A stretch of DNA of 64,000 bases, from positions 1-64,000 of the forward strand of contig CAMDTN010000006.1 in assembly GCA_945907755.1 (NCBI GenBank). Direction: 5' to 3'. This document shows positions 1 through 64,000 of the stretch, in pieces. This DNA comes from Singulisphaera sp. GP187 (GTDB taxonomy: Bacteria > Planctomycetota > GCA-002687715). Numbering within the stretch: position 1 is the stretch's first letter; every line of letters begins with the position of its first letter. The notes beneath the pieces were generated by a model. That model searched no databases. It had not been told where the DNA came from and saw nothing but the letters and a program-made list of their open reading frames with translations. Both the position numbers and the translations under genes were made by a program.

Positions 1-1680
1 GCCGGAGGCATGAGGCGGCGTGGTGCAGACAATTTGAATCGGCGTGTTGCTGATGACCACTGCTGGCGTGCCACCAATGGTGACACTGCATCCGGCTGGA
101 AACCCGCTGCCCAAGAGGAACAGGGTTGTCCCTCCCGCTGCGGCACCGGAACCCGGCGTAACTGTGTTGATGGCAGGCGCATTGAAGTTGCGCGTGGCGA
201 ATTGGCCATCAGGATTGGTGACCACCAACGGCGCGGGGCACGGAACACCCACAGGCACCGTAGTGACAATCTGTGTTGCGCTCTGCGTCGTGATCGCGCC
301 GGGCACCCCGCCGAAGGTGACAGAAGCCACATTCGAGAAATTTGTGCCCGTGATGGTCACCGTCGCGCCAACGCTGGCGTATGGCGGCGCCACAGTAGAG
401 ATCGTTGGTGCTGGTGCAGGAATGATGTTGAGCGTGACCGCGTTCATGATCAGAGGCATGCCCATATCAATCAGCGCGCCTTGCAAAGTGAGCGTCAAGG
501 GAATCGAAATCCCGCTGGGCAGGGTGACAGACCACGAACCGGGAACCGAAGGCAGAAAACCAGAGATGCCGAGGCCGATGCAATCCGTGAGCGTGAAGCT
601 GAATGGGTTGAACGGGTCAAGAAACTGGGGAATGAAACAGAGATCGCCGTAGGGCGTGGTCAACGGAATCAGCGCAGCACTAGGCCCAATCATTCCCCAA
701 ATGATGAAGGGCTGCACTGCGCCCAACGGAAACGCGTCAAAGCTGACAACGAGGCTGGAGTTCACAGTGGCATTCACGCTGTGCTGCAAGCCTCCGGATG
801 AGCCGTTCACTTTGAGAACCTGCTCTGGAGAGATCAGCGATCCGGCACCAACATTGCCAGTCTGGCATGTGATCGGTGCGTTGGTGGAAGCGAATGTCCA
901 ATTGAGCACTTCGTGCGACTGCGACAAACCGCCAGTCGCTGCGCTGAAACCGACATAGGCGGTGCCATTCGGCAAGCTCAGCCCCGGGGCCGGTGTGCCG
1001 CTGTTCACATAGGTGCCGCCGGTGCCGAAGTCGTAGGCTGCGACCAACACGGGCACAACCATGTTGTCGAGATAAATTGAAAGTGTGCCCGGGCTTCCGC
1101 TCGGACTGCCGCCCGGCACATAGTTCACGCGCAGCGTGTGCACGGATTGATCGTTCATTGGAATCGGCGGCGTGACGCGCCCCACCGACGAAGATTCCCA
1201 CGCGTTGATCGCAGCGGCGCCCATGGTGTGCACTGAAATCTCGTTGCCGCTGGTGTCGTTGTACGGCGCACTCGACATCTGATACATGTCGAGTTCGATG
1301 GCCAACGCGTTAGCGATGCCGGGCGTGCCGCCATAACCATTGTCGCTGCCGGTGCCCCCGATGGGTGCCGCTGCGTTGCCACTAACGGAGTTCTGAACAA
1401 TGAAGGCCATGCCGTCGGCACCGGTCCCAGTGCGAGTCACCTGAAATTGAAACACGGTGTCGAAACCAAATCCCACATAGACCGGCGTCGTTGTCCACGC
1501 ACGTCCAGACTGGGCGGTGGCATTCGGAGTCACAAGCAGGTTGCCCGTGACAGGATCGACCTGCGCAGCACCATTCAGAGACAAACCCGTGGCCCCAGCG
1601 AAACTGGCGTAGCCAAAGGACTGCCCTTCTGAGACGCCCGCGAACAGCACGCAGACAATAACGGTGGCAAACAGCTTCAT
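1..1680 (-). CDS. Secreted L-type lectin / IPT-TIG repeat protein (C-terminus off the window edge)
   Basis: Probable extracellular or cell-surface carbohydrate-binding protein; 560 residues are visible and the frame is still open at base 1. Residues 1-20 form a signal peptide ending SEGQ. Residues ~21-265 read as an L-type (legume-like) lectin: GADGMAFIVQN near 88, then ALAIELDMY near 125 followed by a His-containing strand, the usual order of carbohydrate/metal-site strands. Residues ~298-420 are a beta-rich module that also occurs in the two secreted proteins starting at 26438 and 38310. From ~424 two IPT/TIG domains follow (motifs TVTGTNFSN and LFLLGSGFPAG). An AGGAG ribosome site lies about 9 bases before the ATG. 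The gene sits 49 bp behind the carboxylase operon. The ligand is unknown. Confidence 0.85.
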   Translation of the reverse strand, partial: MKLFATVIVCVLFAGVSEGQSFGYASFAGATGLSLNGAAQVDPVTGNLLVTPNATAQSGRAWTTTPVYVGFGFDTVFQFQVTRTGTGADGMAFIVQNSVSGNAAAPIGGTGSDNGYGGTPGIANALAIELDMYQMSSAPYNDTSGNEISVHTMGAAAINAWESSSVGRVTPPIPMNDQSVHTLRVNYVPGGSPSGSPGTLSIYLDNMVVPVLVAAYDFGTGGTYVNSGTPAPGLSLPNGTAYVGFSAATGGLSQSHEVLNWTFASTNAPITCQTGNVGAGSLISPEQVLKVNGSSGGLQHSVNATVNSSLVVSFDAFPLGAVQPFIIWGMIGPSAALIPLTTPYGDLCFIPQFLDPFNPFSFTLTDCIGLGISGFLPSVPGSWSVTLPSGISIPLTLTLQGALIDMGMPLIMNAVTLNIIPAPAPTISTVAPPYASVGATVTITGTNFSNVASVTFGGVPGAITTQSATQIVTTVPVGVPCPAPLVVTNPDGQFATRNFNAPAINTVTPGSGAAAGGTTLFLLGSGFPAGCSVTIGGTPAVVISNTPIQIVCTTPPHASG

Positions 1681-1729
1681 GGCAAGGACTCCTGAGAACG
1701 GAATCCTACACCGACCCTAGGAGGCAGCG

Positions 1730-2236
1730 TCAGGCAATAGTGACGAGGCTGTCACCTTGGGCGACGGCAACACCTTCGCGCACATGGATCTTTTGCACCA
1801 CTCCCGCGCATGCACTGCGAATCTCGTTCTCCATCTTCATGGCTTCGAGGATGAGCAAGGGTGTGCCGGCGGCCACATCTTCACCCTCCTTCACCAAAAT
1901 GCGCGTGACGCGGCCGGGCATGACACTCTTCAGTGTGTGCGGGCCCGTGCGCTCGGCGCCACCTTCCAACAGTCGCGCATTGCGCGACTGTTCGCTTTCG
2001 ACGCGCAGGGCGATCTGTCGTGCACGCAGCGTCACCAACACTTGTTCCTCGCGACGCACCACTGCGGCTTCGTAGGAATCGGTGCCTATGAGCACGCTCC
2101 AAAGCGAGGCCCCACCCGCGGAACGCAAATCCACCACCCACTCGCGCTCATCGTGACGCACGCAGTAGCGCCCGTCAGCGCGCAACTCTGCGTCCAGCAC
2201 AAGTTCGCGCTCTTGATGCGTGATGACCCAGCGCAT
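1730..2236 (-). CDS. Biotin carboxyl carrier protein of acyl-CoA (propionyl-CoA) carboxylase
   Basis: Carries biotin between the biotin carboxylase and carboxyltransferase encoded just upstream. It has 168 residues. The C-terminal biotinyl/lipoyl domain (~103-168) has MPGRV and the biotinylation motif EAMKMEN, with Lys134 as the acceptor. The N-terminal 100 residues are a poorly conserved region of the kind found in BT domains of propionyl-CoA carboxylase alpha chains, so this is probably the split-off C-terminus of an alpha subunit. The ATG shares one base with the TGA of the biotin carboxylase (TGATG), which fixes the start and implies coupled translation; a longer in-frame start at 2278 would run into that gene. 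Confidence 0.9.
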   Translation of the reverse strand: MRWVITHQERELVLDAELRADGRYCVRHDEREWVVDLRSAGGASLWSVLIGTDSYEAAVVRREEQVLVTLRARQIALRVESEQSRNARLLEGGAERTGPHTLKSVMPGRVTRILVKEGEDVAAGTPLLILEAMKMENEIRSACAGVVQKIHVREGVAVAQGDSLVTIA

Positions 2237-3735
2237 CAGTTGCCCCTCATGCCGTCGCGGCGCGCAGCCAATTTCCACGGATCTTCTGGACGCCCCACTG
2301 CACCAGCACCGGGGCGAGCGGCGCGCTTGGTTTCGGCGCTGACCACAACCGCAACGATGGCGGCGGCAAGCAGCAAGTCGTCTGGCGTTTGCGCCTTAGC
2401 CATGCGCCCAATCAAGCCCGTGTCGTAGACACCGGAAACAAATTCTTCGTTGCGCACCACGCGGCCGAGGAAGGCAATGTTGGTGTTCAAGTCGGCAATT
2501 TTCATTTCTGAAAGCGCTTGACGCATGCGCGTGAGCGCCTCGGCGCGGTCGCGCCCGTGCACCACCAGTTTCGCAAGCAACGAGTCGTACCAGAGTGAAA
2601 CAATCATGCCTGCAAACAGTGCGGAATCGAGACGCACCCCAGGCCCGCCGGGCAATGCCAGCGCATCCACGCGGCCGATGCACGGCAAGAAATTGTTTTC
2701 GGCATCCTCGGCACAAATGCGCACTTCGATGGAATGGCCCTCTTGGCGCAGATCACTCTGGCTGAACGACAACGGCAGCCCTGAAGCCACTCGGATTTGC
2801 TCGCGCACCAAATCGATGTCGGTGCACATCTCCGTCACCGCATGTTCCACTTGCAAGCGCGTATTCACTTCCAAGAAGTAGAAGTTTCGTGCGTTATCCA
2901 CCAAGAACTCGAAGGTGCCTGCGCCGCTGTAGCCGATGGCTTTGGCCGCCTGCACCGCGCAGTGCCCCATGGCCTCGCGCAGTTCTGGGGTGACAAAGGG
3001 CGATGGCGTTTCTTCGACCACCTTCTGGTGGCGGCGCTGCACACTGCATTCGCGCTCGAACAAATGCACCACATTGCCGTGGTTGTCGCCGAAGATTTGG
3101 ATCTCGATGTGGTGCGGGTCTTCGACATAACGCTCGATGTACACCGTGGGGTCGCCAAAGGCAGACTTGGCTTCGCCTTGAGCGCGCTCGAAAGCCGCCA
3201 ACAACTCGTGCGGCTGACGCACAATGCGGATGCCTTTGCCGCCGCCGCCGGCGGAAGCCTTCAACATCAGCGGATAACCGACTTCTTTCGCCGATGCCGT
3301 CAAGTTCTCGCGCGTAATCCCGCTGCGTCCGGGCACCAATGGCACGCCTGCAGCGCGCATGGTTTCGCGTGCGCGAATTTTGTCGCCCATGGCGCTGATC
3401 ACTTCAGGACTAGGGCCGATGAAACGCAAACCCGCCGCAGCGACAGCGCGCGCAAACCCAGCGTTCTCCGATAGGAACCCGTAGCCAGGATGAACTGCGT
3501 CACACCCGGTGTTCTTCGCTGCCACCAAGAGGAGTGCTTGATTCAAGTAGGTCTTGGCCGATTCTTCCCCGGGCAGGTGCACGGCTTCGTCGGCGTAGCG
3601 CACATGCAGGCTGTCGCGATCGACATCGGAATACACCGCCACGGCTTTCAGCCCCATTTCGTGCACGGCGCGAATCACACGCACGGCGATCTCGCCGCGA
3701 TTCGCCACCAACACCTTGCGGATTGCTTCGTGCAT
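2236..3735 (-). CDS. Biotin carboxylase subunit of acetyl/propionyl-CoA carboxylase
   Basis: ATP-dependent carboxylation of biotin on the carrier protein. It has 499 residues. The N-terminus is the classic KVLVANRGEIAVRV, followed by HPGYGFLSENAGFA, the glycine-rich ATP-grasp loop KASAGGGGKGIR near residue 160, and EVNTRLQVEHAVTE. This is the full biotin carboxylase three-domain unit without a fused biotin domain, which is supplied by the next gene. The start is 10 bases after the carboxyltransferase stop. Family membership is certain; propionyl-CoA rather than acetyl-CoA is inferred from the adjacent epimerase and mutase. The C-terminal ~45 residues are a low-complexity tail outside the family core. 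Confidence 0.93.
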   Translation of the reverse strand: MHEAIRKVLVANRGEIAVRVIRAVHEMGLKAVAVYSDVDRDSLHVRYADEAVHLPGEESAKTYLNQALLLVAAKNTGCDAVHPGYGFLSENAGFARAVAAAGLRFIGPSPEVISAMGDKIRARETMRAAGVPLVPGRSGITRENLTASAKEVGYPLMLKASAGGGGKGIRIVRQPHELLAAFERAQGEAKSAFGDPTVYIERYVEDPHHIEIQIFGDNHGNVVHLFERECSVQRRHQKVVEETPSPFVTPELREAMGHCAVQAAKAIGYSGAGTFEFLVDNARNFYFLEVNTRLQVEHAVTEMCTDIDLVREQIRVASGLPLSFSQSDLRQEGHSIEVRICAEDAENNFLPCIGRVDALALPGGPGVRLDSALFAGMIVSLWYDSLLAKLVVHGRDRAEALTRMRQALSEMKIADLNTNIAFLGRVVRNEEFVSGVYDTGLIGRMAKAQTPDDLLLAAAIVAVVVSAETKRAARPGAGAVGRPEDPWKLAARRDGMRGN

Positions 3736-3745
3736 CAGCGCGTCC

Positions 3746-5290
3746 TCACAGCGGAATGTTGCCGTGCTTTTTGGGCGGGTTGTGATCGCGTTTCGAAGCC
3801 AGCAGCCGCAGCGCACGAATCAGGCGTGGGCGTGTTTCTTGAGGCTCAATAATGTCGTCCACATAGCCGCGCGCTGCTGCGCTATACGGGTTGGCAAAGC
3901 GCTCGGTGTATTCGCGGACCAAGCGCTCTTCCACTTCGGCGCGCTTGTCCCCCGCTTCGTCGATCTCGCGCTTGAAGATGATCTCCACTGCGCCGCGCGC
4001 ACCCATCACGGCAATCTCTGCGCCGGGCCAAGCCAAGTTCACATCGCCGCGAATGTGCTTGGAAGACAGCACATCGTAGGCCCCGCCATAGGCCTTGCGC
4101 GTGATCACCGTGAGCTTAGGCACTGTGGCCTCGCAATAGGCGTACAGCAACTTTGCCCCGTGGCGGATGATGCCGCCGTGTTCCTGCGCCACCCCCGGCA
4201 TGAAGCCAGGCACATCTTCGAAAGTGATGATGGGAATGTTGAAGCAATCGCAGAAGCGCACGAAGCGTGCAGCCTTCACCGATGCATCGATGTCCAGCAC
4301 GCCGGCCAGCACGGCGGGTTGGTTCGCCACGATTCCCACCACGCGCCCATCCATGTGAGCAAACCCCGTGAGGATGTTCATGGCGTAGCGCGCATGCACC
4401 TCGAAGAAGCGCCCGTCGTCTATGACACGCGTGAGCACTGCGCGCATGTCGTACGGCTTGTTCGGCTGCGCAGGAACAATTTCTGCGAGTTGTGGGTCGC
4501 GGCGCTCGGGGTCGTCTTTGGTGGCCCGCGTTGGCGGGTCTTCCATGTTGTTCAAGGGCAAATACGAAAGCAGTTCGCGCACCAGTGCGATGGATTCGGC
4601 GTCCGTCGCCGCGGCGAAATGTGCCACGCCAGATTTTGCCGCGTGGACTTCGGTGCCGCCTAACTCCTGAGCGGTCACCGTTTCGTGAGTCACCGTCTTC
4701 ACCACACTGGGCCCAGTGATGAACATGTACGCGCTTTGTTCCGACATGATCACAAAGTCTGTAATGGCTGGGCTGTACACCGCCCCGCCAGCGCAGGGCC
4801 CCATGATGCACGAGATTTGCGGCACCACGCCTGACGCCAGCGTGTTGCGCAAGAAGATGTCTGCGTATCCGCCGAGGCTGACCACGCCTTCTTGAATGCG
4901 CGCGCCGCCAGAATCGTTCAAACCGATGACAGGGCGACCGACCTTCATGGCCATGTCGAGGATCTTGCAGATCTTGGCCGCGTGCGCCTCGGACAAAGAA
5001 CCACCGAAAACGGTGAAGTCTTGTGAGAACACGAAGATGTCGCGGCCATCGACGCAGCCGTGGCCCGTCACTACCCCGTCGCCAGGAATAAGCTTCTTCT
5101 CCATGCCGAAATCGCGGCAACGGTGCGTTACAAACGCGTCGAATTCGACGAAGGAACCGGGGTCGAGCAGAAGTTCGATGCGCTCGCGCGCAGTGAGCTT
5201 GCCTCGCGCGTGCTGCGCGTCGATGCGGTCCTGTCCACCACCCAGTCGGGCGGCCTCGCGCATGGCTTCAAGACGCTGGCGTGGATCCAT
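3746..5290 (-). CDS. Propionyl-CoA carboxylase carboxyltransferase (beta) subunit
   Basis: Transfers the carboxyl group from carboxybiotin to propionyl-CoA to give methylmalonyl-CoA. It has 514 residues, normal for PccB-type subunits. Key segments are [41 protein letters not shown] and, near the C-terminus, [14 protein letters not shown] with [11 protein letters not shown], the two oxyanion-type glycine motifs of this crotonase-fold family. The chosen ATG ([10 protein letters not shown]) is 17 bases after the epimerase stop; a longer open frame upstream overlaps the epimerase and has no family similarity. Confidence 0.94.
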
Positions 5291-5307
5291 ATGGGCGGGA
5301 TGGTAAC

Positions 5308-5724
5308 TCAGGGCGCCGAACTTGGTCGCTCTTCGGAGAGCTCTATCAACACACCGCCAGTGCCCTGCGGATGCACGAAGGCGACGGCGCGGCCTTCGGC
5401 ACCGAGACGTGGTGTTTTGTCGATGAGTTTCAATCCCGCCGCTTCCAATTGCGCGAGCAAGAGCGGCAGCCCCTGCACATCCAAGCACACATGATGCAGG
5501 CCCGGCCCGCGCTTGGCGAGGAATGCGCTCACAGGCGAATCTGGCGACGCGGGCTCGACCAATTCGATGCGCTGTGTGCCCTTGAGCAGCACGGCGACTC
5601 GCACCTGCTGATCTGCAACATGCTCGATGGCGTGCAGCTCGAAGCCGAACACGCCGGTCCACAGCGGCAGCAACGGATCGATCGCTGCAACGGCGATGGC
5701 TACATGATGGATGCCGTTGATCAT
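5308..5724 (-). CDS. mce: Methylmalonyl-CoA epimerase
   Basis: Interconverts the (S)- and (R)-methylmalonyl-CoA epimers between the carboxylase and the mutase. It has 138 residues, the usual size. It is a VOC/glyoxalase fold: the N-terminus [15 protein letters not shown] supplies the first metal His, GLHHVCLDV the central one, and a C-terminal GGVLIEL supplies the Glu. The start is placed at MINGIHH, 10 bases after the mutase stop. It lies between mutase and carboxyltransferase genes, so its pathway role is well supported by both sequence and context. Confidence 0.93.
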
Positions 5725-5734
5725 GCTTGAGGTC

Positions 5735-7351
5735 TCAAAGAACCGGCACTTCGCGGTGCCTGCCAAAAACTGTTTCCAACGCAGTGCAAATTTCGCCCAT
5801 GGTGGCCCTCGCCTCAACTGCCGCCAGCACCGGGGCGAACAATCTCTCTTTGCCTTTGGCCGCAGCAACAAGGCGCGCTAAAGCATCGTCGCAAGTGCTT
5901 TGCGAACGCCGCGCACGCAGCGCTTTCACCGTTTCGCAGCGCTCGGCCGCCAACGCCGGATCGATCCTGAACACAGGCACTGCAGCATCGCCAGCTTGCT
6001 CGTGACAATTGACGCCAACGACGCGCGTGCGGCCCGCTTCTACGGCGCGTTGGTGCTGGAATGCGGCGCGCTGAATTTCGCGCTGGACATAGCCCGTTTC
6101 GATGGCCGCTAAAGCCCCGCCCAGCTTGTCCACCGCAGCAATGATGCCTTGCGCTTCAGCCTCCAGCGCATCGGTGAGCGCTTCGATGAAGGGCGCGCCA
6201 CCGAGTGGGTCCACCGTGGCGGTGACGCCGCTTTCGCATTCCAGCACTTGCTGTGTGCGCAGCGCCAAACGCGCGGCATCTTCGCTCGGCAATGTCAGCG
6301 CTTCGTCCCACGAATTGGTGTGCAGGCTTTGTGTGCCGCCAAGCACTGCCGCCAAAGCTTGATAGGCCACGCGCACCACATTGGTCAGGGGCTGGCGCGC
6401 GGTCAGGGTGGAGCCCGCAGTCTGCGTATGGAAACGCAACATGCACGAGCGCGGGTCTTTCGCGCCGAATCGTTCCTTCATCAGCACTGCCCACATGCGC
6501 CGCGCAGCGCGGAACTTGGCCACCTCTTCAAACACATCGTTGTGAGCGTTGAAGAAGAACGAGATGCGCGGGGCGAAACGATCGACTTCCAAGCCCGCTT
6601 CGCAGGCCGCAGCCACATAGGCAATGCCGTTGGCCAGAGTGAAGCCCACTTCTTGCGCCGCGGTGCAGCCCGCTTCGCGCATGTGATAGCCCGAAACCGA
6701 AATGGGGTTGAAGCGCGGCAATCTTTCGCCTGCAGCAGCAAAGATGTCGGTGACGATGCGCAGCGAAGGCCGTGGCGGAAAGCGCCAAGTGCCGCGCGCT
6801 GCGTATTCTTTCAGGATGTCGTTCTGGATGGTTCCGGTGAGCGCTGTTTCCGAAACGCCCTGCGCGCGACCCACCGCGGTGTACAGCGCCAACAGCACAA
6901 TGGCGGTGGCGTTGATGGTCATGGAAGTGGACACGCGGTCCAGCGGAATGCCATCGAAGAGCGCATGCGCGTCGTCCAGCGAAACGATGGACACCCCGAC
7001 GCGACCCACTTCCGCCGTCGCCAACGGATGGTCTGGGTCATAGCCCATTTGCGTAGGCAGGTCGAATGCGGTGGACAAACCAGTCTGCCCAGCAGCCAGC
7101 AAGAAACGGAAGCGCGCGTTGGTTTCCGCAGCGCTGCCAAAGCCGGCGTACTGGCGCATGGTCCAAGCACGCTCGCGGTACATGCCCGGATGCACGCCGC
7201 GCAAGAACGGATGTTGCCCGGGCAGGCCGAGCCTTTCGATGTCGCCCGCGTCGGCATACAGCGGCTCGACGGGCAGCCCCGACGCCGTAGTGCGCGGCGT
7301 CCCCTTGATGGTGTTGCGGTGGCGTTGCATTGCGTCGTCCGGCATGCTCAT
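5735..7351 (-). CDS. Methylmalonyl-CoA mutase, catalytic subunit lacking the B12-binding domain
   Basis: Rearranges (R)-methylmalonyl-CoA and succinyl-CoA by an adenosylcobalamin radical mechanism. The 538 residues cover only the TIM-barrel substrate-binding domain: [61 protein letters not shown] and [12 protein letters not shown]. The family's C-terminal cobalamin-binding domain with DxHxxG is absent; the frame ends at HREVPVL and the epimerase follows 10 bases later. This matches the split large-subunit type, so a separate small B12 subunit must be encoded outside this window. The ATG overlaps the rpoN stop by four bases (ATGA). Confidence 0.92.
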
Positions 7352-8769
7352 GGGGCGGTCCCGTGGCGTTTGCGTTGGCGCGAGGCGGGAATGCCCAGTG
7401 CCTTGCGATATTTGGTCACCGTGCGGCGCGCCACCACCACGCCGTGATCGCGCAGCAAGCGCTCGACGATGCCGTCATCATCCATTGGTTGGTGCGCGTC
7501 TTCCGCAGCCACCATGTCGCGCACCTTCAGCAACACGCTGTCGCGGGACTTGGTGTTGGCCCCAGAGCTGCTGCGCGCTGCACTGGTGAAAAGGTCTTTC
7601 ATGGCAACCAGCCCGCGATGGGACTGAATGTATTTCTCGCTGCTGGCGCGTGAAACCGTGGACACATGGATGCCCAATTCCTCGGAAATATCCTGCATTT
7701 TCAGTGGCCGAATGAAGTGCATGCCGTGATCGAAATAGTCGCGCTGCCTGCGGATGAGGCTCTTGGCTACATCCATCAGCGTTTGCTTGCGGCGCTCTAC
7801 CGCCATGATGAACGAGCGCGCCGATTCGACTTTGCGGCGCACATACTCGCGATACTCAGGCGCTGTGTCAGGCGACGACAATGCCAAACGCCACGCGTTG
7901 GACAGGCGCAATTCAGGCACCCAGTCGTCGGCAAGGCGCACGTCGTAGCCTGTACCGTTCCACTCCACGATGACATCGGGTTTGATGTAATGGTTGGTTT
8001 CGCTACCCACCATGCGCCCTGGGTGCAGCGACAGCAGCTTCAACCGCCCGCACAAGCGCTCTACTTCATCCACGCTCAATAGCAGCGCGGTCGCTATGTG
8101 GCCGATGCGGTTCTTGTCTACCTGCTCAAAGTGGTCTAACACCAGCGTGCGCAGGAGCCGTGCGTCATGGTCTTCCTTGGGGATCTGCAGCAACAAACAC
8201 TCTTGGCGTGTGCGCGCGCCCACTCCACGCGGCTCCAAGCGTTGCACGCTGCTCAAAATGCGTTCTGCTTCGTCTACGCTGAAACGATCTGCCAGCGGCA
8301 GCAATACTTCTTCCAGCCCACAGCTCAGTAAACCATCATCGTTGATGTTGCCGATGATGGCTTCGGCCAATTCGTCGAAGCGCGAATCCACTTCCAGCAT
8401 CGCGTACTGCCTGCGTAGCGATTCTTGCAAGCCGGGGGCGTTGTCCGGCGTGTTGTACATCGCTTCCATTTTGACATCGGTGCCTTCGTCGCCGCGTGAC
8501 TTCGTTCGGCGTGTCTCGGCGTCGTCCCAGATGTCCATGCGCTCATAGCGCTCTTCTTCCGCAGCGTCGCGTTCGCGCTCGGTGGAGTTGTCCGCCACTG
8601 GCTGTGCAGTCTCCGCGCGTTCCAAGAACTCGTTCACATCGAGTTCCTTGTCGATGGCCGCGTTCAGGTCCATTGCGGGCAACTGCAACAGTTCGATTGA
8701 CTGAATCATCTGCGGCGCAAGCCGCAGGCCCAATTCCAGCTTCTGATGCATGCGCATGTCGATGCCCAT
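7348..8769 (-). CDS. rpoN: RNA polymerase sigma-54 factor
   Basis: Alternative sigma factor recognising -24/-12 promoters and requiring AAA+ activators. It has 473 residues. Region I is typical ([20 protein letters not shown]), an acidic region II follows, and the C-terminus carries the RpoN box [14 protein letters not shown], which contacts the -24 element; [14 protein letters not shown] is the preceding DNA-binding helix region. Two bases separate it from recR upstream, and its stop overlaps the mutase start. No sigma-54 activator gene is in the window, so its regulon cannot be read here. Confidence 0.96.
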
Positions 8770-8771
8770 GC

Positions 8772-9419
8772 TCAGTTTTCCCCGCCCAAAGAGCGCCGCT
8801 CTTGCAGTGCCTCGTCCAAAATCGGCGCACCAAGATATTCAATGTTTGCGCCCTGAGGCAGCCCGCGTGCAAGCCGCGTGATGCGCACTCCGGCGTCTTG
8901 CAACGCCGCCACCACAGAACGCAGCGCGAGGTCGCCGTGCTTGTCCGGATTAGTGCCCAAGATGACTTCGCGCACTTGGCCGCTGCTCACACGCTGCTTC
9001 AGCCGCTCAATGGCTGCAGCCGCGTAGCGTCGCCCCTCTGCCGCTGATGCCCGCCCCCCAAGCACTTGATAGACCCCGCCGAAGCGGCCCATGCGCTCGA
9101 ATGCCGCTAACTCGCGCTCGGTCTCAACCACCAAGATCAGCCCTTGGTCTCGCGCCGAATCGGCGCAGATTTCGCAACAGGGTTCCGGCGTGGCGGCAAA
9201 GCAGCTTGGGCAAGGGTGCAGCTTTTCTTTGACCGCGTTGATCGCGGCCGCCAATTCCACGGCCTCAGGCTTGTCGGCTTGGAGCAAGTGAAAGGCCAGC
9301 CGCTCTGCCGTCTGCGGCCCGACCCCGGGCAACTGCCCGAGGGCGTCGATCAGCCGCCGCAGAGGTTCTGGAAATGCTCCCAAGGTGCCGCTCCCGGGCC
9401 TTGAAAGCGCTGCCGCCAC
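8772..9419 (-). CDS. recR: Recombination mediator protein RecR
   Basis: Acts with RecF/RecO to load RecA at gaps. It has 215 residues. A helix-hairpin-helix is at LGQLPGVGPQTAERLA (27-42), a Cys4 zinc finger is formed by Cys70, Cys73, Cys81/82 and Cys85, and the Toprim domain starts at LILVVETERELAAFER. The N-terminal 15 residues are an extension relative to most RecR. It lies 139 bp after ybaB and directly before rpoN; dnaX-ybaB-recR is a widespread conserved order. Confidence 0.96.
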   Translation of the reverse strand: MAAALSRPGSGTLGAFPEPLRRLIDALGQLPGVGPQTAERLAFHLLQADKPEAVELAAAINAVKEKLHPCPSCFAATPEPCCEICADSARDQGLILVVETERELAAFERMGRFGGVYQVLGGRASAAEGRRYAAAAIERLKQRVSSGQVREVILGTNPDKHGDLALRSVVAALQDAGVRITRLARGLPQGANIEYLGAPILDEALQERRSLGGEN

Positions 9420-9518
9420 TCAAGGCACCGCAAGAGGATACGCCCGGCCAGTGCCATTCGGCAAGTACGGCACGCCAATTGCTTGCGCTCAACAAGCACT
9501 CCCCTCCACGGCGCGCCC

Positions 9519-9543
9519 CCCGACGGCGCATGCTTCCGTCGGG
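9519..9543 (-). terminator. GC-rich hairpin after ybaB
   Basis: A perfect 8 bp stem (CCCGACGG/CCGTCGGG) with a 9-base loop begins 15 bases after the ybaB stop and lies in the 139 bp gap before recR. There is no following T tract on the minus strand, so it may attenuate or process the dnaX-ybaB-recR transcript rather than end it. Nothing else recognisable was seen in this gap. Confidence 0.35.
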
Positions 9544-9558
9544 TCGGCACTGCTGAGA

Positions 9559-9876
9559 TTAGAAGAGACCGCCGAGGCCGGCTCCGCCCGTGATGCGTCC
9601 CATCGCTTCTTCGGAGAGTTTCTTGGATTTGGCGAGGCCGTCCTTCATGGCCAGCAGCAGCAAATCCTCCAGCATGGTCGGGTCGCTCGGGTCGTGGGCA
9701 CCCGCCGCCACGCGCACACCCACCGGCTGTTGGTTGCCATCGAAGGTGATGCGCACGAGACCATCACCCGACTTCCCTTCCACCATGCGCTCTTTCAATT
9801 CCGTCTGGACGCGGTCCATGTCGTCCTTCATCTTGCGCGCTTGTGCCATCAACTGGCGTGGATCCATGCCCTTCAT
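9559..9876 (-). CDS. YbaB/EbfC family nucleoid-associated protein
   Basis: Small DNA-binding dimer of the YbaB/EbfC family. It has 105 residues, the expected length, with an N-terminal helix containing RQLMAQARKMKDDMDR and the central strand segment LVRITFDGNQQPVGVRV. It starts three bases after the dnaX stop, and the dnaX-ybaB-recR order supports the call. The C-terminus is rich in Gly (GRITGGAGLGGLF), as is common in the family. Confidence 0.93.
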   Translation of the reverse strand: MKGMDPRQLMAQARKMKDDMDRVQTELKERMVEGKSGDGLVRITFDGNQQPVGVRVAAGAHDPSDPTMLEDLLLLAMKDGLAKSKKLSEEAMGRITGGAGLGGLF

Positions 9877-9879
9877 CGT

Positions 9880-11544
9880 TCACTCCTTCGCTTGCGGACC
9901 GTTTTCACTCTTGTGCACCACCGTGCCATCGAAGGCACTTATGAGTTTCATTGCACCCGGATCGCGATCCGGAGCTTGTTGGGTCGCATTGTTGGACTGC
10001 TGAGCCGCTCCGGTTTCAAAGCGCAGCGCCAGCACTGTGCCAAACACATTCACGAACGACTCTCCCAACACTTCGCGCTGCGCCTTCTCTTCGAGGTTCT
10101 TGCGCGCGAAATCGGAACGCAGTCGAATCAGCAGCGTGCCCTGTTGCAGCGATACCACCTCGGAACCTTCCAGATGGCCTGCGAGACGCTTCTTTTGGTC
10201 TCCCAGCAAGCTCAAGAATTTCGGCCAACCGGCCTGCAATGCTTCGAGGGTCAAAGCACCGGCCTGCACCATCGCAGCAGGCGCAGCAACGGGCGTCGGC
10301 GCAGCAACGGGCGCAGGCGCTGGAATCTGAGCGCGGGGTGGCGCTGGTGGCGCAATTGGCGCGGGTGGCACACGACGCTCGAAAGTGCGCGCAGGCACAG
10401 CGCCCGCTGGGGCACCACTAGGTGGCGCATTGCCGAGCAGCGACCTCATTTCGTCCAAGCTCAGCAACGCACTGCTGTGCAGCACTTTGAGCAAGGCCAA
10501 TTCCAGTTGGATGCGCGCCATGCCTGCGAGGCGGCTCTCGCGGCGCGCGTTCAACAGCAAGCGCATGGCCAGCATCAAGCGTTGCAACGGCCACGCCTGC
10601 AACAGCGCAGTGGCGAGTTCTGCTTGCGCACCGACGGCCTGATCTGCTTCGGTGGCAGACGCCACCATGGCGGCGCGCAGGATTTCGACCAAATCGTCGA
10701 GCAGCTCTTCTGCATCGCGGCCGCGTTCCAAGGCGCGGTCCAGCCCATGCAACAGCCCGCCCGCATCGCCTGCGATGAGTGGCTGCACGATGGCAGCGCA
10801 AATCTCGCGTCCAGACAGGCCGAGGGCGCGGGCCACTCCATCCGCGGTGATGGATTCGCCACCGTAAGCCACCGACTGTTCCAACAACGACAATGCGTCG
10901 CGCAGCCCGCCTTCGCACTTGGCTGCCAGCATTTGCAGCGCCGCGGGTTCCGCACTGAGGTTTTCTTGCGTGCAGATGTACTGCAGCCGCGCCACGATGG
11001 CCGGTGCGGGGATGCGCATAAAGTCGAAGCGTTGACAGCGCGAAGTGATGGTCTCGGGCACCGCTGATGCCTCAGTGGTAGCGAACAAAAACTTCACATG
11101 AGACGGCGGTTCCTCCAGAGTCTTCAACAGCGCGTTGAAGGCCTGAATGGTGAGCATGTGCACTTCGTCGATGATGTAAAGCTTGAAGCGCGCGCGAGCC
11201 GGTGCGTAACCAGCGTTGTCGCGAATTTGGCGAATCTCATCGATGCCGCGGTTGCTGGCACCGTCGATTTCGATGACATCGATGTCATCACCTGAAGCAA
11301 TGGCCTTGCAGATGTCGCATTCGGCGCAGGGTTCGCCTTCGCTGGAGTTCGGGCACTGCAACGCTTTGGCGAAGATGCGCGCAGTGCTCGTCTTGCCGGT
11401 ACCGCGGCTGCCGCAAAAAAGAAATGCATTGGCCAGACGCCCGCTCTTCACTGCGTTGCGCAGCGTGGTGGCCACTGTTTCTTGGCCCACAAGGTCCGCG
11501 AAGCGACGCGGACGGTACTTGAGTGCCAAAGGTTCGTAGCTCAC
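9880..11544 (-). CDS. dnaX: DNA polymerase III subunit gamma/tau
   Basis: Clamp-loader ATPase. It has 554 residues. The N-terminus is YEPLALKYRPRRFADLVGQ, Walker A GSRGTGKT is at 45-52, zinc ligands are Cys64, Cys73, Cys76 and Cys79, Walker B/DEAH-like DEVH is at 126-129, and the SRC sensor is near residue 170. A Pro/Ala-rich linker (~375-425) leads to a tau-like C-terminal domain. No A-rich slippery site for a gamma frameshift was obvious. An SRP RNA gene lies immediately upstream on the same strand. Confidence 0.97.
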   Translation of the reverse strand: MSYEPLALKYRPRRFADLVGQETVATTLRNAVKSGRLANAFLFCGSRGTGKTSTARIFAKALQCPNSSEGEPCAECDICKAIASGDDIDVIEIDGASNRGIDEIRQIRDNAGYAPARARFKLYIIDEVHMLTIQAFNALLKTLEEPPSHVKFLFATTEASAVPETITSRCQRFDFMRIPAPAIVARLQYICTQENLSAEPAALQMLAAKCEGGLRDALSLLEQSVAYGGESITADGVARALGLSGREICAAIVQPLIAGDAGGLLHGLDRALERGRDAEELLDDLVEILRAAMVASATEADQAVGAQAELATALLQAWPLQRLMLAMRLLLNARRESRLAGMARIQLELALLKVLHSSALLSLDEMRSLLGNAPPSGAPAGAVPARTFERRVPPAPIAPPAPPRAQIPAPAPVAAPTPVAAPAAMVQAGALTLEALQAGWPKFLSLLGDQKKRLAGHLEGSEVVSLQQGTLLIRLRSDFARKNLEEKAQREVLGESFVNVFGTVLALRFETGAAQQSNNATQQAPDRDPGAMKLISAFDGTVVHKSENGPQAKE

Positions 11545-11574
11545 AGCGTTCCTCGTTGGCCGCTCCCTGCCGAG

Positions 11575-11715
11575 CGGAGGCCTCGAACCACCGTCCGGTC
11601 ATGCTGCTCCACGACACACGGGCAGATCCGCGGGAGGCTGCTCCATTCCTGGTCTGACCTGATTTGCGGTTGCCCGTTGCATGGGACACGACCGGGCGGT
11701 GGTTCCGGGCCTCCG
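11575..11715 (-). ncRNA. ffs: Signal recognition particle (4.5S-type) RNA
   Basis: RNA scaffold of the SRP that binds Ffh. On the minus strand the SRP domain is at 11636-11659: GGTCAGACC, an A-T-closed GGAA tetraloop, then GGAGCAGCC, matching the universal GGUCAG...GGAA...AGCAGCC core. Outer stems are complementary: GGAGGCC/GGCCTCC at the ends, CGGAACCACCG with CGGTGGTTCG (one bulge), and CGGGCA/TGCCCG near the core. The stems fold about 140 nt into a single long hairpin. It ends 30 bases before the dnaX start, a common bacterial neighbourhood. The exact ends are inferred from pairing. Confidence 0.85.
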
Positions 11716-11721
11716 ACGGCA

Positions 11722-11754
11722 CGGATGGCGCAGCGAGTCTATGCGCGCCATCCG
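11722..11754. other. Perfect 10 bp inverted repeat between SRP RNA and tRNA-Ser promoter
   Basis: CGGATGGCGC and GCGCCATCCG flank a 13-base loop. On the minus strand it lies just 5' of the SRP RNA, so it could be an extra 5' helix of that RNA or a separate element. On the plus strand it precedes the tRNA-Ser promoter. Function not determined. Confidence 0.4.
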
Positions 11755-11775
11755 ACCTCATAAAGTCCGCCCGCG

Positions 11776-11804
11776 TTGATGGAGTGCGTTGGCAGGCATA
11801 GAAT
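11776..11804 (+). promoter_or_regulatory. Sigma-70-type promoter of tRNA-Ser(CGA)
   Basis: A -35 box TTGATG (11776-11781) and a -10 box TAGAAT (11799-11804) are separated by exactly 17 bases. The -10 ends 11 bases before the mature tRNA 5' end at 11816, so the leader would be only about five bases. The same -10 hexamer precedes tRNA-Arg at 41086-41091. Confidence 0.7.
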
Positions 11805-11815
11805 CGCGCCCTCCC

Positions 11816-11902
11816 GGAGAGGTGCCGGAGTGGTCGAACGGGCCGGTTTCGAAAACCGGTATACCCTCACGGGTATCCAGGGTTCGAATCCCTGCCTCTC
11901 CG
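11816..11902 (+). tRNA. tRNA-Ser (anticodon CGA)
   Basis: 87 nt with a long variable arm (TATACCCTCACGGGTAT), as in class II tRNA-Ser. Acceptor stem GGAGAGG/CCTCTCC, discriminator G, T loop GGTTCGAATCC. The anticodon stem CCGGT/ACCGG encloses TTCGAAA, giving CGA, which reads UCG. The 3' CCA is not encoded. Confidence 0.95.
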
Positions 11903-11910
11903 TTCAAACC

Positions 11911-11927
11911 TTGGCGGCTAGCGCCAA
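11911..11927 (+). other. Small hairpin between the two tRNA-Ser genes
   Basis: TTGGCG and CGCCAA pair around a five-base loop, followed by AGTTT. It lies in the 44 bp spacer between the tRNAs and could be a processing signal for a two-tRNA transcript or a weak terminator. Confidence 0.4.
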
Positions 11928-11946
11928 AGTTTCGTGAGATGACCCG

Positions 11947-12033
11947 GGAGAGGTGTCCGAGTGGCTTAAGGAGCACGCTTGGAAAGCGTGTATACGGGAA
12001 ACCGTATCGAGGGTTCGAATCCCTCCCTCTCCG
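11947..12033 (+). tRNA. tRNA-Ser (anticodon GGA)
   Basis: 87 nt class II tRNA. Acceptor GGAGAGG/CCTCTCC, anticodon stem CACGC/GCGTG around TTGGAAA giving GGA (reads UCC/UCU), long variable arm, T loop GGTTCGAATCC, discriminator G, no encoded CCA. It has no obvious promoter of its own and is probably co-transcribed with the preceding tRNA-Ser. Confidence 0.95.
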
Positions 12034-12083
12034 CTCTGTGGGGAGCGGGTCGTGCGCTGACGCATGGCCCGCTCTTCATTTTT

Positions 12084-13073
12084 ATGCCCCCAACCTTCCG
12101 CGTAGATGCCGCTCGTGCCCGCGCCCTTGCAGGCGTGTTAGCGGCGGTGCAACTGCGCGACGAATGGTTTTTTCCAAGGGCACGCAGCTTTAGCGGCCGG
12201 CTTTATGAGGCCGAATTCGTGTTGGCGTGGGTTGGCATCTGCCACCGCACCCAAGGGCTTCACGCACAAGTGGATGGCCAACTGTTGCACGGCAGCGATG
12301 CGCTCGCACACCGTCTGCGCGAAGTGCTGGACGAAGACCCTACGCGCTTCAGTGCCGAAGGTATGGCCGCGCTGCGTGCCACCGAGTTGTCAGGATGGTT
12401 CCGCGGACAACCTGCGCCCCTGACACGCGTCGACCAACGCTGCGCGCTGCTCAATGACTTGGGGCACTGGCTGCAACGGGAATGCGGCGGCCACTTGGCC
12501 GGGGCTATCACCGCAGCGAAGGGCCGTCTCGCTGGCAACCGAGGCCTGTTCGCTCGCTTGGCGCGCACCCAGGCCTACCGCGATCCCGTGCGCAAGAAAA
12601 CACAATTGCTACTGCAAACTCTGCGCGCCATGAAACTGTTCGAGCCCGCTGATTGCGAACATCTGACCTTGCCCATCGACAACCACATCGTGCGCGTGTT
12701 CTTGCGCACCGGTGTCTTGCAGCCAACGAATGAGCGAGCACACGAGCTGGCCTCAGGCGCAGCTTGCACCGCTGCGGAAGACTTGCTGCTACGCACTGCG
12801 GCCCTGCGCGCATCGAAGCCCATGGCCACGGTGGCACTCCTCGGCGTGCTGGACCCGCTGCTCTGGATGGTGGGTCGCAACTGTTGTCGCGCCGATCGCG
12901 CAGCGGTGTGTTCGCAGCAACAGGCACCGTGCCCTCATGAAACGGCGTGCAGCTTGCGGGCTGCCACAGGCTTGGACTGTGGGCTCCAGTGCCCGCTGCA
13001 AAGTGTCTGCGCCAGCGGAGGCGGTGGCGCCGATGCGCTGCTCGAACCGCAGCACGACACCGACCTCTACTGA
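12084..13073 (+). CDS. Cysteine-rich HhH-GPD-like protein of unknown function
   Basis: 329 residues; not confidently assigned. The segment [17 protein letters not shown] near residue 196 resembles the VDTHVxRVxxRLG signature that carries the catalytic Asp of endonuclease III/HhH-GPD glycosylases. After ~270 the C-terminus holds eight cysteines in about 45 residues, ending [11 protein letters not shown], suggesting an iron-sulfur or zinc site; the spacing is not the CX6CX2CX5C of MutY/Nth. The start at MPPTFRVDA lies 50 bases beyond the second tRNA-Ser; the longer open frame runs through that tRNA and is rejected. It could be a divergent glycosylase-fold protein or a nucleoside/tRNA-related enzyme. 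Confidence 0.7.
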
Positions 13074-13110
13074 GCCCGCGCAACTGCGCTCAAGGGCGGT
13101 CCCCAAAAAA

Positions 13111-13587
13111 TCACTCGTCCGCTGCTGCGGCGCGGCGCTTGCGAAAAAACTCGCGCAAGACTTCAGAACATTCTTCTGCCAACACGCCGGGTTCAGGCAC
13201 AACGCGGTGGTTCAGGCGCTCGTTGCGCGTGATGTCCAGCACCGAACCACAGGCCCCGGCTTTGGGGTCGCTGGATGCATACACCAAGCGCGGAATGCGC
13301 GCGAGCACGATGGCACCAGCGCACATGGTGCACGGTTCTAAAGTGACATACAGCGTGCATTCCAGCAGGCGCCAACTTTCCAATTCGCTGGCGGCAGCAG
13401 TGATGGCGATCATTTCTGCATGAGCGGTCGGGTCGTGCAAGGTTTCACGTTGATTGTGCCCACGGCCGATGATGCGCCCTTTGTGCACGATGATGGCACC
13501 CACGGGCACCTCACCCGCTGCGCCCGCGGCTTCGGCCTCGCGCAGCGCTTTGCGCATCCACACTTCGTCTTCGGTGGGCGTCGTCAT
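13111..13587 (-). CDS. tadA: tRNA-specific adenosine deaminase TadA
   Basis: Deaminates A34 to inosine in tRNA-Arg(ACG). It has 158 residues. The deaminase zinc site is complete: His56 and catalytic Glu58 in HAEMIAI, and Cys86 and Cys89 in [10 protein letters not shown]. The substrate tRNA-Arg(ACG) is encoded in this window at 41001-41074. Its ATG overlaps the stop of the upstream mechanosensitive channel gene (ATGA), so the two are coupled. Confidence 0.94.
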
Positions 13588-16500
13588 GCAGCACCACCTG
13601 CACCGCCACCGCGCACGCGCACTTCCATTTGTGGGAACGGAATCTCGATGGCATTGGCTTGGAACGCGCGTAGCAGTGCTTCGCGCACATCGGCTTGCAG
13701 GCGCACTCTGTTCTCGGACACCGCCACCCAGAACCACACCTCCAGCACTACGGCGGACTCTGCCGCGTCAATTACCACAACTTCCGGCGCCGGGCGCGGC
13801 TTCACGCCAGGCAGCGTGGCCAACACATCTTGGGCCAGTTTCCGCGCCACCGCGATGTTGGTGGTGTAGCTGACCCCAAAGCGCACGCGCATGCGCAACG
13901 ATTCACCATCGGCCACGCGTTCGCTGATGATTTCGCTGACCAGTGCTTGGTTCGGCACAATCACAGTAGCGTTATCCAGTGTGCGGATGGTGGTCGAACG
14001 CAGGGTGATTTCTTCCACCGTGCCGCTGACTGCGCCAATGGTCACATGGTCGCCCACGCGCACTGGCCGCTGCACTAACAGCACCAACCCTGCCACCGAA
14101 CCGCGAACGAGATCTTGCAAACCGAAACCGATGCCCACGGAGAGCGCCGTCAGGGCCCAAGCAATCTGGTTGCCTTCGACATCGAAGCTGCGCAACACAA
14201 TGACAGCGAGGGCTGCCACCAAACCGTAAGTGCACAGCGTGGCCACGGCGTACTGCACGCCAGCGCTGATATGCGTGCGCGGCAACAGCACAAAGCGCAG
14301 CAACCGTGACAAGTGGCGCAACAGCATCACGCCCAACACTGCGGCCAGCAGCCCGCGCCAGATACTGTCGGCCAACTGCCAGCCAGAGCCCTCTAACACC
14401 TGCTCGGGCACTGCTGCTTCCAATGCTTGCGCGCCCAAACGCCACAGCAGCACAACCGCCGGCCCAAACACCAGCAAACGCACGCCGCCACGCAGGGCCA
14501 CATCGGCAGCATGCCGTGCGGACGCTTGCGTCCATGATGCTTCTGCGTCGAAAGCATCGCGTTGCACAGGCGCTGTGCGCAACCCACGCAAGAATCGCGC
14601 AAAAGCCAAGTAATACACACTCAGCGCGGAGGCCAAAATGAGTCCAACTTCCAAGGTCGCATTGCGCAATTCGCGAGCTGCGGCTTCGTAGCGCAGCATT
14701 TCCAGCGCTAACAGCGCCAACACCGCGAGGACCACCAGCGGCCAGCCCACCGCCAAACCGCTGCGCACAGAATCTGCTTGCGTGCCTTGCACGCGCATCC
14801 AACCCACCATCAGTGAGGGACGCAGCACACCAAACAGCAACAACGCCAGAAATGCGAGGCTGAAAGCAAACCACCACAGATCCAGAAAGCCAGGATTGCG
14901 CACCCCATAGCCGCCTTCAGCGAACAGCAGGCCCAAAGGCACGAACAACAAGGACAGCCACAGCAGACGATTCGCTGTGGTCTGCAACGCGCCCGCCGCC
15001 GCATCGTCGATGCGCAGCACGCGCCCTGTGGTGGATTCTCGCGCCAAGAGCAGTGCATTCGTCGTACGCAAGCCTTGCCAGCAGAACGGAGTCAACAGCA
15101 GCACTGCAGTGAAGCCAGCGAAGGGGCTCTTGCCCTGCACCCAGCACACCGCACACCAACCCACTGCCAACAAGAACACCGCGTTGGTGCGCCGAATAAA
15201 TGTTGCCATCAAGCGCCACAGCCTGCCGCTGTCGCCGTGTTGGTGCGCCTCCATCCAAGAGAAGGTGGCTGGCAGGCGGTTCCGAATCAGCGCAGCGCCC
15301 AAGAGCATGACCACCGTGGCGGCAATCGCCAGAATGGTGCTGCGCAAGTTCGCTGGATCCCGCGCCGAATCCCAGAAACTGGTTGCTTCCTCTGTCAGGC
15401 CGCCCACCAAGAAACCGCCCAAGCCCGAAGCGTCATTCCACGCTTGGCGCACAGGCTCGAAGCCAAGCGTGCCGCCGCGGCGCGTCCACAACAGTCGCGT
15501 GCGCAGATGACGCAGGTTCCGTGTGGCCTCGGCCTCAAGTTCATGAGCTGTTTCGCGAGCGCTGCCGATATTCGCCTCAAGTTTGTCGGCAACCTTGAGT
15601 TCCGCACTCAGTGCGGCGAGGAGCTCTGCGTTGCCAGCAGCGGTGGCGCCAGTTGCGCCTCGAGGTGTGGCGGCGCGTAGCTGCTCCAATTCCCGTTCAC
15701 GCAGGCCGGTGACACGCGCGAGGCTCTCTGCGCGTTCGCCAAGTGTGCTGAGCGAAGCCGACACCGCATCAAGCTCTGTAGCACCGCGATCTGTCAGCGC
15801 CTGCATGGCTTCATAATCTGCAGGCAGGGAGCCGCTGTCCCCTCCCTGCACCGCCTTAACGCGCTGCGACAACGCTTGAATCGACAAGCTGAGCGTGCCC
15901 ATCACACCGGTTTCTGCAAGCTCTTGCTGCCCGGTGGCCAAGGTGCGTTCCAGCCCGAGCTGCTCCTTGCGCACTTCCAGCACGCGCAACGCCAGGGCCT
16001 TGGTTGGGTCGGTGGCCGCAGCGGCGCGCAACGCATCAGCAGCGGTTCCGAGAGCAGTGTCCTCCGCCTGCAAACATGAAAGTTGCTCGGTCTCGATGGC
16101 TGTGAGGCGCGCCGCCAATGCAGTTTTTCGCGCCTCGGATTCATCTTGTTGCAGTTGCGCCAACTCGACTTCCATGGCGCGCACTTCGACCACGGCTTCA
16201 TCTTGTTGCCGCAGTACGATAGTGAGACGCGACGAATCCAACTCTCCTGCGTATTGGCGTTCCCGTGGCAGCCACAGCATTGCGCCGGTTTCGCCACTGG
16301 CTTCAGCCGCCGTAGTCGCGCGTTCTAAAGCGGGTTGTGACGCGCGCGCCACCGCAAGCTGCGTGCGCATGCCTTCGGCGCGGTCCATGCGCCCCGTCAT
16401 GGCTTGGACCAGCGTGGCCACGCGCTCGCGACGCGCACCGGTATCGTCGCCTGCGGCTGTCATCAACGCCTGCAAAGCGATCACTTCCCCAGCCGCCTCG

Positions 16501-16988
16501 TGGCGCCTAATGGAAAGCGCGTCGGGATCCATGCCTGCAAATGCCTGGTTCGCGGCGGCGGTGAATTCGCGCACGCGGTTTTGCTGGGCGTCTAACGCAG
16601 CGCGCTGCAGGCGCACAGCATCGCGCGCTTCGCCGATTTGCACATCCAGTGTGGAGCGCCGTTCGGGCAGGCGCTGCGCTTCGTCCAAGACACGCTCGAT
16701 GTCCAAAAGGCTGCCGCGCTGATGCTCCAGCACCTGCACCAACGCGTGCAGCGTGCTCTGGTCGCTGGTGCCCCCCGCCAGCAAGAAAGTGACGCGCCTT
16801 GTCGCCGCCTGCACAGCGACAAGTGCATCCCGCGCCTGTTGCGCCGTGTTCACACTGCGGATGCGTTGTGCAACTTGGGTTTCCAGCCAGCCTTCAGCGC
16901 CGACAGCGGGCGTATCTTGACCCCGCAGCGCTATGGACAGCGCACAGAGCAAGACAAAAACAGCGGGACGGACGGGCAATCTGCGCAT
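13584..16988 (-). CDS. Large MscS-family mechanosensitive channel (MscK/MscM type)
   Basis: Tension-gated channel for osmotic down-shock. It has 1134 residues: signal peptide 1-~23 (ending LRGQ), a long periplasmic helical/coiled-coil region to ~470, about ten membrane helices (~520-960), then the MscS pore and beta domain. The pore region reads [16 protein letters not shown]; after it come [28 protein letters not shown] and [11 protein letters not shown], hallmarks of the MscS fold. The C-terminus ends in a Gly/Ala tail. The start is [11 protein letters not shown] because it gives a clean signal peptide; the open frame extends further upstream without similarity. Confidence 0.9.
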
Positions 16989-17051
16989 CGTGCTGCGCTC
17001 CGCGGCGCGAGGCGCGAATGGTAGCATCGACCACTCAAGGACGGCCTCTGG

Positions 17052-17300
17052 ATGCGCCAAGAACTCATCATCATCGCTGCAATTCTGCTGATCGGGGCTG
17101 GGGCGTTGGGACTCGAACATCTCTCCCCGGACTCCGTGCGCATCATCGCCATCGTTCTGTGTTTCATTCTGTTGGCCGCTTTCATCGCAGGCTATGTGGC
17201 GCGCGCCCGCCGCCGCGACCCTGTCGGCACTGATGCCGCGAATGGTGCGCACCAGGCCGCCGACCCAACCCCTACCGAGTCGTCCCCCGAGCAGTCTTAA
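17052..17300 (+). CDS. Small two-helix membrane protein
   Basis: 82 residues, family not recognised. Residues 5-20 (LIIIAAILLIGAGALG) and 29-49 (VRIIAIVLCFILLAAFIAGY) are hydrophobic helices joined by a short loop; the C-terminal 30 residues are hydrophilic with RARRR next to the second helix. AAGGA lies about ten bases upstream of the ATG. It is divergent from the MscS-type gene and 64 bp ahead of corA. Confidence 0.6.
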   Translation: MRQELIIIAAILLIGAGALGLEHLSPDSVRIIAIVLCFILLAAFIAGYVARARRRDPVGTDAANGAHQAADPTPTESSPEQS

Positions 17301-17364
17301 ATAGGTCGCTGGACCTATTGGGGAATCGGGCTCGCCGTTATCCTGCCGCCACTGGCTGAGCCTC

Positions 17365-18465
17365 ATGGGAATTGGATTCATCAAGCGTCGCGCGCAAGAT
17401 CTCGCTGCCGAGAAGACTTTGTCTCGTCCCGGCGACGCACCGGGCACTCTGTCTGTTGCTCCAGGAGCACCGCGACCGACTCTTCAGCTCATCGCATTCG
17501 GCCCGGAAGAGATGATCGAAAAGACCATCCTCGACCCAGAAGATGCACGCGAATACCTAAGCGTGTTTCCAGTGGTCTGGCTGAATGTTGAAGGCCTTGG
17601 CGACACCACGCTCATCGCTCGCATCGGCGAAGTCTTCGGCCTGCACCGCTTGGCGCTGGAAGATGTCACCGACAAGCACCAGCGCGCCAAGGTGGACTAC
17701 TACGCCGACCATCTGTTCTTCACTTCGCGCATGACCACCTTCAACTCGGTGCTGGAAACCGAGCAGCTCTCCATCTTCTTGGGCACGGGCTATGTTGTGA
17801 CATTCCAGGAGACGCCCGGCGATTGCTTCGACCCAGTGCGTGAACGCCTGCGCATGAAGCGCGGACGCCTGCGCTATTGCGGACCGGACTACTTGGCCTA
17901 CGCGCTGCTGGATGCGCTCGTCGACAATTACTTCCCGGTACTTGAACGCTACGGCGACCTCATCGAAGTCTTGGAAGACGAAGTGGTGTCGCGGCCCAGC
18001 CCTCGCCTCATCGGGCGCATCCACGAATTGAAGCGCGACCTGCACGCCATCCGGCGCGCCGTGTGGCCGCTGCGCGAAGCCATCAACGCCTTGCTGCGCG
18101 ACACATCCCCGCGCTTCGCCGAAGAGACGCGCCTCTACTTGCGCGACTGCTACGACCATGTGGTGCAGTTGCTGGAAATGTCGGAAGCCTATCGCGACGT
18201 GGCCACCTCGCTGATGGAGACATATCTCTCCAGCGTCAGTTGCCGCATGAACGAGATCATGAAGGTGTTGACAATCATCTCCACGATCTTCATTCCGTTG
18301 TCCTTCATCGCCAGTGTGTACGGCATGAATTTCAGAACTCTGCCTGAGCTGGAGTGGGAATGGGGCTACCCCTTCGCGCTGTTCTTGATGTCAGCCGTTG
18401 CTGGCGGTCTGCTTTTTTACTTCCGTCGCAGCGGCTGGCTTGGGGCTAAGGCCTCCAAGGGCTGA
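17365..18465 (+). CDS. corA: CorA-family magnesium/cobalt transporter
   Basis: Inner-membrane pentameric divalent-cation channel. It has 366 residues, the usual length. A large N-terminal cytoplasmic domain (WLNVEGLGD, HRLALEDV, ITDKHQRAKVDYY-like segment) leads to a long stalk helix and two C-terminal membrane helices; the first ends in the YGMNF selectivity motif (near 319), the second is at ~338-353. The C-terminus is basic. terC follows 9 bases later and is probably co-transcribed. Confidence 0.95.
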   Translation: MGIGFIKRRAQDLAAEKTLSRPGDAPGTLSVAPGAPRPTLQLIAFGPEEMIEKTILDPEDAREYLSVFPVVWLNVEGLGDTTLIARIGEVFGLHRLALEDVTDKHQRAKVDYYADHLFFTSRMTTFNSVLETEQLSIFLGTGYVVTFQETPGDCFDPVRERLRMKRGRLRYCGPDYLAYALLDALVDNYFPVLERYGDLIEVLEDEVVSRPSPRLIGRIHELKRDLHAIRRAVWPLREAINALLRDTSPRFAEETRLYLRDCYDHVVQLLEMSEAYRDVATSLMETYLSSVSCRMNEIMKVLTIISTIFIPLSFIASVYGMNFRTLPELEWEWGYPFALFLMSAVAGGLLFYFRRSGWLGAKASKG

Positions 18466-18474
18466 TCAGCCACC

Positions 18475-19443
18475 TTGCCGGACGCACTCCTTGTTTTCTG
18501 CGCAATCGTCGCCGGACTCCTGGCGCTTGACCTTGGCGTTTTTCATCGCAAGGCTCATCGCATCAGCATGTTGGAGGCGGGGGGCTGGACATTCTTCTGG
18601 ATCGCCTGCGCATTGCTTTTCAATGTGGGCGTTTGGGCGGCCTACGAGCACCATTGGTTTGGGCTCATGCCGCGACCAGATTTGGCGCACCATCCGAAGG
18701 ACGCGATGGATGCAGCACTCTGCTTCTTGACCGGCTACGGTTTCGAGAAGGCGCTCTCTCTCGACAACATCTTTGTCATCGCCGTACTGCTGCGTTTTTT
18801 CCGCATCCCTGAAGAGCACCGCCACAGGTTGCTGTTTTGGGGAATCATCGGCGCGCTGGTTCTGCGCGGCGCCTTCATCTACATCGGCACGGCGCTGATC
18901 GAGCAGTTCACTTGGATCTTTACCGTGATGGGTGTGGTGCTGGTGATCTCAGGCGTGAAACTGTTCTTCGCCGGCGAAGACGACGGCGACCCGGAACAAA
19001 GCCGCATTTATCGGTTTTTCAGGGGCCGCTTGCGCGTGTCCGATGGCGACCACGGCGCACGCTTCCTCGTGCGCAAGGGCGGCAAACTATTTGCCACACG
19101 CATGCTCGTGGCGCTAATGATGATCGAAGTGAGCGATGTGGTTTTCGCCATCGACTCCATCCCTGTCATCTTCGGCATCACTCTCGACCCATTCTTGGTG
19201 TTCAGCAGCAACATCTTCGCCATCCTTGGGCTGCGTTCATTGTTCTTCGTGCTTGAGCAAGCGCTGGTTCAGTTCAAACATTTGAAACGCGCCGTCACCG
19301 TCATCCTCGTGTTCATCGGGTTGAAGATGGCGCTGCACGAATATGTGCCACTGCCTACTTGGGTCTCGCTCACGGTATTGGGCGTCTGCGTGGCCACAGG
19401 CATCGCTTTATCGCTCAGGCGCCCGCCAGTCCGGAACCCCTAA
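18475..19443 (+). CDS. TerC/Alx-family integral membrane protein
   Basis: 322 residues with seven to nine membrane helices. It has the family features FEKALSLDNIFVIAVLL, LRGAFIYIGTALIEQF and IEVSDVVFAIDSIPVIFGIT, whose acidic residues in membrane helices are thought to handle metal ions (manganese efflux in characterised Alx/MntR-linked members). It probably starts with TTG nine bases after corA; no ATG gives the conserved N-terminal helix. Co-occurrence with CorA suggests metal homeostasis; the substrate is not shown by the sequence. Confidence 0.88.
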   Translation: MPDALLVFCAIVAGLLALDLGVFHRKAHRISMLEAGGWTFFWIACALLFNVGVWAAYEHHWFGLMPRPDLAHHPKDAMDAALCFLTGYGFEKALSLDNIFVIAVLLRFFRIPEEHRHRLLFWGIIGALVLRGAFIYIGTALIEQFTWIFTVMGVVLVISGVKLFFAGEDDGDPEQSRIYRFFRGRLRVSDGDHGARFLVRKGGKLFATRMLVALMMIEVSDVVFAIDSIPVIFGITLDPFLVFSSNIFAILGLRSLFFVLEQALVQFKHLKRAVTVILVFIGLKMALHEYVPLPTWVSLTVLGVCVATGIALSLRRPPVRNP

Positions 19444-20365
19444 GCAACAGTTGCGTGGTGGCCGCAAGGCGCTGCGCATCCAAAAGATCTGTGCGCGCCT
19501 GCGCGCACTGCGCCGTGCCGTCCAGCTCTCGAATCAGGCGCACTTCCGCTTCCACTTCCGGGAGCTGCGCCAACTCAACCATGAACTCAAGCGTTTCAGG
19601 AATGTCCTCAAACAGCGCGTCCAATCGCTCGATCAACTGCGCGCCAAGGCACGCATCTATCGCAGCCGCCTGCGCGTCCTCGTCCGCATCATCACAAGCG
19701 GCAAGGTGCGTGCGCAAAGCTGGATCCAGCAAGAAAGCGCGGCGCAGCGCTTGCACGGCTCCCTCGCGGTCTTCCAACATCAAGGCCACCACGCCACGCA
19801 GCAGCGCCGCGGCGCTGTCCCCGGCCTCTGGATGCAGCAACGCCATTGCCGCCTGCGGCCTTCCGCCCAACAACTCCACTTCGGCCAACAATTGCGACAG
19901 ACCTTGGTCGCCCGGCGCTAACTGCCGCAAGCGCCTTAGGCACGCGCCCGCCGCATCCCACTGCGCCGTCAGCATCAGCGCCTTGGTGCGTCCGGACAGC
20001 GCTGTTGCCAGAGTTTCGATGGACTCATCGCGCAGAGGTTTCTCTGCATCCACTTTGCGCACCGCACGCTCGAAAGCACCAGCAGCTTCGTGATGTTCCA
20101 TGCGGGCCAGATGCACTTCGCCTAAAAGCAAGAACCCTTCGGGGCGGTCGATGTCTGCGCGCACGACTTCGCCAGCCATAGCTAAGGCTTCATCCAATTT
20201 TCCCGCTTGCAGCAAGCTCTCTGCTTCCAGCGCAATGATGCCGATGTCTTCGCGATCAGCATGAACAGGCTGCATCGGCTTGGCGTGGCGTAAGGCCGTT
20301 GTGCGCGACGGTCGTGCCGAACGCCTTCCCGCTGGTCCGGGCCGTCTGCTGCGATCGGATTCCAT
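19415..20365 (-). CDS. TPR-like repeat protein
   Basis: 316 residues with tandem helical hairpins of tetratricopeptide type: EAESLLQAGKLDEALAMAGE, FLLLGEVHLARMEHHEAAGA and LLRGVVALMLEDREGAVQA are the clearest, each with the Ala/Gly/Ala spacing. There is no signal peptide or membrane helix, so it is probably a cytoplasmic scaffold. Its ATG shares one base with the mutY stop (TGATG), and its 3' end overlaps the convergent terC gene by 29 bases. Partner unknown. Confidence 0.75.
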   Translation of the reverse strand: MESDRSRRPGPAGRRSARPSRTTALRHAKPMQPVHADREDIGIIALEAESLLQAGKLDEALAMAGEVVRADIDRPEGFLLLGEVHLARMEHHEAAGAFERAVRKVDAEKPLRDESIETLATALSGRTKALMLTAQWDAAGACLRRLRQLAPGDQGLSQLLAEVELLGGRPQAAMALLHPEAGDSAAALLRGVVALMLEDREGAVQALRRAFLLDPALRTHLAACDDADEDAQAAAIDACLGAQLIERLDALFEDIPETLEFMVELAQLPEVEAEVRLIRELDGTAQCAQARTDLLDAQRLAATTQLLLRGSGLAGA

Positions 20366-21408
20366 CAGATTGCCCCCACGCGCAGAAGTTTCGCGCTCTC
20401 CGTCGTCAGATTCCGTTGCGGCGCGGTTGGGTCTACCAACGCGGCGCTGCGCAAGCGCCCGCGGGCGTCCACCTCGACCAGCCTGCAACGCAAACGGTGC
20501 GTGGTGATGCTGTGACTGACTTGGCGCAGCACGCGGCCCTCCCCTGCAGCCTTGAGGCCGATGGGTGCCAGCAGCGTGCGCAACATGGCTGCATCCGTGG
20601 CGCTGCCGCGCGGCAACCACGCGCCGGGCAATTCCCAGAATCCGGGCAGTAAGGCAGCGTCTGCTGGGCGTTGCACCATCACCACGCGCCGGCCGCGCCG
20701 CACCAAGAGGCGCAGCGAATCCACCGCCGTCGAGAGCTTTCGAGGCGCTGGATGCGGGAAGCGCTCGACGCTTTGAGTGCTGTGCGCCACGCAAGATCGT
20801 GCGAGCGGGCACGCGGCGCAGTCTGCCGCTGCTGCGCGGCACAGCAGTGCTCCCAATTCGATGAGTGCTTCCGAAAAGTTGCGGGCTTGCGCAGCAGGAA
20901 CAGAATGCAGCAGCACTTCGCGCGCGGCGCTGCGAAAGGCTTGCGAATTGACTGGGCTCTCGTGCCCCAGCCAACGCGCCATCACGCGGGCCACATTGGC
21001 ATCGATCACCGCGGCAGGTTGGTTGAACGCGAGGGCCACGATGGCGGCTGCGGTGTAGTCGCCGATTCCTGGCAAGCCGCGCAAAATTTGCTCGTTCCGG
21101 GGCACGCTGCCCGCGTGGTCTCGCACCACCACCCGCGCGGCTTGCTGCAAAGAGCGCACACGTCGGTAGTAGCCCAGCCCAGCCCACGCGGCTAAGGCGG
21201 CGCTCTCTTCGGCTCCTGCTAACGCGCGCGGCGTTGCGAAGCGCTGCATGAATTCGGGGAAGCGTTTACTCGCGACCAGCGCAGTGGTTTGCTGCAGCAT
21301 GATTTCGGCCACCCACACCCGCCACGGGGTGCGTTGCTGCCGCCAAGGCAAATCACGGCGTGCATGCGCAAACCACGCCAACAACTGGTCTGCAGGGAGA
21401 CGCTTCAC
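20365..21408 (-). CDS. mutY: A/G-specific adenine glycosylase MutY
   Basis: Removes adenine opposite 8-oxoguanine. It has 347 residues. Glu35 in AEIMLQQT is the catalytic acid, the HhH is LPGIGDYTAA (112-121), catalytic Asp136 is in AVIDANVARV, and the [4Fe-4S] ligands Cys190, Cys197, Cys200 and Cys206 have exact CX6CX2CX5C spacing. A NUDIX-like C-terminal 8-oxoG-recognition domain follows (VMVQRPADAALLPGFWELPG). A GTG start at 21408 is chosen because it overlaps the upstream stop (GTGA) and gives the conserved N-terminus. Confidence 0.94.
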   Translation of the reverse strand: MKRLPADQLLAWFAHARRDLPWRQQRTPWRVWVAEIMLQQTTALVASKRFPEFMQRFATPRALAGAEESAALAAWAGLGYYRRVRSLQQAARVVVRDHAGSVPRNEQILRGLPGIGDYTAAAIVALAFNQPAAVIDANVARVMARWLGHESPVNSQAFRSAAREVLLHSVPAAQARNFSEALIELGALLCRAAAADCAACPLARSCVAHSTQSVERFPHPAPRKLSTAVDSLRLLVRRGRRVVMVQRPADAALLPGFWELPGAWLPRGSATDAAMLRTLLAPIGLKAAGEGRVLRQVSHSITTHRLRCRLVEVDARGRLRSAALVDPTAPQRNLTTESAKLLRVGAI

Positions 21409-21830
21409 GGTTTCTTGCCGGGTTGCGGCTGCTCCAGCGGATGAAAACCGCCGGTCTCTTGATCTTGCACGCCCACCACGAACGGGCCGCGGCTCGCGCG
21501 CTCGTTGCCCGCTCCGATAAAGGCTCGCGTGCTGAGTTCCAAGACACCGCGAGTCAAGACGCGGCGCGCCGGTGCTTCCGGCTGCATGCCTTCGATGCTG
21601 CCCCGTGGAGTGAACCAGCCCCCGACGAATTCGCCGCGCAAGAACGGAGGCACTGGCGCGGCGGCTTGGTCCGCGCTGTGCATGCTGAGCGCAGGAAACT
21701 GAATCCAACCCTGCACGCGCGACGCTTCGGGGTGTTCGTGCTCCAAGGACACAACGGAGTTGTCACCCGAAGTGCCTAAGAAGGAGCAAGCACCCAAGGA
21801 CAACATCAACGCCAGAGCAAGGCTGCGCAT
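21405..21830 (-). CDS. Hypothetical lipoprotein
   Basis: 141 residues. The N-terminus MRSLALALMLSLGACSFLG is a lipoprotein signal with lipobox LGAC, so Cys15 would be lipidated. The rest has no recognised domain; it is beta-rich with a Pro/Gln/Lys tail. The start is fixed by the signal; an upstream in-frame Met lacks one. Its stop overlaps the mutY GTG start, so it is in the mutY operon. Confidence 0.7.
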   Translation of the reverse strand: MRSLALALMLSLGACSFLGTSGDNSVVSLEHEHPEASRVQGWIQFPALSMHSADQAAAPVPPFLRGEFVGGWFTPRGSIEGMQPEAPARRVLTRGVLELSTRAFIGAGNERASRGPFVVGVQDQETGGFHPLEQPQPGKKP

Positions 21831-21873
21831 GGGCGCGATCTTGCAGCATGAAGCGCTGCTGGCCAAGGCCCCA

Positions 21874-22287
21874 TCAAACTGTGGCGACGCGCCCCGGAGA
21901 TTCGGTATGACGCCGAATCTCCTGCAGCACACGCCGTGGGAACACCCCGGTGTCGATGGGTTTTTCTACCATGCCGCCGACACTCAGGCCGTTGTTCATG
22001 CCCAAAATGGCGTCGAACATCTCGCGCTGGGAGCGATCGCCCACGGTGACCACCGGGATTGGTGAGCCACCAAGAGTGCACAACCCTTGCACCAACGAGC
22101 AGCCTTCGTGCTCTGAAAGATCGAGATCCAGCACCACCAGCGTGGGTTGCTGCTCGCAGCAGGCTTTCAGCGCGGTGGCTGCATGAGTCACGCGCACAGT
22201 CCGAATGTCGTTGGCCTCGAGCAGGTCGCCCATGAGGGTGAGGTGGAATGGACTAGAAGCCACGATGAGCACAAGCGGAGTTTGCAT
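21874..22287 (-). CDS. CheY-like receiver domain protein with degenerate acidic pocket
   Basis: Stand-alone 137-residue receiver. The phosphoacceptor strand LVVLDLDLSEHEG (Asp near 55), the switch Thr in PVVTVGD and the invariant Lys in VEKPID are present. The N-terminal strand reads LIVASSPFH, so the usual acidic pair (DD/ED) that binds Mg2+ is replaced by Ser-Ser. It may be a weakly or non-phosphorylated adaptor. No histidine kinase is adjacent. The gene is 43 bp upstream of the lipoprotein gene. Confidence 0.75.
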   Translation of the reverse strand: MQTPLVLIVASSPFHLTLMGDLLEANDIRTVRVTHAATALKACCEQQPTLVVLDLDLSEHEGCSLVQGLCTLGGSPIPVVTVGDRSQREMFDAILGMNNGLSVGGMVEKPIDTGVFPRRVLQEIRRHTESPGRVATV

Positions 22288-22416
22288 GGCGATCCGCCTC
22301 CGCGGATGGGGAACACTCCGTCCAGCGGGCTCTGGACAGCGGGATTCTATGCGAAAAGACTCATCGGTGCCACGGAAATCCTGAAAATGCCGGCATTCGG
22401 GAGGTCGAGCACCTAT

Positions 22417-23520
22417 CTATGAGGGGTGCGCCTGATGCAGCAGGCAGCCTGCCCCAGAGGCGAAGCGCCTGAGCGCGGGTTCAGCCCCAGCATGGGCCAG
22501 CAGCAGCAGGTGGCCACCGAAGCCCCCACCAGCGAAGGTGGCGGCCAAGACACCCGGAACTGCGCGCGCAGCACGGAGTTGGGCAATCGACTGTGGCAGC
22601 CCAACTTCGAACAGTTGCACGAGGCTCTCGGCACTGGCGTTCATCAGCGCCGCAAAAGCGGTGAGATCCCCCGTAGCGACGGCATTCACGGCGAGGCGCA
22701 CACGCTTGATCTCAGATAGGACATGCTCGGCGCGCTTAATCAGTAGCGGCGACAACTGCACGCGGCGCCGGCGAAGAGTCTCCACACTCACCCTGCCGAG
22801 TGTGGGCGCTTCGCCCTCCACTCCCAGCACGCGCGCCGCTTGTGCGCATTCATGCACGCGTTGGGCATAGGGCGTGGCCGGCAACTCGCGCGGCGCCCCA
22901 ACATCCAACAGCCACCATTCATGGGCGGGGAACCGCGCTGCAAAGCGATGTCCTCGCACCGTTGCGGCGGCGCAATCAATGACCACCAATGTGCGTGCAC
23001 GCCCATGCAGGATCACGCCCGGGTCCAACAAGCCAACCGGTGCACCAGTGACCGCGCGCTCTGAATCACGCACCAGCACCATGGCTTCTGCATCTGACAG
23101 CTCAAGACCGTTGGCCGCGAGCAACGCGCGCAGCACCACCACTTGCAACGCCGCGCTGCTGGCAATGCCGCCGCAGGGCAGGGTGCCTTGGAGTTCACCG
23201 TGCAAACCTCGCGTGAGCGAGCGGCATGCGCTGAGCGCACCACGGATGCCTTCGGCGTAGGCACGCCACGATCCAACAACAGCGGCGCTCCATCCCCCCA
23301 CCAGCGGCGGCGACGCTTGCACGCTGCTGCTCCAAACCTCTGCGAAATCGCGGCTGCTAACAGTGATGCTGCCGTCCATGGTGGCGCGCCCGCGGAAGGT
23401 GATGCCCTCACTCAATGTGAGGCCGCTGCACAAGCCACCTTGGTGATCGGTGTGTGCGCCCACCGGGCTGATGCGGTAGGGCGCAAAGGCCTCGAAGACA
23501 GGTGCCGTTTCAAGTTTCAT
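22417..23520 (-). CDS. GHMP sugar kinase, galactokinase/galacturonokinase-like
   Basis: ATP-dependent anomeric sugar kinase. It has 367 residues. Motif 1 reads APYRISPVGAHTDHQGG; motif 2, the ATP-binding loop, reads LPCGGIASSAAL; motif 3 near the C-terminus reads FAGGGFGGHLLLL. Classical galactokinases have GEHTDYNGG in motif 1; GAH-DHQGG is what I recall from plant galacturonokinase, so a uronic acid may be the substrate (inference). The start at MKLETAPVF is preferred over in-frame Mets 4 and 12 codons earlier, but the ribosome site is not decisive. Confidence 0.8.
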   Translation of the reverse strand: MKLETAPVFEAFAPYRISPVGAHTDHQGGLCSGLTLSEGITFRGRATMDGSITVSSRDFAEVWSSSVQASPPLVGGWSAAVVGSWRAYAEGIRGALSACRSLTRGLHGELQGTLPCGGIASSAALQVVVLRALLAANGLELSDAEAMVLVRDSERAVTGAPVGLLDPGVILHGRARTLVVIDCAAATVRGHRFAARFPAHEWWLLDVGAPRELPATPYAQRVHECAQAARVLGVEGEAPTLGRVSVETLRRRRVQLSPLLIKRAEHVLSEIKRVRLAVNAVATGDLTAFAALMNASAESLVQLFEVGLPQSIAQLRAARAVPGVLAATFAGGGFGGHLLLLAHAGAEPALRRFASGAGCLLHQAHPS

Positions 23521-23600
23521 GACGCAGATCATGCTGCGCCATGCCGGCAAGCGCACAAGCCCGAAACATGCGCCGTGGTGGCGCGTAGGAACGGCGGACC

Positions 23601-23606
23601 AAGGAG
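23601..23606 (+). promoter_or_regulatory. Ribosome binding site that decides the DUF1800 start
   Basis: AAGGAG abuts an in-frame ATG at 23607 (no spacing) but lies nine bases before the ATG at 23616, so the second ATG is the likely start and gives a clean signal peptide. Confidence 0.65.
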
Positions 23607-23615
23607 ATGCCTGTC

Positions 23616-25136
23616 ATGCTCAAGTTCGCACCGTTGCTGTTGTTGGCCATCAGCGTCGCGCTCAGTGCGCAACAAACTGTGTTCGACGAGAGCGCCGCAC
23701 GACACCTTTTGTCCCGTGCTGGATTTGGCGCCACCGCCGCCGAGGCTCAGCGCTTGAGCGCAATGGGGCTCGAAGCCGCGGTCAAACATCTGCTCGATCA
23801 AGCTGCGCAGCCCGCTGCAACACCCTTTGAAGCCAAGGCCTTCCGCATTGACCGAAAGGAAGTCGCCGGGATGACGCGCGATGAGCGCGAAGTCGTGCGC
23901 CGCCGCGTCCAGCGCGACGACCTGTCGCAGCTCCGCGAGTTCACTCAATGGTGGTTCGGCGCCATGCAGCGCGGCGATTCACCGCTGCGCGAGAAACTGG
24001 TTCTGTTCTGGCACGGCTACTTCACCAGTTCCATGCGCGATGTCCGCGATTCGAAGCGCATGATTCAGCAGAATGAACTTTTCCGGCGCGAGGCGGCCGG
24101 CTCGTTCCGCACGCTGCTGACAGAAATCACAGTGGACCCCGCAATGTTGGAGTATCTCGACAACGACGAGAATCGCAGCGGCAAACCCAACGAGAATTAC
24201 GCGCGCGAAGTGATGGAACTGTTCACGCTGGGTGTGGGCAACTACTCCGAAAAAGACATCTCTGAGGCCGCACGCGCCTTCACGGGCTGGCGCGTGAACG
24301 GCGACGAAGTGTCGCTGGAACGACGCGGCGCCGACCGCGGCGTGAAGACCGTACTGGGCAATACGGGGCGCTTAGACACCGCCGATGTGCTGAGCCTTTT
24401 GCTGGCTCAAGAGGCCGCGCCGCGCCATGTAGCCACGCGCCTTTTGCGTTTCTTCGTTGGCGATGTCATTCCCCCAGGACTGCACGAGCGCATCATTGCC
24501 AAATTGCGGAGTGCAGATTGGCAGATGGCCCCCGTGCTGCACGCGCTGTTCACAGACCCAGAGTTCTATTCTGATGCCGTGCGCGGCGCACGCATTCTGT
24601 CACCCGTGGAATTCATCGTTGGCATCGCGCATCGTCTCGGCGAGACGCCACCTGCCACACTCATGGCCGCATCCGCATCGCTGATGGGCCAAACATTGTT
24701 CGACCCACCGGATGTGAAAGGCTGGGACGGCGGCGAGCATTGGATCACCAGTGCAAGCCTTCTGCACCGCAACAACTGGGCTGGCTATCTCGTTGAAGGC
24801 GTTTCCATGCGCAAGTTGCTTAGCGATACGGAATCCAAAGGCGGAAAACTATCCGAGCGCTCGCTACTGAATTCGCTGCGCGGCAAGGAATGGAAGCCTG
24901 CGCAACGATTGTTGCCGGCGCTGAAGGCGGCTGGAGTGAACAGCGCTGAAGCACTGGTGCAACATCTGTGCCAGCAATTCTTGGTGGTCGCGCCCACCAC
25001 GGAATCCGCCGCAGAGCTGGAGGCTTTTGTGAAGCGCAACGGCCATTTCAAGGAAGGCACACAACTTCCACCCGAGAGTTTCATCCGCACGCTTGTGCAC
25101 TTGATCTTGTCGCTGCCTGAAGCGCAGCTTGGCTGA
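23616..25136 (+). CDS. DUF1800 family secreted protein
   Basis: 506 residues with signal peptide MLKFAPLLLLAISVALSAQ. It shows the DUF1800 landmarks HLLSRAGFGATAAEAQRL at the N-terminus, LREKLVLFWHGYFTSSM, YLDNDENRSGKPNENYAREVMELFTLGVGNYSE split over ~180-210, AFTGWR and DPPDVKGWDGG. The biochemical role of the family is unknown; members are almost always next to a DUF1501 gene, as here. Its stop lies within the ribosome site of the DUF1501 gene, indicating a two-gene operon. Confidence 0.9.
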   Translation: MLKFAPLLLLAISVALSAQQTVFDESAARHLLSRAGFGATAAEAQRLSAMGLEAAVKHLLDQAAQPAATPFEAKAFRIDRKEVAGMTRDEREVVRRRVQRDDLSQLREFTQWWFGAMQRGDSPLREKLVLFWHGYFTSSMRDVRDSKRMIQQNELFRREAAGSFRTLLTEITVDPAMLEYLDNDENRSGKPNENYAREVMELFTLGVGNYSEKDISEAARAFTGWRVNGDEVSLERRGADRGVKTVLGNTGRLDTADVLSLLLAQEAAPRHVATRLLRFFVGDVIPPGLHERIIAKLRSADWQMAPVLHALFTDPEFYSDAVRGARILSPVEFIVGIAHRLGETPPATLMAASASLMGQTLFDPPDVKGWDGGEHWITSASLLHRNNWAGYLVEGVSMRKLLSDTESKGGKLSERSLLNSLRGKEWKPAQRLLPALKAAGVNSAEALVQHLCQQFLVVAPTTESAAELEAFVKRNGHFKEGTQLPPESFIRTLVHLILSLPEAQLG

Positions 25137-25146
25137 GGAGCACACC

Positions 25147-26373
25147 ATGACTTTCAACCGCAGACAGTTCCTTGGCACCACCGCCGCCGGAGCGGCAATC
25201 TTTGCTTTCTCCACCATGGCCAGCGCGCCGCTCTTGGGACGCACGCGCGAGAGGCGCAGTGCCCCACCAGCGCGCATCTTGGTCGTGTTGCAACTTTCTG
25301 GTGGCAACGACGCGCTGAACACTCTCGTGCCGTTTGGCGACAGCGCCTATTACGCAGCGCGTCCAGGCCTCGCGCTCAAGGAAAGCGAAGTGCTGAAACT
25401 GAATGAGCAGATGGGCCTGCATCCGGCTCTCGGCGAGTGGCACAAACTCTATGCGCAAGGGCGCCTCGCGATTGTGCAGGGCGTCGGCTACCCAAACCCC
25501 ATCCGCTCGCATTTTTCCAGCATGGATGTCTGGCACGCGGCCGACACCCGCGGCAGGTTGGCAGGAAAAGGCTGGTTGGGCGGCCTCGCCGAGAACGCAT
25601 GGCCTGACGAGACCGACCCCAATCTGCTGATTCACATTGGATCGCGCGCACCTTTCGCGCTGCAGAATCGCGCCCACCCGCCGGTCACATTTTCCACACC
25701 TGCGGCCTACCGTTGGGTTGGGGCCCCCGATGAATTGGCCACTGTGGAACGCGCAGCGGATGCCTGCGACACAGCGCCCGCAGATGCGACGCCAGCGAAC
25801 GGCCGCGACCGCGCACTCCAACGCATTCAACGCACGCTTGCTGATGCGCGCGTTTCATCCGACCAAGTGCGTGCCGCCGCGCGCGACTTCAGCCCTAAGC
25901 AGACCTTTGGCGCTAATGGGCTGGGAGCATCCCTCGCCACCGTCGCGGCGCTGATACAAGCGGACCTCGGCACACGCATCTACAGCGTCGAGCTTGGCGG
26001 CTTCGACACGCACAACCAACAATTGCAACGGCATAGTCGCTGCCTCGCAGAACTGGACGGGCTGGCCGCGTTCCAGCGCGAATTGGAAGCGCGTGGGCTT
26101 GCCGACCGCGTGATGACTGTGGTCTTCTCGGAGTTCGGGCGGCGTGTGGCCCAAAACGGCTCCGGCGGAACCGACCACGGGGCTGCAGGAAACATGTTTG
26201 TCATGGGCACCAAGGCCAAGGGCGGGCTGTACGGCCAGTTGCCCAGCCTCACCACCCTCGAACGCGGCGACATGGTGTTCAACACAGATTTCCGCCGTGT
26301 TTGCAGCAGCATCGCTGTCAATTGGTTCGGCACCAAACCCATCGACGGGTTTGAAGCGTTGCCTGTGATCTGA
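25147..26373 (+). CDS. DUF1501 family protein exported by the Tat route
   Basis: 408 residues. The N-terminus MTFNRRQFLGTTAAGAAIFA is a twin-arginine signal. The core has the DUF1501 features LVVLQLSGGNDALNTLVPFGD, HPALGEWHKLYAQGRLAIV, SHFSSMDVWH, GGFDTHNQ and VVFSEFGRRVAQNGSGGTDHG, resembling the alkaline phosphatase/sulfatase fold, so a periplasmic hydrolase is plausible. GAGGAG six bases upstream of the ATG fixes the start. Confidence 0.9.
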   Translation: MTFNRRQFLGTTAAGAAIFAFSTMASAPLLGRTRERRSAPPARILVVLQLSGGNDALNTLVPFGDSAYYAARPGLALKESEVLKLNEQMGLHPALGEWHKLYAQGRLAIVQGVGYPNPIRSHFSSMDVWHAADTRGRLAGKGWLGGLAENAWPDETDPNLLIHIGSRAPFALQNRAHPPVTFSTPAAYRWVGAPDELATVERAADACDTAPADATPANGRDRALQRIQRTLADARVSSDQVRAAARDFSPKQTFGANGLGASLATVAALIQADLGTRIYSVELGGFDTHNQQLQRHSRCLAELDGLAAFQRELEARGLADRVMTVVFSEFGRRVAQNGSGGTDHGAAGNMFVMGTKAKGGLYGQLPSLTTLERGDMVFNTDFRRVCSSIAVNWFGTKPIDGFEALPVI

Positions 26374-26437
26374 ACAGCGCGCGCGAAACCACTCAAAATA
26401 CGCCGCTCTTCGGCGCTGGGCGCCTATGATGGTGCCC

Positions 26438-28093
26438 ATGCGCTCCATCAGCAGCTTCGTCGCAGTGGTGTTCGTTCTGAGTGCAGCTCCGCTGTTCGCC
26501 GACATCGTCAGCGCTGGCGCGGTGCAGGTGCTGTTGCCGGCCAGCTCCTCGATCTATGGCGTCGCATCGGTGGTCGCCACCGCTAGGGACGGCCGCAGCA
26601 TGGTGGTCGCCAGTAGTGCACTCATCACCGGGGGCTATTCCTTCAGCGCGTTTTTCTTCGACCGCTTCGGGCAACAAGTCGCAGCGCCGCAAGTGATCGC
26701 TTTTCCCGCAGGGCAAGCTGCCTACAACTTTGATGTAGCGGCGTCTTCAAGTGGCTTCATGATGGTGTACGACGCAACGCCCAGCGCTGCTGCAGGCACC
26801 AATCGCGAAGTGTATTACCGCATGTACAGCTTCACGGGCCAGTTGCTCGCCAACGGCCAAGCCAACACCATCACCAGTCTCAATGAATCGCGCCCCGGGT
26901 GCGCCCCGCTCGCCGGCGGTGGCTTCGCATTGGTCTGGGTGCGGCAGTGGCTGATACCGGGCAGCCCTTCGCAGGGCATCTATTTGCGGCGTTACAGCAA
27001 CACAGGCGCGGCAGTTGACGCAATGGAGGTGCGTGTCGATGCCACCACCAACAGCTTTGGTGCACAAGATGCACCAGTGGTCAGCGCGTGGCCCACAGGA
27101 CAATTGGTGGTGGTGTGGCATGACGGCACACCCGACGGGCTTCCGGGGCAAACGTCACCAGACAACTTCGGCCAAGCCATCGTTGCGCGTTTTCTCAGCA
27201 ACACTTTGCAGCCCACCAGCGTGAACAACTTGGTGGTGAACAGCATCACTGCCAATGATCAGTTCGATCCGCGCGTGGCGGCCGACGACCGCAACACCTG
27301 CCTTATCGGTTGGTGCGGCGAGACAACGGCTGCTCAAGTCGATGGCTATTGTCGGCGCTTCAGCAGCACTGGGCTGGTCCTAACCCCGACCGACTTGCTA
27401 TTGACGCCAACCAATACTTCCAGCCAATTCCTGACCAGCGTCGGCATCAGCAGCAACGGCGAAGGCGTGGCGGTATGGATGGACGGGACCAACACGCCAG
27501 GGCAACCCGCCCCGCGCAATAGCTACGCGCGCTTGACGCAGCAGGGCGCGCTCATCGAATCCAACTTCGTTGAGGCAGGTGGCACCGCCAACGAAATTCA
27601 TAGCTTGCCGAAAATCGGCGCCGATGAGTACGGCAACATCCTCTGTGCGTACACCGTTGCGGTTTTCGCCACGACCAACCAACCGACACTGCGCTTGCGA
27701 CGCTTGGCGCGCACTTGCATCACACCAGGCGCGGCTACCTTGCCCATCGGTGGCAGCATGAGCTTGATTCTGTCGCTGCCCTCCGACGCCAACCAACCGT
27801 ACTTGCTCGCATGCTCCGCAGGCCAAGGCCCGCTGCCTTTGGACACTCGCCTGCTGCGTTTGGATTGGGACCTCATCTTGAACCTGTCCGTGTTCCAAGG
27901 CGGCGCTGGCATTTTCTATAACTTCACAGGGTTCCTTGGCGTAACCGGTTTTTCCTCTGACCCGGCGGTCATCGTGCCAAACATGCCTTCACTCGCCGGA
28001 CTCAACTTGCACTTCGCTGCAGTCACCGGAGTGATGGCGGCGCCATCAGGCGTGAACACCGTCACGGACACACTTTCAATGACGCTGCTTTGA
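26438..28093 (+). CDS. Secreted beta-propeller-like protein with shared C-terminal module
   Basis: 551 residues. The signal peptide ends at APLFADIV. The body contains repeats of about 55-70 residues with recurring pieces such as GGFALVWVRQWL, TGQLVVVWHDG, NTCLIGWCGE and GEGVAVWMDG: a hydrophobic pair, Trp, then acidic/Gly, typical of WD/kelch-like propeller blades. The last ~115 residues (from PGAATLPIGG) resemble the module in the proteins at 1-1680 and 38310. Function unknown; probably cell-surface. ATGs at 26426 and 26429 are alternative starts. Confidence 0.7.
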   Translation: MRSISSFVAVVFVLSAAPLFADIVSAGAVQVLLPASSSIYGVASVVATARDGRSMVVASSALITGGYSFSAFFFDRFGQQVAAPQVIAFPAGQAAYNFDVAASSSGFMMVYDATPSAAAGTNREVYYRMYSFTGQLLANGQANTITSLNESRPGCAPLAGGGFALVWVRQWLIPGSPSQGIYLRRYSNTGAAVDAMEVRVDATTNSFGAQDAPVVSAWPTGQLVVVWHDGTPDGLPGQTSPDNFGQAIVARFLSNTLQPTSVNNLVVNSITANDQFDPRVAADDRNTCLIGWCGETTAAQVDGYCRRFSSTGLVLTPTDLLLTPTNTSSQFLTSVGISSNGEGVAVWMDGTNTPGQPAPRNSYARLTQQGALIESNFVEAGGTANEIHSLPKIGADEYGNILCAYTVAVFATTNQPTLRLRRLARTCITPGAATLPIGGSMSLILSLPSDANQPYLLACSAGQGPLPLDTRLLRLDWDLILNLSVFQGGAGIFYNFTGFLGVTGFSSDPAVIVPNMPSLAGLNLHFAAVTGVMAAPSGVNTVTDTLSMTLL

Positions 28094-28111
28094 CGCTGGG
28101 CGCGCTGCGAG

Positions 28112-29596
28112 TCAGTGCCGCTTCGGTTCGAACATTTCTGAATACTCCCGCAGCATCGTGGCCCAATGCTCGCTATCCGCAGCGCGCGGCACTTCTTGAG
28201 TCGCGGCCAAACGCACGAATGGGCGCGCGAATTCCCCGGCGCTGCACTGACGCCCGTCAGCGAGAGCAGCCACCCACCCTGCCTGCAAGGCGGCACCAAG
28301 CGCTGCAGACTCTGTTTCCAGTGGACATTCCAGCGTCACGCTGAGTGCTTGAGCCAGCATGTCGCGCCACAGCGCGTTGTGCGCGCCGCCGCCCACGCAG
28401 CGCACGCGGCTGAACGCAACGCCTTGCGCACGCAATCTCTTTGCCCCCAATGCGAGATTGGCAGTGATGCCCTCCAGTGCAGCGCGGAACAGAATCGGCC
28501 CCCGCAGCAAGCCCGGGCGCAGCCCATGAAACGACCCCGTGGATAGAGGCAAGTCCGGCACGCGTTCGCCGCTAAAAAACGGAACGCAACGCACACCGTG
28601 GCAACCGAACGGCACCTGAGCCGCGGCCTGTGTCAATGCGTCCATGCTGCCTCCACCAAAGGCCGCGCGCACTTCCTCCAACACATTGGTGGAGTTCATC
28701 ACGCACAACAACGGCAACCACGCACCAGTGCTGTCGCAGAAAGCCGCGATAGCGCCGGAGTTGTCTATTACCGCACGATTGCTGCGCGCAAACAGTGTGG
28801 CGGAAGTTCCAAGGCTGAGGATGACCACGCCTTCTTCCCCGGCGCCAGCGCCCAACGCGCTGAGCATGTTGTCGCCCCCGCCCACCGCGATGGGCACGCC
28901 AGCGGGCAGCCCCGTTTGCAGCGCTGCCTGCGCGCTCACCTTGGCTGCGAATTCGTGGGGCGGACGCAGCGGTGGCAAACACGCGGCAGTATCTGGGCCC
29001 AATGCAGCTACAGCCGCTGGGTCGAACGCGCGCTGCACTGGATCGAAGAACCCGGTGCCTGAAGCATCGCCACATTCCATCCACGCCACGCCCGACAAGC
29101 GCCAATTGATGTAGTCATGCGGCAACAGCAGCGTGGCCACTCGCGCACGCAACGCTGCTTCGTGCCGCGCCATCCACAACAGCTTCGGAGCCGTGTAGCC
29201 TGTGGGCACCTGCCGTCCCAAGGTCCGCGAAAGCTCGGCGGCCTCGGCGCTGGTGCTGGTGTCGCACCACAGTTTGGCAGGGCGCAGCACGGCACCAGTT
29301 GCATCCAAGACCACCAGTCCGTGCTGTTGCCCCGACACGCTGATGCCGCCAATCACGCCACGCTGCGCAGCCGGTGACTGCATCAGTTCTTGCAGCACGC
29401 TGCACACCGCCTCCCACCAAGTTTGAGGGTGCTGCTCCATCGCGCCCACGGGCAAGCCTTCGATGAACCCATAGCTGCGCGCCGCGCGAGCAACCACTGG
29501 ATCACGCGTGCTGTCGTGAGCCAAGCCTGCGTCCAGCAGCACCGCCTTGGTGCTTTGCGTGCCTACGTCAACACCGACGAACAAGGAGCTGCTCAC
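28112..29596 (-). CDS. xylB: Xylulokinase (FGGY family)
   Basis: Phosphorylates D-xylulose to xylulose 5-phosphate. It has 494 residues. The N-terminal phosphate-binding loop is GVDVGTQSTKAVL, SGQQHGLVVLD is the xylulokinase substrate motif, LPHDYINWRLSG and DASGTGFFDP include the catalytic Asp region, GGGDNMLSALGAG is the second ATPase motif, and VGGGAHNALWRDMLA is the adenosine motif. The ATG overlaps the xylA stop (ATGA). Confidence 0.93.
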   Translation of the reverse strand: MSSSLFVGVDVGTQSTKAVLLDAGLAHDSTRDPVVARAARSYGFIEGLPVGAMEQHPQTWWEAVCSVLQELMQSPAAQRGVIGGISVSGQQHGLVVLDATGAVLRPAKLWCDTSTSAEAAELSRTLGRQVPTGYTAPKLLWMARHEAALRARVATLLLPHDYINWRLSGVAWMECGDASGTGFFDPVQRAFDPAAVAALGPDTAACLPPLRPPHEFAAKVSAQAALQTGLPAGVPIAVGGGDNMLSALGAGAGEEGVVILSLGTSATLFARSNRAVIDNSGAIAAFCDSTGAWLPLLCVMNSTNVLEEVRAAFGGGSMDALTQAAAQVPFGCHGVRCVPFFSGERVPDLPLSTGSFHGLRPGLLRGPILFRAALEGITANLALGAKRLRAQGVAFSRVRCVGGGAHNALWRDMLAQALSVTLECPLETESAALGAALQAGWVAALADGRQCSAGEFARPFVRLAATQEVPRAADSEHWATMLREYSEMFEPKRH

Positions 29597-30771
29597 CCAC
29601 GCACTCCCAATAAGTGCTCGATCATCAGTTGGTCCAAGCGCTCATGACGCAAACCGCGCGCCCCAAGAGCATCAGGGTCGATGCGTTGCGCGCGCAAGGC
29701 CGCAGCGCGTTCGGTGCTCCAGCCCGCGGCAATGCCCTGATGCGCCACGCCAGTGTGATTGTGCTGCAGGATTTGCTGCACTTCGCTGTCGGCATCGAAG
29801 GCCTGCGCGCGAGCCTTCAAAACCTTGTAGGTGCGCATGCAGCCGCGAGCAAAATCCCACACACCTTGCTGATCTTCCGTGCGATAAGCGTGGGCATCGA
29901 AGTGCAGTGGTCCGGTGTAGGGCGCGTTCCCGGCCGTGCCTTCCAGCAGTCGCACCAACAAGAACGCACCGCGCAGATCTTCGCTGCCAAAACGCAAGTC
30001 TTGGTCGTAGCGCCCAATTTTTTGTGCGTTCAAGTCGATGTGAAACAACTTGCCCGTCTCCATGGCCTGGCCCACGCCATGCACCATGCTCAGGCCCGCC
30101 ATGGTTTCGTGCGCCACCTCGGGGTTCACGCCAACCATCTCGTGGTGCTGCAAAGTGCTTATGAAATGCAGCATGTGCCCAGTAGTGGGGAGATAAGTAT
30201 CGCCGCGGGGTTCGTTGGGCTTGGCTTCCAGCGCGAACACGATCGGGTAGCGCCGCTCCTTCACATAGCCGCACAGAAAATCTATGGCCTCGCGCATGTG
30301 GCGTATGGCTGTGATGGGGCTGCGGCAGGCATCCGCTTCGGTGCCTTCGCGTCCGCCCCAGAACACGAAGATGGTGGCTCCAAGGTCGTTGGCGAGATCC
30401 AGTGCATCCATGCACTTGCGCACCGCGAAGGCACGCACGGCTGGATCGTTGGCGGTGAAGGCCCCGTCTTTGAATAGCGGATGCGTGAACAGATTGCAGG
30501 TGGCCATGGGCACGCTCATGTGGCAGCGTGTCAACGCGTCTTTGAAACGCCCAACGATCGCATCGCGTTCGCTGGCACTCGCGTCGAAGGGCACGAGGTC
30601 GTTGTCGTGCAAGTTGACACCTGCGGCGCCGCACTCCGCCAAGCCCTCAACCAATTGCACGGGATCCAGCGCAGGGCGCACTGGCCCGCCGAAGGGGTCG
30701 CGTCCGATGTTGCCCACCGTCCACAAACCAAAGCTGAACCTGTCTTCACGCACGGGGTCGAACGCGTCCAT
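29593..30771 (-). CDS. xylA: Xylose isomerase (Streptomyces type)
   Basis: Converts D-xylose to D-xylulose. It has 392 residues, matching class I enzymes. WTVGN is at 17-21, His55 and Asp58 are in NLHDNDLVPF, FVFWGGREG at ~135, metal ligand Glu182 and catalytic Lys184 are in EAKPNEPRGD, and further ligands are in GVNPEVAHE, FHIDLN and HFDAH. It forms a xylose operon with xylB; no xylose regulator or transporter is adjacent. Confidence 0.95.
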   Translation of the reverse strand: MDAFDPVREDRFSFGLWTVGNIGRDPFGGPVRPALDPVQLVEGLAECGAAGVNLHDNDLVPFDASASERDAIVGRFKDALTRCHMSVPMATCNLFTHPLFKDGAFTANDPAVRAFAVRKCMDALDLANDLGATIFVFWGGREGTEADACRSPITAIRHMREAIDFLCGYVKERRYPIVFALEAKPNEPRGDTYLPTTGHMLHFISTLQHHEMVGVNPEVAHETMAGLSMVHGVGQAMETGKLFHIDLNAQKIGRYDQDLRFGSEDLRGAFLLVRLLEGTAGNAPYTGPLHFDAHAYRTEDQQGVWDFARGCMRTYKVLKARAQAFDADSEVQQILQHNHTGVAHQGIAAGWSTERAAALRAQRIDPDALGARGLRHERLDQLMIEHLLGVRG

Positions 30772-30823
30772 GGGTTGCTCCGAGGGCGGAGCCTACTCCA
30801 TGCTGCGCGGCGCGGCGCGGGCT

Positions 30824-31597
30824 TCAGGCGATGCGGAAGAACCTATGCGCGTTGTCCGTGGTGGCGCGGAAGAGCTGCGCTTCGGCAACTCCCTTCACGC
30901 GCGCCAATTCACGGGCAATGTGCACCACATGCGCGGGTTCATTGGGTTTGCCGCGGTAGGGCACAGGAGCCAGCCACGGAGCGTCGGTTTCCACCATGCA
31001 CTGCTCCAGCGGCACCAAGCGCGCTGCGGCGCGCACATTTTCGCCCTTGGGGTAAGTGATGATGCCGCTAAAGGACACGAAGAAACCCCAGCTCACAAAG
31101 GGCTGCAAGTCTTCGGGGTTGCCGCCGAAGCAATGCAACACCGCACGCAGGCCGCGTGGGATGAATGGCTCCAGCACGCGCGCTGCGTGAGCGTGCGCTT
31201 CGCGGATGTGCAGCACCAGCGGCTTGTCCAATTCCAGGGCCAATTCCGCATGCCAGATCAGACTCTGCTCTTGTTGTCCCGGAGTGCTGGCGGAGCGATA
31301 GGAATCCATGCCCGTTTCGCCGATCGCCACGACGCGCGGATCTGCCGCGAGCTTGCGAATGGCAGCGAAGTCTGCCGCCGTGGCCTCTGCAGTGTCGTTG
31401 GGGTGAATGCCCACCGATGCATATAGCCCATCGTGGCCACGCACGAAATCCAGCACCACGGCGGAAGTGGCCGCATCGATGCCCACCACCAACGCCTCGG
31501 TCACTCCCAGAGCACGCGCACGCTGCCAAGCACCACTGCCATCGGCAGCAAGCTCGCCCAATGTCAGATGACAGTGAGTGTCAAAGAGTGTTTCCAT
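30824..31597 (-). CDS. tatD: TatD family metal-dependent hydrolase
   Basis: DNase-like TIM-barrel hydrolase. It has 257 residues. Metal ligands are visible in order: DTHCH (6-10), GETGMD, LHIREAH, LHCFGG and ETDAPWL. The usual GExGLD is GETGMD here, a conservative change. It lies 52 bp upstream of xylA on the same strand and downstream of the HMA selenoprotein gene; any functional link is unclear. Confidence 0.92.
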   Translation of the reverse strand: METLFDTHCHLTLGELAADGSGAWQRARALGVTEALVVGIDAATSAVVLDFVRGHDGLYASVGIHPNDTAEATAADFAAIRKLAADPRVVAIGETGMDSYRSASTPGQQEQSLIWHAELALELDKPLVLHIREAHAHAARVLEPFIPRGLRAVLHCFGGNPEDLQPFVSWGFFVSFSGIITYPKGENVRAAARLVPLEQCMVETDAPWLAPVPYRGKPNEPAHVVHIARELARVKGVAEAQLFRATTDNAHRFFRIA

Positions 31598-31624
31598 GCC
31601 GCACGCTCCCCAGAAATGAAGCGA

Positions 31625-31647
31625 GGCCCCGCTCGGTGAGCGGAGCC
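31625..31647 (-). terminator. Terminator hairpin after the HMA selenoprotein gene
   Basis: A 10 bp stem (GGCTCCGCTC with GAGCGGGGCC on the minus strand, one G-U) closes a three-base loop and is followed by TCGCTTCATTTC. It lies between the HMA gene and tatD and probably ends the HMA transcript. Confidence 0.6.
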
Positions 31648-31659
31648 CCGTTCAGTATT

Positions 31660-31673
31660 GAACCCGAAGGTTC
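31660..31673 (-). other. UUCG tetraloop hairpin directly after the stop codon
   Basis: On the minus strand GAACC and GGTTC enclose a TTCG loop, beginning at the base after the HMA gene stop. This very stable mini-hairpin may protect the mRNA 3' end together with the larger hairpin downstream. Confidence 0.5.
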
Positions 31674-31991
31674 TTACTTCTTCGCGAAGCTCGTCAGGCC
31701 GTAGCCCTTGGTCTTCAACGCCTTCTCGGCGTCTTCTTTGGTCAGAGTTCCCGTCTTCATGGTGACGGCGGCGGTTTTCTTCTCGAAATCCACCACGACT
31801 TTGTCGACGCCAGCAAGTGCTCCTAAGGTCGCACGGACCTTAGCTGCGCAGCTACCGCCTCAAGTCATTCCGGAAACGCCGATGGTGTAAACCACCGGGT
31901 CATCTGCGGTAAGAACCGCAGAACCAGTCGACGCAAAGCTCAACGGCATGAGCACGAGGCTCAAGGCGAGAGCGAGAAAGCCGAAACGCAT
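31674..31991 (-). CDS. Secreted HMA-domain protein, probable selenoprotein (in-frame TGA = Sec44)
   Basis: 105 residues if the TGA at 31860-31862 is read as selenocysteine. Residues 1-20 are a signal peptide (ending SFAS). Residues ~33-105 form one heavy-metal-associated (copper chaperone/MerP-like) domain: VVYTIGVSGMT, then U44, then GGSCAAKVRATL, and VDKVVVDFEKKTAAVTM as the beta-alpha-beta core, ending GYGLTSFAKK. The TGA replaces the first metal-binding Cys of the GMTCxxC loop; there is one extra residue before the second Cys (U-GGS-C). Reading continues in frame with full domain similarity to a TAA stop. A stem-loop at SECIS distance follows. AGGAG lies seven bases before the ATG. It probably binds a soft metal or is redox-active in the periplasm. 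Confidence 0.85.
31823..31843 (-). promoter_or_regulatory. Candidate SECIS element of the HMA selenoprotein
   Basis: A perfect 8 bp stem, CTAAGGTC with GACCTTAG, closes a five-base loop CGTGC with G in the second position. The loop starts 24 bases after the TGA, inside the 16-37 base window and with the early-loop G described for bacterial SECIS elements. It lies within the coding region, as bacterial SECIS elements do. Confidence 0.75.
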
Positions 31992-32019
31992 GGGATATCT
32001 CCTGCCCAAAGGGCTGCCA

Positions 32020-32028
32020 CTTATACCA
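32020..32028 (-). promoter_or_regulatory. Extended -10 promoter of the HMA gene
   Basis: On the minus strand TGGTATAAG fits an extended -10 (TGnTATAAT-like) about 30 bases before the ATG. No convincing -35 box is visible at 16-18 bases upstream. Confidence 0.4.
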
Positions 32029-32143
32029 CCCAAGCGGGGCGATCCTCCACCAGAATTGTGACTCTTGGGGTCTTGAATGGAGCTCGCAGGGGCAAGAATG
32101 GGCCAGAGGTGGCGTGGACTCACGGGATTGGTAGAAAGCGCCC

Positions 32144-33187
32144 ATGGGTTCCGGCACGGCACGCGATCCGAAGCACGATGGGCTGAACAAGCCCGATGCC
32201 GAGCTTTTGCGCATTCGCCTGTGCGATCTGGCCCTGCGCATCGAGGACAGCGAAATCGGACCGTTGATTGAGCAGTTGTGGCGCGAACTCGGCGAGCGAG
32301 GCCTGAAGTTTCGGCCTCAGTGCTACCTGAGCACGGAGTGGTTCGTTGAACAGGGCGAAACCTGCATCGGCATCCCCTTCTTTTTGGCGCACCCAAAGTT
32401 GATGCGCTTGGAGCGACGCCAGGTTCTGGATGTCGAAGGCGCCAGCGCCGACGAAGCCATGAGGATTCTGCGCCACGAAGCGGGGCACGCAGTGGACTAC
32501 GCCTATCGCATGAAACGCAGCCGTGGCCGGCGCGAGATCTTCGGCAGCAGCAGTACGCCCTACCCCGAGAATTACACGCCGAGGCCCCATAGCCACGGCT
32601 TCGTGCGTCACCTAGACAACTGGTATGCGCAAAGTCATCCGGACGAGGACTTCGCCGAAACATTTGCCGTGTGGCTGACGCCGCACAGCGCGTGGGGCGA
32701 GCGCTACCGCAATTGGAAAGGTGCGTTGCGCAAATTGCAGTGGATGGACGCGCGCATGACCAAGCTCCGCGGCCAAGATGTGCGCGTTCAATCTGGCGCG
32801 ATGCCACATGCCATCGCGGCGGACCAACGCACGCTGCAAGACTTCTACGATCAGCGCCTCGCCGCTCTCGCCGAGGAAACTTCGCCCGAATATGTGGATG
32901 GCGACTTGCGCAAGATTTTCGCGGGGCGCAGTGGCAACCCGAGCGCAGAGAAGGCCGCCGATTACATCCGTAAGAACCGCAAGCGTCTGCGCGAAGTGGT
33001 CGCCCGCTGGTCAGGCCTGAAGAAGTACAATGTCGACCACATGCTGTCCGCCATGACTGCCACCTGCCGCGAACTGGACCTTGTCCGCACCGCGCCCGAG
33101 GATGCGACGCTGAGCAATCTGGCGGCGTGCTGCGTGGCTCTCTCCAAAAACTACTTGTTCGCAGGCCGGTTCTCGATGTCCTCATGA
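32144..33187 (+). CDS. Putative zinc metallopeptidase-like protein
   Basis: 347 residues, no signal peptide. A gluzincin-like active site is visible: HEAGH at 111-115 (His111, Glu112, His115) and a downstream acidic helix DEDFAETFAVWL at ~168-178 supplying a possible third ligand Glu. This resembles putative zinc-binding metallopeptidase families of unknown substrate. The C-terminal half is helical and basic (YIRKNRKRLREVVARWSGLK). Its stop overlaps the start of the ATP-grasp gene (ATGA), so they form a two-gene unit, which hints at joint peptide processing/ligation (inference). Confidence 0.75.
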   Translation: MGSGTARDPKHDGLNKPDAELLRIRLCDLALRIEDSEIGPLIEQLWRELGERGLKFRPQCYLSTEWFVEQGETCIGIPFFLAHPKLMRLERRQVLDVEGASADEAMRILRHEAGHAVDYAYRMKRSRGRREIFGSSSTPYPENYTPRPHSHGFVRHLDNWYAQSHPDEDFAETFAVWLTPHSAWGERYRNWKGALRKLQWMDARMTKLRGQDVRVQSGAMPHAIAADQRTLQDFYDQRLAALAEETSPEYVDGDLRKIFAGRSGNPSAEKAADYIRKNRKRLREVVARWSGLKKYNVDHMLSAMTATCRELDLVRTAPEDATLSNLAACCVALSKNYLFAGRFSMSS

Positions 33188-34206
33188 AGCGCGAGCACAA
33201 GCGTGTCTTGTTGCTCTCGTTCGTGTCGCGCAAAGAAGATCTCGCTGTCGATTTGGGTGCGGCGCTGAAAACCCCGGAGTGGCTGAGTGAACACGACATC
33301 GCGCGCGCGTTGGCGCGGCTCGGCCACGAAGTCGAGGTGTGCTTGGTGTGCGACGAGGTGGAGCCATTGGCCACCCGCGTGCGCGAGTGGAAACCCGACA
33401 TTGTTTTCAATCTGGTCGATGAGTTTCGAGGCAAGAGTGTCAACGACTGGAAAGTGGCGGCCTACCTCGAACTCCTCGGCGTGCCCTACACCGGCTGTGG
33501 GCCGCGAGGCTTGCTGCTGTCGAAAGACAAAAGCCTCGCAAAACAAGTGCTGCGGCCGCATCGCATCCGCGTACCCGATTGTTTCTTGATTGAGCCAGGC
33601 GCCGCGACGCGCAAGCCCGCGCGGCTGCAATGGCCGCTGATCGTGAAGTCTCTGTACGAAGAAGGCTCGGTGGGCATCTCCCAAGCTTCCATCGTGCGCG
33701 ACGAAGCACAGCTGAAGGAACGCGCCGAATTCATCCATCGCACTTTCTCTCAGCCCGCCATCGCAGAGGAGTTCATCGAGGGGCGCGAGATCTATGTCTC
33801 GCTCCTTGGCAGTGGGCGCATCCGCGTCTTCCCCTTCCGCGAGATCCGTTTCGCCAGCTTGCCCGATGATGCAGCGCAGATCGCCAGCTTTAGCGCCAAG
33901 TGGGACGAGGACTACCGCAAGCGCTGCGGCATCACCAACGAATTCGCAACAGACCTTCCGCCGGAAACTGTGCGGCGCATCGTGCGCTTGGCGCGGCGCA
34001 CAGCCAAAGCCCTGAACCTCGACGGCTACGCCCGACTCGATCTGCGCTTGCCGAGTGAAGGCGCACCAGTGCTGCTCGAAGCCAATCCGAACCCCTTCCT
34101 TGCACGCAAAGAGGATTTCGCGCTGAGCGCCGAAGCCGCAGGGCTCAGCTTTGCTCGGCTTGTCTCGAAGATTCTGAAACTCGGCTTCGAGCGCGGCGTG
34201 CCCTAG
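33184..34206 (+). CDS. ATP-grasp ligase, D-alanine-D-alanine ligase-like
   Basis: 340 residues. The N-terminal lobe (RVLLLSFVSRKED) is followed by the D-Ala-D-Ala-ligase-type segment DIVFNLVDEF and GVPYTGCGPRGLLLSKDKSL. The ATP-grasp domain has PLIVKSLYEEGSVGIS, EEFIEGREIYVSLL, YARLDLRL and LEANPNPFLA, with the Mg ligands Asp, Glu and Asn present. It is not a housekeeping Ddl (the substrate loop differs), so it probably joins other amino acids or peptides. It is coupled to the metallopeptidase-like gene upstream. Confidence 0.85.
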   Translation: MKREHKRVLLLSFVSRKEDLAVDLGAALKTPEWLSEHDIARALARLGHEVEVCLVCDEVEPLATRVREWKPDIVFNLVDEFRGKSVNDWKVAAYLELLGVPYTGCGPRGLLLSKDKSLAKQVLRPHRIRVPDCFLIEPGAATRKPARLQWPLIVKSLYEEGSVGISQASIVRDEAQLKERAEFIHRTFSQPAIAEEFIEGREIYVSLLGSGRIRVFPFREIRFASLPDDAAQIASFSAKWDEDYRKRCGITNEFATDLPPETVRRIVRLARRTAKALNLDGYARLDLRLPSEGAPVLLEANPNPFLARKEDFALSAEAAGLSFARLVSKILKLGFERGVP

Positions 34207-34236
34207 GCTTCAGCGCCCAAGGCAACGCCCATTCCT

Positions 34237-36429
34237 TCACAGCGACGCTTTGAAAAATGCACTGGCCTTGCGCAGGAAATGCAGCATCGAGCGCCCGCGC
34301 AAACCGTGAAGCTCGCCTGGGTACACCATGGTTTCCACTTCCACGCCGCCGTCGATGCAGGCCTTCAGGAACGACAGTGAGTTCTGCCACACCACGGTGT
34401 CATCCGCGCTGCCGTGCACCACCAAGAGGCGCCCTTTCAAACCCTTCACATGGGTTGCGGGATTCGCGAGCTTATAGCCTTCAGCGTTTTCCGCAGGCGT
34501 GTCCATGTAACGCTCGCCGTAACCCGTTTCGTAGTAGCCCCAGTCAGTGACAGGCGCGCCCGCGATGCCGGCTTTGAAGCGCTCACCTGCGCGCGTCATC
34601 AGCGTCAGGGTCATGAAGCCACCAAAGCTCCAGCCTAGGGCGCCCACGCGCGTGGCATCGGCGCCTGTTTGCAACAGCACATGATCTAACGCCGCCAATT
34701 GATCGCCCAATTCCACCGTGCCCAGTTGGCGATGCACTGCCTGCTGCCATTCGATGCCGCGTTGCAGCGTCCCGCGACCGTCGGCCATGAACACCACCTG
34801 CCCCTGCGCCGCCATCGTCGCCAGCCACAAGTTCCAACGGCCACCGCCATTCAGCCACTGGTCCGTCACCATCTGAGAGTGCGGGCCGCCGTAGACATAG
34901 TGGATCACGGGCGCGCCCTTAGGAGTCATCCCTTCGGGCGGCAACAGCATCCAGCCGTGCAGCGAGGCGCCATCCGAAGCCGTGCACTGAAACAGCGAGT
35001 CGCGACCGTGGCGCAATCCGCTGAAGGGGTCTGGCGCTGTGTGCAAGCGCTTGGGCGCGACACCGATACCCGTCGCGAACAAGTCCACAGCCTTTGGCAG
35101 TTCCAAATTGGTGTGCGTGTCCAGGAGCCACTGGTCATCTGCAGAGCGCAGCGCGGCATGATGGCCGCGGCCGTGCGTCAACTGCCGTTGCGTTCCATCC
35201 AAGGCCACATGGAACAGGTGCTTCTGCAGCGGGTTCTCGCCGCTGGCTGTGAACAACAAACCCTTGCCGTCGGCATCGAATCCCACAAACTCCTGCACAT
35301 CGAAAGCGCCTGAAGTCAATTGCCGCTGATGCTTCCCCGCCGCGTCAAAGCTGTGCAAATGGCGCTGCCCGCTGCGCACCGAGAACCACAGGAACGCGCC
35401 AGCACCAGTAGGAATGAACAACGGCGGGGATTCCGGTTCGATCCACTGTGCATCCTCTTCGCGCAGAATCACGCCGCGCAACGCGCCGCTGGCCGCGTTC
35501 CAAGCACGCAATTCCATGTGCGCTTGAGCGCGGTCCACATGTGCAATCCACAATTCACTGCTGTCAGGGCTCCACGCAACATTGGTGTGCCATTCGTCGG
35601 CCTTGGCGTCCAACGCCAACCAAGTGGTCTGCGCAGATGCCAAGTCGTGCACGCCCACAGAAACGATGCTGCTGTTGCGCCCAGCCATGGGGTAACGCCC
35701 AGCTTTGGCGCGCGCAGGCACCGGTGCAATTTCGAAATACGGGTAAGCATCGACAGGGCGAAAATCCTCGCGGTAGAAGGCCACACGCTTGCCATCAGGC
35801 GAAAACCACAACCCATCATGGATGCCAAATTCCACGCGGTGCACTTCAACGCCGTGGGTGAGATCGGCATTGCCGCCTTCAGTGGCCGCGTGCACGCTGC
35901 CATCGCGCAGCATCACTTGCACATTGTTGTCTTGCACAAAGGCTGCAGCGGAATGATCTGCTGCGTACACCGCATGCTCTGCGCCATTTGGCAAACGAAA
36001 GAGCGCCTCGGCACTCGCCTTGGTGGCCACGCCGTCAGCGCCGCTGATTCCCAGCACCACGCGCACTAGTCCGCGCGGATGCTCCAACAACAACGAAGCA
36101 TCGCCGGGTTGCCAGCGCAGCCCCGCAAGAGTCTCTGCACCAACGCCCGGCAGAATGGGTTCCAGCGCTGCCGCAAGCGCAGCGCCATCCAACACCACGC
36201 TCTCCGCACCGGTGGCCGCATTCACCAACACCAGCTCGGCACCGGCTGCAGTGGTGCGCACCCACGAGTAACTGGCGCCACTGGTTTGCCACTGCAACCC
36301 AGCAAGCCCTTGGGGCACGAACTGCGCTTGGTTGCGCACCCACGCATCCAGCGTGAATACGGGCGCTTCTTGCGCCTGCACACTCACACCAATACAGCAA
36401 CAAACTGCGAAAACGACGAATGAGCGCAT
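34237..36429 (-). CDS. Secreted S9 family prolyl oligopeptidase / dipeptidyl peptidase IV-like
   Basis: 730 residues with signal peptide MRSFVVFAVCCCIGVSVQAQ. The N-terminal half is a DPP-IV-type beta-propeller (FSPDGKRVAFYREDFRPVD, NVAWSPDSSELWIAHVD). The C-terminal alpha/beta hydrolase has nucleophile Ser601 in GWSFGG, Asp676/677 in HGSADDTVV and His708 in GELHGL. Upstream PVIHYVYGGPHSQMV is the oxyanion loop. It cleaves short peptides, probably after Pro/Ala, in the periplasm. GGAG seven bases upstream of the ATG supports the start. Confidence 0.94.
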   Translation of the reverse strand: MRSFVVFAVCCCIGVSVQAQEAPVFTLDAWVRNQAQFVPQGLAGLQWQTSGASYSWVRTTAAGAELVLVNAATGAESVVLDGAALAAALEPILPGVGAETLAGLRWQPGDASLLLEHPRGLVRVVLGISGADGVATKASAEALFRLPNGAEHAVYAADHSAAAFVQDNNVQVMLRDGSVHAATEGGNADLTHGVEVHRVEFGIHDGLWFSPDGKRVAFYREDFRPVDAYPYFEIAPVPARAKAGRYPMAGRNSSIVSVGVHDLASAQTTWLALDAKADEWHTNVAWSPDSSELWIAHVDRAQAHMELRAWNAASGALRGVILREEDAQWIEPESPPLFIPTGAGAFLWFSVRSGQRHLHSFDAAGKHQRQLTSGAFDVQEFVGFDADGKGLLFTASGENPLQKHLFHVALDGTQRQLTHGRGHHAALRSADDQWLLDTHTNLELPKAVDLFATGIGVAPKRLHTAPDPFSGLRHGRDSLFQCTASDGASLHGWMLLPPEGMTPKGAPVIHYVYGGPHSQMVTDQWLNGGGRWNLWLATMAAQGQVVFMADGRGTLQRGIEWQQAVHRQLGTVELGDQLAALDHVLLQTGADATRVGALGWSFGGFMTLTLMTRAGERFKAGIAGAPVTDWGYYETGYGERYMDTPAENAEGYKLANPATHVKGLKGRLLVVHGSADDTVVWQNSLSFLKACIDGGVEVETMVYPGELHGLRGRSMLHFLRKASAFFKASL

Positions 36430-36509
36430 GGCAATCTCCAACGGGTAGGGCGCGCATCTTCCGTTAGCATGGCCCAGCCGGGAAGGTCCCGGCCACAAGG
36501 AAAGTAAAC

Positions 36510-36974
36510 ATGGCAATGATTGCACCCGGCGCCGTCGCCCCTCAGTTCAAACTCGACAGCCACCTCGGCACGAGCGTGAGTCTGTCGGACTTCGCAGGCA
36601 AGCAGAAAGTTCTGCTCGTCTTTTACCCTCTCGCTTTCACCCCAACTTGAAGCGTCGAAATCCCAGGCATCGAACAACTCAAAGGTGAGTTCGAAGCCTG
36701 CAACACCCAAGTCTTGGGTGTCAGCATCGACAGCAAGTTCACTAATGGTGCGTGGGCCAAGTCCCTCGGCGGAGTGAACTATCCGCTTCTCTCGGACTTC
36801 CATCCGAAGGGCGCCATGGCCGCAGCCTATGGGCTGTACCTGGATGCCCGTGGCATCAGCGACCGCGCCACCGTGCTCATCGGCACCGACGGCAAGGTGC
36901 AGTGGTCTGAATCCGTGGGCCCTCCGGGCAAGCGCGAAGCGGCTGATCTGCTGGCCAAGTGCCGTAGCTGCTGA
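36510..36974 (+). CDS. Peroxiredoxin (AhpC/TSA, BCP/AhpE-like), probable selenoprotein (in-frame TGA = Sec47)
   Basis: 154 residues if the TGA at 36648-36650 is selenocysteine. The thioredoxin fold begins APGAVAPQFKLDSHLG and continues LLVFYPLAFTPT, then U47, then SVEIPGIEQLKGEF. In peroxiredoxins this is exactly the peroxidatic Cys of PxxxT(S)xxC. The frame then runs through VLGVSIDSKFTNGAWAKSL and YPLLSDFHPKGAMAAAYG to a C-terminal CRSC before TGA, matching the family to the end. No resolving Cys occurs five residues after U47; Cys64 or the C-terminal CRSC could serve. AAGGAAAG upstream of the ATG is a good ribosome site. Peroxide reduction is the expected role. Confidence 0.88.
36664..36700 (+). 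promoter_or_regulatory. Candidate SECIS element of the peroxiredoxin selenoprotein
   Basis: Stem CAGGC (36664-36668) with GCCTG (36696-36700), an A-A mismatch, then TCGA with TCGA, and an inner ACTC/GAGT closing the loop AAAGGT (36681-36686). The apical loop starts 30 bases after the TGA, within the bacterial SECIS window. The inner pairing has a three-base bulge, and an alternative with a 13-base loop is possible. Confidence 0.6.
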
Positions 36975-36989
36975 TCCGCTCCCAGAACT

Positions 36990-37886
36990 TCAACACACCG
37001 CGGGCGTTGGCACCACAAGTGTGCCGGCGCCCGCGTTCATTACTGCCGTGTGGCCCAGCGGCAGTGTGACTTGCGTTCCATTGTGGCCGCTGCGCAGCCC
37101 GCTCATCACTGGCACACCCAAATCGCCGCAGCGTTCTTCGATCACTTGGGCAAACTCAAAGTGCGGGCGCGCCGCGTCGGGCACCCAGCCCGTGAAAGTT
37201 CCAAACACGATGCCAGCCACGCTTTGGAGTCGGCCCGACAAACGCAATTGCGTGAGCATGTTGTCCACGCGGTAGGGCGCTTCAGCCACATCCTCCAGCA
37301 ACAGAATCGCGCCGGTGAAATCGGGTTCGTAGGGCGTGCCCAATGTGCGCAGCAACACAGTGAGGTTGCCGCCGATCAGTGGGCCGACGGCCTCACCGCT
37401 GCGCACGCAGGTGCAACGCTCGCCAGCGAGGCTGATCACCCCTGGTGCTTCAAGCCCCAAGCAACGCAGCAGCGCCGCGCGTTCTGCGGCGTCGGTGCAA
37501 TCCACTGCGATGGGCCCAAGGAAACTCACCACGCCCGCGCAGCGTCCGATGGCCGCGTGAATTGCCGTGGTGTCGGAGTAGCCGATGACAGGCTTCGGCC
37601 GTGCACGCAACGCTGCGTAGTTCAGCAGCGGCAGCAAGCGCAAAGCACCGGCACCACCGCGCAGACACCAAAGGGCGGCGATGTCGTCGCGCTCTACAGC
37701 GGCGTTGAAATCCGCAGCGCGCTCGGCGTCGCTGCCAGCCATGTGGCCATGCATGCCACGGGCGTGGGGCATCAAGACAGGTTCGAAGCCCAGCTCACGA
37801 ACCGTGGTTTGCGCTTGGTCGAAGCGCGCTGCGGGGGCCACGGCACCCGAAGGTGCAAGCAGTGCGATGCGCTCACCTTGGCGCAT
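36990..37886 (-). CDS. LD-carboxypeptidase (S66 family)
   Basis: Muropeptide L,D-carboxypeptidase-like serine peptidase. It has 298 residues. The triad is visible: nucleophile Ser104 in IGYSDTT, Glu198 in LLLEDVAE and His268 in GLRSGHNGTQVTLPLG. ALWCLRGGAGALRLLP precedes the nucleophile as usual. No signal peptide, so a cytoplasmic murein-recycling role is likely. The start MRQGERIALLAPSG gives the family N-terminus; a longer in-frame start at 37970 adds only low-complexity residues. Confidence 0.92.
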   Translation of the reverse strand: MRQGERIALLAPSGAVAPAARFDQAQTTVRELGFEPVLMPHARGMHGHMAGSDAERAADFNAAVERDDIAALWCLRGGAGALRLLPLLNYAALRARPKPVIGYSDTTAIHAAIGRCAGVVSFLGPIAVDCTDAAERAALLRCLGLEAPGVISLAGERCTCVRSGEAVGPLIGGNLTVLLRTLGTPYEPDFTGAILLLEDVAEAPYRVDNMLTQLRLSGRLQSVAGIVFGTFTGWVPDAARPHFEFAQVIEERCGDLGVPVMSGLRSGHNGTQVTLPLGHTAVMNAGAGTLVVPTPAVC

Positions 37887-37914
37887 GCTGGCACTGCCTT
37901 CTGAGCTAAGACCA

Positions 37915-37940
37915 CTGCCACGGCGTGGTGCCCGTGGCAG
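37915..37940 (-). terminator. Hairpin upstream of the LD-carboxypeptidase gene
   Basis: A perfect 9 bp stem (CTGCCACGG/CCGTGGCAG) with an 8-base loop lies between the 29-residue basic gene and the LD-carboxypeptidase start. It could end the former transcript or sit in the leader of the latter. There is no T tract. Confidence 0.4.
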
Positions 37941-38010
37941 TATTCGGCCAAGCCCCGCAGGCGACATCATGCTTCAAGCCTGCGGCTGGCCGCTAGGCGG
38001 CCGACACCCA

Positions 38011-38100
38011 TCACTTGAAGCGCTTGGTGCGACGGGCCTTGTGGTTTCGAGGGCGTTTGCCGTGGTTGGCTTTGTTCAATTTGCGTGAATTGGCTGGCAT
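38011..38100 (-). CDS. 29-residue highly basic protein
   Basis: Very small ORF, MPANSRKLNKANHGKRPRN then HKARRTKRFK, with 13 Lys/Arg of 29. CCAAGGA lies about six bases before the ATG, a strong ribosome site. Composition and size resemble small ribosomal or ribosome-associated proteins (L34/L36/THX/COX24-like), but I do not recognise the family. It lies in the gap between LD-carboxypeptidase and the RCC1 gene. Confidence 0.55.
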   Translation of the reverse strand: MPANSRKLNKANHGKRPRNHKARRTKRFK

Positions 38101-38309
38101 GTTGTTCCTTGGCTCCACTGCGAGGCGCTGCAAGCAGGCCAGCTCAGGGGGCCCCATGGTGCGCGTTGGGGGCTGCTCATTCAAGCCTCGGTCTCGCAGA
38201 CAGAAAAATGCGCGCCGCCGGCAGATGTTGTCCGAGCATGCCGCACCCAAACGCAACATTTTTCGCCGCAGAGCGTTCTATCGGTGCACCCAAGGCAGGA
38301 TTATCTCCT

Positions 38310-40022
38310 ATGAAGTTCATGCTCCTATTCGTTGTGGCGTTTTCGGTCTGTGTTCAAGCGCAGGCTCCGATCCTGACCGGCCTCAGCCCCAACAGCGTTG
38401 CCGCAGGCTCCAATAGTGCAAGTGTGACTCTCACTGGCGCCGGGTTCTCGCCCAACTGCACGGTGCGCTGCGGCGCCCGGGTGCTTGCTGTGAATTACGT
38501 CAACGCAACATCGCTGCAGGTGGCCTTGCCCGCGTCCGACTTGACCAGTGGGCACACGCTGCTGCTGCGCGTCGAACGCCCGCTGTTTGGCATTTCTGGG
38601 GCGCTGCCACTGCGCGTCACTGGAGAGAGCCTTGCCTCCGGGGCATGGCATTGCGTTGCTCTCACTTCAACTGCGAAAGCTTCCGTGTGGGGTTCCAATT
38701 TCTCCGGGCAACTGGGCAACGGCACTTTCCTCACCAGCGGCTACCCACTGCGCCTCAGCGCAACCGGCGTGGCAGCAGCGAGCGCAGGCCAAGGGCACAC
38801 CTTGCTCGTGAACAACGACGGCACCCTGCGTGCAGCGGGCTACAACGCGTCCGGACAACTGGGCATGGGCGATACCACTACGCGTGGGACGCTTGCGGCG
38901 GTGCCGGGCATCAGCAACGCCATTGCTGTGGCTGCCGGTGGATACCACACCGTAATCCTCTTGGCCGACGGCACTGTGCGCACTTGTGGTGAGAATGGGT
39001 CGGGTCAACTCGGCCTCGGCGACACCACCGATCGCACATCCTTCACGCCGGTCGCTGGACTCTCGAGCGTCGTCGCCATCTGCGCTGGTGAAAGCCACTC
39101 GCTGGCATTGCTCGCAGACGGCAGCGTGCGCGCTTGGGGCTTGAACAGCAATGGCCAACTGGGCCTAGGTGACACGAGCATGCGCACCTCACCCACCGCC
39201 ATCAACACACTCAGCAATGTCGTGGCGCTCGCCGCCGGTGGCTGGCACAGCTTGATGTTGGCCGCAACCAGCACGGTATGGAGCTGCGGCGCAAACCTAT
39301 CTGGTCAGCTTGGCCTCGGTGACAACACCGACCGCATGACTCCCGCCAGCACCAGCGCCACTAATGTCAGCACCATCGCTGCAGGGGGCTACCACTCTGC
39401 GATTCTCAGCGCAGGCGGCACCATCCAAAGTTGTGGCGACAACACCAGCGGCCAACTGGGCTTAGGCGACAACCTGACCCGCACCAGCTTCAGCGTTGTT
39501 CCGTTGCTCACGGCCCGCGCTTTGGCCGCAGGTACTGCACACTCGCTGTTCCTTGGGCCATGGGGTTTGGTCTACGCCAGCGGCAGCAATACCTATGGCC
39601 AGTTGGGCGACAACAGCTTCGTCAACAGCAATTTTCCGGTGCAGGTTGCGTACCTCGATCTCACCCCGGTGACATTGGCGCTCAGTGCACAACTGCCTTC
39701 CACTTTCACCATCGAGACCAATGGCGCCATCGAACACGCGGGCCATGTCTACCTGAATGCGTTCTCGGCAGATCCGCTGAACGCGACTCAACCCTACTTG
39801 GGGCAGTGGTTCGGGTTGTTCCTCGCTTACGACGATTTGCTTTTCTTTGTCAACACGCCGCCCTTCGTGGGCGTCCTGAATGCTGTCGGAGTGAGTTCTG
39901 CGGCGCTGACCTTGCCGTTACCGACACTCACAGGACTGCAGATCTTCGGTGTCTCCACAGTGTGGGACCTGAACGCTGGGATTTACACCGGCTACAGCGC
40001 CATCGCTACGCACACCTTCTAA
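38310..40022 (+). CDS. Secreted IPT plus RCC1-repeat protein
   Basis: 570 residues. Signal peptide MKFMLLFVVAFSVCVQAQ. Residues ~20-110 are an IPT/TIG domain (PILTGLSPNSVAAGS, LTGAGFSPNCTV). Residues ~118-440 are about six to seven RCC1 (regulator of chromosome condensation) repeats of ~50 residues, each with the pattern AAGGYHTVIL...VRTCGENGSGQLGLGD; these form a beta-propeller. Residues ~455-570 are the C-terminal module also present at 1-1680 and 26438-28093. It is probably a surface-exposed or secreted binding protein. The longer open frame upstream is not coding-like. Confidence 0.85.
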   Translation: MKFMLLFVVAFSVCVQAQAPILTGLSPNSVAAGSNSASVTLTGAGFSPNCTVRCGARVLAVNYVNATSLQVALPASDLTSGHTLLLRVERPLFGISGALPLRVTGESLASGAWHCVALTSTAKASVWGSNFSGQLGNGTFLTSGYPLRLSATGVAAASAGQGHTLLVNNDGTLRAAGYNASGQLGMGDTTTRGTLAAVPGISNAIAVAAGGYHTVILLADGTVRTCGENGSGQLGLGDTTDRTSFTPVAGLSSVVAICAGESHSLALLADGSVRAWGLNSNGQLGLGDTSMRTSPTAINTLSNVVALAAGGWHSLMLAATSTVWSCGANLSGQLGLGDNTDRMTPASTSATNVSTIAAGGYHSAILSAGGTIQSCGDNTSGQLGLGDNLTRTSFSVVPLLTARALAAGTAHSLFLGPWGLVYASGSNTYGQLGDNSFVNSNFPVQVAYLDLTPVTLALSAQLPSTFTIETNGAIEHAGHVYLNAFSADPLNATQPYLGQWFGLFLAYDDLLFFVNTPPFVGVLNAVGVSSAALTLPLPTLTGLQIFGVSTVWDLNAGIYTGYSAIATHTF

Positions 40023-40041
40023 GGCTGCACGCCACTCGATC

Positions 40042-40069
40042 AGCGGCGAGCCCCAGAAGGCTCGCTGCT
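40042..40069. terminator. Bidirectional hairpin between convergent secreted-protein genes
   Basis: AGCGGCGAGCC pairs with GGCTCGCTGCT (one G-U) around CCAGAA: 11 bp. It lies between the stops of the RCC1 gene (plus) and the next gene (minus), overlapping the latter's stop by one base. No T tract on either side. Confidence 0.5.
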
Positions 40070-40857
40070 CAGTGCGCGTTGACAGCGACGCCAAGCCCGC
40101 TGGTGGGCTCGCGCTTGAACTGCACCGCTATGGCAAAGCGTTGCAGCGGATCGAGCAGTGGTGTGCCGCGCAACGACGCCACTGTGCCTTTGAAATCGAT
40201 CACAACTCCAGGCACGGGCAACAACGAGAACTCATCCAGAACCCAGACTTGGATCACGCTGTTGGGCGCTCCGTTGAAGTCGAACGCAATATCCACGCCC
40301 GTCAAGACTCCAGACGGATCTGATGCTGCGTTCTCCAACCAGAATAAGACGCCTTCGTCACCTTGGAAGGGCAGCACCTGGGTGGCCACAGGGTTGTCGA
40401 CGGCCACAAGCACCGGCGCGATGATGTCGAACTCTGGCACCCAAGGCGGGGCCGCAGACAGGACGACGGAAATGCGCACGCTGCTCGCAGTCGCCACACC
40501 GCAGGTGGCAATGCTGATGGGGCACGATCCCGAGTGCGGCAGCGCGGGGATGTTCACACGCGTTTCCCCCACGCCCAGTGGGTAGTTGAAGTGCTGCCCG
40601 CCCACACTGAGGTCATGGATGCGCGGTGCGCTACCAGTGCAGCCGGGTGCCGGTTCGATGCGAATGGTGACATCGTTGGCGTTGAAGCCCGTGTTGTTCT
40701 GCAACCGCCCAATGGCCGCGGGCGATGAAGTCCCGGACAACGCCGATGTAGGCATGTCCAGCGAAGTAGCCCCACCAGTGATGCTGATGGTGCCCAAGAT
40801 GGCGGGCTGGGCCCAGACAGAAGCAAGCAACAAGAGTGTGCACAAAGCGTGGCGCAT
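40069..40857 (-). CDS. Hypothetical secreted protein
   Basis: 262 residues with signal peptide MRHALCTLLLLASVWAQ. The mature part is beta-rich (TISITGGATSLDMP, ISVVLSAAPPWVPEFDI, VIQVWVLDEFSLLPVPG) with four Cys between 75 and 120 that could form disulfides. No known domain recognised. It is convergent with the RCC1 protein; composition is like the other secreted proteins here. Confidence 0.7.
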   Translation of the reverse strand: MRHALCTLLLLASVWAQPAILGTISITGGATSLDMPTSALSGTSSPAAIGRLQNNTGFNANDVTIRIEPAPGCTGSAPRIHDLSVGGQHFNYPLGVGETRVNIPALPHSGSCPISIATCGVATASSVRISVVLSAAPPWVPEFDIIAPVLVAVDNPVATQVLPFQGDEGVLFWLENAASDPSGVLTGVDIAFDFNGAPNSVIQVWVLDEFSLLPVPGVVIDFKGTVASLRGTPLLDPLQRFAIAVQFKREPTSGLGVAVNAH

Positions 40858-41000
40858 GAGATTCCTCCAAAGTCCGGGTCATGCTCCCTGAGCCGCGCCG
40901 CAGCGAGATCGCCCCAGACCCTTAGGAAGTGCGCACACACCCGCGCAAGGCCATGTTGCAACGCAAAGGGGCGGACCTTGCGGCCCGCCCCAGTGGAGAA

Positions 41001-41074
41001 CGCACCCAGGAGGAGTTGAACCTCCAACCTGCTGATCCGTAGTCAGCTGCTCTATCCAATTGAGCTATGGGTGC
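41001..41074 (-). tRNA. tRNA-Arg (anticodon ACG)
   Basis: 74 nt. Acceptor GCACCCA/TGGGTGC, D arm AGCTCAATTGGATAGAGCA, anticodon stem GCTGA/TCAGC around CTACGGA giving ACG, T arm GGAGG/CCTCC with TTCAACT, discriminator G, no encoded CCA. ACG needs A34-to-inosine editing by TadA, encoded at 13111-13587. Confidence 0.95.
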
Positions 41075-41085
41075 AAATCGCGGCG

Positions 41086-41113
41086 ATTCTACGGAGCACC
41101 GCGCCGCCTTCAA
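41086..41113 (-). promoter_or_regulatory. Sigma-70-type promoter of tRNA-Arg
   Basis: On the minus strand TTGAAG (41113-41108) and TAGAAT (41091-41086) are 16 bases apart, and the -10 ends 11 bases before the tRNA. Same -10 hexamer and distance as the tRNA-Ser promoter. Confidence 0.6.
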
Positions 41114-41436
41114 GTCACCCCACGAAAACCTGCAGCATGAGCGCGTGCTTGTCGCGCACCGTGGTCGCGAGAGCTGCGCTGGCATCCCGAGCTCCGCACG
41201 GCGAATGGTCGCTCTGCCGACCGGTCGGATGCACTCCAACGGTCGGCTGCCACGACCATGCCGCGCTGCGCCCGGGCTAACAGTGGACTCAACGCTGGGC
41301 ATGGGCATGTGCCCAAGCGCAGAGCCCAGCGGCGGAGTGTGCTCCATGGGCGCGGCAGCCGGTCGTCTTCGCCCGACCGGCCGAGCGCCCATGGGCACAC
41401 GCAGCCACGCCCGTGACCGCGCAGCAGGACCTATGC
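41114..41436. other. Unassigned 320 bp gap with three strong stem-loops (possible structured RNA)
   Basis: No coding sequence is credible here. Three GC-rich structures are visible: 41337-41400 (GTGTGC/GCACAC, CCATGGGCGC/GCGCCCATGG and inner GCCGGTCG/CGACCGGC), 41294-41330 (GCTGGGC/GCCCAGC with inner TGGGCA/TGCCCA), and the palindrome CCGACCGGTCGG at 41217-41228. It lies downstream of glyA and upstream of the tRNA-Arg promoter on the same strand. It could be a glyA terminator region or an independent non-coding RNA. I could not match it to RNase P RNA, tmRNA or 6S RNA. Confidence 0.45.
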
Positions 41437-42735
41437 CTAGCTGCGGTACAGCGGGCGCTCGCGGCAAAGGGCGAGGACCTCGCCCTTCACTTGGGCGGCC
41501 ACCGTTTCGTCCGTCGGAACACATAGCACGCGGTCCATCATGCCCACCACCCTGCGGAAATCCTCTTGCGTGAAGCCGCGCGATGTCATCGCCGGGGTGC
41601 CGAGGCGGATGCCACTGGTGACAAGCGGCGAGTTGCGGTCGAAAGGCACCATGTTCTTGTTCACCGTGATGTGCGCGCGAGAGAGCGCCTCTTCGGCGGC
41701 CTTGCCCGTGATATTCCGGCTGGAGAGGTCCAGCAGCATCAAGTGGTTGTCGGTACCACCAGACACGATGCGGTAGCCGAGGCTGCTGAAAGCTGCAGCC
41801 ATGGCGGACGCATTCGCGATCACGCTCTTGCAGTAGGTGCTGAATTCCGGGCGGAGCGCTTCGCCAAAGGCCACGGCCTTGGCAGCGATGATGTGCATCA
41901 GCGGCCCGCCTTGAACTCCAGGGAACACCGCCGAATCCAACAGCTCGGACATCATCTTCAGACGCCCGCTCTTGGGTGCTGTTTTGCCGAAAGGGTTTTC
42001 ATAATCTTTGCCCAGCAACAGCATGCCGCCACGAGTGCCGCGCAATGTTTTGTGCGTGGTGGTGCTGACCACATGGCAGTGCGGCATAGGATCGTTCAGC
42101 AGCTTGGTCGCGATGAGGCCGGCGGTGTGTGCCATGTCCATCCACAGGAACGCACCCACTTCGTCGGCGATGGCGCGGAACGCCGCGTAATCGAAATCGC
42201 GTGAGTAGGCGCTGGCGCCGATGGAGATCAGCTTCGGTTTCACGGCGCGAGCTTGATCGCGCACTTTGTCCATGTCGATGCGCCCTTCCAGCGGGCCATC
42301 AGCTTCCACTCCGTAAAACTCGGCTTTGTACAGCAGCCCTGAGAAATTGACCGGCGAGCCGTGAGTCAAGTGCCCGCCATGAGACAGATTCAGCCCCAAC
42401 AGCGTGTCGCCGGGCTTCAAGAAAGCCAGATAGATGGCCAAGTTGGCGCTAGCACCGGAGTGCGGCTGCACATTCACCCAGTCGCAGCCGAAGAGTGCCC
42501 GTGCGCGAGAGCGCGCGAGGTTCTCGGCGTCGTCCACATGCACGCAACCGCCGTAGTAGCGCTTGCCCGGCAAGCCTTCCGCGTACTTATTGGTCAGCAC
42601 GCTGCCTGCGGCTTCCATCACCGCGGGCGAAACGAAGTTCTCGGAAGCGATGAGTTCGAGGCCGTCTTCTTGGCGCTCCAACTCGCGCGCAATGCAGGCC
42701 GCGATTTCAGGGTCGTGTTGATGCAGTGCGCTCAT
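41437..42735 (-). CDS. glyA: Serine hydroxymethyltransferase
   Basis: PLP enzyme interconverting serine and glycine with tetrahydrofolate. It has 432 residues. [41 protein letters not shown] and the Schiff-base Lys229 in [16 protein letters not shown] are all present, as is FPGVQGGPL and the C-terminal [15 protein letters not shown]. No glycine riboswitch is apparent in the short upstream gap. Confidence 0.97.
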
Positions 42736-42793
42736 GCTCGAAGCTCCTTGGGCGCGCGCACGATAGCGGCACGCCCGAAGCCGGGGAAGCGCG

Positions 42794-44296
42794 TCACTTC
42801 ACTGCTGGGGTGGATCCGTCCGGCAGCGGCACGACTTCCTTCTGATCCGGCAGCTCGCCCCAGATGCCCCAGGGTTTCCATTTGCGCGGAGCTTGGCGTC
42901 GATCGGTCTGGATATGCCCGTACAGCGGCGTCACTTCTTCGTCGTAAGCCAGCCGCCCGTTCACCCAAGCCTTCTCTACAAAGGCGCGGTAGTCCAAGGG
43001 CTCGCGATCCAACAGCAACAAGTCCGCGTCCTTCCCCACTTCGAGGCTGCCCACGCGGTCGGACACTTGCAGCAATTCCGCCGGCGTCAGGGTAATGGCG
43101 CGGAGCGCTTCTGCATCGGTAACACCGCCACGCACAGCGAACGCCGCTTCAAGGTGCAAGCCCATCAAATCCCGCCCGCCAAGGAGTGTTGTGGTGATGC
43201 CTGTGTTCAAAGTGAGCACCGCCCAAGGTACGCCCGTGCGCTGCATGATCGCCGGGTTGTCGATGCGCCAACCATGCGGTGCACTGACATTGGGATCGGT
43301 GTAGGGCCGCGTGCCGCGAACACCCAATCCGCGCGGCAGCAGAACAACGCCGCGAGCGTGACGCCCCACTTCGGCAGGAATGGTCCATGCTTCTTGCGCT
43401 GTATGCAGCACTACGGGCACGCCAAACTCTGCGGCAAGGCCAAGCGCGTGTTCGATATGACGGCGATTGTCGGCGTAATAAAACACCGGGATGTCGCCAT
43501 CCATGGCTTCTGCCAATGCGGTGCACGCTTCGTCAGTCTTCGGCTCTTGCGCGTCCTTCTTGCCACCAGCGAGTTCCTTCAACCACGCCTTGCGCGCGGC
43601 GCGATGCTTCTTCGCGCGTTCGAACAAGTCGCGCTGTTCGGCGATGGCACCACCGCCCTGCGGCACCGGCGAATTCAAGTACAGCGCCGCCGGCTCGCGC
43701 AGCGCGAAACCCTCCACGGTGCCATGCGTGAGCTTGCCAACCGTGCCGCCCAGCACGCCGGTGTGCGATCCCGTGAACGCGCTACCGGAAAACCCAAACA
43801 GCCCGGCGAAATCTGCCATGCCACCAGATTCATGGGCCGTGGTGATGCCGTTGGCCAGCGCCAGCACCATGAAATCTGCGAAGGGATCGAAACGGTGTTC
43901 GCCCTTTTCTTTGCCGCTCGCATTGCGCAAGCCCAACGGGCCTTTCGCTGCAATGGCGACGAAACCCGGGCACACATGCTTACCCGTGGCATCAATGACT
44001 TCCGTGCCCGCTGGAATGTTGATCTCTTGGCCGACATCCACGATCTTCGAGTCTTTCACGAGAATTGTGGCGCCTTGCAGCACGGGCCCGCTGACAGTGT
44101 GAATGGTGGCGCCCTTCAACGCGAACCACTTGCCCGGCAGCTTCGTTTCCGGTGCGGCTGGCTTGGCAGCGTCGGCAGCCTTCGCATCAACGGCTTTGGT
44201 TTCCGGAGGTTTTGCTTCGGGCTTGGGCACATCGCCCTGAGCGTGAAGCGGCATCCAAGCGAGCAAGGCTGCAAGCAGCACGAGTGCGGTGCGCAT
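42794..44296 (-). CDS. Secreted amidohydrolase-like protein 8 of the array (degenerate metal site)
   Basis: Last gene of an eight-gene run. It has 500 residues: signal peptide [20 protein letters not shown], a Lys/Ala/Pro/Glu linker (~25-54), then an imidazolonepropionase-like fold recognised by the small beta-sandwich halves [19 protein letters not shown] and [19 protein letters not shown]. After the CPGF strand end, where catalytic members have HxH, it reads VAIAAKG; the late TDxP-type Asp is replaced in LTLNTGITT. It is therefore probably non-catalytic, or uses another site. The ATG shares a base with the preceding stop (TGATG). Confidence 0.8.
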
Positions 44297-45732
44297 CAGT
44301 TGTCCTCCTTCGAGGCTGAATAAATCTGCGTGCCACCCACTATCACCTGCACCAAGCGCGTCGCCGGGGCAAAGGGCTCGCCGTCGAACAGCAACACATC
44401 GGCGTTGCGCCCCACGGCCAATGCTCCAACACTTGCGCCCAGCCCTAAGACATCCGCTGGAGTTTGTGTGCATGAGCGCAGCGCATCGTTCGGGTCCATG
44501 CCGTGGCGAATCAAGTCCAACACTTGAGCGCGAAACTCTGCGAGCCCACCGGGCGCGCGTTGATCGGCCAGCAGGGCCAAGGGAATGCCTGCGTCCAGCA
44601 GCATCACTTGAGTGCAGCGGCGCGTGGCCACGAAAGGCACTTGGCTTAGCTGCGGCGAGAGCACGACGGTGAAGCCTAGACGCTTCAATTGCGGCAGCAC
44701 GCGCCAGAGATCTGGCCCACCGCGCATGGGCATTCCGGTGAAAAGCAATGCGGGCCGGAAAGCTACCTCGGCCGCAAAAATGGGTTCTGCATGCAGCAGC
44801 GCTGCTGCACTTGTCAGAGCCAACACTGCGGGAAGCTTCGCACGCAACGCTTCAACCAGCGGCATCAGCTTCGGGTCTTGCGTGGGTTCTTTCGCCGCTT
44901 CCTTCTTGGGCTCTTCAGGCTTCTTCTCGCCTTCCTTCGCGGCTTCTGCAGGCTTGGCTTCCGCTGCTTTCGCTTCTGCAGGCTTCGTCTCCGCAGGCTT
45001 CGCCTCTTCGGGTTTCGTTTCGGCCGGTTTGGCCTCTGGCTTCGCTCCGCCCTTCTGAAACGCTTCCAAGTCGCTGATGTATTTGCGCGCCTGAGCCAAG
45101 GTCTTGATCATGAATTCGCGCGTGGCTGTGCCGGGCTCGAAGCCAAGGGCCAGCGCAGCACGATCGTCGCGCACCAGTGCAGCCACATCTGGCAGCGTCT
45201 TTGCAACGGGCACAGGCTTCACCAACGAAATCATTCCCGGCACTCCGCCACCGGATGGAAATAGCGCCACCGTGGTGAACCCCGATTCAGCGAGCTGGCG
45301 CACTTCCGTCACGCTCGGGTCTAAACGCCCGCGCAAGACCTCGTCGCCTTTTAGAACCGAGCCAGAAAGCTCCATGCGTTCGCTCGTGCCGAAGAACTGT
45401 GCAGCAGGATGCACGAAGCCCGGCGTGGCCATCCACGAACGCTTTTCCATACGAGTGGCCCCAGCAGGGATTTCCACGCTCGCTTCAGGACCCACGGCGG
45501 TGATCTTGTCGCCGGTGACAACGATGACGGCGTTGTCCACCGGTGCACCGCTGACGGTGTAGGCACGGCGCACAAACCACGCTGTCACCGGTGCGCTCGC
45601 TGCAGGGGCGTCAGCCTCGGGCGTCGCTTCTGGCTGCGCCGGCGGGTCTTGGGCCAGCAGCGTGCCAGCCAAGCAGAGCAGTGCGGCTAAGCGCAGCACC
45701 TTAGAAACGCTGTCCGTCGCGTGCGGCGTCAT
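44296..45732 (-). CDS. Secreted amidohydrolase-like protein 7 of the array (Lys/Pro/Glu-rich insert)
   Basis: 478 residues. The N-terminus contains the export helix VLRLAALLCLAGTLLAQ. The amidohydrolase signatures are YTVSGAPVDNAVIVVTGDKI, TPGFVHPAAQF (only one His of HxH, shifted) and GALAVGRNADVLLFDGEPF. Residues ~228-288 are a striking repeat of KPAETKPEEAK-type units splitting the barrel. The late Asp region LLADQRAPGG is partly kept. The ATG at 45732 overlaps the previous gene by 32 bases; a GTG at 45699, one base after the previous stop and directly at the export helix, is a good alternative start. Confidence 0.78.
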   Translation of the reverse strand: MTPHATDSVSKVLRLAALLCLAGTLLAQDPPAQPEATPEADAPAASAPVTAWFVRRAYTVSGAPVDNAVIVVTGDKITAVGPEASVEIPAGATRMEKRSWMATPGFVHPAAQFFGTSERMELSGSVLKGDEVLRGRLDPSVTEVRQLAESGFTTVALFPSGGGVPGMISLVKPVPVAKTLPDVAALVRDDRAALALGFEPGTATREFMIKTLAQARKYISDLEAFQKGGAKPEAKPAETKPEEAKPAETKPAEAKAAEAKPAEAAKEGEKKPEEPKKEAAKEPTQDPKLMPLVEALRAKLPAVLALTSAAALLHAEPIFAAEVAFRPALLFTGMPMRGGPDLWRVLPQLKRLGFTVVLSPQLSQVPFVATRRCTQVMLLDAGIPLALLADQRAPGGLAEFRAQVLDLIRHGMDPNDALRSCTQTPADVLGLGASVGALAVGRNADVLLFDGEPFAPATRLVQVIVGGTQIYSASKEDN

Positions 45733-46948
45733 AAGCCACCTTTCCGTTCACCATGGTCAGTTTCACTTTGGAACGCGGATCGAACGGATCGCCGCTCCAC
45801 AAAACAATGTCTGCGTCTTTGCCCGCTTCGAGCGAACCCACGCGCTTCTCGATCTGCAGCATCTTGGCCGCGTTGATGGTCAAGCCCTTCAGCGCCACGC
45901 CTTCGGGCAACCCATGCCGAATGGCCATGGTCCCTTGGAAGGGCAACTCTTCTTGTGGCACCACTGGCGAGTCAGTGTTCAAGCCAATGCGGTCAGAGCT
46001 GACGCCCAGCCAGAACCAACTGGCCGCGAGCCCATAGAAGTGCCCGTCGTTGGGGCTGAGCCAGAAGATGCGCGGGCCGCAAGCAGCCGGCACTTCCAAT
46101 TCCACTGCCAACGGCGCGTTGATGAACCCATCGAACTCGCCGTGGTCAATGACAATCTTCAGCTTCAAGTCCCGCGCCAACATGCGCAGAGTGCTTTGCA
46201 CTACTTGGAAGATCTGCGTGTGCACGGCGCAGGGGTATTCGCCACGGAAGAGCCCGCGCAAATACTCGTAGCGCGAATCCTTGGCTGGCGCGGTGCTGCT
46301 CTTGCCACTTTCGAAGTCGTTCCACGCGTCGTGATAGGCCTTACCTTCCAGCAGCACATTGCGAATCATCCAGTTCATGCCCATGCGGCCAGAACCAAGG
46401 TCGCCATTGCCGCGTTCAGGGTTGCCGGCTTGCGCGATTTTCAAGGCGCCAGGGAAACGCACCACCACATCTTCAGGCTTGTCCCCGAAAGTTTTGACGA
46501 TGACGCCGAATCCGCCCATGTTGGTGCCGGATCCAGGAATGGACAGCACGGTGGTGACGCCACCGGCACAAGCAATCCGCATCTCCGCTGAGTTCAGCTC
46601 GATGTTGTCGAGCACGCGCAGCTCAGGGTTCACCTGATAAACGATGTCGTGCAAGTCCGAGGCTGCTGTGTGGTTGTGCAGATCGATGAAGCCCGGGATG
46701 ACGCGATGTCCGCTGGCGTCGATGACGCGATAACCGGCTGGTACCGCAACAGCACCCTTGGCGCCCACCGCTTCAATGTGTCCGTCTTTCACCAACACCA
46801 CGCCGTCGTCGATGGCTGGGCCATTCATGGGAAACACTTGCCCGCCTGTGATTGCGAAGCAACCATCCTGCAGCGGAGCCGTTGGGCCTACCTGCGCGCG
46901 CAACAGTGCGCAGCACACAAGCCCAAGCACCAGAGCTGTCTTCAACAT
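45701..46948 (-). CDS. Secreted amidohydrolase, the only array member with an intact metal site
   Basis: 415 residues with signal peptide MLKTALVLGLVCCALLRAQ. The metal-binding set is complete: His91-Asn-His93 in PGFIDLHNHTAAS, Lys170 in GALKIAQAGNP (position of a possible carboxylated Lys), His243 in CAVHTQ, His269 in IDHGEF and Asp326 in LNTDSPVV. It belongs to the imidazolonepropionase-like group acting on cyclic amides, peptides or similar C-N bonds; the substrate is unknown. It is exported, unlike classical HutI. Its ATG shares a base with the preceding stop (TGATG). Confidence 0.87.
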   Translation of the reverse strand: MLKTALVLGLVCCALLRAQVGPTAPLQDGCFAITGGQVFPMNGPAIDDGVVLVKDGHIEAVGAKGAVAVPAGYRVIDASGHRVIPGFIDLHNHTAASDLHDIVYQVNPELRVLDNIELNSAEMRIACAGGVTTVLSIPGSGTNMGGFGVIVKTFGDKPEDVVVRFPGALKIAQAGNPERGNGDLGSGRMGMNWMIRNVLLEGKAYHDAWNDFESGKSSTAPAKDSRYEYLRGLFRGEYPCAVHTQIFQVVQSTLRMLARDLKLKIVIDHGEFDGFINAPLAVELEVPAACGPRIFWLSPNDGHFYGLAASWFWLGVSSDRIGLNTDSPVVPQEELPFQGTMAIRHGLPEGVALKGLTINAAKMLQIEKRVGSLEAGKDADIVLWSGDPFDPRSKVKLTMVNGKVAYDAARDGQRF

Positions 46949-49848
46949 CAGCGACCTCCCCCGTCAACGAATTGTCCGCCCACCATGACGCGCAAGATGC
47001 GCGTCGCGGGAGCGAACGGGTCTCCACTCAGAATCACCATGTCAGCGTCGCGACCATTTTGGATGGCGCCGAAGCGCGCTTGCTGCCCTAAAACCATGGC
47101 GGGCCAGCGTGTCAACATTTTCAGCGCGTCGTCGGTGTTCATGCCTTGCTGCACCGCGTGAGCCGCAGCGGCATACAACCCCGCACCCGAAACGCCCATG
47201 CCGCGCAGCAAAACCGGAACGCCAGCGCGAGCAGCGTGAACCACAGTGGGCCAATCTTTGCCTTCAACTTGCAACACCGGTGCGCCTGCGGGCGCAAACG
47301 CCACACCCTTCTCTTTCAACAGCGGCAGCAGCGCGGGTAAATTCTCGGCACTCAGCAGCACCACACGCATATCCAGTTCGTCGCGGAGCAACGCAATCAG
47401 ACCGCGCGCCATGCGCTCGGAAGCCACAGCCAAATACAGCGGCGCTTCGCCAGCAAGCACTTCTTTCCATGGCTCCATGGAAGCGTTCTTGCGTGGAGCC
47501 TTGGGTTTGTCCTTGGGTTCGGCGGGCTTTGCGGCTGGCGCGGCGTCCTTTGCTTCCTTACCGTTCTTCGCGTCCTTTGGGTCCTTGGATTCCTTCGCGT
47601 CGGCAGCCACAGCGTCGGCAGCCGCGGGCACCGAAGCATCGCGCGTCATCAAGAAGCTGCCGGCAGCTTCTGCGTCCAATGTCAGCGTGCCGCGCCACTC
47701 GGAGCGCAACAGCGTGCCTTTGGCCACCACCGCTTTTTCGCCCAACTTGGCTTCAATGCGCAGCGCACCATCTTCAAGGACTGGCGTGCCTTCCAATGGG
47801 TCCTTGCCTTCGATTTTCACGATGGCGACCATGACATCTTTGCGCTTCTCGAAACGCAATTCCGCTGAACTGCAGCCCTTCTCCAGCGCCGACGACCACA
47901 CCTTTCCGTGCCACACGCCGCCCAGAGTTTCGCGCGCAATTCCCATAGCAGCGGGAGTCACCGCGCGCGGTTGCGCTGCGACGACATCCGGGTTTTTCTC
48001 GCGCCACGCGGCAAGATCTTTGTCGTACTTCTCCAAGGCCTCGAAATACTTCTTCACACCATCCACTTGCTTGCGCAAACGATCGACTTCTTCCAACGAC
48101 CAGCGAATGGTGCGGTAGTCGCACACGATGCCCGCCACGGGCAGCACCACAGGGCTCGGCTTCACAGCGCCAGCCTTCACAACCGACAGCGCGCCGCTGA
48201 TATTGCGGCCACCACCGGGCGTGAGCACCATGGTGGTCACACCAGCCTGCGCTGCGGTTTTCACATCGGCCTGTGTGGCGTCGTAGAGCGAAGAGGGATG
48301 TGTTTCTAATCCGAGCGGCGGCAGCGTGGCGGCGGGCTCAACTTCGCCCTCATCGTCGCGCAGGTTTTTGATGCCGCTCTGCGTACCAGCATCGACAAAT
48401 CCCGGGACCACCACCGCGTTGGGCATGTCCACAATGGTTGCGCCCGGTGGAATGGTGACGCCCAATCCAACACCGGCAAACTTGCCATCCACCACCAACA
48501 CGGTGCCGCCAACAATGGTGGTGCCATCGCCGGTCAGAATCTTCACGCCGCGCAGCGCGACGGGCCCTGCGCTGGCTGCAACCCCGGCTGCTTCGCTGCC
48601 GGACATCATCGCAGCATCACCGCCGTGAACGAGTTTCCCCCGCGCAATCACAGCAACGGGACGCGCCGCAGACAGCAACGGGTCGCGATCGAACAGCGCG
48701 AGGTCGGCCACTGCGCCCTCGCGAATGATGCCGGCTTCGATGCCCAGCACTTCTGCGGCACCAGCGGTCACCGCTCGCAATACTTGGGCGCGATCGAATT
48801 TGTCGCTGACATGTTGGCCCGCGTACCACAGCAAGTCCTGCTCTGCGCCACCTTCGGGCACCGCCAAGGCCACACGCACTCCGGCAGCATGAAGCAGCGC
48901 TGCTGCGTCGGGCTTCACTTCTAACGCGCGCTGGTTCCGTGGGTCTAAGCCCGGGTGCGCGCCTTGTTGCAAGACCACTGCTGCCTTGGCTTGCGCCAAT
49001 GGCCCAGCCAGCTTCCACGCTTCGCGCCCGCCTTCGATCACCAACGAGGCACCCGCTTCAGCAGCCAATTCGAGAGCCAGTTGGATTTCCGCTTCGCTAT
49101 CGGCGCGCACACGCAGCGGCGTCTTGCCCGCCACCACGCTGGCCAACGCCACCAACGCACCACGGTCGTCTTCGTCCCAATCGCCATCGGTGCCTGCAGA
49201 TAGCTTGCGTGACTCCGCAAACAACTCGCGCAACGCCAGCGCCGCGCCACCGCGCGTGCGTGGCAATTGGCGCTGCACATGAGGGCGGTTCTCAGGCCCC
49301 GGCGGAATCGCAGGCACATACAACGCTGGCGGATTCCAAGCACCTGGAGTCAGGACGGCATGCACCGCGCCCGCTGCGGGCAGCACACCGCCGCCTTCGC
49401 TGACAGGCCCCAACGAGACGGCGGAGCCTGTGCCGGGCACCAAGCGTTCGCGCCCTGGCGAAAGCCACGCGCTCGTGATGCCGGAAAACAATGTGGGTTG
49501 GCGCGCGAAGGCGTCATAGCCGTCGCCCGCGCGCACTTGCGGGAACACCGAGCGCTCGCTAACTGGCAACGGCGCGATGCTCACCGAATCGGCCAGCACT
49601 AAACCCGGCAACAACACGCCGCCAGCAACGCTGATCAGGCGTGCATCCGCCGCGCTCAAGGTGGAATCGCCGATGACGGCGATGCGGCCGTCGCGCACCA
49701 ACACGGAACGGTTTTCTTGAAACCCACTGCCATCGAACAGCGACACGCCGCGGATCAGAATCGTCGTGGCTGGTTGCCCTGCGGGCTCTTGCGCCGCTAG
49801 GCCCAACGCGCAACACAGCAACAAACCAAAGGCTCGCAGTAAGCTCAT
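46948..49848 (-). CDS. Tandem fusion of two amidohydrolase-like domains with inserted domain (degenerate)
   Basis: 966 residues, about twice the size of its neighbours. Signal peptide 1-20 (LGLAAQ). Domain 1 (~27-410) starts ILIRGVSLFDGSGF and ends IIREGAVADLALFDRDPL; domain 2 (~429-966) starts VALRGVKILTGDGTTIVGG and ends NGRDADMVILSGDPF. HxH is missing in both (LPGLVLADSV and VPGFVDAGTQ). Domain 2 carries an insertion: a coiled coil (~585-620), a beta-rich lipocalin-like block (~645-735) and a Lys/Asp/Ala/Pro linker (~740-790). It overlaps both neighbours by 1-4 bases. Confidence 0.8.
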   Translation of the reverse strand: MSLLRAFGLLLCCALGLAAQEPAGQPATTILIRGVSLFDGSGFQENRSVLVRDGRIAVIGDSTLSAADARLISVAGGVLLPGLVLADSVSIAPLPVSERSVFPQVRAGDGYDAFARQPTLFSGITSAWLSPGRERLVPGTGSAVSLGPVSEGGGVLPAAGAVHAVLTPGAWNPPALYVPAIPPGPENRPHVQRQLPRTRGGAALALRELFAESRKLSAGTDGDWDEDDRGALVALASVVAGKTPLRVRADSEAEIQLALELAAEAGASLVIEGGREAWKLAGPLAQAKAAVVLQQGAHPGLDPRNQRALEVKPDAAALLHAAGVRVALAVPEGGAEQDLLWYAGQHVSDKFDRAQVLRAVTAGAAEVLGIEAGIIREGAVADLALFDRDPLLSAARPVAVIARGKLVHGGDAAMMSGSEAAGVAASAGPVALRGVKILTGDGTTIVGGTVLVVDGKFAGVGLGVTIPPGATIVDMPNAVVVPGFVDAGTQSGIKNLRDDEGEVEPAATLPPLGLETHPSSLYDATQADVKTAAQAGVTTMVLTPGGGRNISGALSVVKAGAVKPSPVVLPVAGIVCDYRTIRWSLEEVDRLRKQVDGVKKYFEALEKYDKDLAAWREKNPDVVAAQPRAVTPAAMGIARETLGGVWHGKVWSSALEKGCSSAELRFEKRKDVMVAIVKIEGKDPLEGTPVLEDGALRIEAKLGEKAVVAKGTLLRSEWRGTLTLDAEAAGSFLMTRDASVPAAADAVAADAKESKDPKDAKNGKEAKDAAPAAKPAEPKDKPKAPRKNASMEPWKEVLAGEAPLYLAVASERMARGLIALLRDELDMRVVLLSAENLPALLPLLKEKGVAFAPAGAPVLQVEGKDWPTVVHAARAGVPVLLRGMGVSGAGLYAAAAHAVQQGMNTDDALKMLTRWPAMVLGQQARFGAIQNGRDADMVILSGDPFAPATRILRVMVGGQFVDGGGR

Positions 49849-51068
49849 CGACCCACCCCGAAGATTTCTGTCAAACGCGGGTCTTTGGAACGCTCGTAGG
49901 CAACCTTGCCGCCAATGATGCCGGTTTCTACCCACGCGCGCCCGCTCAGCGGATCGTCGGTGAGCACCAGAATGTCGGCATCTTTGCCGGGTTCGAGACT
50001 GCCTTTGCGCGCACCCATCCCAATGGCATCCGCTGCGTCGCATGTCACTGCTGCCAGCGCTTCTTCACGAGTCAATCCACTGCGCACCAACGAAGCCGCT
50101 TGATACCAGAGGTAGCGCCGTCCCAGCGACGATGGCGCTGTGGTCACTGCGAATTTCACTCCGGCCTTCTTCAGCATCTGCGGCAGATTGCGCACCACTT
50201 CTTCGCCGCTTTCTGGGTCTTGTTCGCGGAACTCAAATTCGCTGTCGAGGATGACCGGCAAGTTCTTGCCGGTCAACAGCGAAAACGCACGCCATGTACC
50301 ACCGCCAAGCACCAAACGAATCTTCAGCTTGTATTCGTCGGCGAGGCGCAGCGCTTGATCGACATCGGCTGCGGTGCCACAGGCAATCCACGCGGGGATT
50401 TCACCGCGCAGCATGCGCGCGAGTTCGCGCTTGCGACGATCGAGTTGGAAAGCCTCAAGATCAAAGCGCCCGTTGCCGCTAGCTGCCGCGGTGCTCTCTG
50501 CCTGCTTGCGCTCCAGATGCTGCTTGGCGTCGTCCAGCGCTGCGCGCAGTTTCGCCAAGTGCGCCGCACGATTGCCGGCAGACGGAATCAGCGACAACTT
50601 CATGCCCGCGTTGTCCACTTGCAGCAGGTCTTCGACCACCAACCCACGCGGCCGCAAGATGACGCCCGTCCCGCCGATGATGGTGCGTTCACCAGGCATC
50701 AGAGCGATGGTTAGGTGCCCGTCGCGCAGACAGTCCTCGAAGAAGGGGCGGCTTGGGTCCACGCCATCCAACACCGAAATGAACGGCGTCACTGGCACCA
50801 TTTCGTTGCTGCGGTCCATGCCTTCGCTGGTGTGGGCCAGCACAAAGCCCGGCATGATCACGCGGCCACGCGCATCAATCACTGTGGCGCTGCCGTCTGC
50901 GCTCAAGCCTGGGCCAACAGCTTCAATGCGCCCGTTGCGCACCAACACATCGGCCTCAGCCAGCTCGGCACCTTTGCAAGGAATCACCTTGCCACCGCGC
51001 ACCAACAGATCCTGCCCTGCAACCAGCGCCACCGCCGCCAAGAAAACTGCAATGCTTCTGAGAATCAT
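49845..51068 (-). CDS. Secreted amidohydrolase-like protein 4 of the array (one His retained)
   Basis: 407 residues. Signal peptide MILRSIAVFLAAVALVAGQ. LLVRGGKVIPCKGAELAEAD and KGSLEPGKDADILVLTDDPL mark the composite beta-sandwich. The HxH position reads PGFVLAHTSEG, keeping the first His only; the late Asp strand reads AVTTAPSSLG, without Asp. A helical segment with KQHLERKQAESTAA is inserted near 190. Its stop overlaps the next start (ATGA). Confidence 0.78.
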   Translation of the reverse strand: MILRSIAVFLAAVALVAGQDLLVRGGKVIPCKGAELAEADVLVRNGRIEAVGPGLSADGSATVIDARGRVIMPGFVLAHTSEGMDRSNEMVPVTPFISVLDGVDPSRPFFEDCLRDGHLTIALMPGERTIIGGTGVILRPRGLVVEDLLQVDNAGMKLSLIPSAGNRAAHLAKLRAALDDAKQHLERKQAESTAAASGNGRFDLEAFQLDRRKRELARMLRGEIPAWIACGTAADVDQALRLADEYKLKIRLVLGGGTWRAFSLLTGKNLPVILDSEFEFREQDPESGEEVVRNLPQMLKKAGVKFAVTTAPSSLGRRYLWYQAASLVRSGLTREEALAAVTCDAADAIGMGARKGSLEPGKDADILVLTDDPLSGRAWVETGIIGGKVAYERSKDPRLTEIFGVGR

Positions 51069-51071
51069 GAA

Positions 51072-52484
51072 TCACTCCCCCTTTGCGGCGGCTGGCCGCA
51101 ACACAATGCGTCCTTCGGTCATCACCAACACTGGCGTGCTGGTTGGCACCAACGGATCGCCACTGAACACCACGAGATCAGCATCCTTGCCCGCTTCCAA
51201 CGAACCCTTGTGCTTGGCGATGCCCAAGATGCGCGCGGGTTCCAAAGTCAGCATGCTCAACGCGCGCGCGGGGTCAAGCCCGTCGCGCACCGCGAGACGC
51301 GCGTAATCCAACAGATGCGTACCTGCACTGTCGCCACCACCGGCAAAGGCGCACAGCACTCCGGCGCGCACCAATTCGCGGGCCTGCGTGGTCACGGGAA
51401 CGCGGTTCTTGTCGACGGTGGTTTCACCCGCGCCAACGCCCGGAGCCATGCAACAATCCTGGCCCAAGTCGAAGAGCTGCTCTTCGCTGGTATCGATGGG
51501 GTGCGTAATGCCCTGCGCCGCCAGCGCGCCCAAGCGCGCACGCACTTCAGGCTCCACTTCGTGCAAGTGCTCGCTGTGCAGCGTGCCCGCGCCGTGGTCG
51601 TGAACAGCATCCATGCCGCCGCGCCCGCGCTGCCGCGCGTACTGCGCCCAATGCTGTTCGCCCAAGAGCAAGGGCACGCCCCGCGCCTTCAAGTCCGCCG
51701 CCGCGCCGGACGCGCGCACAGCCCCAGCACATATGTTGTGCGGGATGTGCAGCTCGTCGATCAACCGCAGCGCCGTCCAAATCTCTTTTTCCGTTTCCGT
51801 GTACCAGACCACAGTGCATTCGCCCTTGAGCGCGGCCACCAATGGCATCCAGTCGGCTTCGATGGCCGTGCCTGCCTTCAAGGCTTCTTGCACCTGAGTG
51901 AAGCTGGTGCGGACATCGTAGACAACGCCCATGCGCGAATTGGGTCGGCGCGAATAAAACCCCTGCCCGCCGCCGCCAGAGTTTCCGGCTGCGGGGTCCA
52001 ACCCGAGTGTGACGCACAAAAATGCGCCTTCATGGCGCGGGGTGCTGGACTGCGGCGATGTCGGCACGACTTGTGCCGCACCGGCAATCACTGCGCGCGT
52101 GCCCGGGCGCACCAGCAGCGTGGTGACGCCCTGCGCTAAGCGGCGCTTCACACTGACATGACGCGGTTCGTAGAGCGCTGCGATATTCACTTGCGGTGTT
52201 ACTTCGCGGCCTTCCTCGTTTTCGGCTCCGGCACGCGCCAATCCTGCGCTGCTCCAACCGTCGATGAACCCAGGCGCAATTTCTCCGGCACCGCAATCCA
52301 CAACTTCGTCACCGCTCAGCGCTTCGTTGCTGACCTCGGTGATGCGACCGCCAGACACCGCCACCCACGCAGGCGCCACGACACGCCCATCGCCCAAATG
52401 GGCCTTGGCTGCCTTGATCACCGTTTGCGCGTCCAGCGCAGCTGCACAGAGCAGCAACACCAAAAGGCCTTGCATCTTTTTCAT
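51072..52484 (-). CDS. Secreted amidohydrolase-like protein 3 of the array (degenerate)
   Basis: 470 residues. Signal peptide MKKMQGLLVLLLCAAALDAQ. IAPGFIDGWSSAG replaces PGFIDxHxH, so both His are lost, though the Asp of the strand remains. A His cluster (HDHGAGTLHSEHLHEV) near 300 is unusual and could bind metal independently. The C-terminus has KGSLEAGKDADLVVFSGDPL. It starts four bases after the stop of the upstream array gene and ends three bases before the next start. Confidence 0.78.
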   Translation of the reverse strand: MKKMQGLLVLLLCAAALDAQTVIKAAKAHLGDGRVVAPAWVAVSGGRITEVSNEALSGDEVVDCGAGEIAPGFIDGWSSAGLARAGAENEEGREVTPQVNIAALYEPRHVSVKRRLAQGVTTLLVRPGTRAVIAGAAQVVPTSPQSSTPRHEGAFLCVTLGLDPAAGNSGGGGQGFYSRRPNSRMGVVYDVRTSFTQVQEALKAGTAIEADWMPLVAALKGECTVVWYTETEKEIWTALRLIDELHIPHNICAGAVRASGAAADLKARGVPLLLGEQHWAQYARQRGRGGMDAVHDHGAGTLHSEHLHEVEPEVRARLGALAAQGITHPIDTSEEQLFDLGQDCCMAPGVGAGETTVDKNRVPVTTQARELVRAGVLCAFAGGGDSAGTHLLDYARLAVRDGLDPARALSMLTLEPARILGIAKHKGSLEAGKDADLVVFSGDPLVPTSTPVLVMTEGRIVLRPAAAKGE

Positions 52485-52488
52485 CGGA

Positions 52489-53640
52489 TCACTCCTTGCT
52501 TGCAGGCGCCACTACGACGCCTCCGTGAGGCGTCACTACGACGCCTCCGTGAGGCGTCACTAAAACGCCACCTTGAACCACGCGCAGCAGTTGCGCCCGC
52601 GCATCCGCGGGGTGTTTGCTGAACACCAAAACATCGCCCAGCTTGCCACTGCTGATCGAACCTACTTGGTCGGCCACGCCCAGTAATTCCGCCGCCGACA
52701 AGGTCAACGCACGCAATGCTGCGTCTTGCGCCAAGCCGCCGCGCACGGCAGTCAAAGCGCACAAACGCAGCGCACTGGCTGGCAACTCTGGTGCTGCGCT
52801 GCTGAAAGCGATGACGCCGCCTGCAGCCACATGCCGCGCCGGCACGGCGCTCAAGCGATCAGACAGCTCTGGCAACACGCGCGCGAACACGGTGCCACTG
52901 AAGGCCTTGGCCGCAGCATCGACGGAATCGCAGGTGTCCGCGGTGGTGAATAGGACAGCGCGCCCCTTGGCTCGCGCGCCCAAACGCAGGGCCACTGCCA
53001 CTTCGCGGTCGGTGTGGCAACCCACCAGCACGCCGCGGTCGACGGCGGCAGCAGCGTCATAGGCCGGTGCGCTTGCGCGTTCCAACAGTGCCAATGCGCC
53101 CATCAGGCTCGTAGGTTCACGCTCGCGGTCGTAGCTGCGTTCGCGCAAACACACGGCCAAACCTGCGTCGCTTTTCAGCACCTTCAATTCGCCGGTGGCA
53201 GTCGCACGCAACACAGCAGCGCGGCCGCCGAGCACATTGCCATCTTGCGGAAGCACCAACCAAGTGCTGGTTCCTGCCGCCAGTTGCCGCTTGATGGCGG
53301 GGTCGGATGGGTCCAGCGCATCCGCGAGGCGCAAGTCGGGCATCATGGCGCGTTGCGATTCCGCAAGCCCGCGCCGTGCACCGACACCGCAACCTGCATC
53401 CACGAAGCCCGGCACGACCACGCCTTCAGGATGGTTGATGACTAGCGCTTTGTCTGGCTCAGCCACATCCTTGCCAACCGCAGCGATGCGCCCATCGACG
53501 ATGAGCACTGCACCGGGGCTGTAATTCTCGCCCGACACGGTGATGACGGTGCCCGCACGAATCACGATGGTGCCGCCCTGCGCGCATAACGGCGTGATCG
53601 CGGCCACCAACAGCAGTAGGGACAAGGTGCGTTGCATCAT
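52489..53640 (-). CDS. Secreted amidohydrolase-like protein 2 of the array, with C-terminal octapeptide repeat
   Basis: 383 residues, the shortest member. Signal peptide ends TPLCAQ. TIVIRAGTVITVSGENYSPG begins the fold; VPGFVDAGCGVG has lost HxH; GSISSGKLGDVLVFSKHP is the C-terminal half. The last residues are an octapeptide repeat, VTPHGGVV twice and a third diverged copy, encoded by a 24 bp direct repeat. Coupled to the upstream member by an ATGA overlap. Confidence 0.78.
   Translation of the reverse strand: MMQRTLSLLLLVAAITPLCAQGGTIVIRAGTVITVSGENYSPGAVLIVDGRIAAVGKDVAEPDKALVINHPEGVVVPGFVDAGCGVGARRGLAESQRAMMPDLRLADALDPSDPAIKRQLAAGTSTWLVLPQDGNVLGGRAAVLRATATGELKVLKSDAGLAVCLRERSYDREREPTSLMGALALLERASAPAYDAAAAVDRGVLVGCHTDREVAVALRLGARAKGRAVLFTTADTCDSVDAAAKAFSGTVFARVLPELSDRLSAVPARHVAAGGVIAFSSAAPELPASALRLCALTAVRGGLAQDAALRALTLSAAELLGVADQVGSISSGKLGDVLVFSKHPADARAQLLRVVQGGVLVTPHGGVVVTPHGGVVVAPASKE
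52506..52577 (-). repeat. Three tandem 24 bp repeats at the 3' end of an array gene
   Basis: Units at 52506-52529, 52530-52553 and 52554-52577. The first two differ by one base; the third has diverged. In frame they encode PHGGVVVT-type octapeptides. Near-identity of two units suggests recent duplication. Confidence 0.85.
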
Positions 53641-54932
53641 GACTTCTTCCCGTCGATCACGCTTGTGCCAAACACCATTTTCTGCGGGGCCGCGCCATCG
53701 AGACTGAGCTTCGAGGTGCGCAATTGCAGCAGCGCAAGGCGCCCGGGCTCGACACTGCCGCAGCGTCCGCCCAACCCAATCGCTTCAGCGGCACCGAGCG
53801 TGAGCGCGCGCAGGGCCGCAGCCTCACTGAGCCCTTCGGCTACATGCAGCGCCGCGATGAGCGGTGCAGAATCGCTGCGATACCCGCGAGCACCGGCAGA
53901 CATGAAAGCGATGCGCACCCCTGCCGCATCCAGCTTGGCCGCAAGATCATTACGACGGCGCGGCGCCAGCAACGGCGACACCCACAAGGGTTGCGCTGGG
54001 CCCAAGACCACCACGGCCTTCGCTGTCGCCAGCTTGTCCGCGACTTCATCGGCCTCGCCACCGCCGAGCAGTACCAAACGCAATCCCTGCTTGGTGGCCA
54101 ATTCCAATGCTGCTTCGATGTCTTCACGCCAATGCGCTTCGATGCGCAACGGGGCCTTGTGATCCAGCGTGCGCAACACTGTCTCGTGCAACTCTTCGAT
54201 CCGCGGCTTCTGCGGAGGCAGCGATTTCTTGTCGGTTTTCTCGGGCTTGTCGGGCTTGTCAGCCTTGGCCTGCTTGGCCTCAGCCTCCTTCATATCCTTC
54301 GCGTGCTTCTCGACATCCTTCGTGTGCTTTTCGAAACTGGTGCGGTAACGCCGCGCAGCGCTTAACGCCTCGCCCACGGCAGCCACTTCGCCCGAACGCC
54401 CCATGCGTCCAGCAATGCCTTGGGCACGAGTGCCGATGGCAAAACTCAAACCGGCCAAGCGTTCGAGCACTGTGACATTCGCACCTTTCGGATCTGTGCT
54501 CGCGACGCACCCGACCAACCCGCGGGAGGCGTCTTGCAGGGCGATGTCCACATAAACCAAACCGATGCCAGCGCGGGCCAGCCGTTCGCGTGGCAGTGAG
54601 TCGTGGCCCTCAAACATGTCTGCGGCCATATCGCCAGCGCCGCCACGGAACGCCGAATCATCGAGTAGGCCCAAATTGGCGGCATCCACAAAGGCAGGCG
54701 AGATCACCAACCCGGTGGCATCCCACAGCGTGGCACCTTCGGCCTTCAGCCCTTCGCCCACGGCCTCAATGCGCTCGCCAACGATGAGCACATCCGCCTT
54801 GCGGGGAGCGCTATCCGCAGAGGTCTGCACCTGACCGCCCACAAGCAGAAGTCGTTGCTCTGGCGCAGATTGCGCCGACGCCATGCCGCGCACGAAAACG
54901 AGCAAGAGCAGTGGCAACAGGAGTATTCGCAT
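53637..54932 (-). CDS. Secreted amidohydrolase-like protein 1 of the array (first gene, degenerate)
   Basis: 431 residues. Signal peptide MRILLLPLLLLVFVRGMASA. LLLVGGQVQTSADSAPRKAD and GSVEPGRLALLQLRTSKL are the sandwich halves, the latter without the usual KDAD. ISPAFVDAANLG has neither His of HxH. A charged Lys-rich coiled segment (~199-243, KHAKDMKEAEAKQAK then DKPDKPEKTDKK) interrupts the barrel. As first gene of the operon its promoter should lie in 54933-55115, the gap shared with the divergent sigma gene; I saw no convincing -35/-10 pair for it. Confidence 0.78.
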   Translation of the reverse strand: MRILLLPLLLLVFVRGMASAQSAPEQRLLLVGGQVQTSADSAPRKADVLIVGERIEAVGEGLKAEGATLWDATGLVISPAFVDAANLGLLDDSAFRGGAGDMAADMFEGHDSLPRERLARAGIGLVYVDIALQDASRGLVGCVASTDPKGANVTVLERLAGLSFAIGTRAQGIAGRMGRSGEVAAVGEALSAARRYRTSFEKHTKDVEKHAKDMKEAEAKQAKADKPDKPEKTDKKSLPPQKPRIEELHETVLRTLDHKAPLRIEAHWREDIEAALELATKQGLRLVLLGGGEADEVADKLATAKAVVVLGPAQPLWVSPLLAPRRRNDLAAKLDAAGVRIAFMSAGARGYRSDSAPLIAALHVAEGLSEAAALRALTLGAAEAIGLGGRCGSVEPGRLALLQLRTSKLSLDGAAPQKMVFGTSVIDGKKS

Positions 54933-55115
54933 GCATTGGGCTCCGCGGGAGAACGGACGCACAGTATACGGGGCGCGCCGCGCACTGTGGCTTGTGCGCT
55001 GCGGCAGGCGCCCCGCGCCTCTGCCCCGTGCTCTGCAACACCGATTCGGAATAGAATCATCCACCCTTCGGTTCAATCTGCTGGCTCGAACGCAGCCCCA
55101 GCATCCTTGGCCACC

Positions 55116-55721
55116 ATGAATAAAACCAGCGACATCAACTCGTTCGAGCGCGCGCGCTTCCTGCTGCTGCTGGACCCTGTGCTGCCCGGTTTGTGGCGCA
55201 CGGCCTTACGCCTTGTGCGTGAACGGCACGGCGCAGAGGACTTGCTGCAAGCCGCCACGCTGAAGGCCCTGCGCTTCTTCGATTCCTACGCCGAAGGCAC
55301 CAATTTCAAAGCGTGGATGTACCGCGTTCTGTACACCACGCACATCAACCAACGGCGTGACCGCGAACCCGACGCGCTGCAGTTGATCGAAAGCATGGAC
55401 CGCGACCGTAGCGGCGCCGGCCTCCTGCGCGAACTGGAGCGACCCACCCATGCCGAGCGCGCGGCCGCCGTGCTGGACGCGGTGGACGACCAGATCCGCG
55501 GCGCCGTGGATCGATTACCAGAGCACTTGCGCATCGTGTTCTTGCTCAGCGCCATCGAAGGCCTGAAGTACCGCGAAATCGCCACAGTCTTGGAATGCCC
55601 CATCGGCACCGTCATGTCGCGACTGTTCCGCGCACGCGAGGAGTTGCAAGACCAATTAGCAGCGCACGCCCGTGACATCGGCTGGCCAGTGCCAGCACGC
55701 GAAGACGAGGTGGCCGAATGA
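55116..55721 (+). CDS. ECF-family RNA polymerase sigma factor
   Basis: 201 residues. Region 2 contains RTALRLVRERHGAEDLLQAA and FKAWMYRVLYTTHINQRR; region 4 contains LPEHLRIVFLLSAIEGLKYREIA and CPIGTVMSRLFRAREEL, the helix-turn-helix for -35 recognition. It overlaps the start of the anti-sigma gene (ATGA). It is divergent from the eight-gene amidohydrolase array and is a candidate regulator of it. TAGAAT at ~55054 could be a -10 for this gene, without a clear -35. Confidence 0.92.
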   Translation: MNKTSDINSFERARFLLLLDPVLPGLWRTALRLVRERHGAEDLLQAATLKALRFFDSYAEGTNFKAWMYRVLYTTHINQRRDREPDALQLIESMDRDRSGAGLLRELERPTHAERAAAVLDAVDDQIRGAVDRLPEHLRIVFLLSAIEGLKYREIATVLECPIGTVMSRLFRAREELQDQLAAHARDIGWPVPAREDEVAE

Positions 55722-56518
55722 AATGCGTTGAAGTGCGCACACGCATGCCCTTGCTGCTCAGCGACGAAATGGAAGCAGCTCATGTGGTCGCAATGTTGCA
55801 GCACCTGAACATGTGCGCGCAGTGCAGCGAGCACGCACGCAACGAAGAGCGCATTCGTGCACGGCTGGTGGCGGCGCTGGGCAGCGAAGCCCTACCCGCC
55901 AGTGTGCAAGCGGGGTTGACTGCGCTGCTGGCTGCGCCGGCCACGCGCGTGCAGCGTTGGTGGCCATGGGCCGGAGCCGCAGCGGCCATTTTGCTGTGCT
56001 GCCTGCCGTTCTTCGAACAACAACCCAGGCCTGCGAGCGATCCGCAAATTCCAGAGACCCCGACAGTCGGCACCACTTTTTGGGGCCCCGACGGCGTGCA
56101 GCAGAGCGAACGCACACCGCTGGTCGACCTCGCGCGGCTTGAGAATCTGGCCACCACCGAGCGCACCCTTGATGGGGCTGCACTCGCCGTGTTCTACGCC
56201 GGCCTCACAGACATCGAACGCCCGCAAGGTTGGTACCGGCTGTTCACGCCCGCCGCACAACGCAACAGCCCCGTCACTGAAGCACGCGTGCCTGCTGATC
56301 GTTCGCGCATCTTCACACTGACTCTGGGCACTGCCATGGAACTGGGCCTTGATGTTGCGACGGATGGCGTCCTTGGTGGCGCGCGCGTGTTAGGCGACAC
56401 CGCGGCCCAAGTCGTGGTCATCCGCGACGGCGACCAATGTCATGTGCTGGTGACTTCAGGCCGCCTGCGTTCGCTGGCCTTCATGCTGCATCTGGCGGCG
56501 CGGTCTTCGTCGAACTGA
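55718..56518 (+). CDS. Membrane anti-sigma factor with zinc-finger (ZAS-like) domain
   Basis: 266 residues. The N-terminal cytoplasmic part has HLNMCAQC (HxxxCxxC), the zinc motif of ZAS anti-sigma domains. One membrane helix follows at ~82-98 (WPWAGAAAAILLCCLPFF), then a ~165-residue exterior domain of unknown fold (FYAGLTDIERPQGWYRLF). It pairs with the preceding ECF sigma factor and presumably senses an envelope signal. Its 3' end overlaps the convergent methyltransferase gene by 38 bases. Confidence 0.85.
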   Translation: MKCVEVRTRMPLLLSDEMEAAHVVAMLQHLNMCAQCSEHARNEERIRARLVAALGSEALPASVQAGLTALLAAPATRVQRWWPWAGAAAAILLCCLPFFEQQPRPASDPQIPETPTVGTTFWGPDGVQQSERTPLVDLARLENLATTERTLDGAALAVFYAGLTDIERPQGWYRLFTPAAQRNSPVTEARVPADRSRIFTLTLGTAMELGLDVATDGVLGGARVLGDTAAQVVVIRDGDQCHVLVTSGRLRSLAFMLHLAARSSSN

Positions 56519-57188
56519 AGATCAAGTCCCGTGCGAATAATGAAGGCCAGAGTTTGGCCAATGCACCAAAGACCGAGCGCGCCACAGGGGCGCGACACAC
56601 GGCGGGCCACAGGCCTTTAACCCACAGCGCTGCGTAGCCGCTGGTGTGGCGCACTCGCAAGCCTTGCGCCCGCAACATGCGCTGCAATTCAGGGCGTGCG
56701 AAAAAGCGCAGATGGCAACGGTCTGTCGCTGCGCCTTCGATTTCGGGCATGCGGCCGCACAACAAGTGCAAGCGGTGACGCCAGTGCGCGATGTTTGGAA
56801 TCAAGAGCAAGAAAGTGCCGCCCTGAGCCAACACACGCACCCCTTCGCTGAGCACGCGTTGATGGTGGTAGCGGTGCTCCATGCCGGAATCGCTGATGAC
56901 GCAGTTGAAGTGCGCGTCCGGGAATGGCAGCGGTTCCGCGTCGGTGTCGCAAGCGACTGCGTGCAGACTCTTGAGCTGCGCGCGGCGCGTGGCCAGCACA
57001 GACACTTCCGTCATGCACACCTCATGGCCCGCTGCACGCAAGCGTTCGGCCAACATGCCGGGACCACCGTCGATGACCAACACCTTCGATCGGGGTGGAA
57101 CCAAGGCCAGCAACATCCCGAGGCGTTCTTGGTCGACGCGATCGTCTTTTGCCGCCCAGTAACGATCGGCTTCTTGCGCCAAGTCCAT
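56481..57188 (-). CDS. SAM-dependent methyltransferase (class I)
   Basis: 235 residues. The Rossmann core reads SKVLVIDGGPGMLAERLRAAGH (split: VLVIDGGPGMLAERL), an acidic strand end at VACDTDAEPLPFPDAHFNCV and the post-core ISDSGMEHRYHHQRVLSEGVR. The C-terminal part is hydrophobic/basic and may contact the membrane. Start is fixed by the TGATG overlap with the acyltransferase gene. Substrate unknown; the cluster context suggests a glycan or small-molecule methylation. Confidence 0.82.
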   Translation of the reverse strand: MDLAQEADRYWAAKDDRVDQERLGMLLALVPPRSKVLVIDGGPGMLAERLRAAGHEVCMTEVSVLATRRAQLKSLHAVACDTDAEPLPFPDAHFNCVISDSGMEHRYHHQRVLSEGVRVLAQGGTFLLLIPNIAHWRHRLHLLCGRMPEIEGAATDRCHLRFFARPELQRMLRAQGLRVRHTSGYAALWVKGLWPAVCRAPVARSVFGALAKLWPSLFARDLIFSSTKTAPPDAA

Positions 57189-57868
57189 CAGCCACGCCTC
57201 GTTCCACGCTGGCGCAGCACGCGCGCTGGCACGCCAGCGGCCACAGCACCAGCGGGAATGTCGCGTGTGACCACGGCACCCGCGCCGATGACGGCACCTT
57301 TGCCGATGGTGACACCATCCAGCACCACAACGCCAGTGCCCAACCACACATCGTCTTCGAGACAGATGCCACCACGGCGGCGCAGCGGCTGGCCAATAAT
57401 GGGTGCACTTGGGTCATCGAAACCGTGATCGTAGGGATACAGAGCGCAGCGTGGCGCTAACTGCACGCGCGCACCGATGCGCACTGGTGCCAGTGCTGTG
57501 ATGATCGTGTCGGCCTGCAAATGCGTGTCGGCACCAATGCTCAGCGAGCCGCCTTCGGCGATGTGCACGATGCTGCCGCGCCAAACGCTGACACCATCGC
57601 CAACGATCAAGCGCGAGGCCTCGTCGGGCATCCACAGCACGCAATCATCATCGATGAACACATTGCGCCCGAACTGTGCTTGGCCTCGCAAGCGCACTTC
57701 TGCGCGTGGCGAAATCCATGGACGGCTCGTCAGCCCTGCGAGGAAGCGGCGTTCTTTGTGCACCCCAGCAAGGCAACGCGCTATGTGCAACAAAGGCGTG
57801 CGCAGCAGCGGCACACGCGCCGCGTGCAGCAACAGGGCGCAAGAAACTTTTTTCAGCGTGGACGCCAT
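57188..57868 (-). CDS. Hexapeptide-repeat (left-handed beta-helix) acyltransferase
   Basis: 226 residues. Hexapeptide repeats run from ~55 to ~215 (GRNVFIDDDCVLW, IGADTHLQADTII, IGARVQLAPRCAL), then the catalytic-region YPYDHGFDD and the C-terminal EDDVWLGTGVVVLDGVTIG and IPAGAVAAGVPARVL, typical of WbbJ/maltose O-acetyltransferase relatives. The acceptor is probably a sugar. Coupled to the methyltransferase below and the radical SAM gene above by one-base overlaps. Confidence 0.88.
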   Translation of the reverse strand: MASTLKKVSCALLLHAARVPLLRTPLLHIARCLAGVHKERRFLAGLTSRPWISPRAEVRLRGQAQFGRNVFIDDDCVLWMPDEASRLIVGDGVSVWRGSIVHIAEGGSLSIGADTHLQADTIITALAPVRIGARVQLAPRCALYPYDHGFDDPSAPIIGQPLRRRGGICLEDDVWLGTGVVVLDGVTIGKGAVIGAGAVVTRDIPAGAVAAGVPARVLRQRGTRRG

Positions 57869-58956
57869 TAGCCGCGCGCCATCATAAGCGCCGCCGGATC
57901 GATGAAGGTCTTCACCACCACCTGATGACGATCACCAAGCGCTGCGCGCGCTTCCGCCTCGCCACGCGTTGTCGCGCCCGGCAGGTTTTGAAGCAAATAG
58001 CAGCGCACAGGAACACCGGCTGCGTCTAAGTGCGCCAGTGCTTGACGCACCCTTTCGCGGTAGTCCGCCGCGTTGCAGCCTGGCAGCAAGCGGCGTTGCG
58101 TTTCCAACACCTGCGGTTCCAGCGTGTCGATGCCCAGTTTCAGTTCCACGCACCCCGCATGTCGCAGCGCTTCTGCCAAGGGCGCCGTCACACATTCGGG
58201 CCTTGTTTCGACTTCGATGGGCGCACGCTGCGGCGACGCGGCTAGGAGCGACAGCAACAACAGGGCATCGGTTGTGTCGGAACCGAAGAGCGGATCGCGG
58301 AACACGACGCGACGCGGTTTGTGCAGAGCCACCAAGGCAGCGCATTCACGCGCCGTACGCTCTGGGCTGCGGCGCAGCAGCCGCCGTCCGGTGGCGATTG
58401 TGTAGGGGCACCAAACGCACTCATGCGTGCAACCGCGATGGTGCTGCAGCGGCAACCACTCCTTTTCCCCTAGGGACAGCCCCGACCAATCAGCGTCGGG
58501 AGTTTCGTCTGGTTCGGATGGGCTACAGCCTGCAAGTGTTGCTGCGGCGGCGTGTCCATCCACAGCGTCCAACAAACGCGCATGGGGCAGCGCTGCCGTG
58601 ATTTGTGCCGAGCGTGCAGCAAGCGCAGTTCCAAGCAGGACTAATTGCGCATCTGGCAGATGGCGCTGCAATGCAACGGCCACGCCGAGGTCATGCTCCA
58701 ACGACGCGAGCGCCACCCGCATCACAAGAACATGTGCGCCCTGCGGCACAGGCTTGCTCGGTTGCAGCGTTTGATCCAGCGCGCGCACGCTGGCGCCGAA
58801 GGATTTCAGCGACGCTTGCATTTCCGCAAGCAACAGTGCGGGGTAAACAAAGCCGATTTCAGAAACCACCAGCCCAAGCCCACCCATGCCCTCGCGGTTG
58901 ACACGGCAGCCACGCGGGCTTGGTGGATTTAGCAGCAGCACTTCCATGCTGCGCAT
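57868..58956 (-). CDS. Radical SAM protein with B12-binding-like N-terminus
   Basis: 362 residues. N-terminal ~1-150 looks like a cobalamin-binding Rossmann domain (VLLLNPPSPRG at the start, VVSEIGFVYPALLLAEMQASL), but the DxHxxG motif is not evident. The radical SAM cluster motif is Cys176, Cys180, Cys183 (GCTHECVWCPY), followed by RVVFRDPLFGSD and KLGIDTLEPQVLE. Function unknown. Met4 (58947) is an alternative start. Six bases separate it from the next radical SAM gene upstream. Confidence 0.85.
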   Translation of the reverse strand: MRSMEVLLLNPPSPRGCRVNREGMGGLGLVVSEIGFVYPALLLAEMQASLKSFGASVRALDQTLQPSKPVPQGAHVLVMRVALASLEHDLGVAVALQRHLPDAQLVLLGTALAARSAQITAALPHARLLDAVDGHAAAATLAGCSPSEPDETPDADWSGLSLGEKEWLPLQHHRGCTHECVWCPYTIATGRRLLRRSPERTARECAALVALHKPRRVVFRDPLFGSDTTDALLLLSLLAASPQRAPIEVETRPECVTAPLAEALRHAGCVELKLGIDTLEPQVLETQRRLLPGCNAADYRERVRQALAHLDAAGVPVRCYLLQNLPGATTRGEAEARAALGDRHQVVVKTFIDPAALMMARG

Positions 58957-58962
58957 GACCGC

Positions 58963-60000
58963 TCAGCGATCCCCAGGTGCGTTGCCGTGAGATTGGAATG
59001 GCCCAGGTTTCCACCAAGACCACTCGGTGCACGCGCGGCACGGCGCCACATCAGACAGCTCGTTGCGCAAATGCTTGGCACGCAGTTCTTGCATGCGCGC
59101 ACCATTCCACACAGCCATCACAGAACCGGCCTCGAACACATTCCCCAGTGGATACTTGGCGCCGAAATCGCGGTCGCAACAAGTCATAGTGCCATCGACA
59201 TAGACATGCGCGTGGTACCAGAGCAGTGGGCAGTGGTAGCGGCCCTGCATGCTCACTTTGGCTGCATCAGGATCTTTCAGGCGGTTGATTTCTTTCACCT
59301 GATTGCCCCAGCTATCGAAAGCCTTCACATTCACGCGGTCCACGCCGGGGCGTGACCAATGGCTGCGGAATCTCTCTGCTTGCTCGCGCGTGGGGGCCAT
59401 CTCGATCAACTGCACATGCGTGCGCGGGGGCGCCACGCTGCCACCGCACTGTTGCTTCAAGGTGATAAAGCGCTCAATGTTGGCCACAGTGGTGACGAAG
59501 TCGGCTTTGCGGCGAATCGCTTCGTAGGTAGCCGCATCCATGCCGTCGAGGCACAGGTAGATTTCTGACAATCCAGAGGCCAAGATCGCGCGCGCTTGGG
59601 TTTCGTCCAGCAAGGTGGCGTTGGTGGAAATCGAAACTTCCAGCCCCGCTTCGCGTGCGTAGCGAATCATGGGCACCAAGCGCGGGTGCAGCAGCGGCTC
59701 GCCCCAAATGTGCAACGTCGTGGTGCGCACATGCGGTGCCATCTCCTTCACGATGCGCTTGAAATACTCCTCGTCCATGAAGCCCTTGGGGCGCTCCAGC
59801 ACATGCAGGCCCGTGGGGCACATGATGCAATCCAGATTGCACGCGTTGGTGATCTCGATGTAGAGACGGTCCGGCCACGCCCCGGTCAAGTCCGTCTTGC
59901 CCGCAGACCAACGCCGCCACAGTCGCGGAAGATTGAGGGTGGTGCGAATGCGTTTGCGGAGGCGGGCTAATGGCCCTGGTAAACGGGGTGGCGCTTGCAT
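58963..60000 (-). CDS. Radical SAM protein with SPASM-like C-terminus
   Basis: 345 residues. The [4Fe-4S]-SAM site is Cys54, Cys58 and Cys61 (NACNLDCIMCPTG). LHIWGEPLLHPRLVPMI is the GGE-like motif and ISTNATLL follows. The C-terminal domain has extra Cys residues (HCPLLWYHAHVYVDGTMTCC, then CRACTEWSWW), as in SPASM/twitch proteins that hold auxiliary clusters and often modify peptides or sugars. The basic N-terminus (RLRKRIRTTLNLPRLWRR) is unusual. Confidence 0.88.
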   Translation of the reverse strand: MQAPPRLPGPLARLRKRIRTTLNLPRLWRRWSAGKTDLTGAWPDRLYIEITNACNLDCIMCPTGLHVLERPKGFMDEEYFKRIVKEMAPHVRTTTLHIWGEPLLHPRLVPMIRYAREAGLEVSISTNATLLDETQARAILASGLSEIYLCLDGMDAATYEAIRRKADFVTTVANIERFITLKQQCGGSVAPPRTHVQLIEMAPTREQAERFRSHWSRPGVDRVNVKAFDSWGNQVKEINRLKDPDAAKVSMQGRYHCPLLWYHAHVYVDGTMTCCDRDFGAKYPLGNVFEAGSVMAVWNGARMQELRAKHLRNELSDVAPCRACTEWSWWKPGPFQSHGNAPGDR

Positions 60001-60009
60001 GAGGATTGT

Positions 60010-61503
60010 TTAGCGCCGCGCCGCGGGAGCAACAGGGGTGTTGCCGCTCAACGGTGTTTGGCGTCGCAACCAATTCTTGCCGCAGTTGCGCAGCGGGCCA
60101 ACGCCCAAGCGCTTCACCCACTTGTGCTGAATGAGGCGGAAGAACCAGCGCTTCACTGGTGTGGCCAACTCGGCTTCGATCATGCGCGCGCGATGCCCAC
60201 GGGTGCGGAAAGCATATTCGGCTTCGTCCATCAACTCGATCAAGCGCTTCGTAGGCAAGAGCGAGAGGTTGAACATGGGCTCGCTGACGGTGCGCGTGCC
60301 ATAGTAGTAACTGGCGCGGCGGAATAGATCCTTGCGCGGGATGCCGTCGAAGCGGTGCTTGATGTCGTTCCACAAACCGGTTCCGGGGAACGGCGTGGTC
60401 AGCGAGAACATCGCTTCGTGCAAGGGTAGCTCGCAGGCGAGACTAATGGTGCGCTGCACCGATTCTTCGGTGTCGCCGGGCAAGCCAATCATGAAGTAGC
60501 CCTTGGCCATCATTCCGGATTCGTCGCACCACTTCACCGCGTTACGCACTTCATCGAGGGTGGCTTCCTTGTCCACACGGACCATCACTTCAGGGTCGCC
60601 GGTTTCGATGCCGTAGTGGACTTTGGAACAGCCCGCTGCGGCCATCGCTTGATAGTGCTCGCGCTGCAAGCGATCGACGCGGGCAAGACACTGCCAGCGA
60701 TAATTCGCCTTGTGCTTGATCATCGCTTCTGTGAACTCCAGCAGGCTGTTCACATTCACCACGAAAAGATCGTCGACGAAATAGAAGTGCGTGATGCCGT
60801 AGCGCGCGTTGATCGCGTCCATCTCCGCGATGATGCGCTCGTTCGGAGTAGTGATGTAGCGGCGGCCGAACAGACCCTTGAAACAGTAGGTGCAGGCGTA
60901 GGGACACCCGCGGCTGGTCATCATCGTGGTCATGGGTTCGCCGTCCCACGCCCGCAACGGATAACGCTCAATCTGCATCAGCTCGCGGTCGGGCAGCGGC
61001 AGCTTGCCCAAGTCGCGCGTCAGCTCACGGTCGTGGTTGCGCACGGGGCCATCTGGTCCGCGCCATGCAAGCCCTTCAATGGCAGAAAACTCTGTGGCGC
61101 CGCGGTCCAGCGCGTCCAAGAGATCGCCGCAAGTGAATTCGCCTTCACCAAAGATCACGAAGTCTGCAGTAGCTTCATCCTGTAGTGTCTCGGCCGGAAA
61201 GATGGTCACATGCGGGCCGCCCATCAGCACCGGCGTGTTGGGGGCACTGCGCTTGAAGGCCTGCGCCAATTCACAACACACATGGTACAGGTGCGTCCAA
61301 GTGGTGATCCCGATGATGCTCGGTTTGGTTGCCAGCACCGCCTCCACGATTTCATTCACCGTTGCGCCGGGGAACAAACCGAAGTCGTGGACACTTACTG
61401 TGTGGCCTCGTTCCTTTACCGCGGCGGCAACATACCCAAGCCCTAGGGGCGGGTACGCGTTCACCATGACATCCCAAGGAGGAGCAACTAAAGCTAAGCG
61501 CAT
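60010..61503 (-). CDS. B12-binding-domain radical SAM protein
   Basis: 497 residues. N-terminal cobalamin-binding-type domain (ALVAPPWDVMVNAYPPLGLGY, IIGITTWTHLYHVCCELA, LMGGPHVTIFPAETL). Radical SAM Cys200, Cys204 and Cys207 (SRGCPYACTYCFKGLFG), then FYFVDDLFVVN and YGIETGDPEVM. The C-terminal tail is basic. This is the architecture of hopanoid/bacteriochlorophyll/antibiotic methylases and cyclases. The start at 61503 gives the family N-terminus; an upstream in-frame Met at 61551 adds 16 unrelated residues. Confidence 0.9.
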   Translation of the reverse strand: MRLALVAPPWDVMVNAYPPLGLGYVAAAVKERGHTVSVHDFGLFPGATVNEIVEAVLATKPSIIGITTWTHLYHVCCELAQAFKRSAPNTPVLMGGPHVTIFPAETLQDEATADFVIFGEGEFTCGDLLDALDRGATEFSAIEGLAWRGPDGPVRNHDRELTRDLGKLPLPDRELMQIERYPLRAWDGEPMTTMMTSRGCPYACTYCFKGLFGRRYITTPNERIIAEMDAINARYGITHFYFVDDLFVVNVNSLLEFTEAMIKHKANYRWQCLARVDRLQREHYQAMAAAGCSKVHYGIETGDPEVMVRVDKEATLDEVRNAVKWCDESGMMAKGYFMIGLPGDTEESVQRTISLACELPLHEAMFSLTTPFPGTGLWNDIKHRFDGIPRKDLFRRASYYYGTRTVSEPMFNLSLLPTKRLIELMDEAEYAFRTRGHRARMIEAELATPVKRWFFRLIQHKWVKRLGVGPLRNCGKNWLRRQTPLSGNTPVAPAARR

Positions 61504-61585
61504 ATTCGTTCCAAGTTCCGTGAGGTCAATGGCATGAGTTGCTGCGCCCATGCCCTGCCCGCGTGTTCGGAGTATAGTCCAAAGC

Positions 61586-62605
61586 GTGGGGAATCAGGCG
61601 TCTGTTCTTAGCCCGCTCTGCTGGGTCAGTGTTCCGTGGCCTCATGCGGAGAATCCGTACCTCGGCCTCCTGGGCGCGGCGCTGGAGTCGGAGTCTTGCC
61701 ATCCACCCCAAAACCTGAGCCCCCGTGACGCTTTACGCACCCGCGCCTCAGTGCTGCATGTGCACTGGGTCTGGCTGAACAAGGATCCCATTCGCAATCT
61801 GCTGCGCCGCCGCGAACTGGCTGGCCTCATGGAAACCTCAGAATCCGCGCGACGCCCGGTGGTCTGGACCATGCACAACGCCGACCCGCACGACGGCAGC
61901 TCTGCCGAGCGCGAAATGATGCAGCGCGTGGCCCGCGCGGCTCAGGGCATCGTGGTGCACAGCCCGGCAAGCCGAGACAGCGCGATGGAAATCAACGCCA
62001 AGGCGCAGGTTCGCGTCATCCCCCACGGGCCGCTGCGCGACGCCTACGGCCCTGCACCGGAGCGCAGCGAAGCGCGCACCATTTGCGGCCTTCCGGAGCG
62101 CACCACCATTCTGTGCTTCGGACAGATTCGTCCCTACCGCGGCGTACAGGAACTGCTCGCGGCCTTCAAACGCTCGCGCATTGATGCCACGCTGCTCATC
62201 GTGGGATCCTGTCCGAATCCCGAATTGAAAAAGGTCTTGCAGCAACTCGCCCACGGAGATCCGCGCATCGACTTCATCCCAGAGCGCGTGCCGGACGAAT
62301 TGGTGCCACATTTTTTCTCCGCCGCGGACCTCGTGGTGTTGCCCTACCGCAGCGCCACCACTTCTGGCGTCGCCAACTTGGCTATGGGCTACCACCGCGC
62401 GTTGCTGTTGCCAGATGTCCCTTCTTTGGTGATGGACTTGCCATCACAGACACACACTCGCATCGAAGCCGCCGAACCTTTGGAAGCCGCTATCGCGCGC
62501 GCGCTGGCACGCCCTGCTCCAGACGCCAAGATGTTCCCCCGCCAAGTGACATGGGCTGAAGTGGCCCACAGCCACCGCATGTTCTTCGACCAGTTATGCG
62601 GTTGA
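61586..62605 (+). CDS. Glycosyltransferase, GT4-like
   Basis: About 339 residues from a GTG at 61586; an in-frame ATG at 61550 adds 12 residues. N-terminal CWVSVPWPHAENPYL and HVHWVW, central VVWTMHNADPH, then the GT-B C-terminal domain with ILCFGQIRPYRGVQELLAAF, LLIVGSCPNP, FIPERVPDELVPHFFSAADL and VVLPYRSATTSGVANLAM, the donor-binding signature. Divergent from the radical SAM cluster by 47-83 bp, it probably belongs to the same glycoconjugate pathway. Confidence 0.85.
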   Translation: MGNQASVLSPLCWVSVPWPHAENPYLGLLGAALESESCHPPQNLSPRDALRTRASVLHVHWVWLNKDPIRNLLRRRELAGLMETSESARRPVVWTMHNADPHDGSSAEREMMQRVARAAQGIVVHSPASRDSAMEINAKAQVRVIPHGPLRDAYGPAPERSEARTICGLPERTTILCFGQIRPYRGVQELLAAFKRSRIDATLLIVGSCPNPELKKVLQQLAHGDPRIDFIPERVPDELVPHFFSAADLVVLPYRSATTSGVANLAMGYHRALLLPDVPSLVMDLPSQTHTRIEAAEPLEAAIARALARPAPDAKMFPRQVTWAEVAHSHRMFFDQLCG

Positions 62606-62638
62606 CGCAGCGCGCGGCGCGTCACTCACACAGCATCT

Positions 62639-63442
62639 TCACGCGCTGCGGCGCGAATCTTGGTGGCGCAGTGCATCGAGCAGCAAGAGTGCGCTGCTGA
62701 CCAACAACACTGTGAGAGACAGCGGCTGCGCGCTCCCTGTGCGCAAGATCACCGAAGGCTCATACCAGCCGTACGGAGTGGCCAAGCGCACCCACTCAAG
62801 ATGGCGCACAGCATGAGAGATGAAATCCAACAACATGGCCACACCCGCGCACAAAGCGTAGATGCGCATGGCCCGCGCACCGTCACGCGCGGCTACAGAA
62901 ACGCGCAACGCGAGGCATCCGAACCAGCACACCAAGGCCGCATAGTTCAAGGCCACCAACCAATAGGTGCCCAGCGGCAAGTGCTGTGCCTCGCCCACGC
63001 ACAGCGCGCCCAAGACGCTTCCGAACAAAGGTGCATGCCCCAACAACAGTGCCACCGGCACCAAGGCCAACGCCAGCGAAGCAACCAAGCGACGCCGCGT
63101 GAGTGCGGTGGACAGCAAGATTTCTAAGCCGCCGCGCCCGCGCTCTGCAGCTGGCAGTTGCAGCATCAGCGTGGCCGCCGCCAGTGCTGCCGCCAGCAGC
63201 GTCAACGGATGCTGGAAGGGAATCAGGAACGCGCCCTCCGGCGTAAAAATATCCACATTGATCACATCCGAGCGCAGCCAGCCGCTCAGGCGTTGCACCA
63301 CGGGGCGCAGCACTTCGCGTTCGCGAGACCAACCCGGATAAGCCAGCCCATTCACTAAGCCCACCAGCAGGGGCAGCAGCAGCGCTAATGCACAGCCACG
63401 CCGTGCGCGCCACAGAGCAAAGCGTGTCAGCGCAGCGCTCAT
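62639..63442 (-). CDS. ABC transporter permease (ABC-2 type)
   Basis: 267 residues with about six hydrophobic helices (LALLLPLLVGLVNGLAY, LTLLAAALAAATLMLQL, LALALVPVALLLGHAPLFG and a C-terminal LTVLLVSSALLLLDAL). ERGRGGLEILLSTALTRRRLV is the cytoplasmic loop typical of ABC-2 permeases that contacts the ATPase. Its ATG overlaps the ATPase stop. The substrate is unknown. Confidence 0.78.
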   Translation of the reverse strand: MSAALTRFALWRARRGCALALLLPLLVGLVNGLAYPGWSREREVLRPVVQRLSGWLRSDVINVDIFTPEGAFLIPFQHPLTLLAAALAAATLMLQLPAAERGRGGLEILLSTALTRRRLVASLALALVPVALLLGHAPLFGSVLGALCVGEAQHLPLGTYWLVALNYAALVCWFGCLALRVSVAARDGARAMRIYALCAGVAMLLDFISHAVRHLEWVRLATPYGWYEPSVILRTGSAQPLSLTVLLVSSALLLLDALRHQDSRRSA

Positions 63443-64000
63443 GAGCTCGCCTCGCCATCTAGTTCTTGGAACAAAGTGTCCAGACCGGCATCCTCGATCA
63501 ACACATCGCGCGGCTCCTCAGCCGCCAAGGCACGCAAGGCAGCGGCATCGGCGCACGGCAGCAAACGCGTGTGCTCGCGGCCATCCTCACCGAGCACACG
63601 CACGCGCCGCGGCAGACGCAAACGCAGTTCGGCCATCGCTGCGCACAGACGCACGCGCCCATGATGAATGAGCGTCACTGTGTCAGCCACACGCTCCACT
63701 TCGTCCATCACATGACTACACAACAGCACACCACACCCACGCTCGCGCGCTGCGCACAGCAGCTCGAGGAATGCCATGCGAACCAGTGGATCCAGCGCAT
63801 TGGTTGGTTCATCCAGCAGCAACAACTCTGGGTCGTGTTGCAAAGCCGCTGTGATAAACACAGCTTGGCGCATGCCGGACGAACAAGCGCTCAGCGGCAA
63901 AGCAAGCGTGCGTTCATTCACTCGCAGCGCATGCAGCACTTCGTCGCGACGCACAGGAGCGCGCTGCTGCATAGCGGCCATCAGTCGCAAAAAAGCCGTT
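63439..64000 (-). CDS. ABC transporter ATP-binding protein (N-terminus beyond window edge)
   Basis: C-terminal ~186 residues of an ABC ATPase; the frame is open at base 64000. The Q-loop and Walker A are off the edge. The signature region reads LSACSSGMRQAV (degenerate LSGGxxxR), Walker B is LLLLDEPTNALDPL, and the H-loop His is in LLCSHVMDEVE. The tail (LPRRVRVLGEDG) is typical of ABC-2-type ATPases. Coupled to the permease gene by ATGA overlap. Confidence 0.87.
   Translation of the reverse strand, partial: TAFLRLMAAMQQRAPVRRDEVLHALRVNERTLALPLSACSSGMRQAVFITAALQHDPELLLLDEPTNALDPLVRMAFLELLCAARERGCGVLLCSHVMDEVERVADTVTLIHHGRVRLCAAMAELRLRLPRRVRVLGEDGREHTRLLPCADAAALRALAAEEPRDVLIEDAGLDTLFQELDGEASS

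What the first reader, a model, noticed from the sequence alone, without database searches (positions are those of the whole stretch)
42794..54932. Array of eight secreted amidohydrolase-like genes with only one intact active site
Seen: eight adjacent minus-strand genes, each with a signal peptide, joined by overlaps or gaps of a few bases, encode nine amidohydrolase-like domains (one gene is a tandem fusion). At the HxH strand they read VAIAAKG, VHPAAQ, HNH, VLADSV/VDAGTQ, VLAHTS, VDGWSS, VDAGCG and VDAANL; only 45701-46948 keeps HxH, the later two His and the Asp. Known: HxH, His, His and Asp bind the catalytic metal in this superfamily. Inferred: a periplasmic complex of one enzyme with pseudoenzyme partners, or a family diverging to bind rather than cleave a ligand. 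I do not know of a described system with this layout.
Basis: partly seen in the sequence, partly recalled or inferred. Interest (0 to 1): 0.87.

Follow-up and report, generated by a model that had tools for sequence, protein, structure and literature searches.

The report
Nine-domain amidohydrolase operon, mostly pseudoenzymes
Many planctomycete bacteria carry the same fixed-order operon of eight secreted amidohydrolase-like genes (nine domains) in which only one position keeps a working metal site, which suggests that one enzyme works together with eight conserved, non-catalytic relatives.

Summary
Eight translationally coupled, signal-peptide genes (42794-54932, minus strand) encode nine amidohydrolase domains, named H-G-F-E-(D1-D2)-C-B-A in order of transcription. 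Only C keeps the metal ligands HxH, His, His and Asp. This is not decay or a local oddity. The same nine positions, in the same order, occur in all 33 complete arrays examined, almost all from Planctomycetota. In 44 loci, 75 of 75 C domains keep all five ligands plus an invariant Lys; no partner domain keeps all five. dN/dS is 0.05-0.17 for every domain. Each position is essentially one orthologous lineage, so the expansion is ancient. C groups with the catalytic members of simpler active/inactive pairs in other phyla; most inactive partners of those pairs group with the array's degenerate members. D1 and D2 are always fused, and H-G and B-A are fused in some genomes. Models of D and H keep the amidohydrolase fold (closest: 3OOQ). 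Best explanation: an exported hetero-oligomer in which C is the only catalytic subunit here (1-5 C copies elsewhere) and the others are structural or substrate-shaping. The substrate is probably a peptide or N-acyl amide. Complex formation and substrate are inferred. I found no published description.

The parts
53637..54932 (-). gene H, first gene of the operon; non-catalytic amidohydrolase domain (VDAANL)
   Evidence: 0 of 5 metal ligands in 31 of 35 orthologues, 1 in the other 4; AlphaFold model pTM 0.77 matches 3OOQ, TM by target 0.74-0.75; ORF listed from a longer TTG start at 55076
52489..53640 (-). gene G, non-catalytic amidohydrolase domain (VDAGCG)
   Evidence: Pfam Amidohydro_1 1.9e-6; overlaps H by 4 bases; dN/dS 0.165
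51072..52484 (-). gene F, non-catalytic amidohydrolase domain (VDGWSS)
   Evidence: Pfam Amidohydro_1 6e-16; dN/dS 0.135
49845..51068 (-). gene E, non-catalytic domain (VLAHTS); its orthologues keep the first His and the Lys in most genomes
   Evidence: H91 in 32/40, K170 in 35/40; dN/dS 0.054; 29 columns at least 95% conserved
46948..49848 (-). gene D, tandem fusion D1-D2 (VLADSV / VDAGTQ); D2 also holds an inserted beta-rich stretch and a Lys/Glu/Pro/Ala-rich linker
   Evidence: fused in every array that includes it; best structural match 3OOQ, TM by target 0.81; no signal segment before D2 in 38 orthologues
45701..46948 (-). gene C, catalytic amidohydrolase (HNH, H243, H269, D326, K170)
   Evidence: all six residues in 75 of 75 C domains; phmmer to 3OOQ 3e-43
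44296..45732 (-). gene B, non-catalytic domain (VHPAAQ) with a Lys/Glu/Pro/Ala-rich linker
   Evidence: dN/dS 0.105
42794..44296 (-). gene A, last gene of the operon, non-catalytic domain (VAIAAKG)
   Evidence: inner ATG at 44296; dN/dS 0.064; 30 columns at least 95% conserved

Best explanation
The eight genes form one operon for an exported (signal-peptide) hetero-oligomeric amidohydrolase. C is the metal-dependent catalytic subunit. A, B, D1, D2, E, F, G and H keep the same fold but have lost the metal site; they serve as non-catalytic subunits that build the assembly and stabilise C or shape the entrance and specificity of its site. The paralogues arose by repeated duplication from an ancestral active/inactive pair, as still seen in other phyla. 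C most likely hydrolyses an amide or peptide bond in a small peptide or N-acyl amino acid. Shown: operon layout, site loss, purifying selection, conserved order, orthology, and fold for D and H. Inferred: complex formation, the role of the partners, and the substrate class.
For: Fixed set and order in all 33 complete arrays; site kept 75/75 in C and lost in all partners; dN/dS 0.05-0.17 in every domain; nine orthologous lineages; fusions D1-D2 always, H-G in four arrays, B-A in one, the usual sign of physical association; overlapping genes; N-terminal hydrophobic segments conserved in every gene; C groups with active members and most outside inactive partners group with the array's partners; outside relatives of C lie beside oligopeptide transport and M24, M14 or M28 peptidase genes; precedent of an inactive amidohydrolase required for an enzyme complex, P. 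aeruginosa ATCase-pDHO (PMC7053772).
Against: No multimer model or experiment. In the D model the relative placement of D1 and D2 is not confident (pTM 0.56). Tandem copies of C without matching partner copies do not demand a fixed stoichiometry. H, G and B are poorly conserved (3, 4 and 10 conserved columns), which is little for fixed interfaces. Substrate class rests on distant homologues at about 30% identity.
Confidence: 0.6

Rival explanations
1. The degenerate members are separate exported ligand-binding proteins (receptors or carriers) that bind substrates or products of C but do not form one complex with it.
For: Fold kept while the metal site is lost; different members have different conserved polar residues, e.g. 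A: K188, E302, W304, R322, R389 and E: N88, E89, D101, R115, which could line individual pockets.
Against: Constant order and complete set, fusions between different members and very low conservation of H, G and B, which is odd for binding pockets.
Confidence: 0.2
2. Some partners, above all E and A, are active enzymes with a rearranged or mononuclear metal site or a metal-free mechanism, so the operon is a multi-enzyme pathway.
For: E keeps the first His and the Lys in most genomes and E and A are as constrained as C; L047_G and L076_G keep four of five ligands; some active outside homologues have Gln or Glu at the fourth ligand.
Against: No alternative set of conserved His/Asp/Cys/Glu ligands in any partner: B, G and H have almost no invariant polar residues. 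Coordinates could not be inspected.
Confidence: 0.12
3. The degenerate genes are pseudogenes or relics of tandem duplication in decay.
For: Only the loss of ligands itself; H and G evolve fastest, and H or G frames are broken in two metagenome-assembled genomes (L052, L057), which may be assembly errors.
Against: dN/dS 0.05-0.17; open frames and order kept in 33 complete arrays from many families; orthologous lineages of great age.
Confidence: 0.01

Closest known systems
Thermotoga maritima amidohydrolase, PDB 3OOQ
   Same: Closest solved relative of C (phmmer 3e-43) and closest fold for D and H; same HxH, His, His, Asp site as C.
   Different: A single protein with an intact site in the structure list; no pseudoenzyme partners are described with it here; function not assigned in the entry title.
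P. aeruginosa aspartate transcarbamoylase-pseudo-dihydroorotase complex (PMC7053772)
   Same: An amidohydrolase-superfamily chain that lost activity is an obligate structural subunit of an enzyme complex.
   Different: Cytoplasmic, one kind of pseudoenzyme, and the catalytic partner is an unrelated fold; here eight pseudoenzyme domains accompany their own active paralogue and are exported.
Vertebrate dihydropyrimidinase-related proteins (CRMPs)
   Same: Amidohydrolase-fold paralogues listed among sequence relatives of C; from general knowledge they lack the metal site and act as non-enzymes.
   Different: Eukaryotic, cytoplasmic, not operon-encoded with an active enzyme.
Eukaryotic 20S proteasome beta ring and plastid ClpP/R (general knowledge, not tested)
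   Same: Hetero-oligomers of paralogues in which many subunits are catalytically dead yet conserved.
   Different: Unrelated folds; a ring or any oligomer is not shown here.

Membership tests
Amidohydrolase superfamily (C) | HxH, His, His, Asp metal ligands | tested here: met
   75 of 75 C domains
Amidohydrolase superfamily (C) | TIM-barrel plus small beta domain fold | tested here: met
   by sequence: Amidohydro_1/3 over cut-off, 3OOQ 3e-43 over residues 36-404
Amidohydrolase superfamily as active enzymes (partners A, B, D1, D2, E, F, G, H) | HxH, His, His, Asp metal ligands | tested here: not met
   no partner sequence in 44 loci has all five
Amidohydrolase fold (partners) | same overall fold | tested here: met
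   D and H models match 3OOQ; the other partners by sequence profile only
Hetero-oligomer with pseudoenzyme subunits (pseudo-dihydroorotase type) | Pseudoenzyme under purifying selection, fold kept, site lost | tested here: met
Hetero-oligomer with pseudoenzyme subunits (pseudo-dihydroorotase type) | Physical association with the active subunit | not testable with these tools
   only indirect: gene fusions and fixed order
Hetero-oligomer with pseudoenzyme subunits (pseudo-dihydroorotase type) | Pseudoenzyme required for activity | not testable with these tools
   needs biochemistry
Xaa-Pro dipeptidase NF051886 / imidazolonepropionase TIGR01224 | score over the curated cut-off | tested here: not met
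   C scores 76.8 against 500 and 54.5 against 298

The most novel reading that the evidence does not exclude
A large exported, fully hetero-oligomeric amidohydrolase particle of nine different paralogous domains with one catalytic seat (for which alternative C copies exist in some lineages): a periplasmic counterpart of the proteasome/ClpPR design built from a metabolic enzyme family and conserved over much of Planctomycetota.
Probability: 0.35. Interest if true: 0.9.

Novelty: new variant of a known kind. Interest (0 to 1): 0.78.

Why it matters
Enzymes paired with one dead paralogue are known; an operon that has kept eight dead paralogous domains of one enzyme in fixed order across a phylum is, as far as I could find, undescribed. 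It is a natural test case for how hetero-oligomers gain complexity. It would also explain a large set of genes that annotation pipelines would call amidohydrolases but that mostly lack the site to be hydrolases. A complete copy exists in the finished chromosome of Planctomycetes bacterium Pla86 (L073), so it can be expressed and tested.

Tried and rejected
Pseudogene decay: rejected by dN/dS and conservation. Independent recruitment of unrelated amidohydrolases: rejected by the trees. Function by neighbourhood: the only recurrent neighbours within 8 kb were a gene that looks by eye like anthranilate phosphoribosyltransferase (downstream, 10 loci), an acyltransferase-like gene (6 loci) and a topoisomerase-like gene (4 loci); the ECF sigma/anti-sigma pair upstream in this window did not form a recurrent cluster. 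Deacetylase function by analogy to the Thermotoga protein: a literature search found no paper naming it. Substrate by NCBIfam: only sub-threshold hits. A slow alignment of all domains timed out. Some mis-grouped E, F and G sequences in the first tree came from two mis-sorted loci (L046, L074), relabelled afterwards. The first ligand table misaligned the Asp column and was redone with a C-specific profile. Papers on amidohydrolase pseudoenzyme arrays or planctomycete arrays: none found.

Full report
OBSERVATION. I name them in order of transcription H, G, F, E, D (tandem D1-D2), C, B, A. Using the inner starts that carry the signal peptides (A at 44296, D at 49848, H at 54932), the intergenic distances are -4, +4, +3, -4, -1, -32 and -1 bases, the layout of a single translationally coupled operon. 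All eight proteins match Amidohydro_1 in Pfam. C is the only one with HxH plus the later His, His and Asp.

HOME. The window lies in contig 6 of a 2.68 Mb, 94-contig genome. Named relatives place it in Planctomycetota. C is 91% and 79% identical to orthologues in two congeners and 64-67% in three further genomes of the same family.

CONSERVED ARRAY. I fetched 20 stretches of whole genomes (this one and relatives) and 79 named loci and annotated them with a profile built from the nine window domains. Forty-four array loci were labelled. All 33 complete ones have H, G, F, E, D1-D2, one to five C, B, A in that order; where positions are missing the array stops at a contig end, except that L052 and L057 have broken G or H frames that may be assembly errors. 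Hosts named in the records include Planctomycetia, Phycisphaerae, Pirellula, Pla86 and many unclassified Planctomycetota, plus one metagenome-assembled genome labelled Chthonomonas (Armatimonadota; L076) and one labelled Bacillota (L065, whose C sits beside those of two genomes of the window's phylum, L048 and L049). A profile of E finds a match at E <= 1e-50 in 83 of 294 planctomycete genomes drawn evenly from the phylum (50 of 154 good-quality ones), in many families. A few of the weaker matches are probably paralogues, so E, and by inference the array, is in roughly a quarter of the phylum.

ACTIVE SITE. With a C-specific profile, 75 of 75 C domains (including tandem copies) have H91, H93, H243, H269 and D326 and also K170. 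No partner domain has all five: H, F, D1, D2, B and A mostly have 0-1. E keeps the first His (32/40) and the Lys (35/40). Only L047_G and L076_G reach four (first table). C has 53 columns at least 95% conserved, A 30, E 29, D2 21, D1 and F 19, B 10, G 4, H 3.

CONSTRAINT. Between this genome and its closest congener NG86 dN/dS is 0.059 for C, 0.054 for E, 0.064 for A and 0.105-0.165 for the rest; dS is 1.15-1.69, so the values are approximate. Decay is excluded; E and A are as constrained as the catalytic gene.

HISTORY. In FastTree each position recovers as an essentially pure clade (F-score 0.94-1.0). In a quick IQ-TREE mixture-model tree of 103 domains the ten labels need 11 changes against 73 expected by shuffling, with C, E, A and B as starred single clades; H and D1 are not cleanly resolved and deep branches are weak. 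So the nine positions are an old, mostly vertically kept set. C groups (96, starred) with the catalytic members of one- to three-gene sets in Bacillota, Gammaproteobacteria, Bacteroidota, Aminicenantes and other Planctomycetota. Most inactive members of those sets fall among the array's partners (the Tissierella one is instead sister to its own active gene). The catalytic/non-catalytic division therefore probably predates the array, which looks like an elaboration of an enzyme plus pseudoenzyme pair. Among C copies there are at least two deep catalytic lineages, the second being the copy next to B in many loci and the only one in L047 and L076.

PHYSICAL ASSOCIATION, INDIRECT EVIDENCE. D1 and D2 are fused in every array examined; H and G are fused in L042, L053, L055 and L082, and B and A in L047. 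An N-terminal hydrophobic segment is present in 65-90% of each gene's orthologues but in 0% before D2, while internal control segments score 0-7%, so export of every chain appears conserved.

STRUCTURE. D (19-row alignment, mean pLDDT 70.9, pTM 0.56) and H (18 rows, pLDDT 76.2, pTM 0.77) were modelled. Both match the Thermotoga amidohydrolase 3OOQ best (TM by target 0.78-0.81 and 0.74-0.75), then prolidase, carboxypeptidase and isoaspartyl dipeptidase structures among others. The relative placement of D1 and D2 is not reliable at that pTM. Coordinates could not be inspected for alternative metal sites.

SUBSTRATE. The array has no constant metabolic neighbour. Outside the phylum, relatives of C sit next to oligopeptide-binding or transporter genes and M24 (Tissierella), M14 (Fermentithermobacillus) or M28 (Aminicenantes) peptidases. 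With the fold neighbours this suggests a small peptide or N-acyl amino acid as substrate. This is an inference from homologues of about 30% identity.

KNOWN SYSTEMS. An inactive amidohydrolase chain as an obligate subunit is documented for the P. aeruginosa ATCase-pseudo-dihydroorotase dodecamer (PMC7053772). I found no description of the present array in an open-access library, which does not cover most subscription journals.

VERDICT. The pseudoenzyme reading is well supported. The single-complex reading is the best explanation (0.6) but untested.

Noticed in passing
L061, L066, L067, L072, L073, L074, L081, L050: The catalytic gene C is amplified to 3-5 tandem copies, all with intact ligands, while every partner stays single; at least two deep C lineages exist.
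   Followed up: partly
L084, L087, L088, L089, L090, L099; also L022-L024, L027-L030: Simpler sets of the same subfamily, an active gene beside or fused to one or two degenerate ones, in other phyla and other Planctomycetota.
   Followed up: partly
54855-55721 (+) and 55718-56518 (+): ECF sigma factor followed by an anti-sigma-like zinc-finger protein, divergent from gene H; not recurrent beside other arrays.
   Followed up: partly
46948-49848 (-), D2 part, about residues 640-780 of the modelled chain: D2 holds an inserted beta-strand stretch and a Lys/Glu/Pro/Ala-rich low-complexity linker; similar linkers are in B and H.
   Followed up: no
L047 and L076, gene G: G keeps four of five metal ligands in two deep lineages, so loss in G may be late or parallel.
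   Followed up: no
L076 (contig CAIONQ010000002.1): A complete array in a genome labelled Chthonomonas (Armatimonadota): horizontal transfer, mis-binning or an older origin.
   Followed up: no
   Followed up: no
L083: Candidatus Fermentithermobacillus has two adjacent genes of this family that both keep all five ligands, between a peptidase M14 gene and a DUF3100 region.
   Followed up: no
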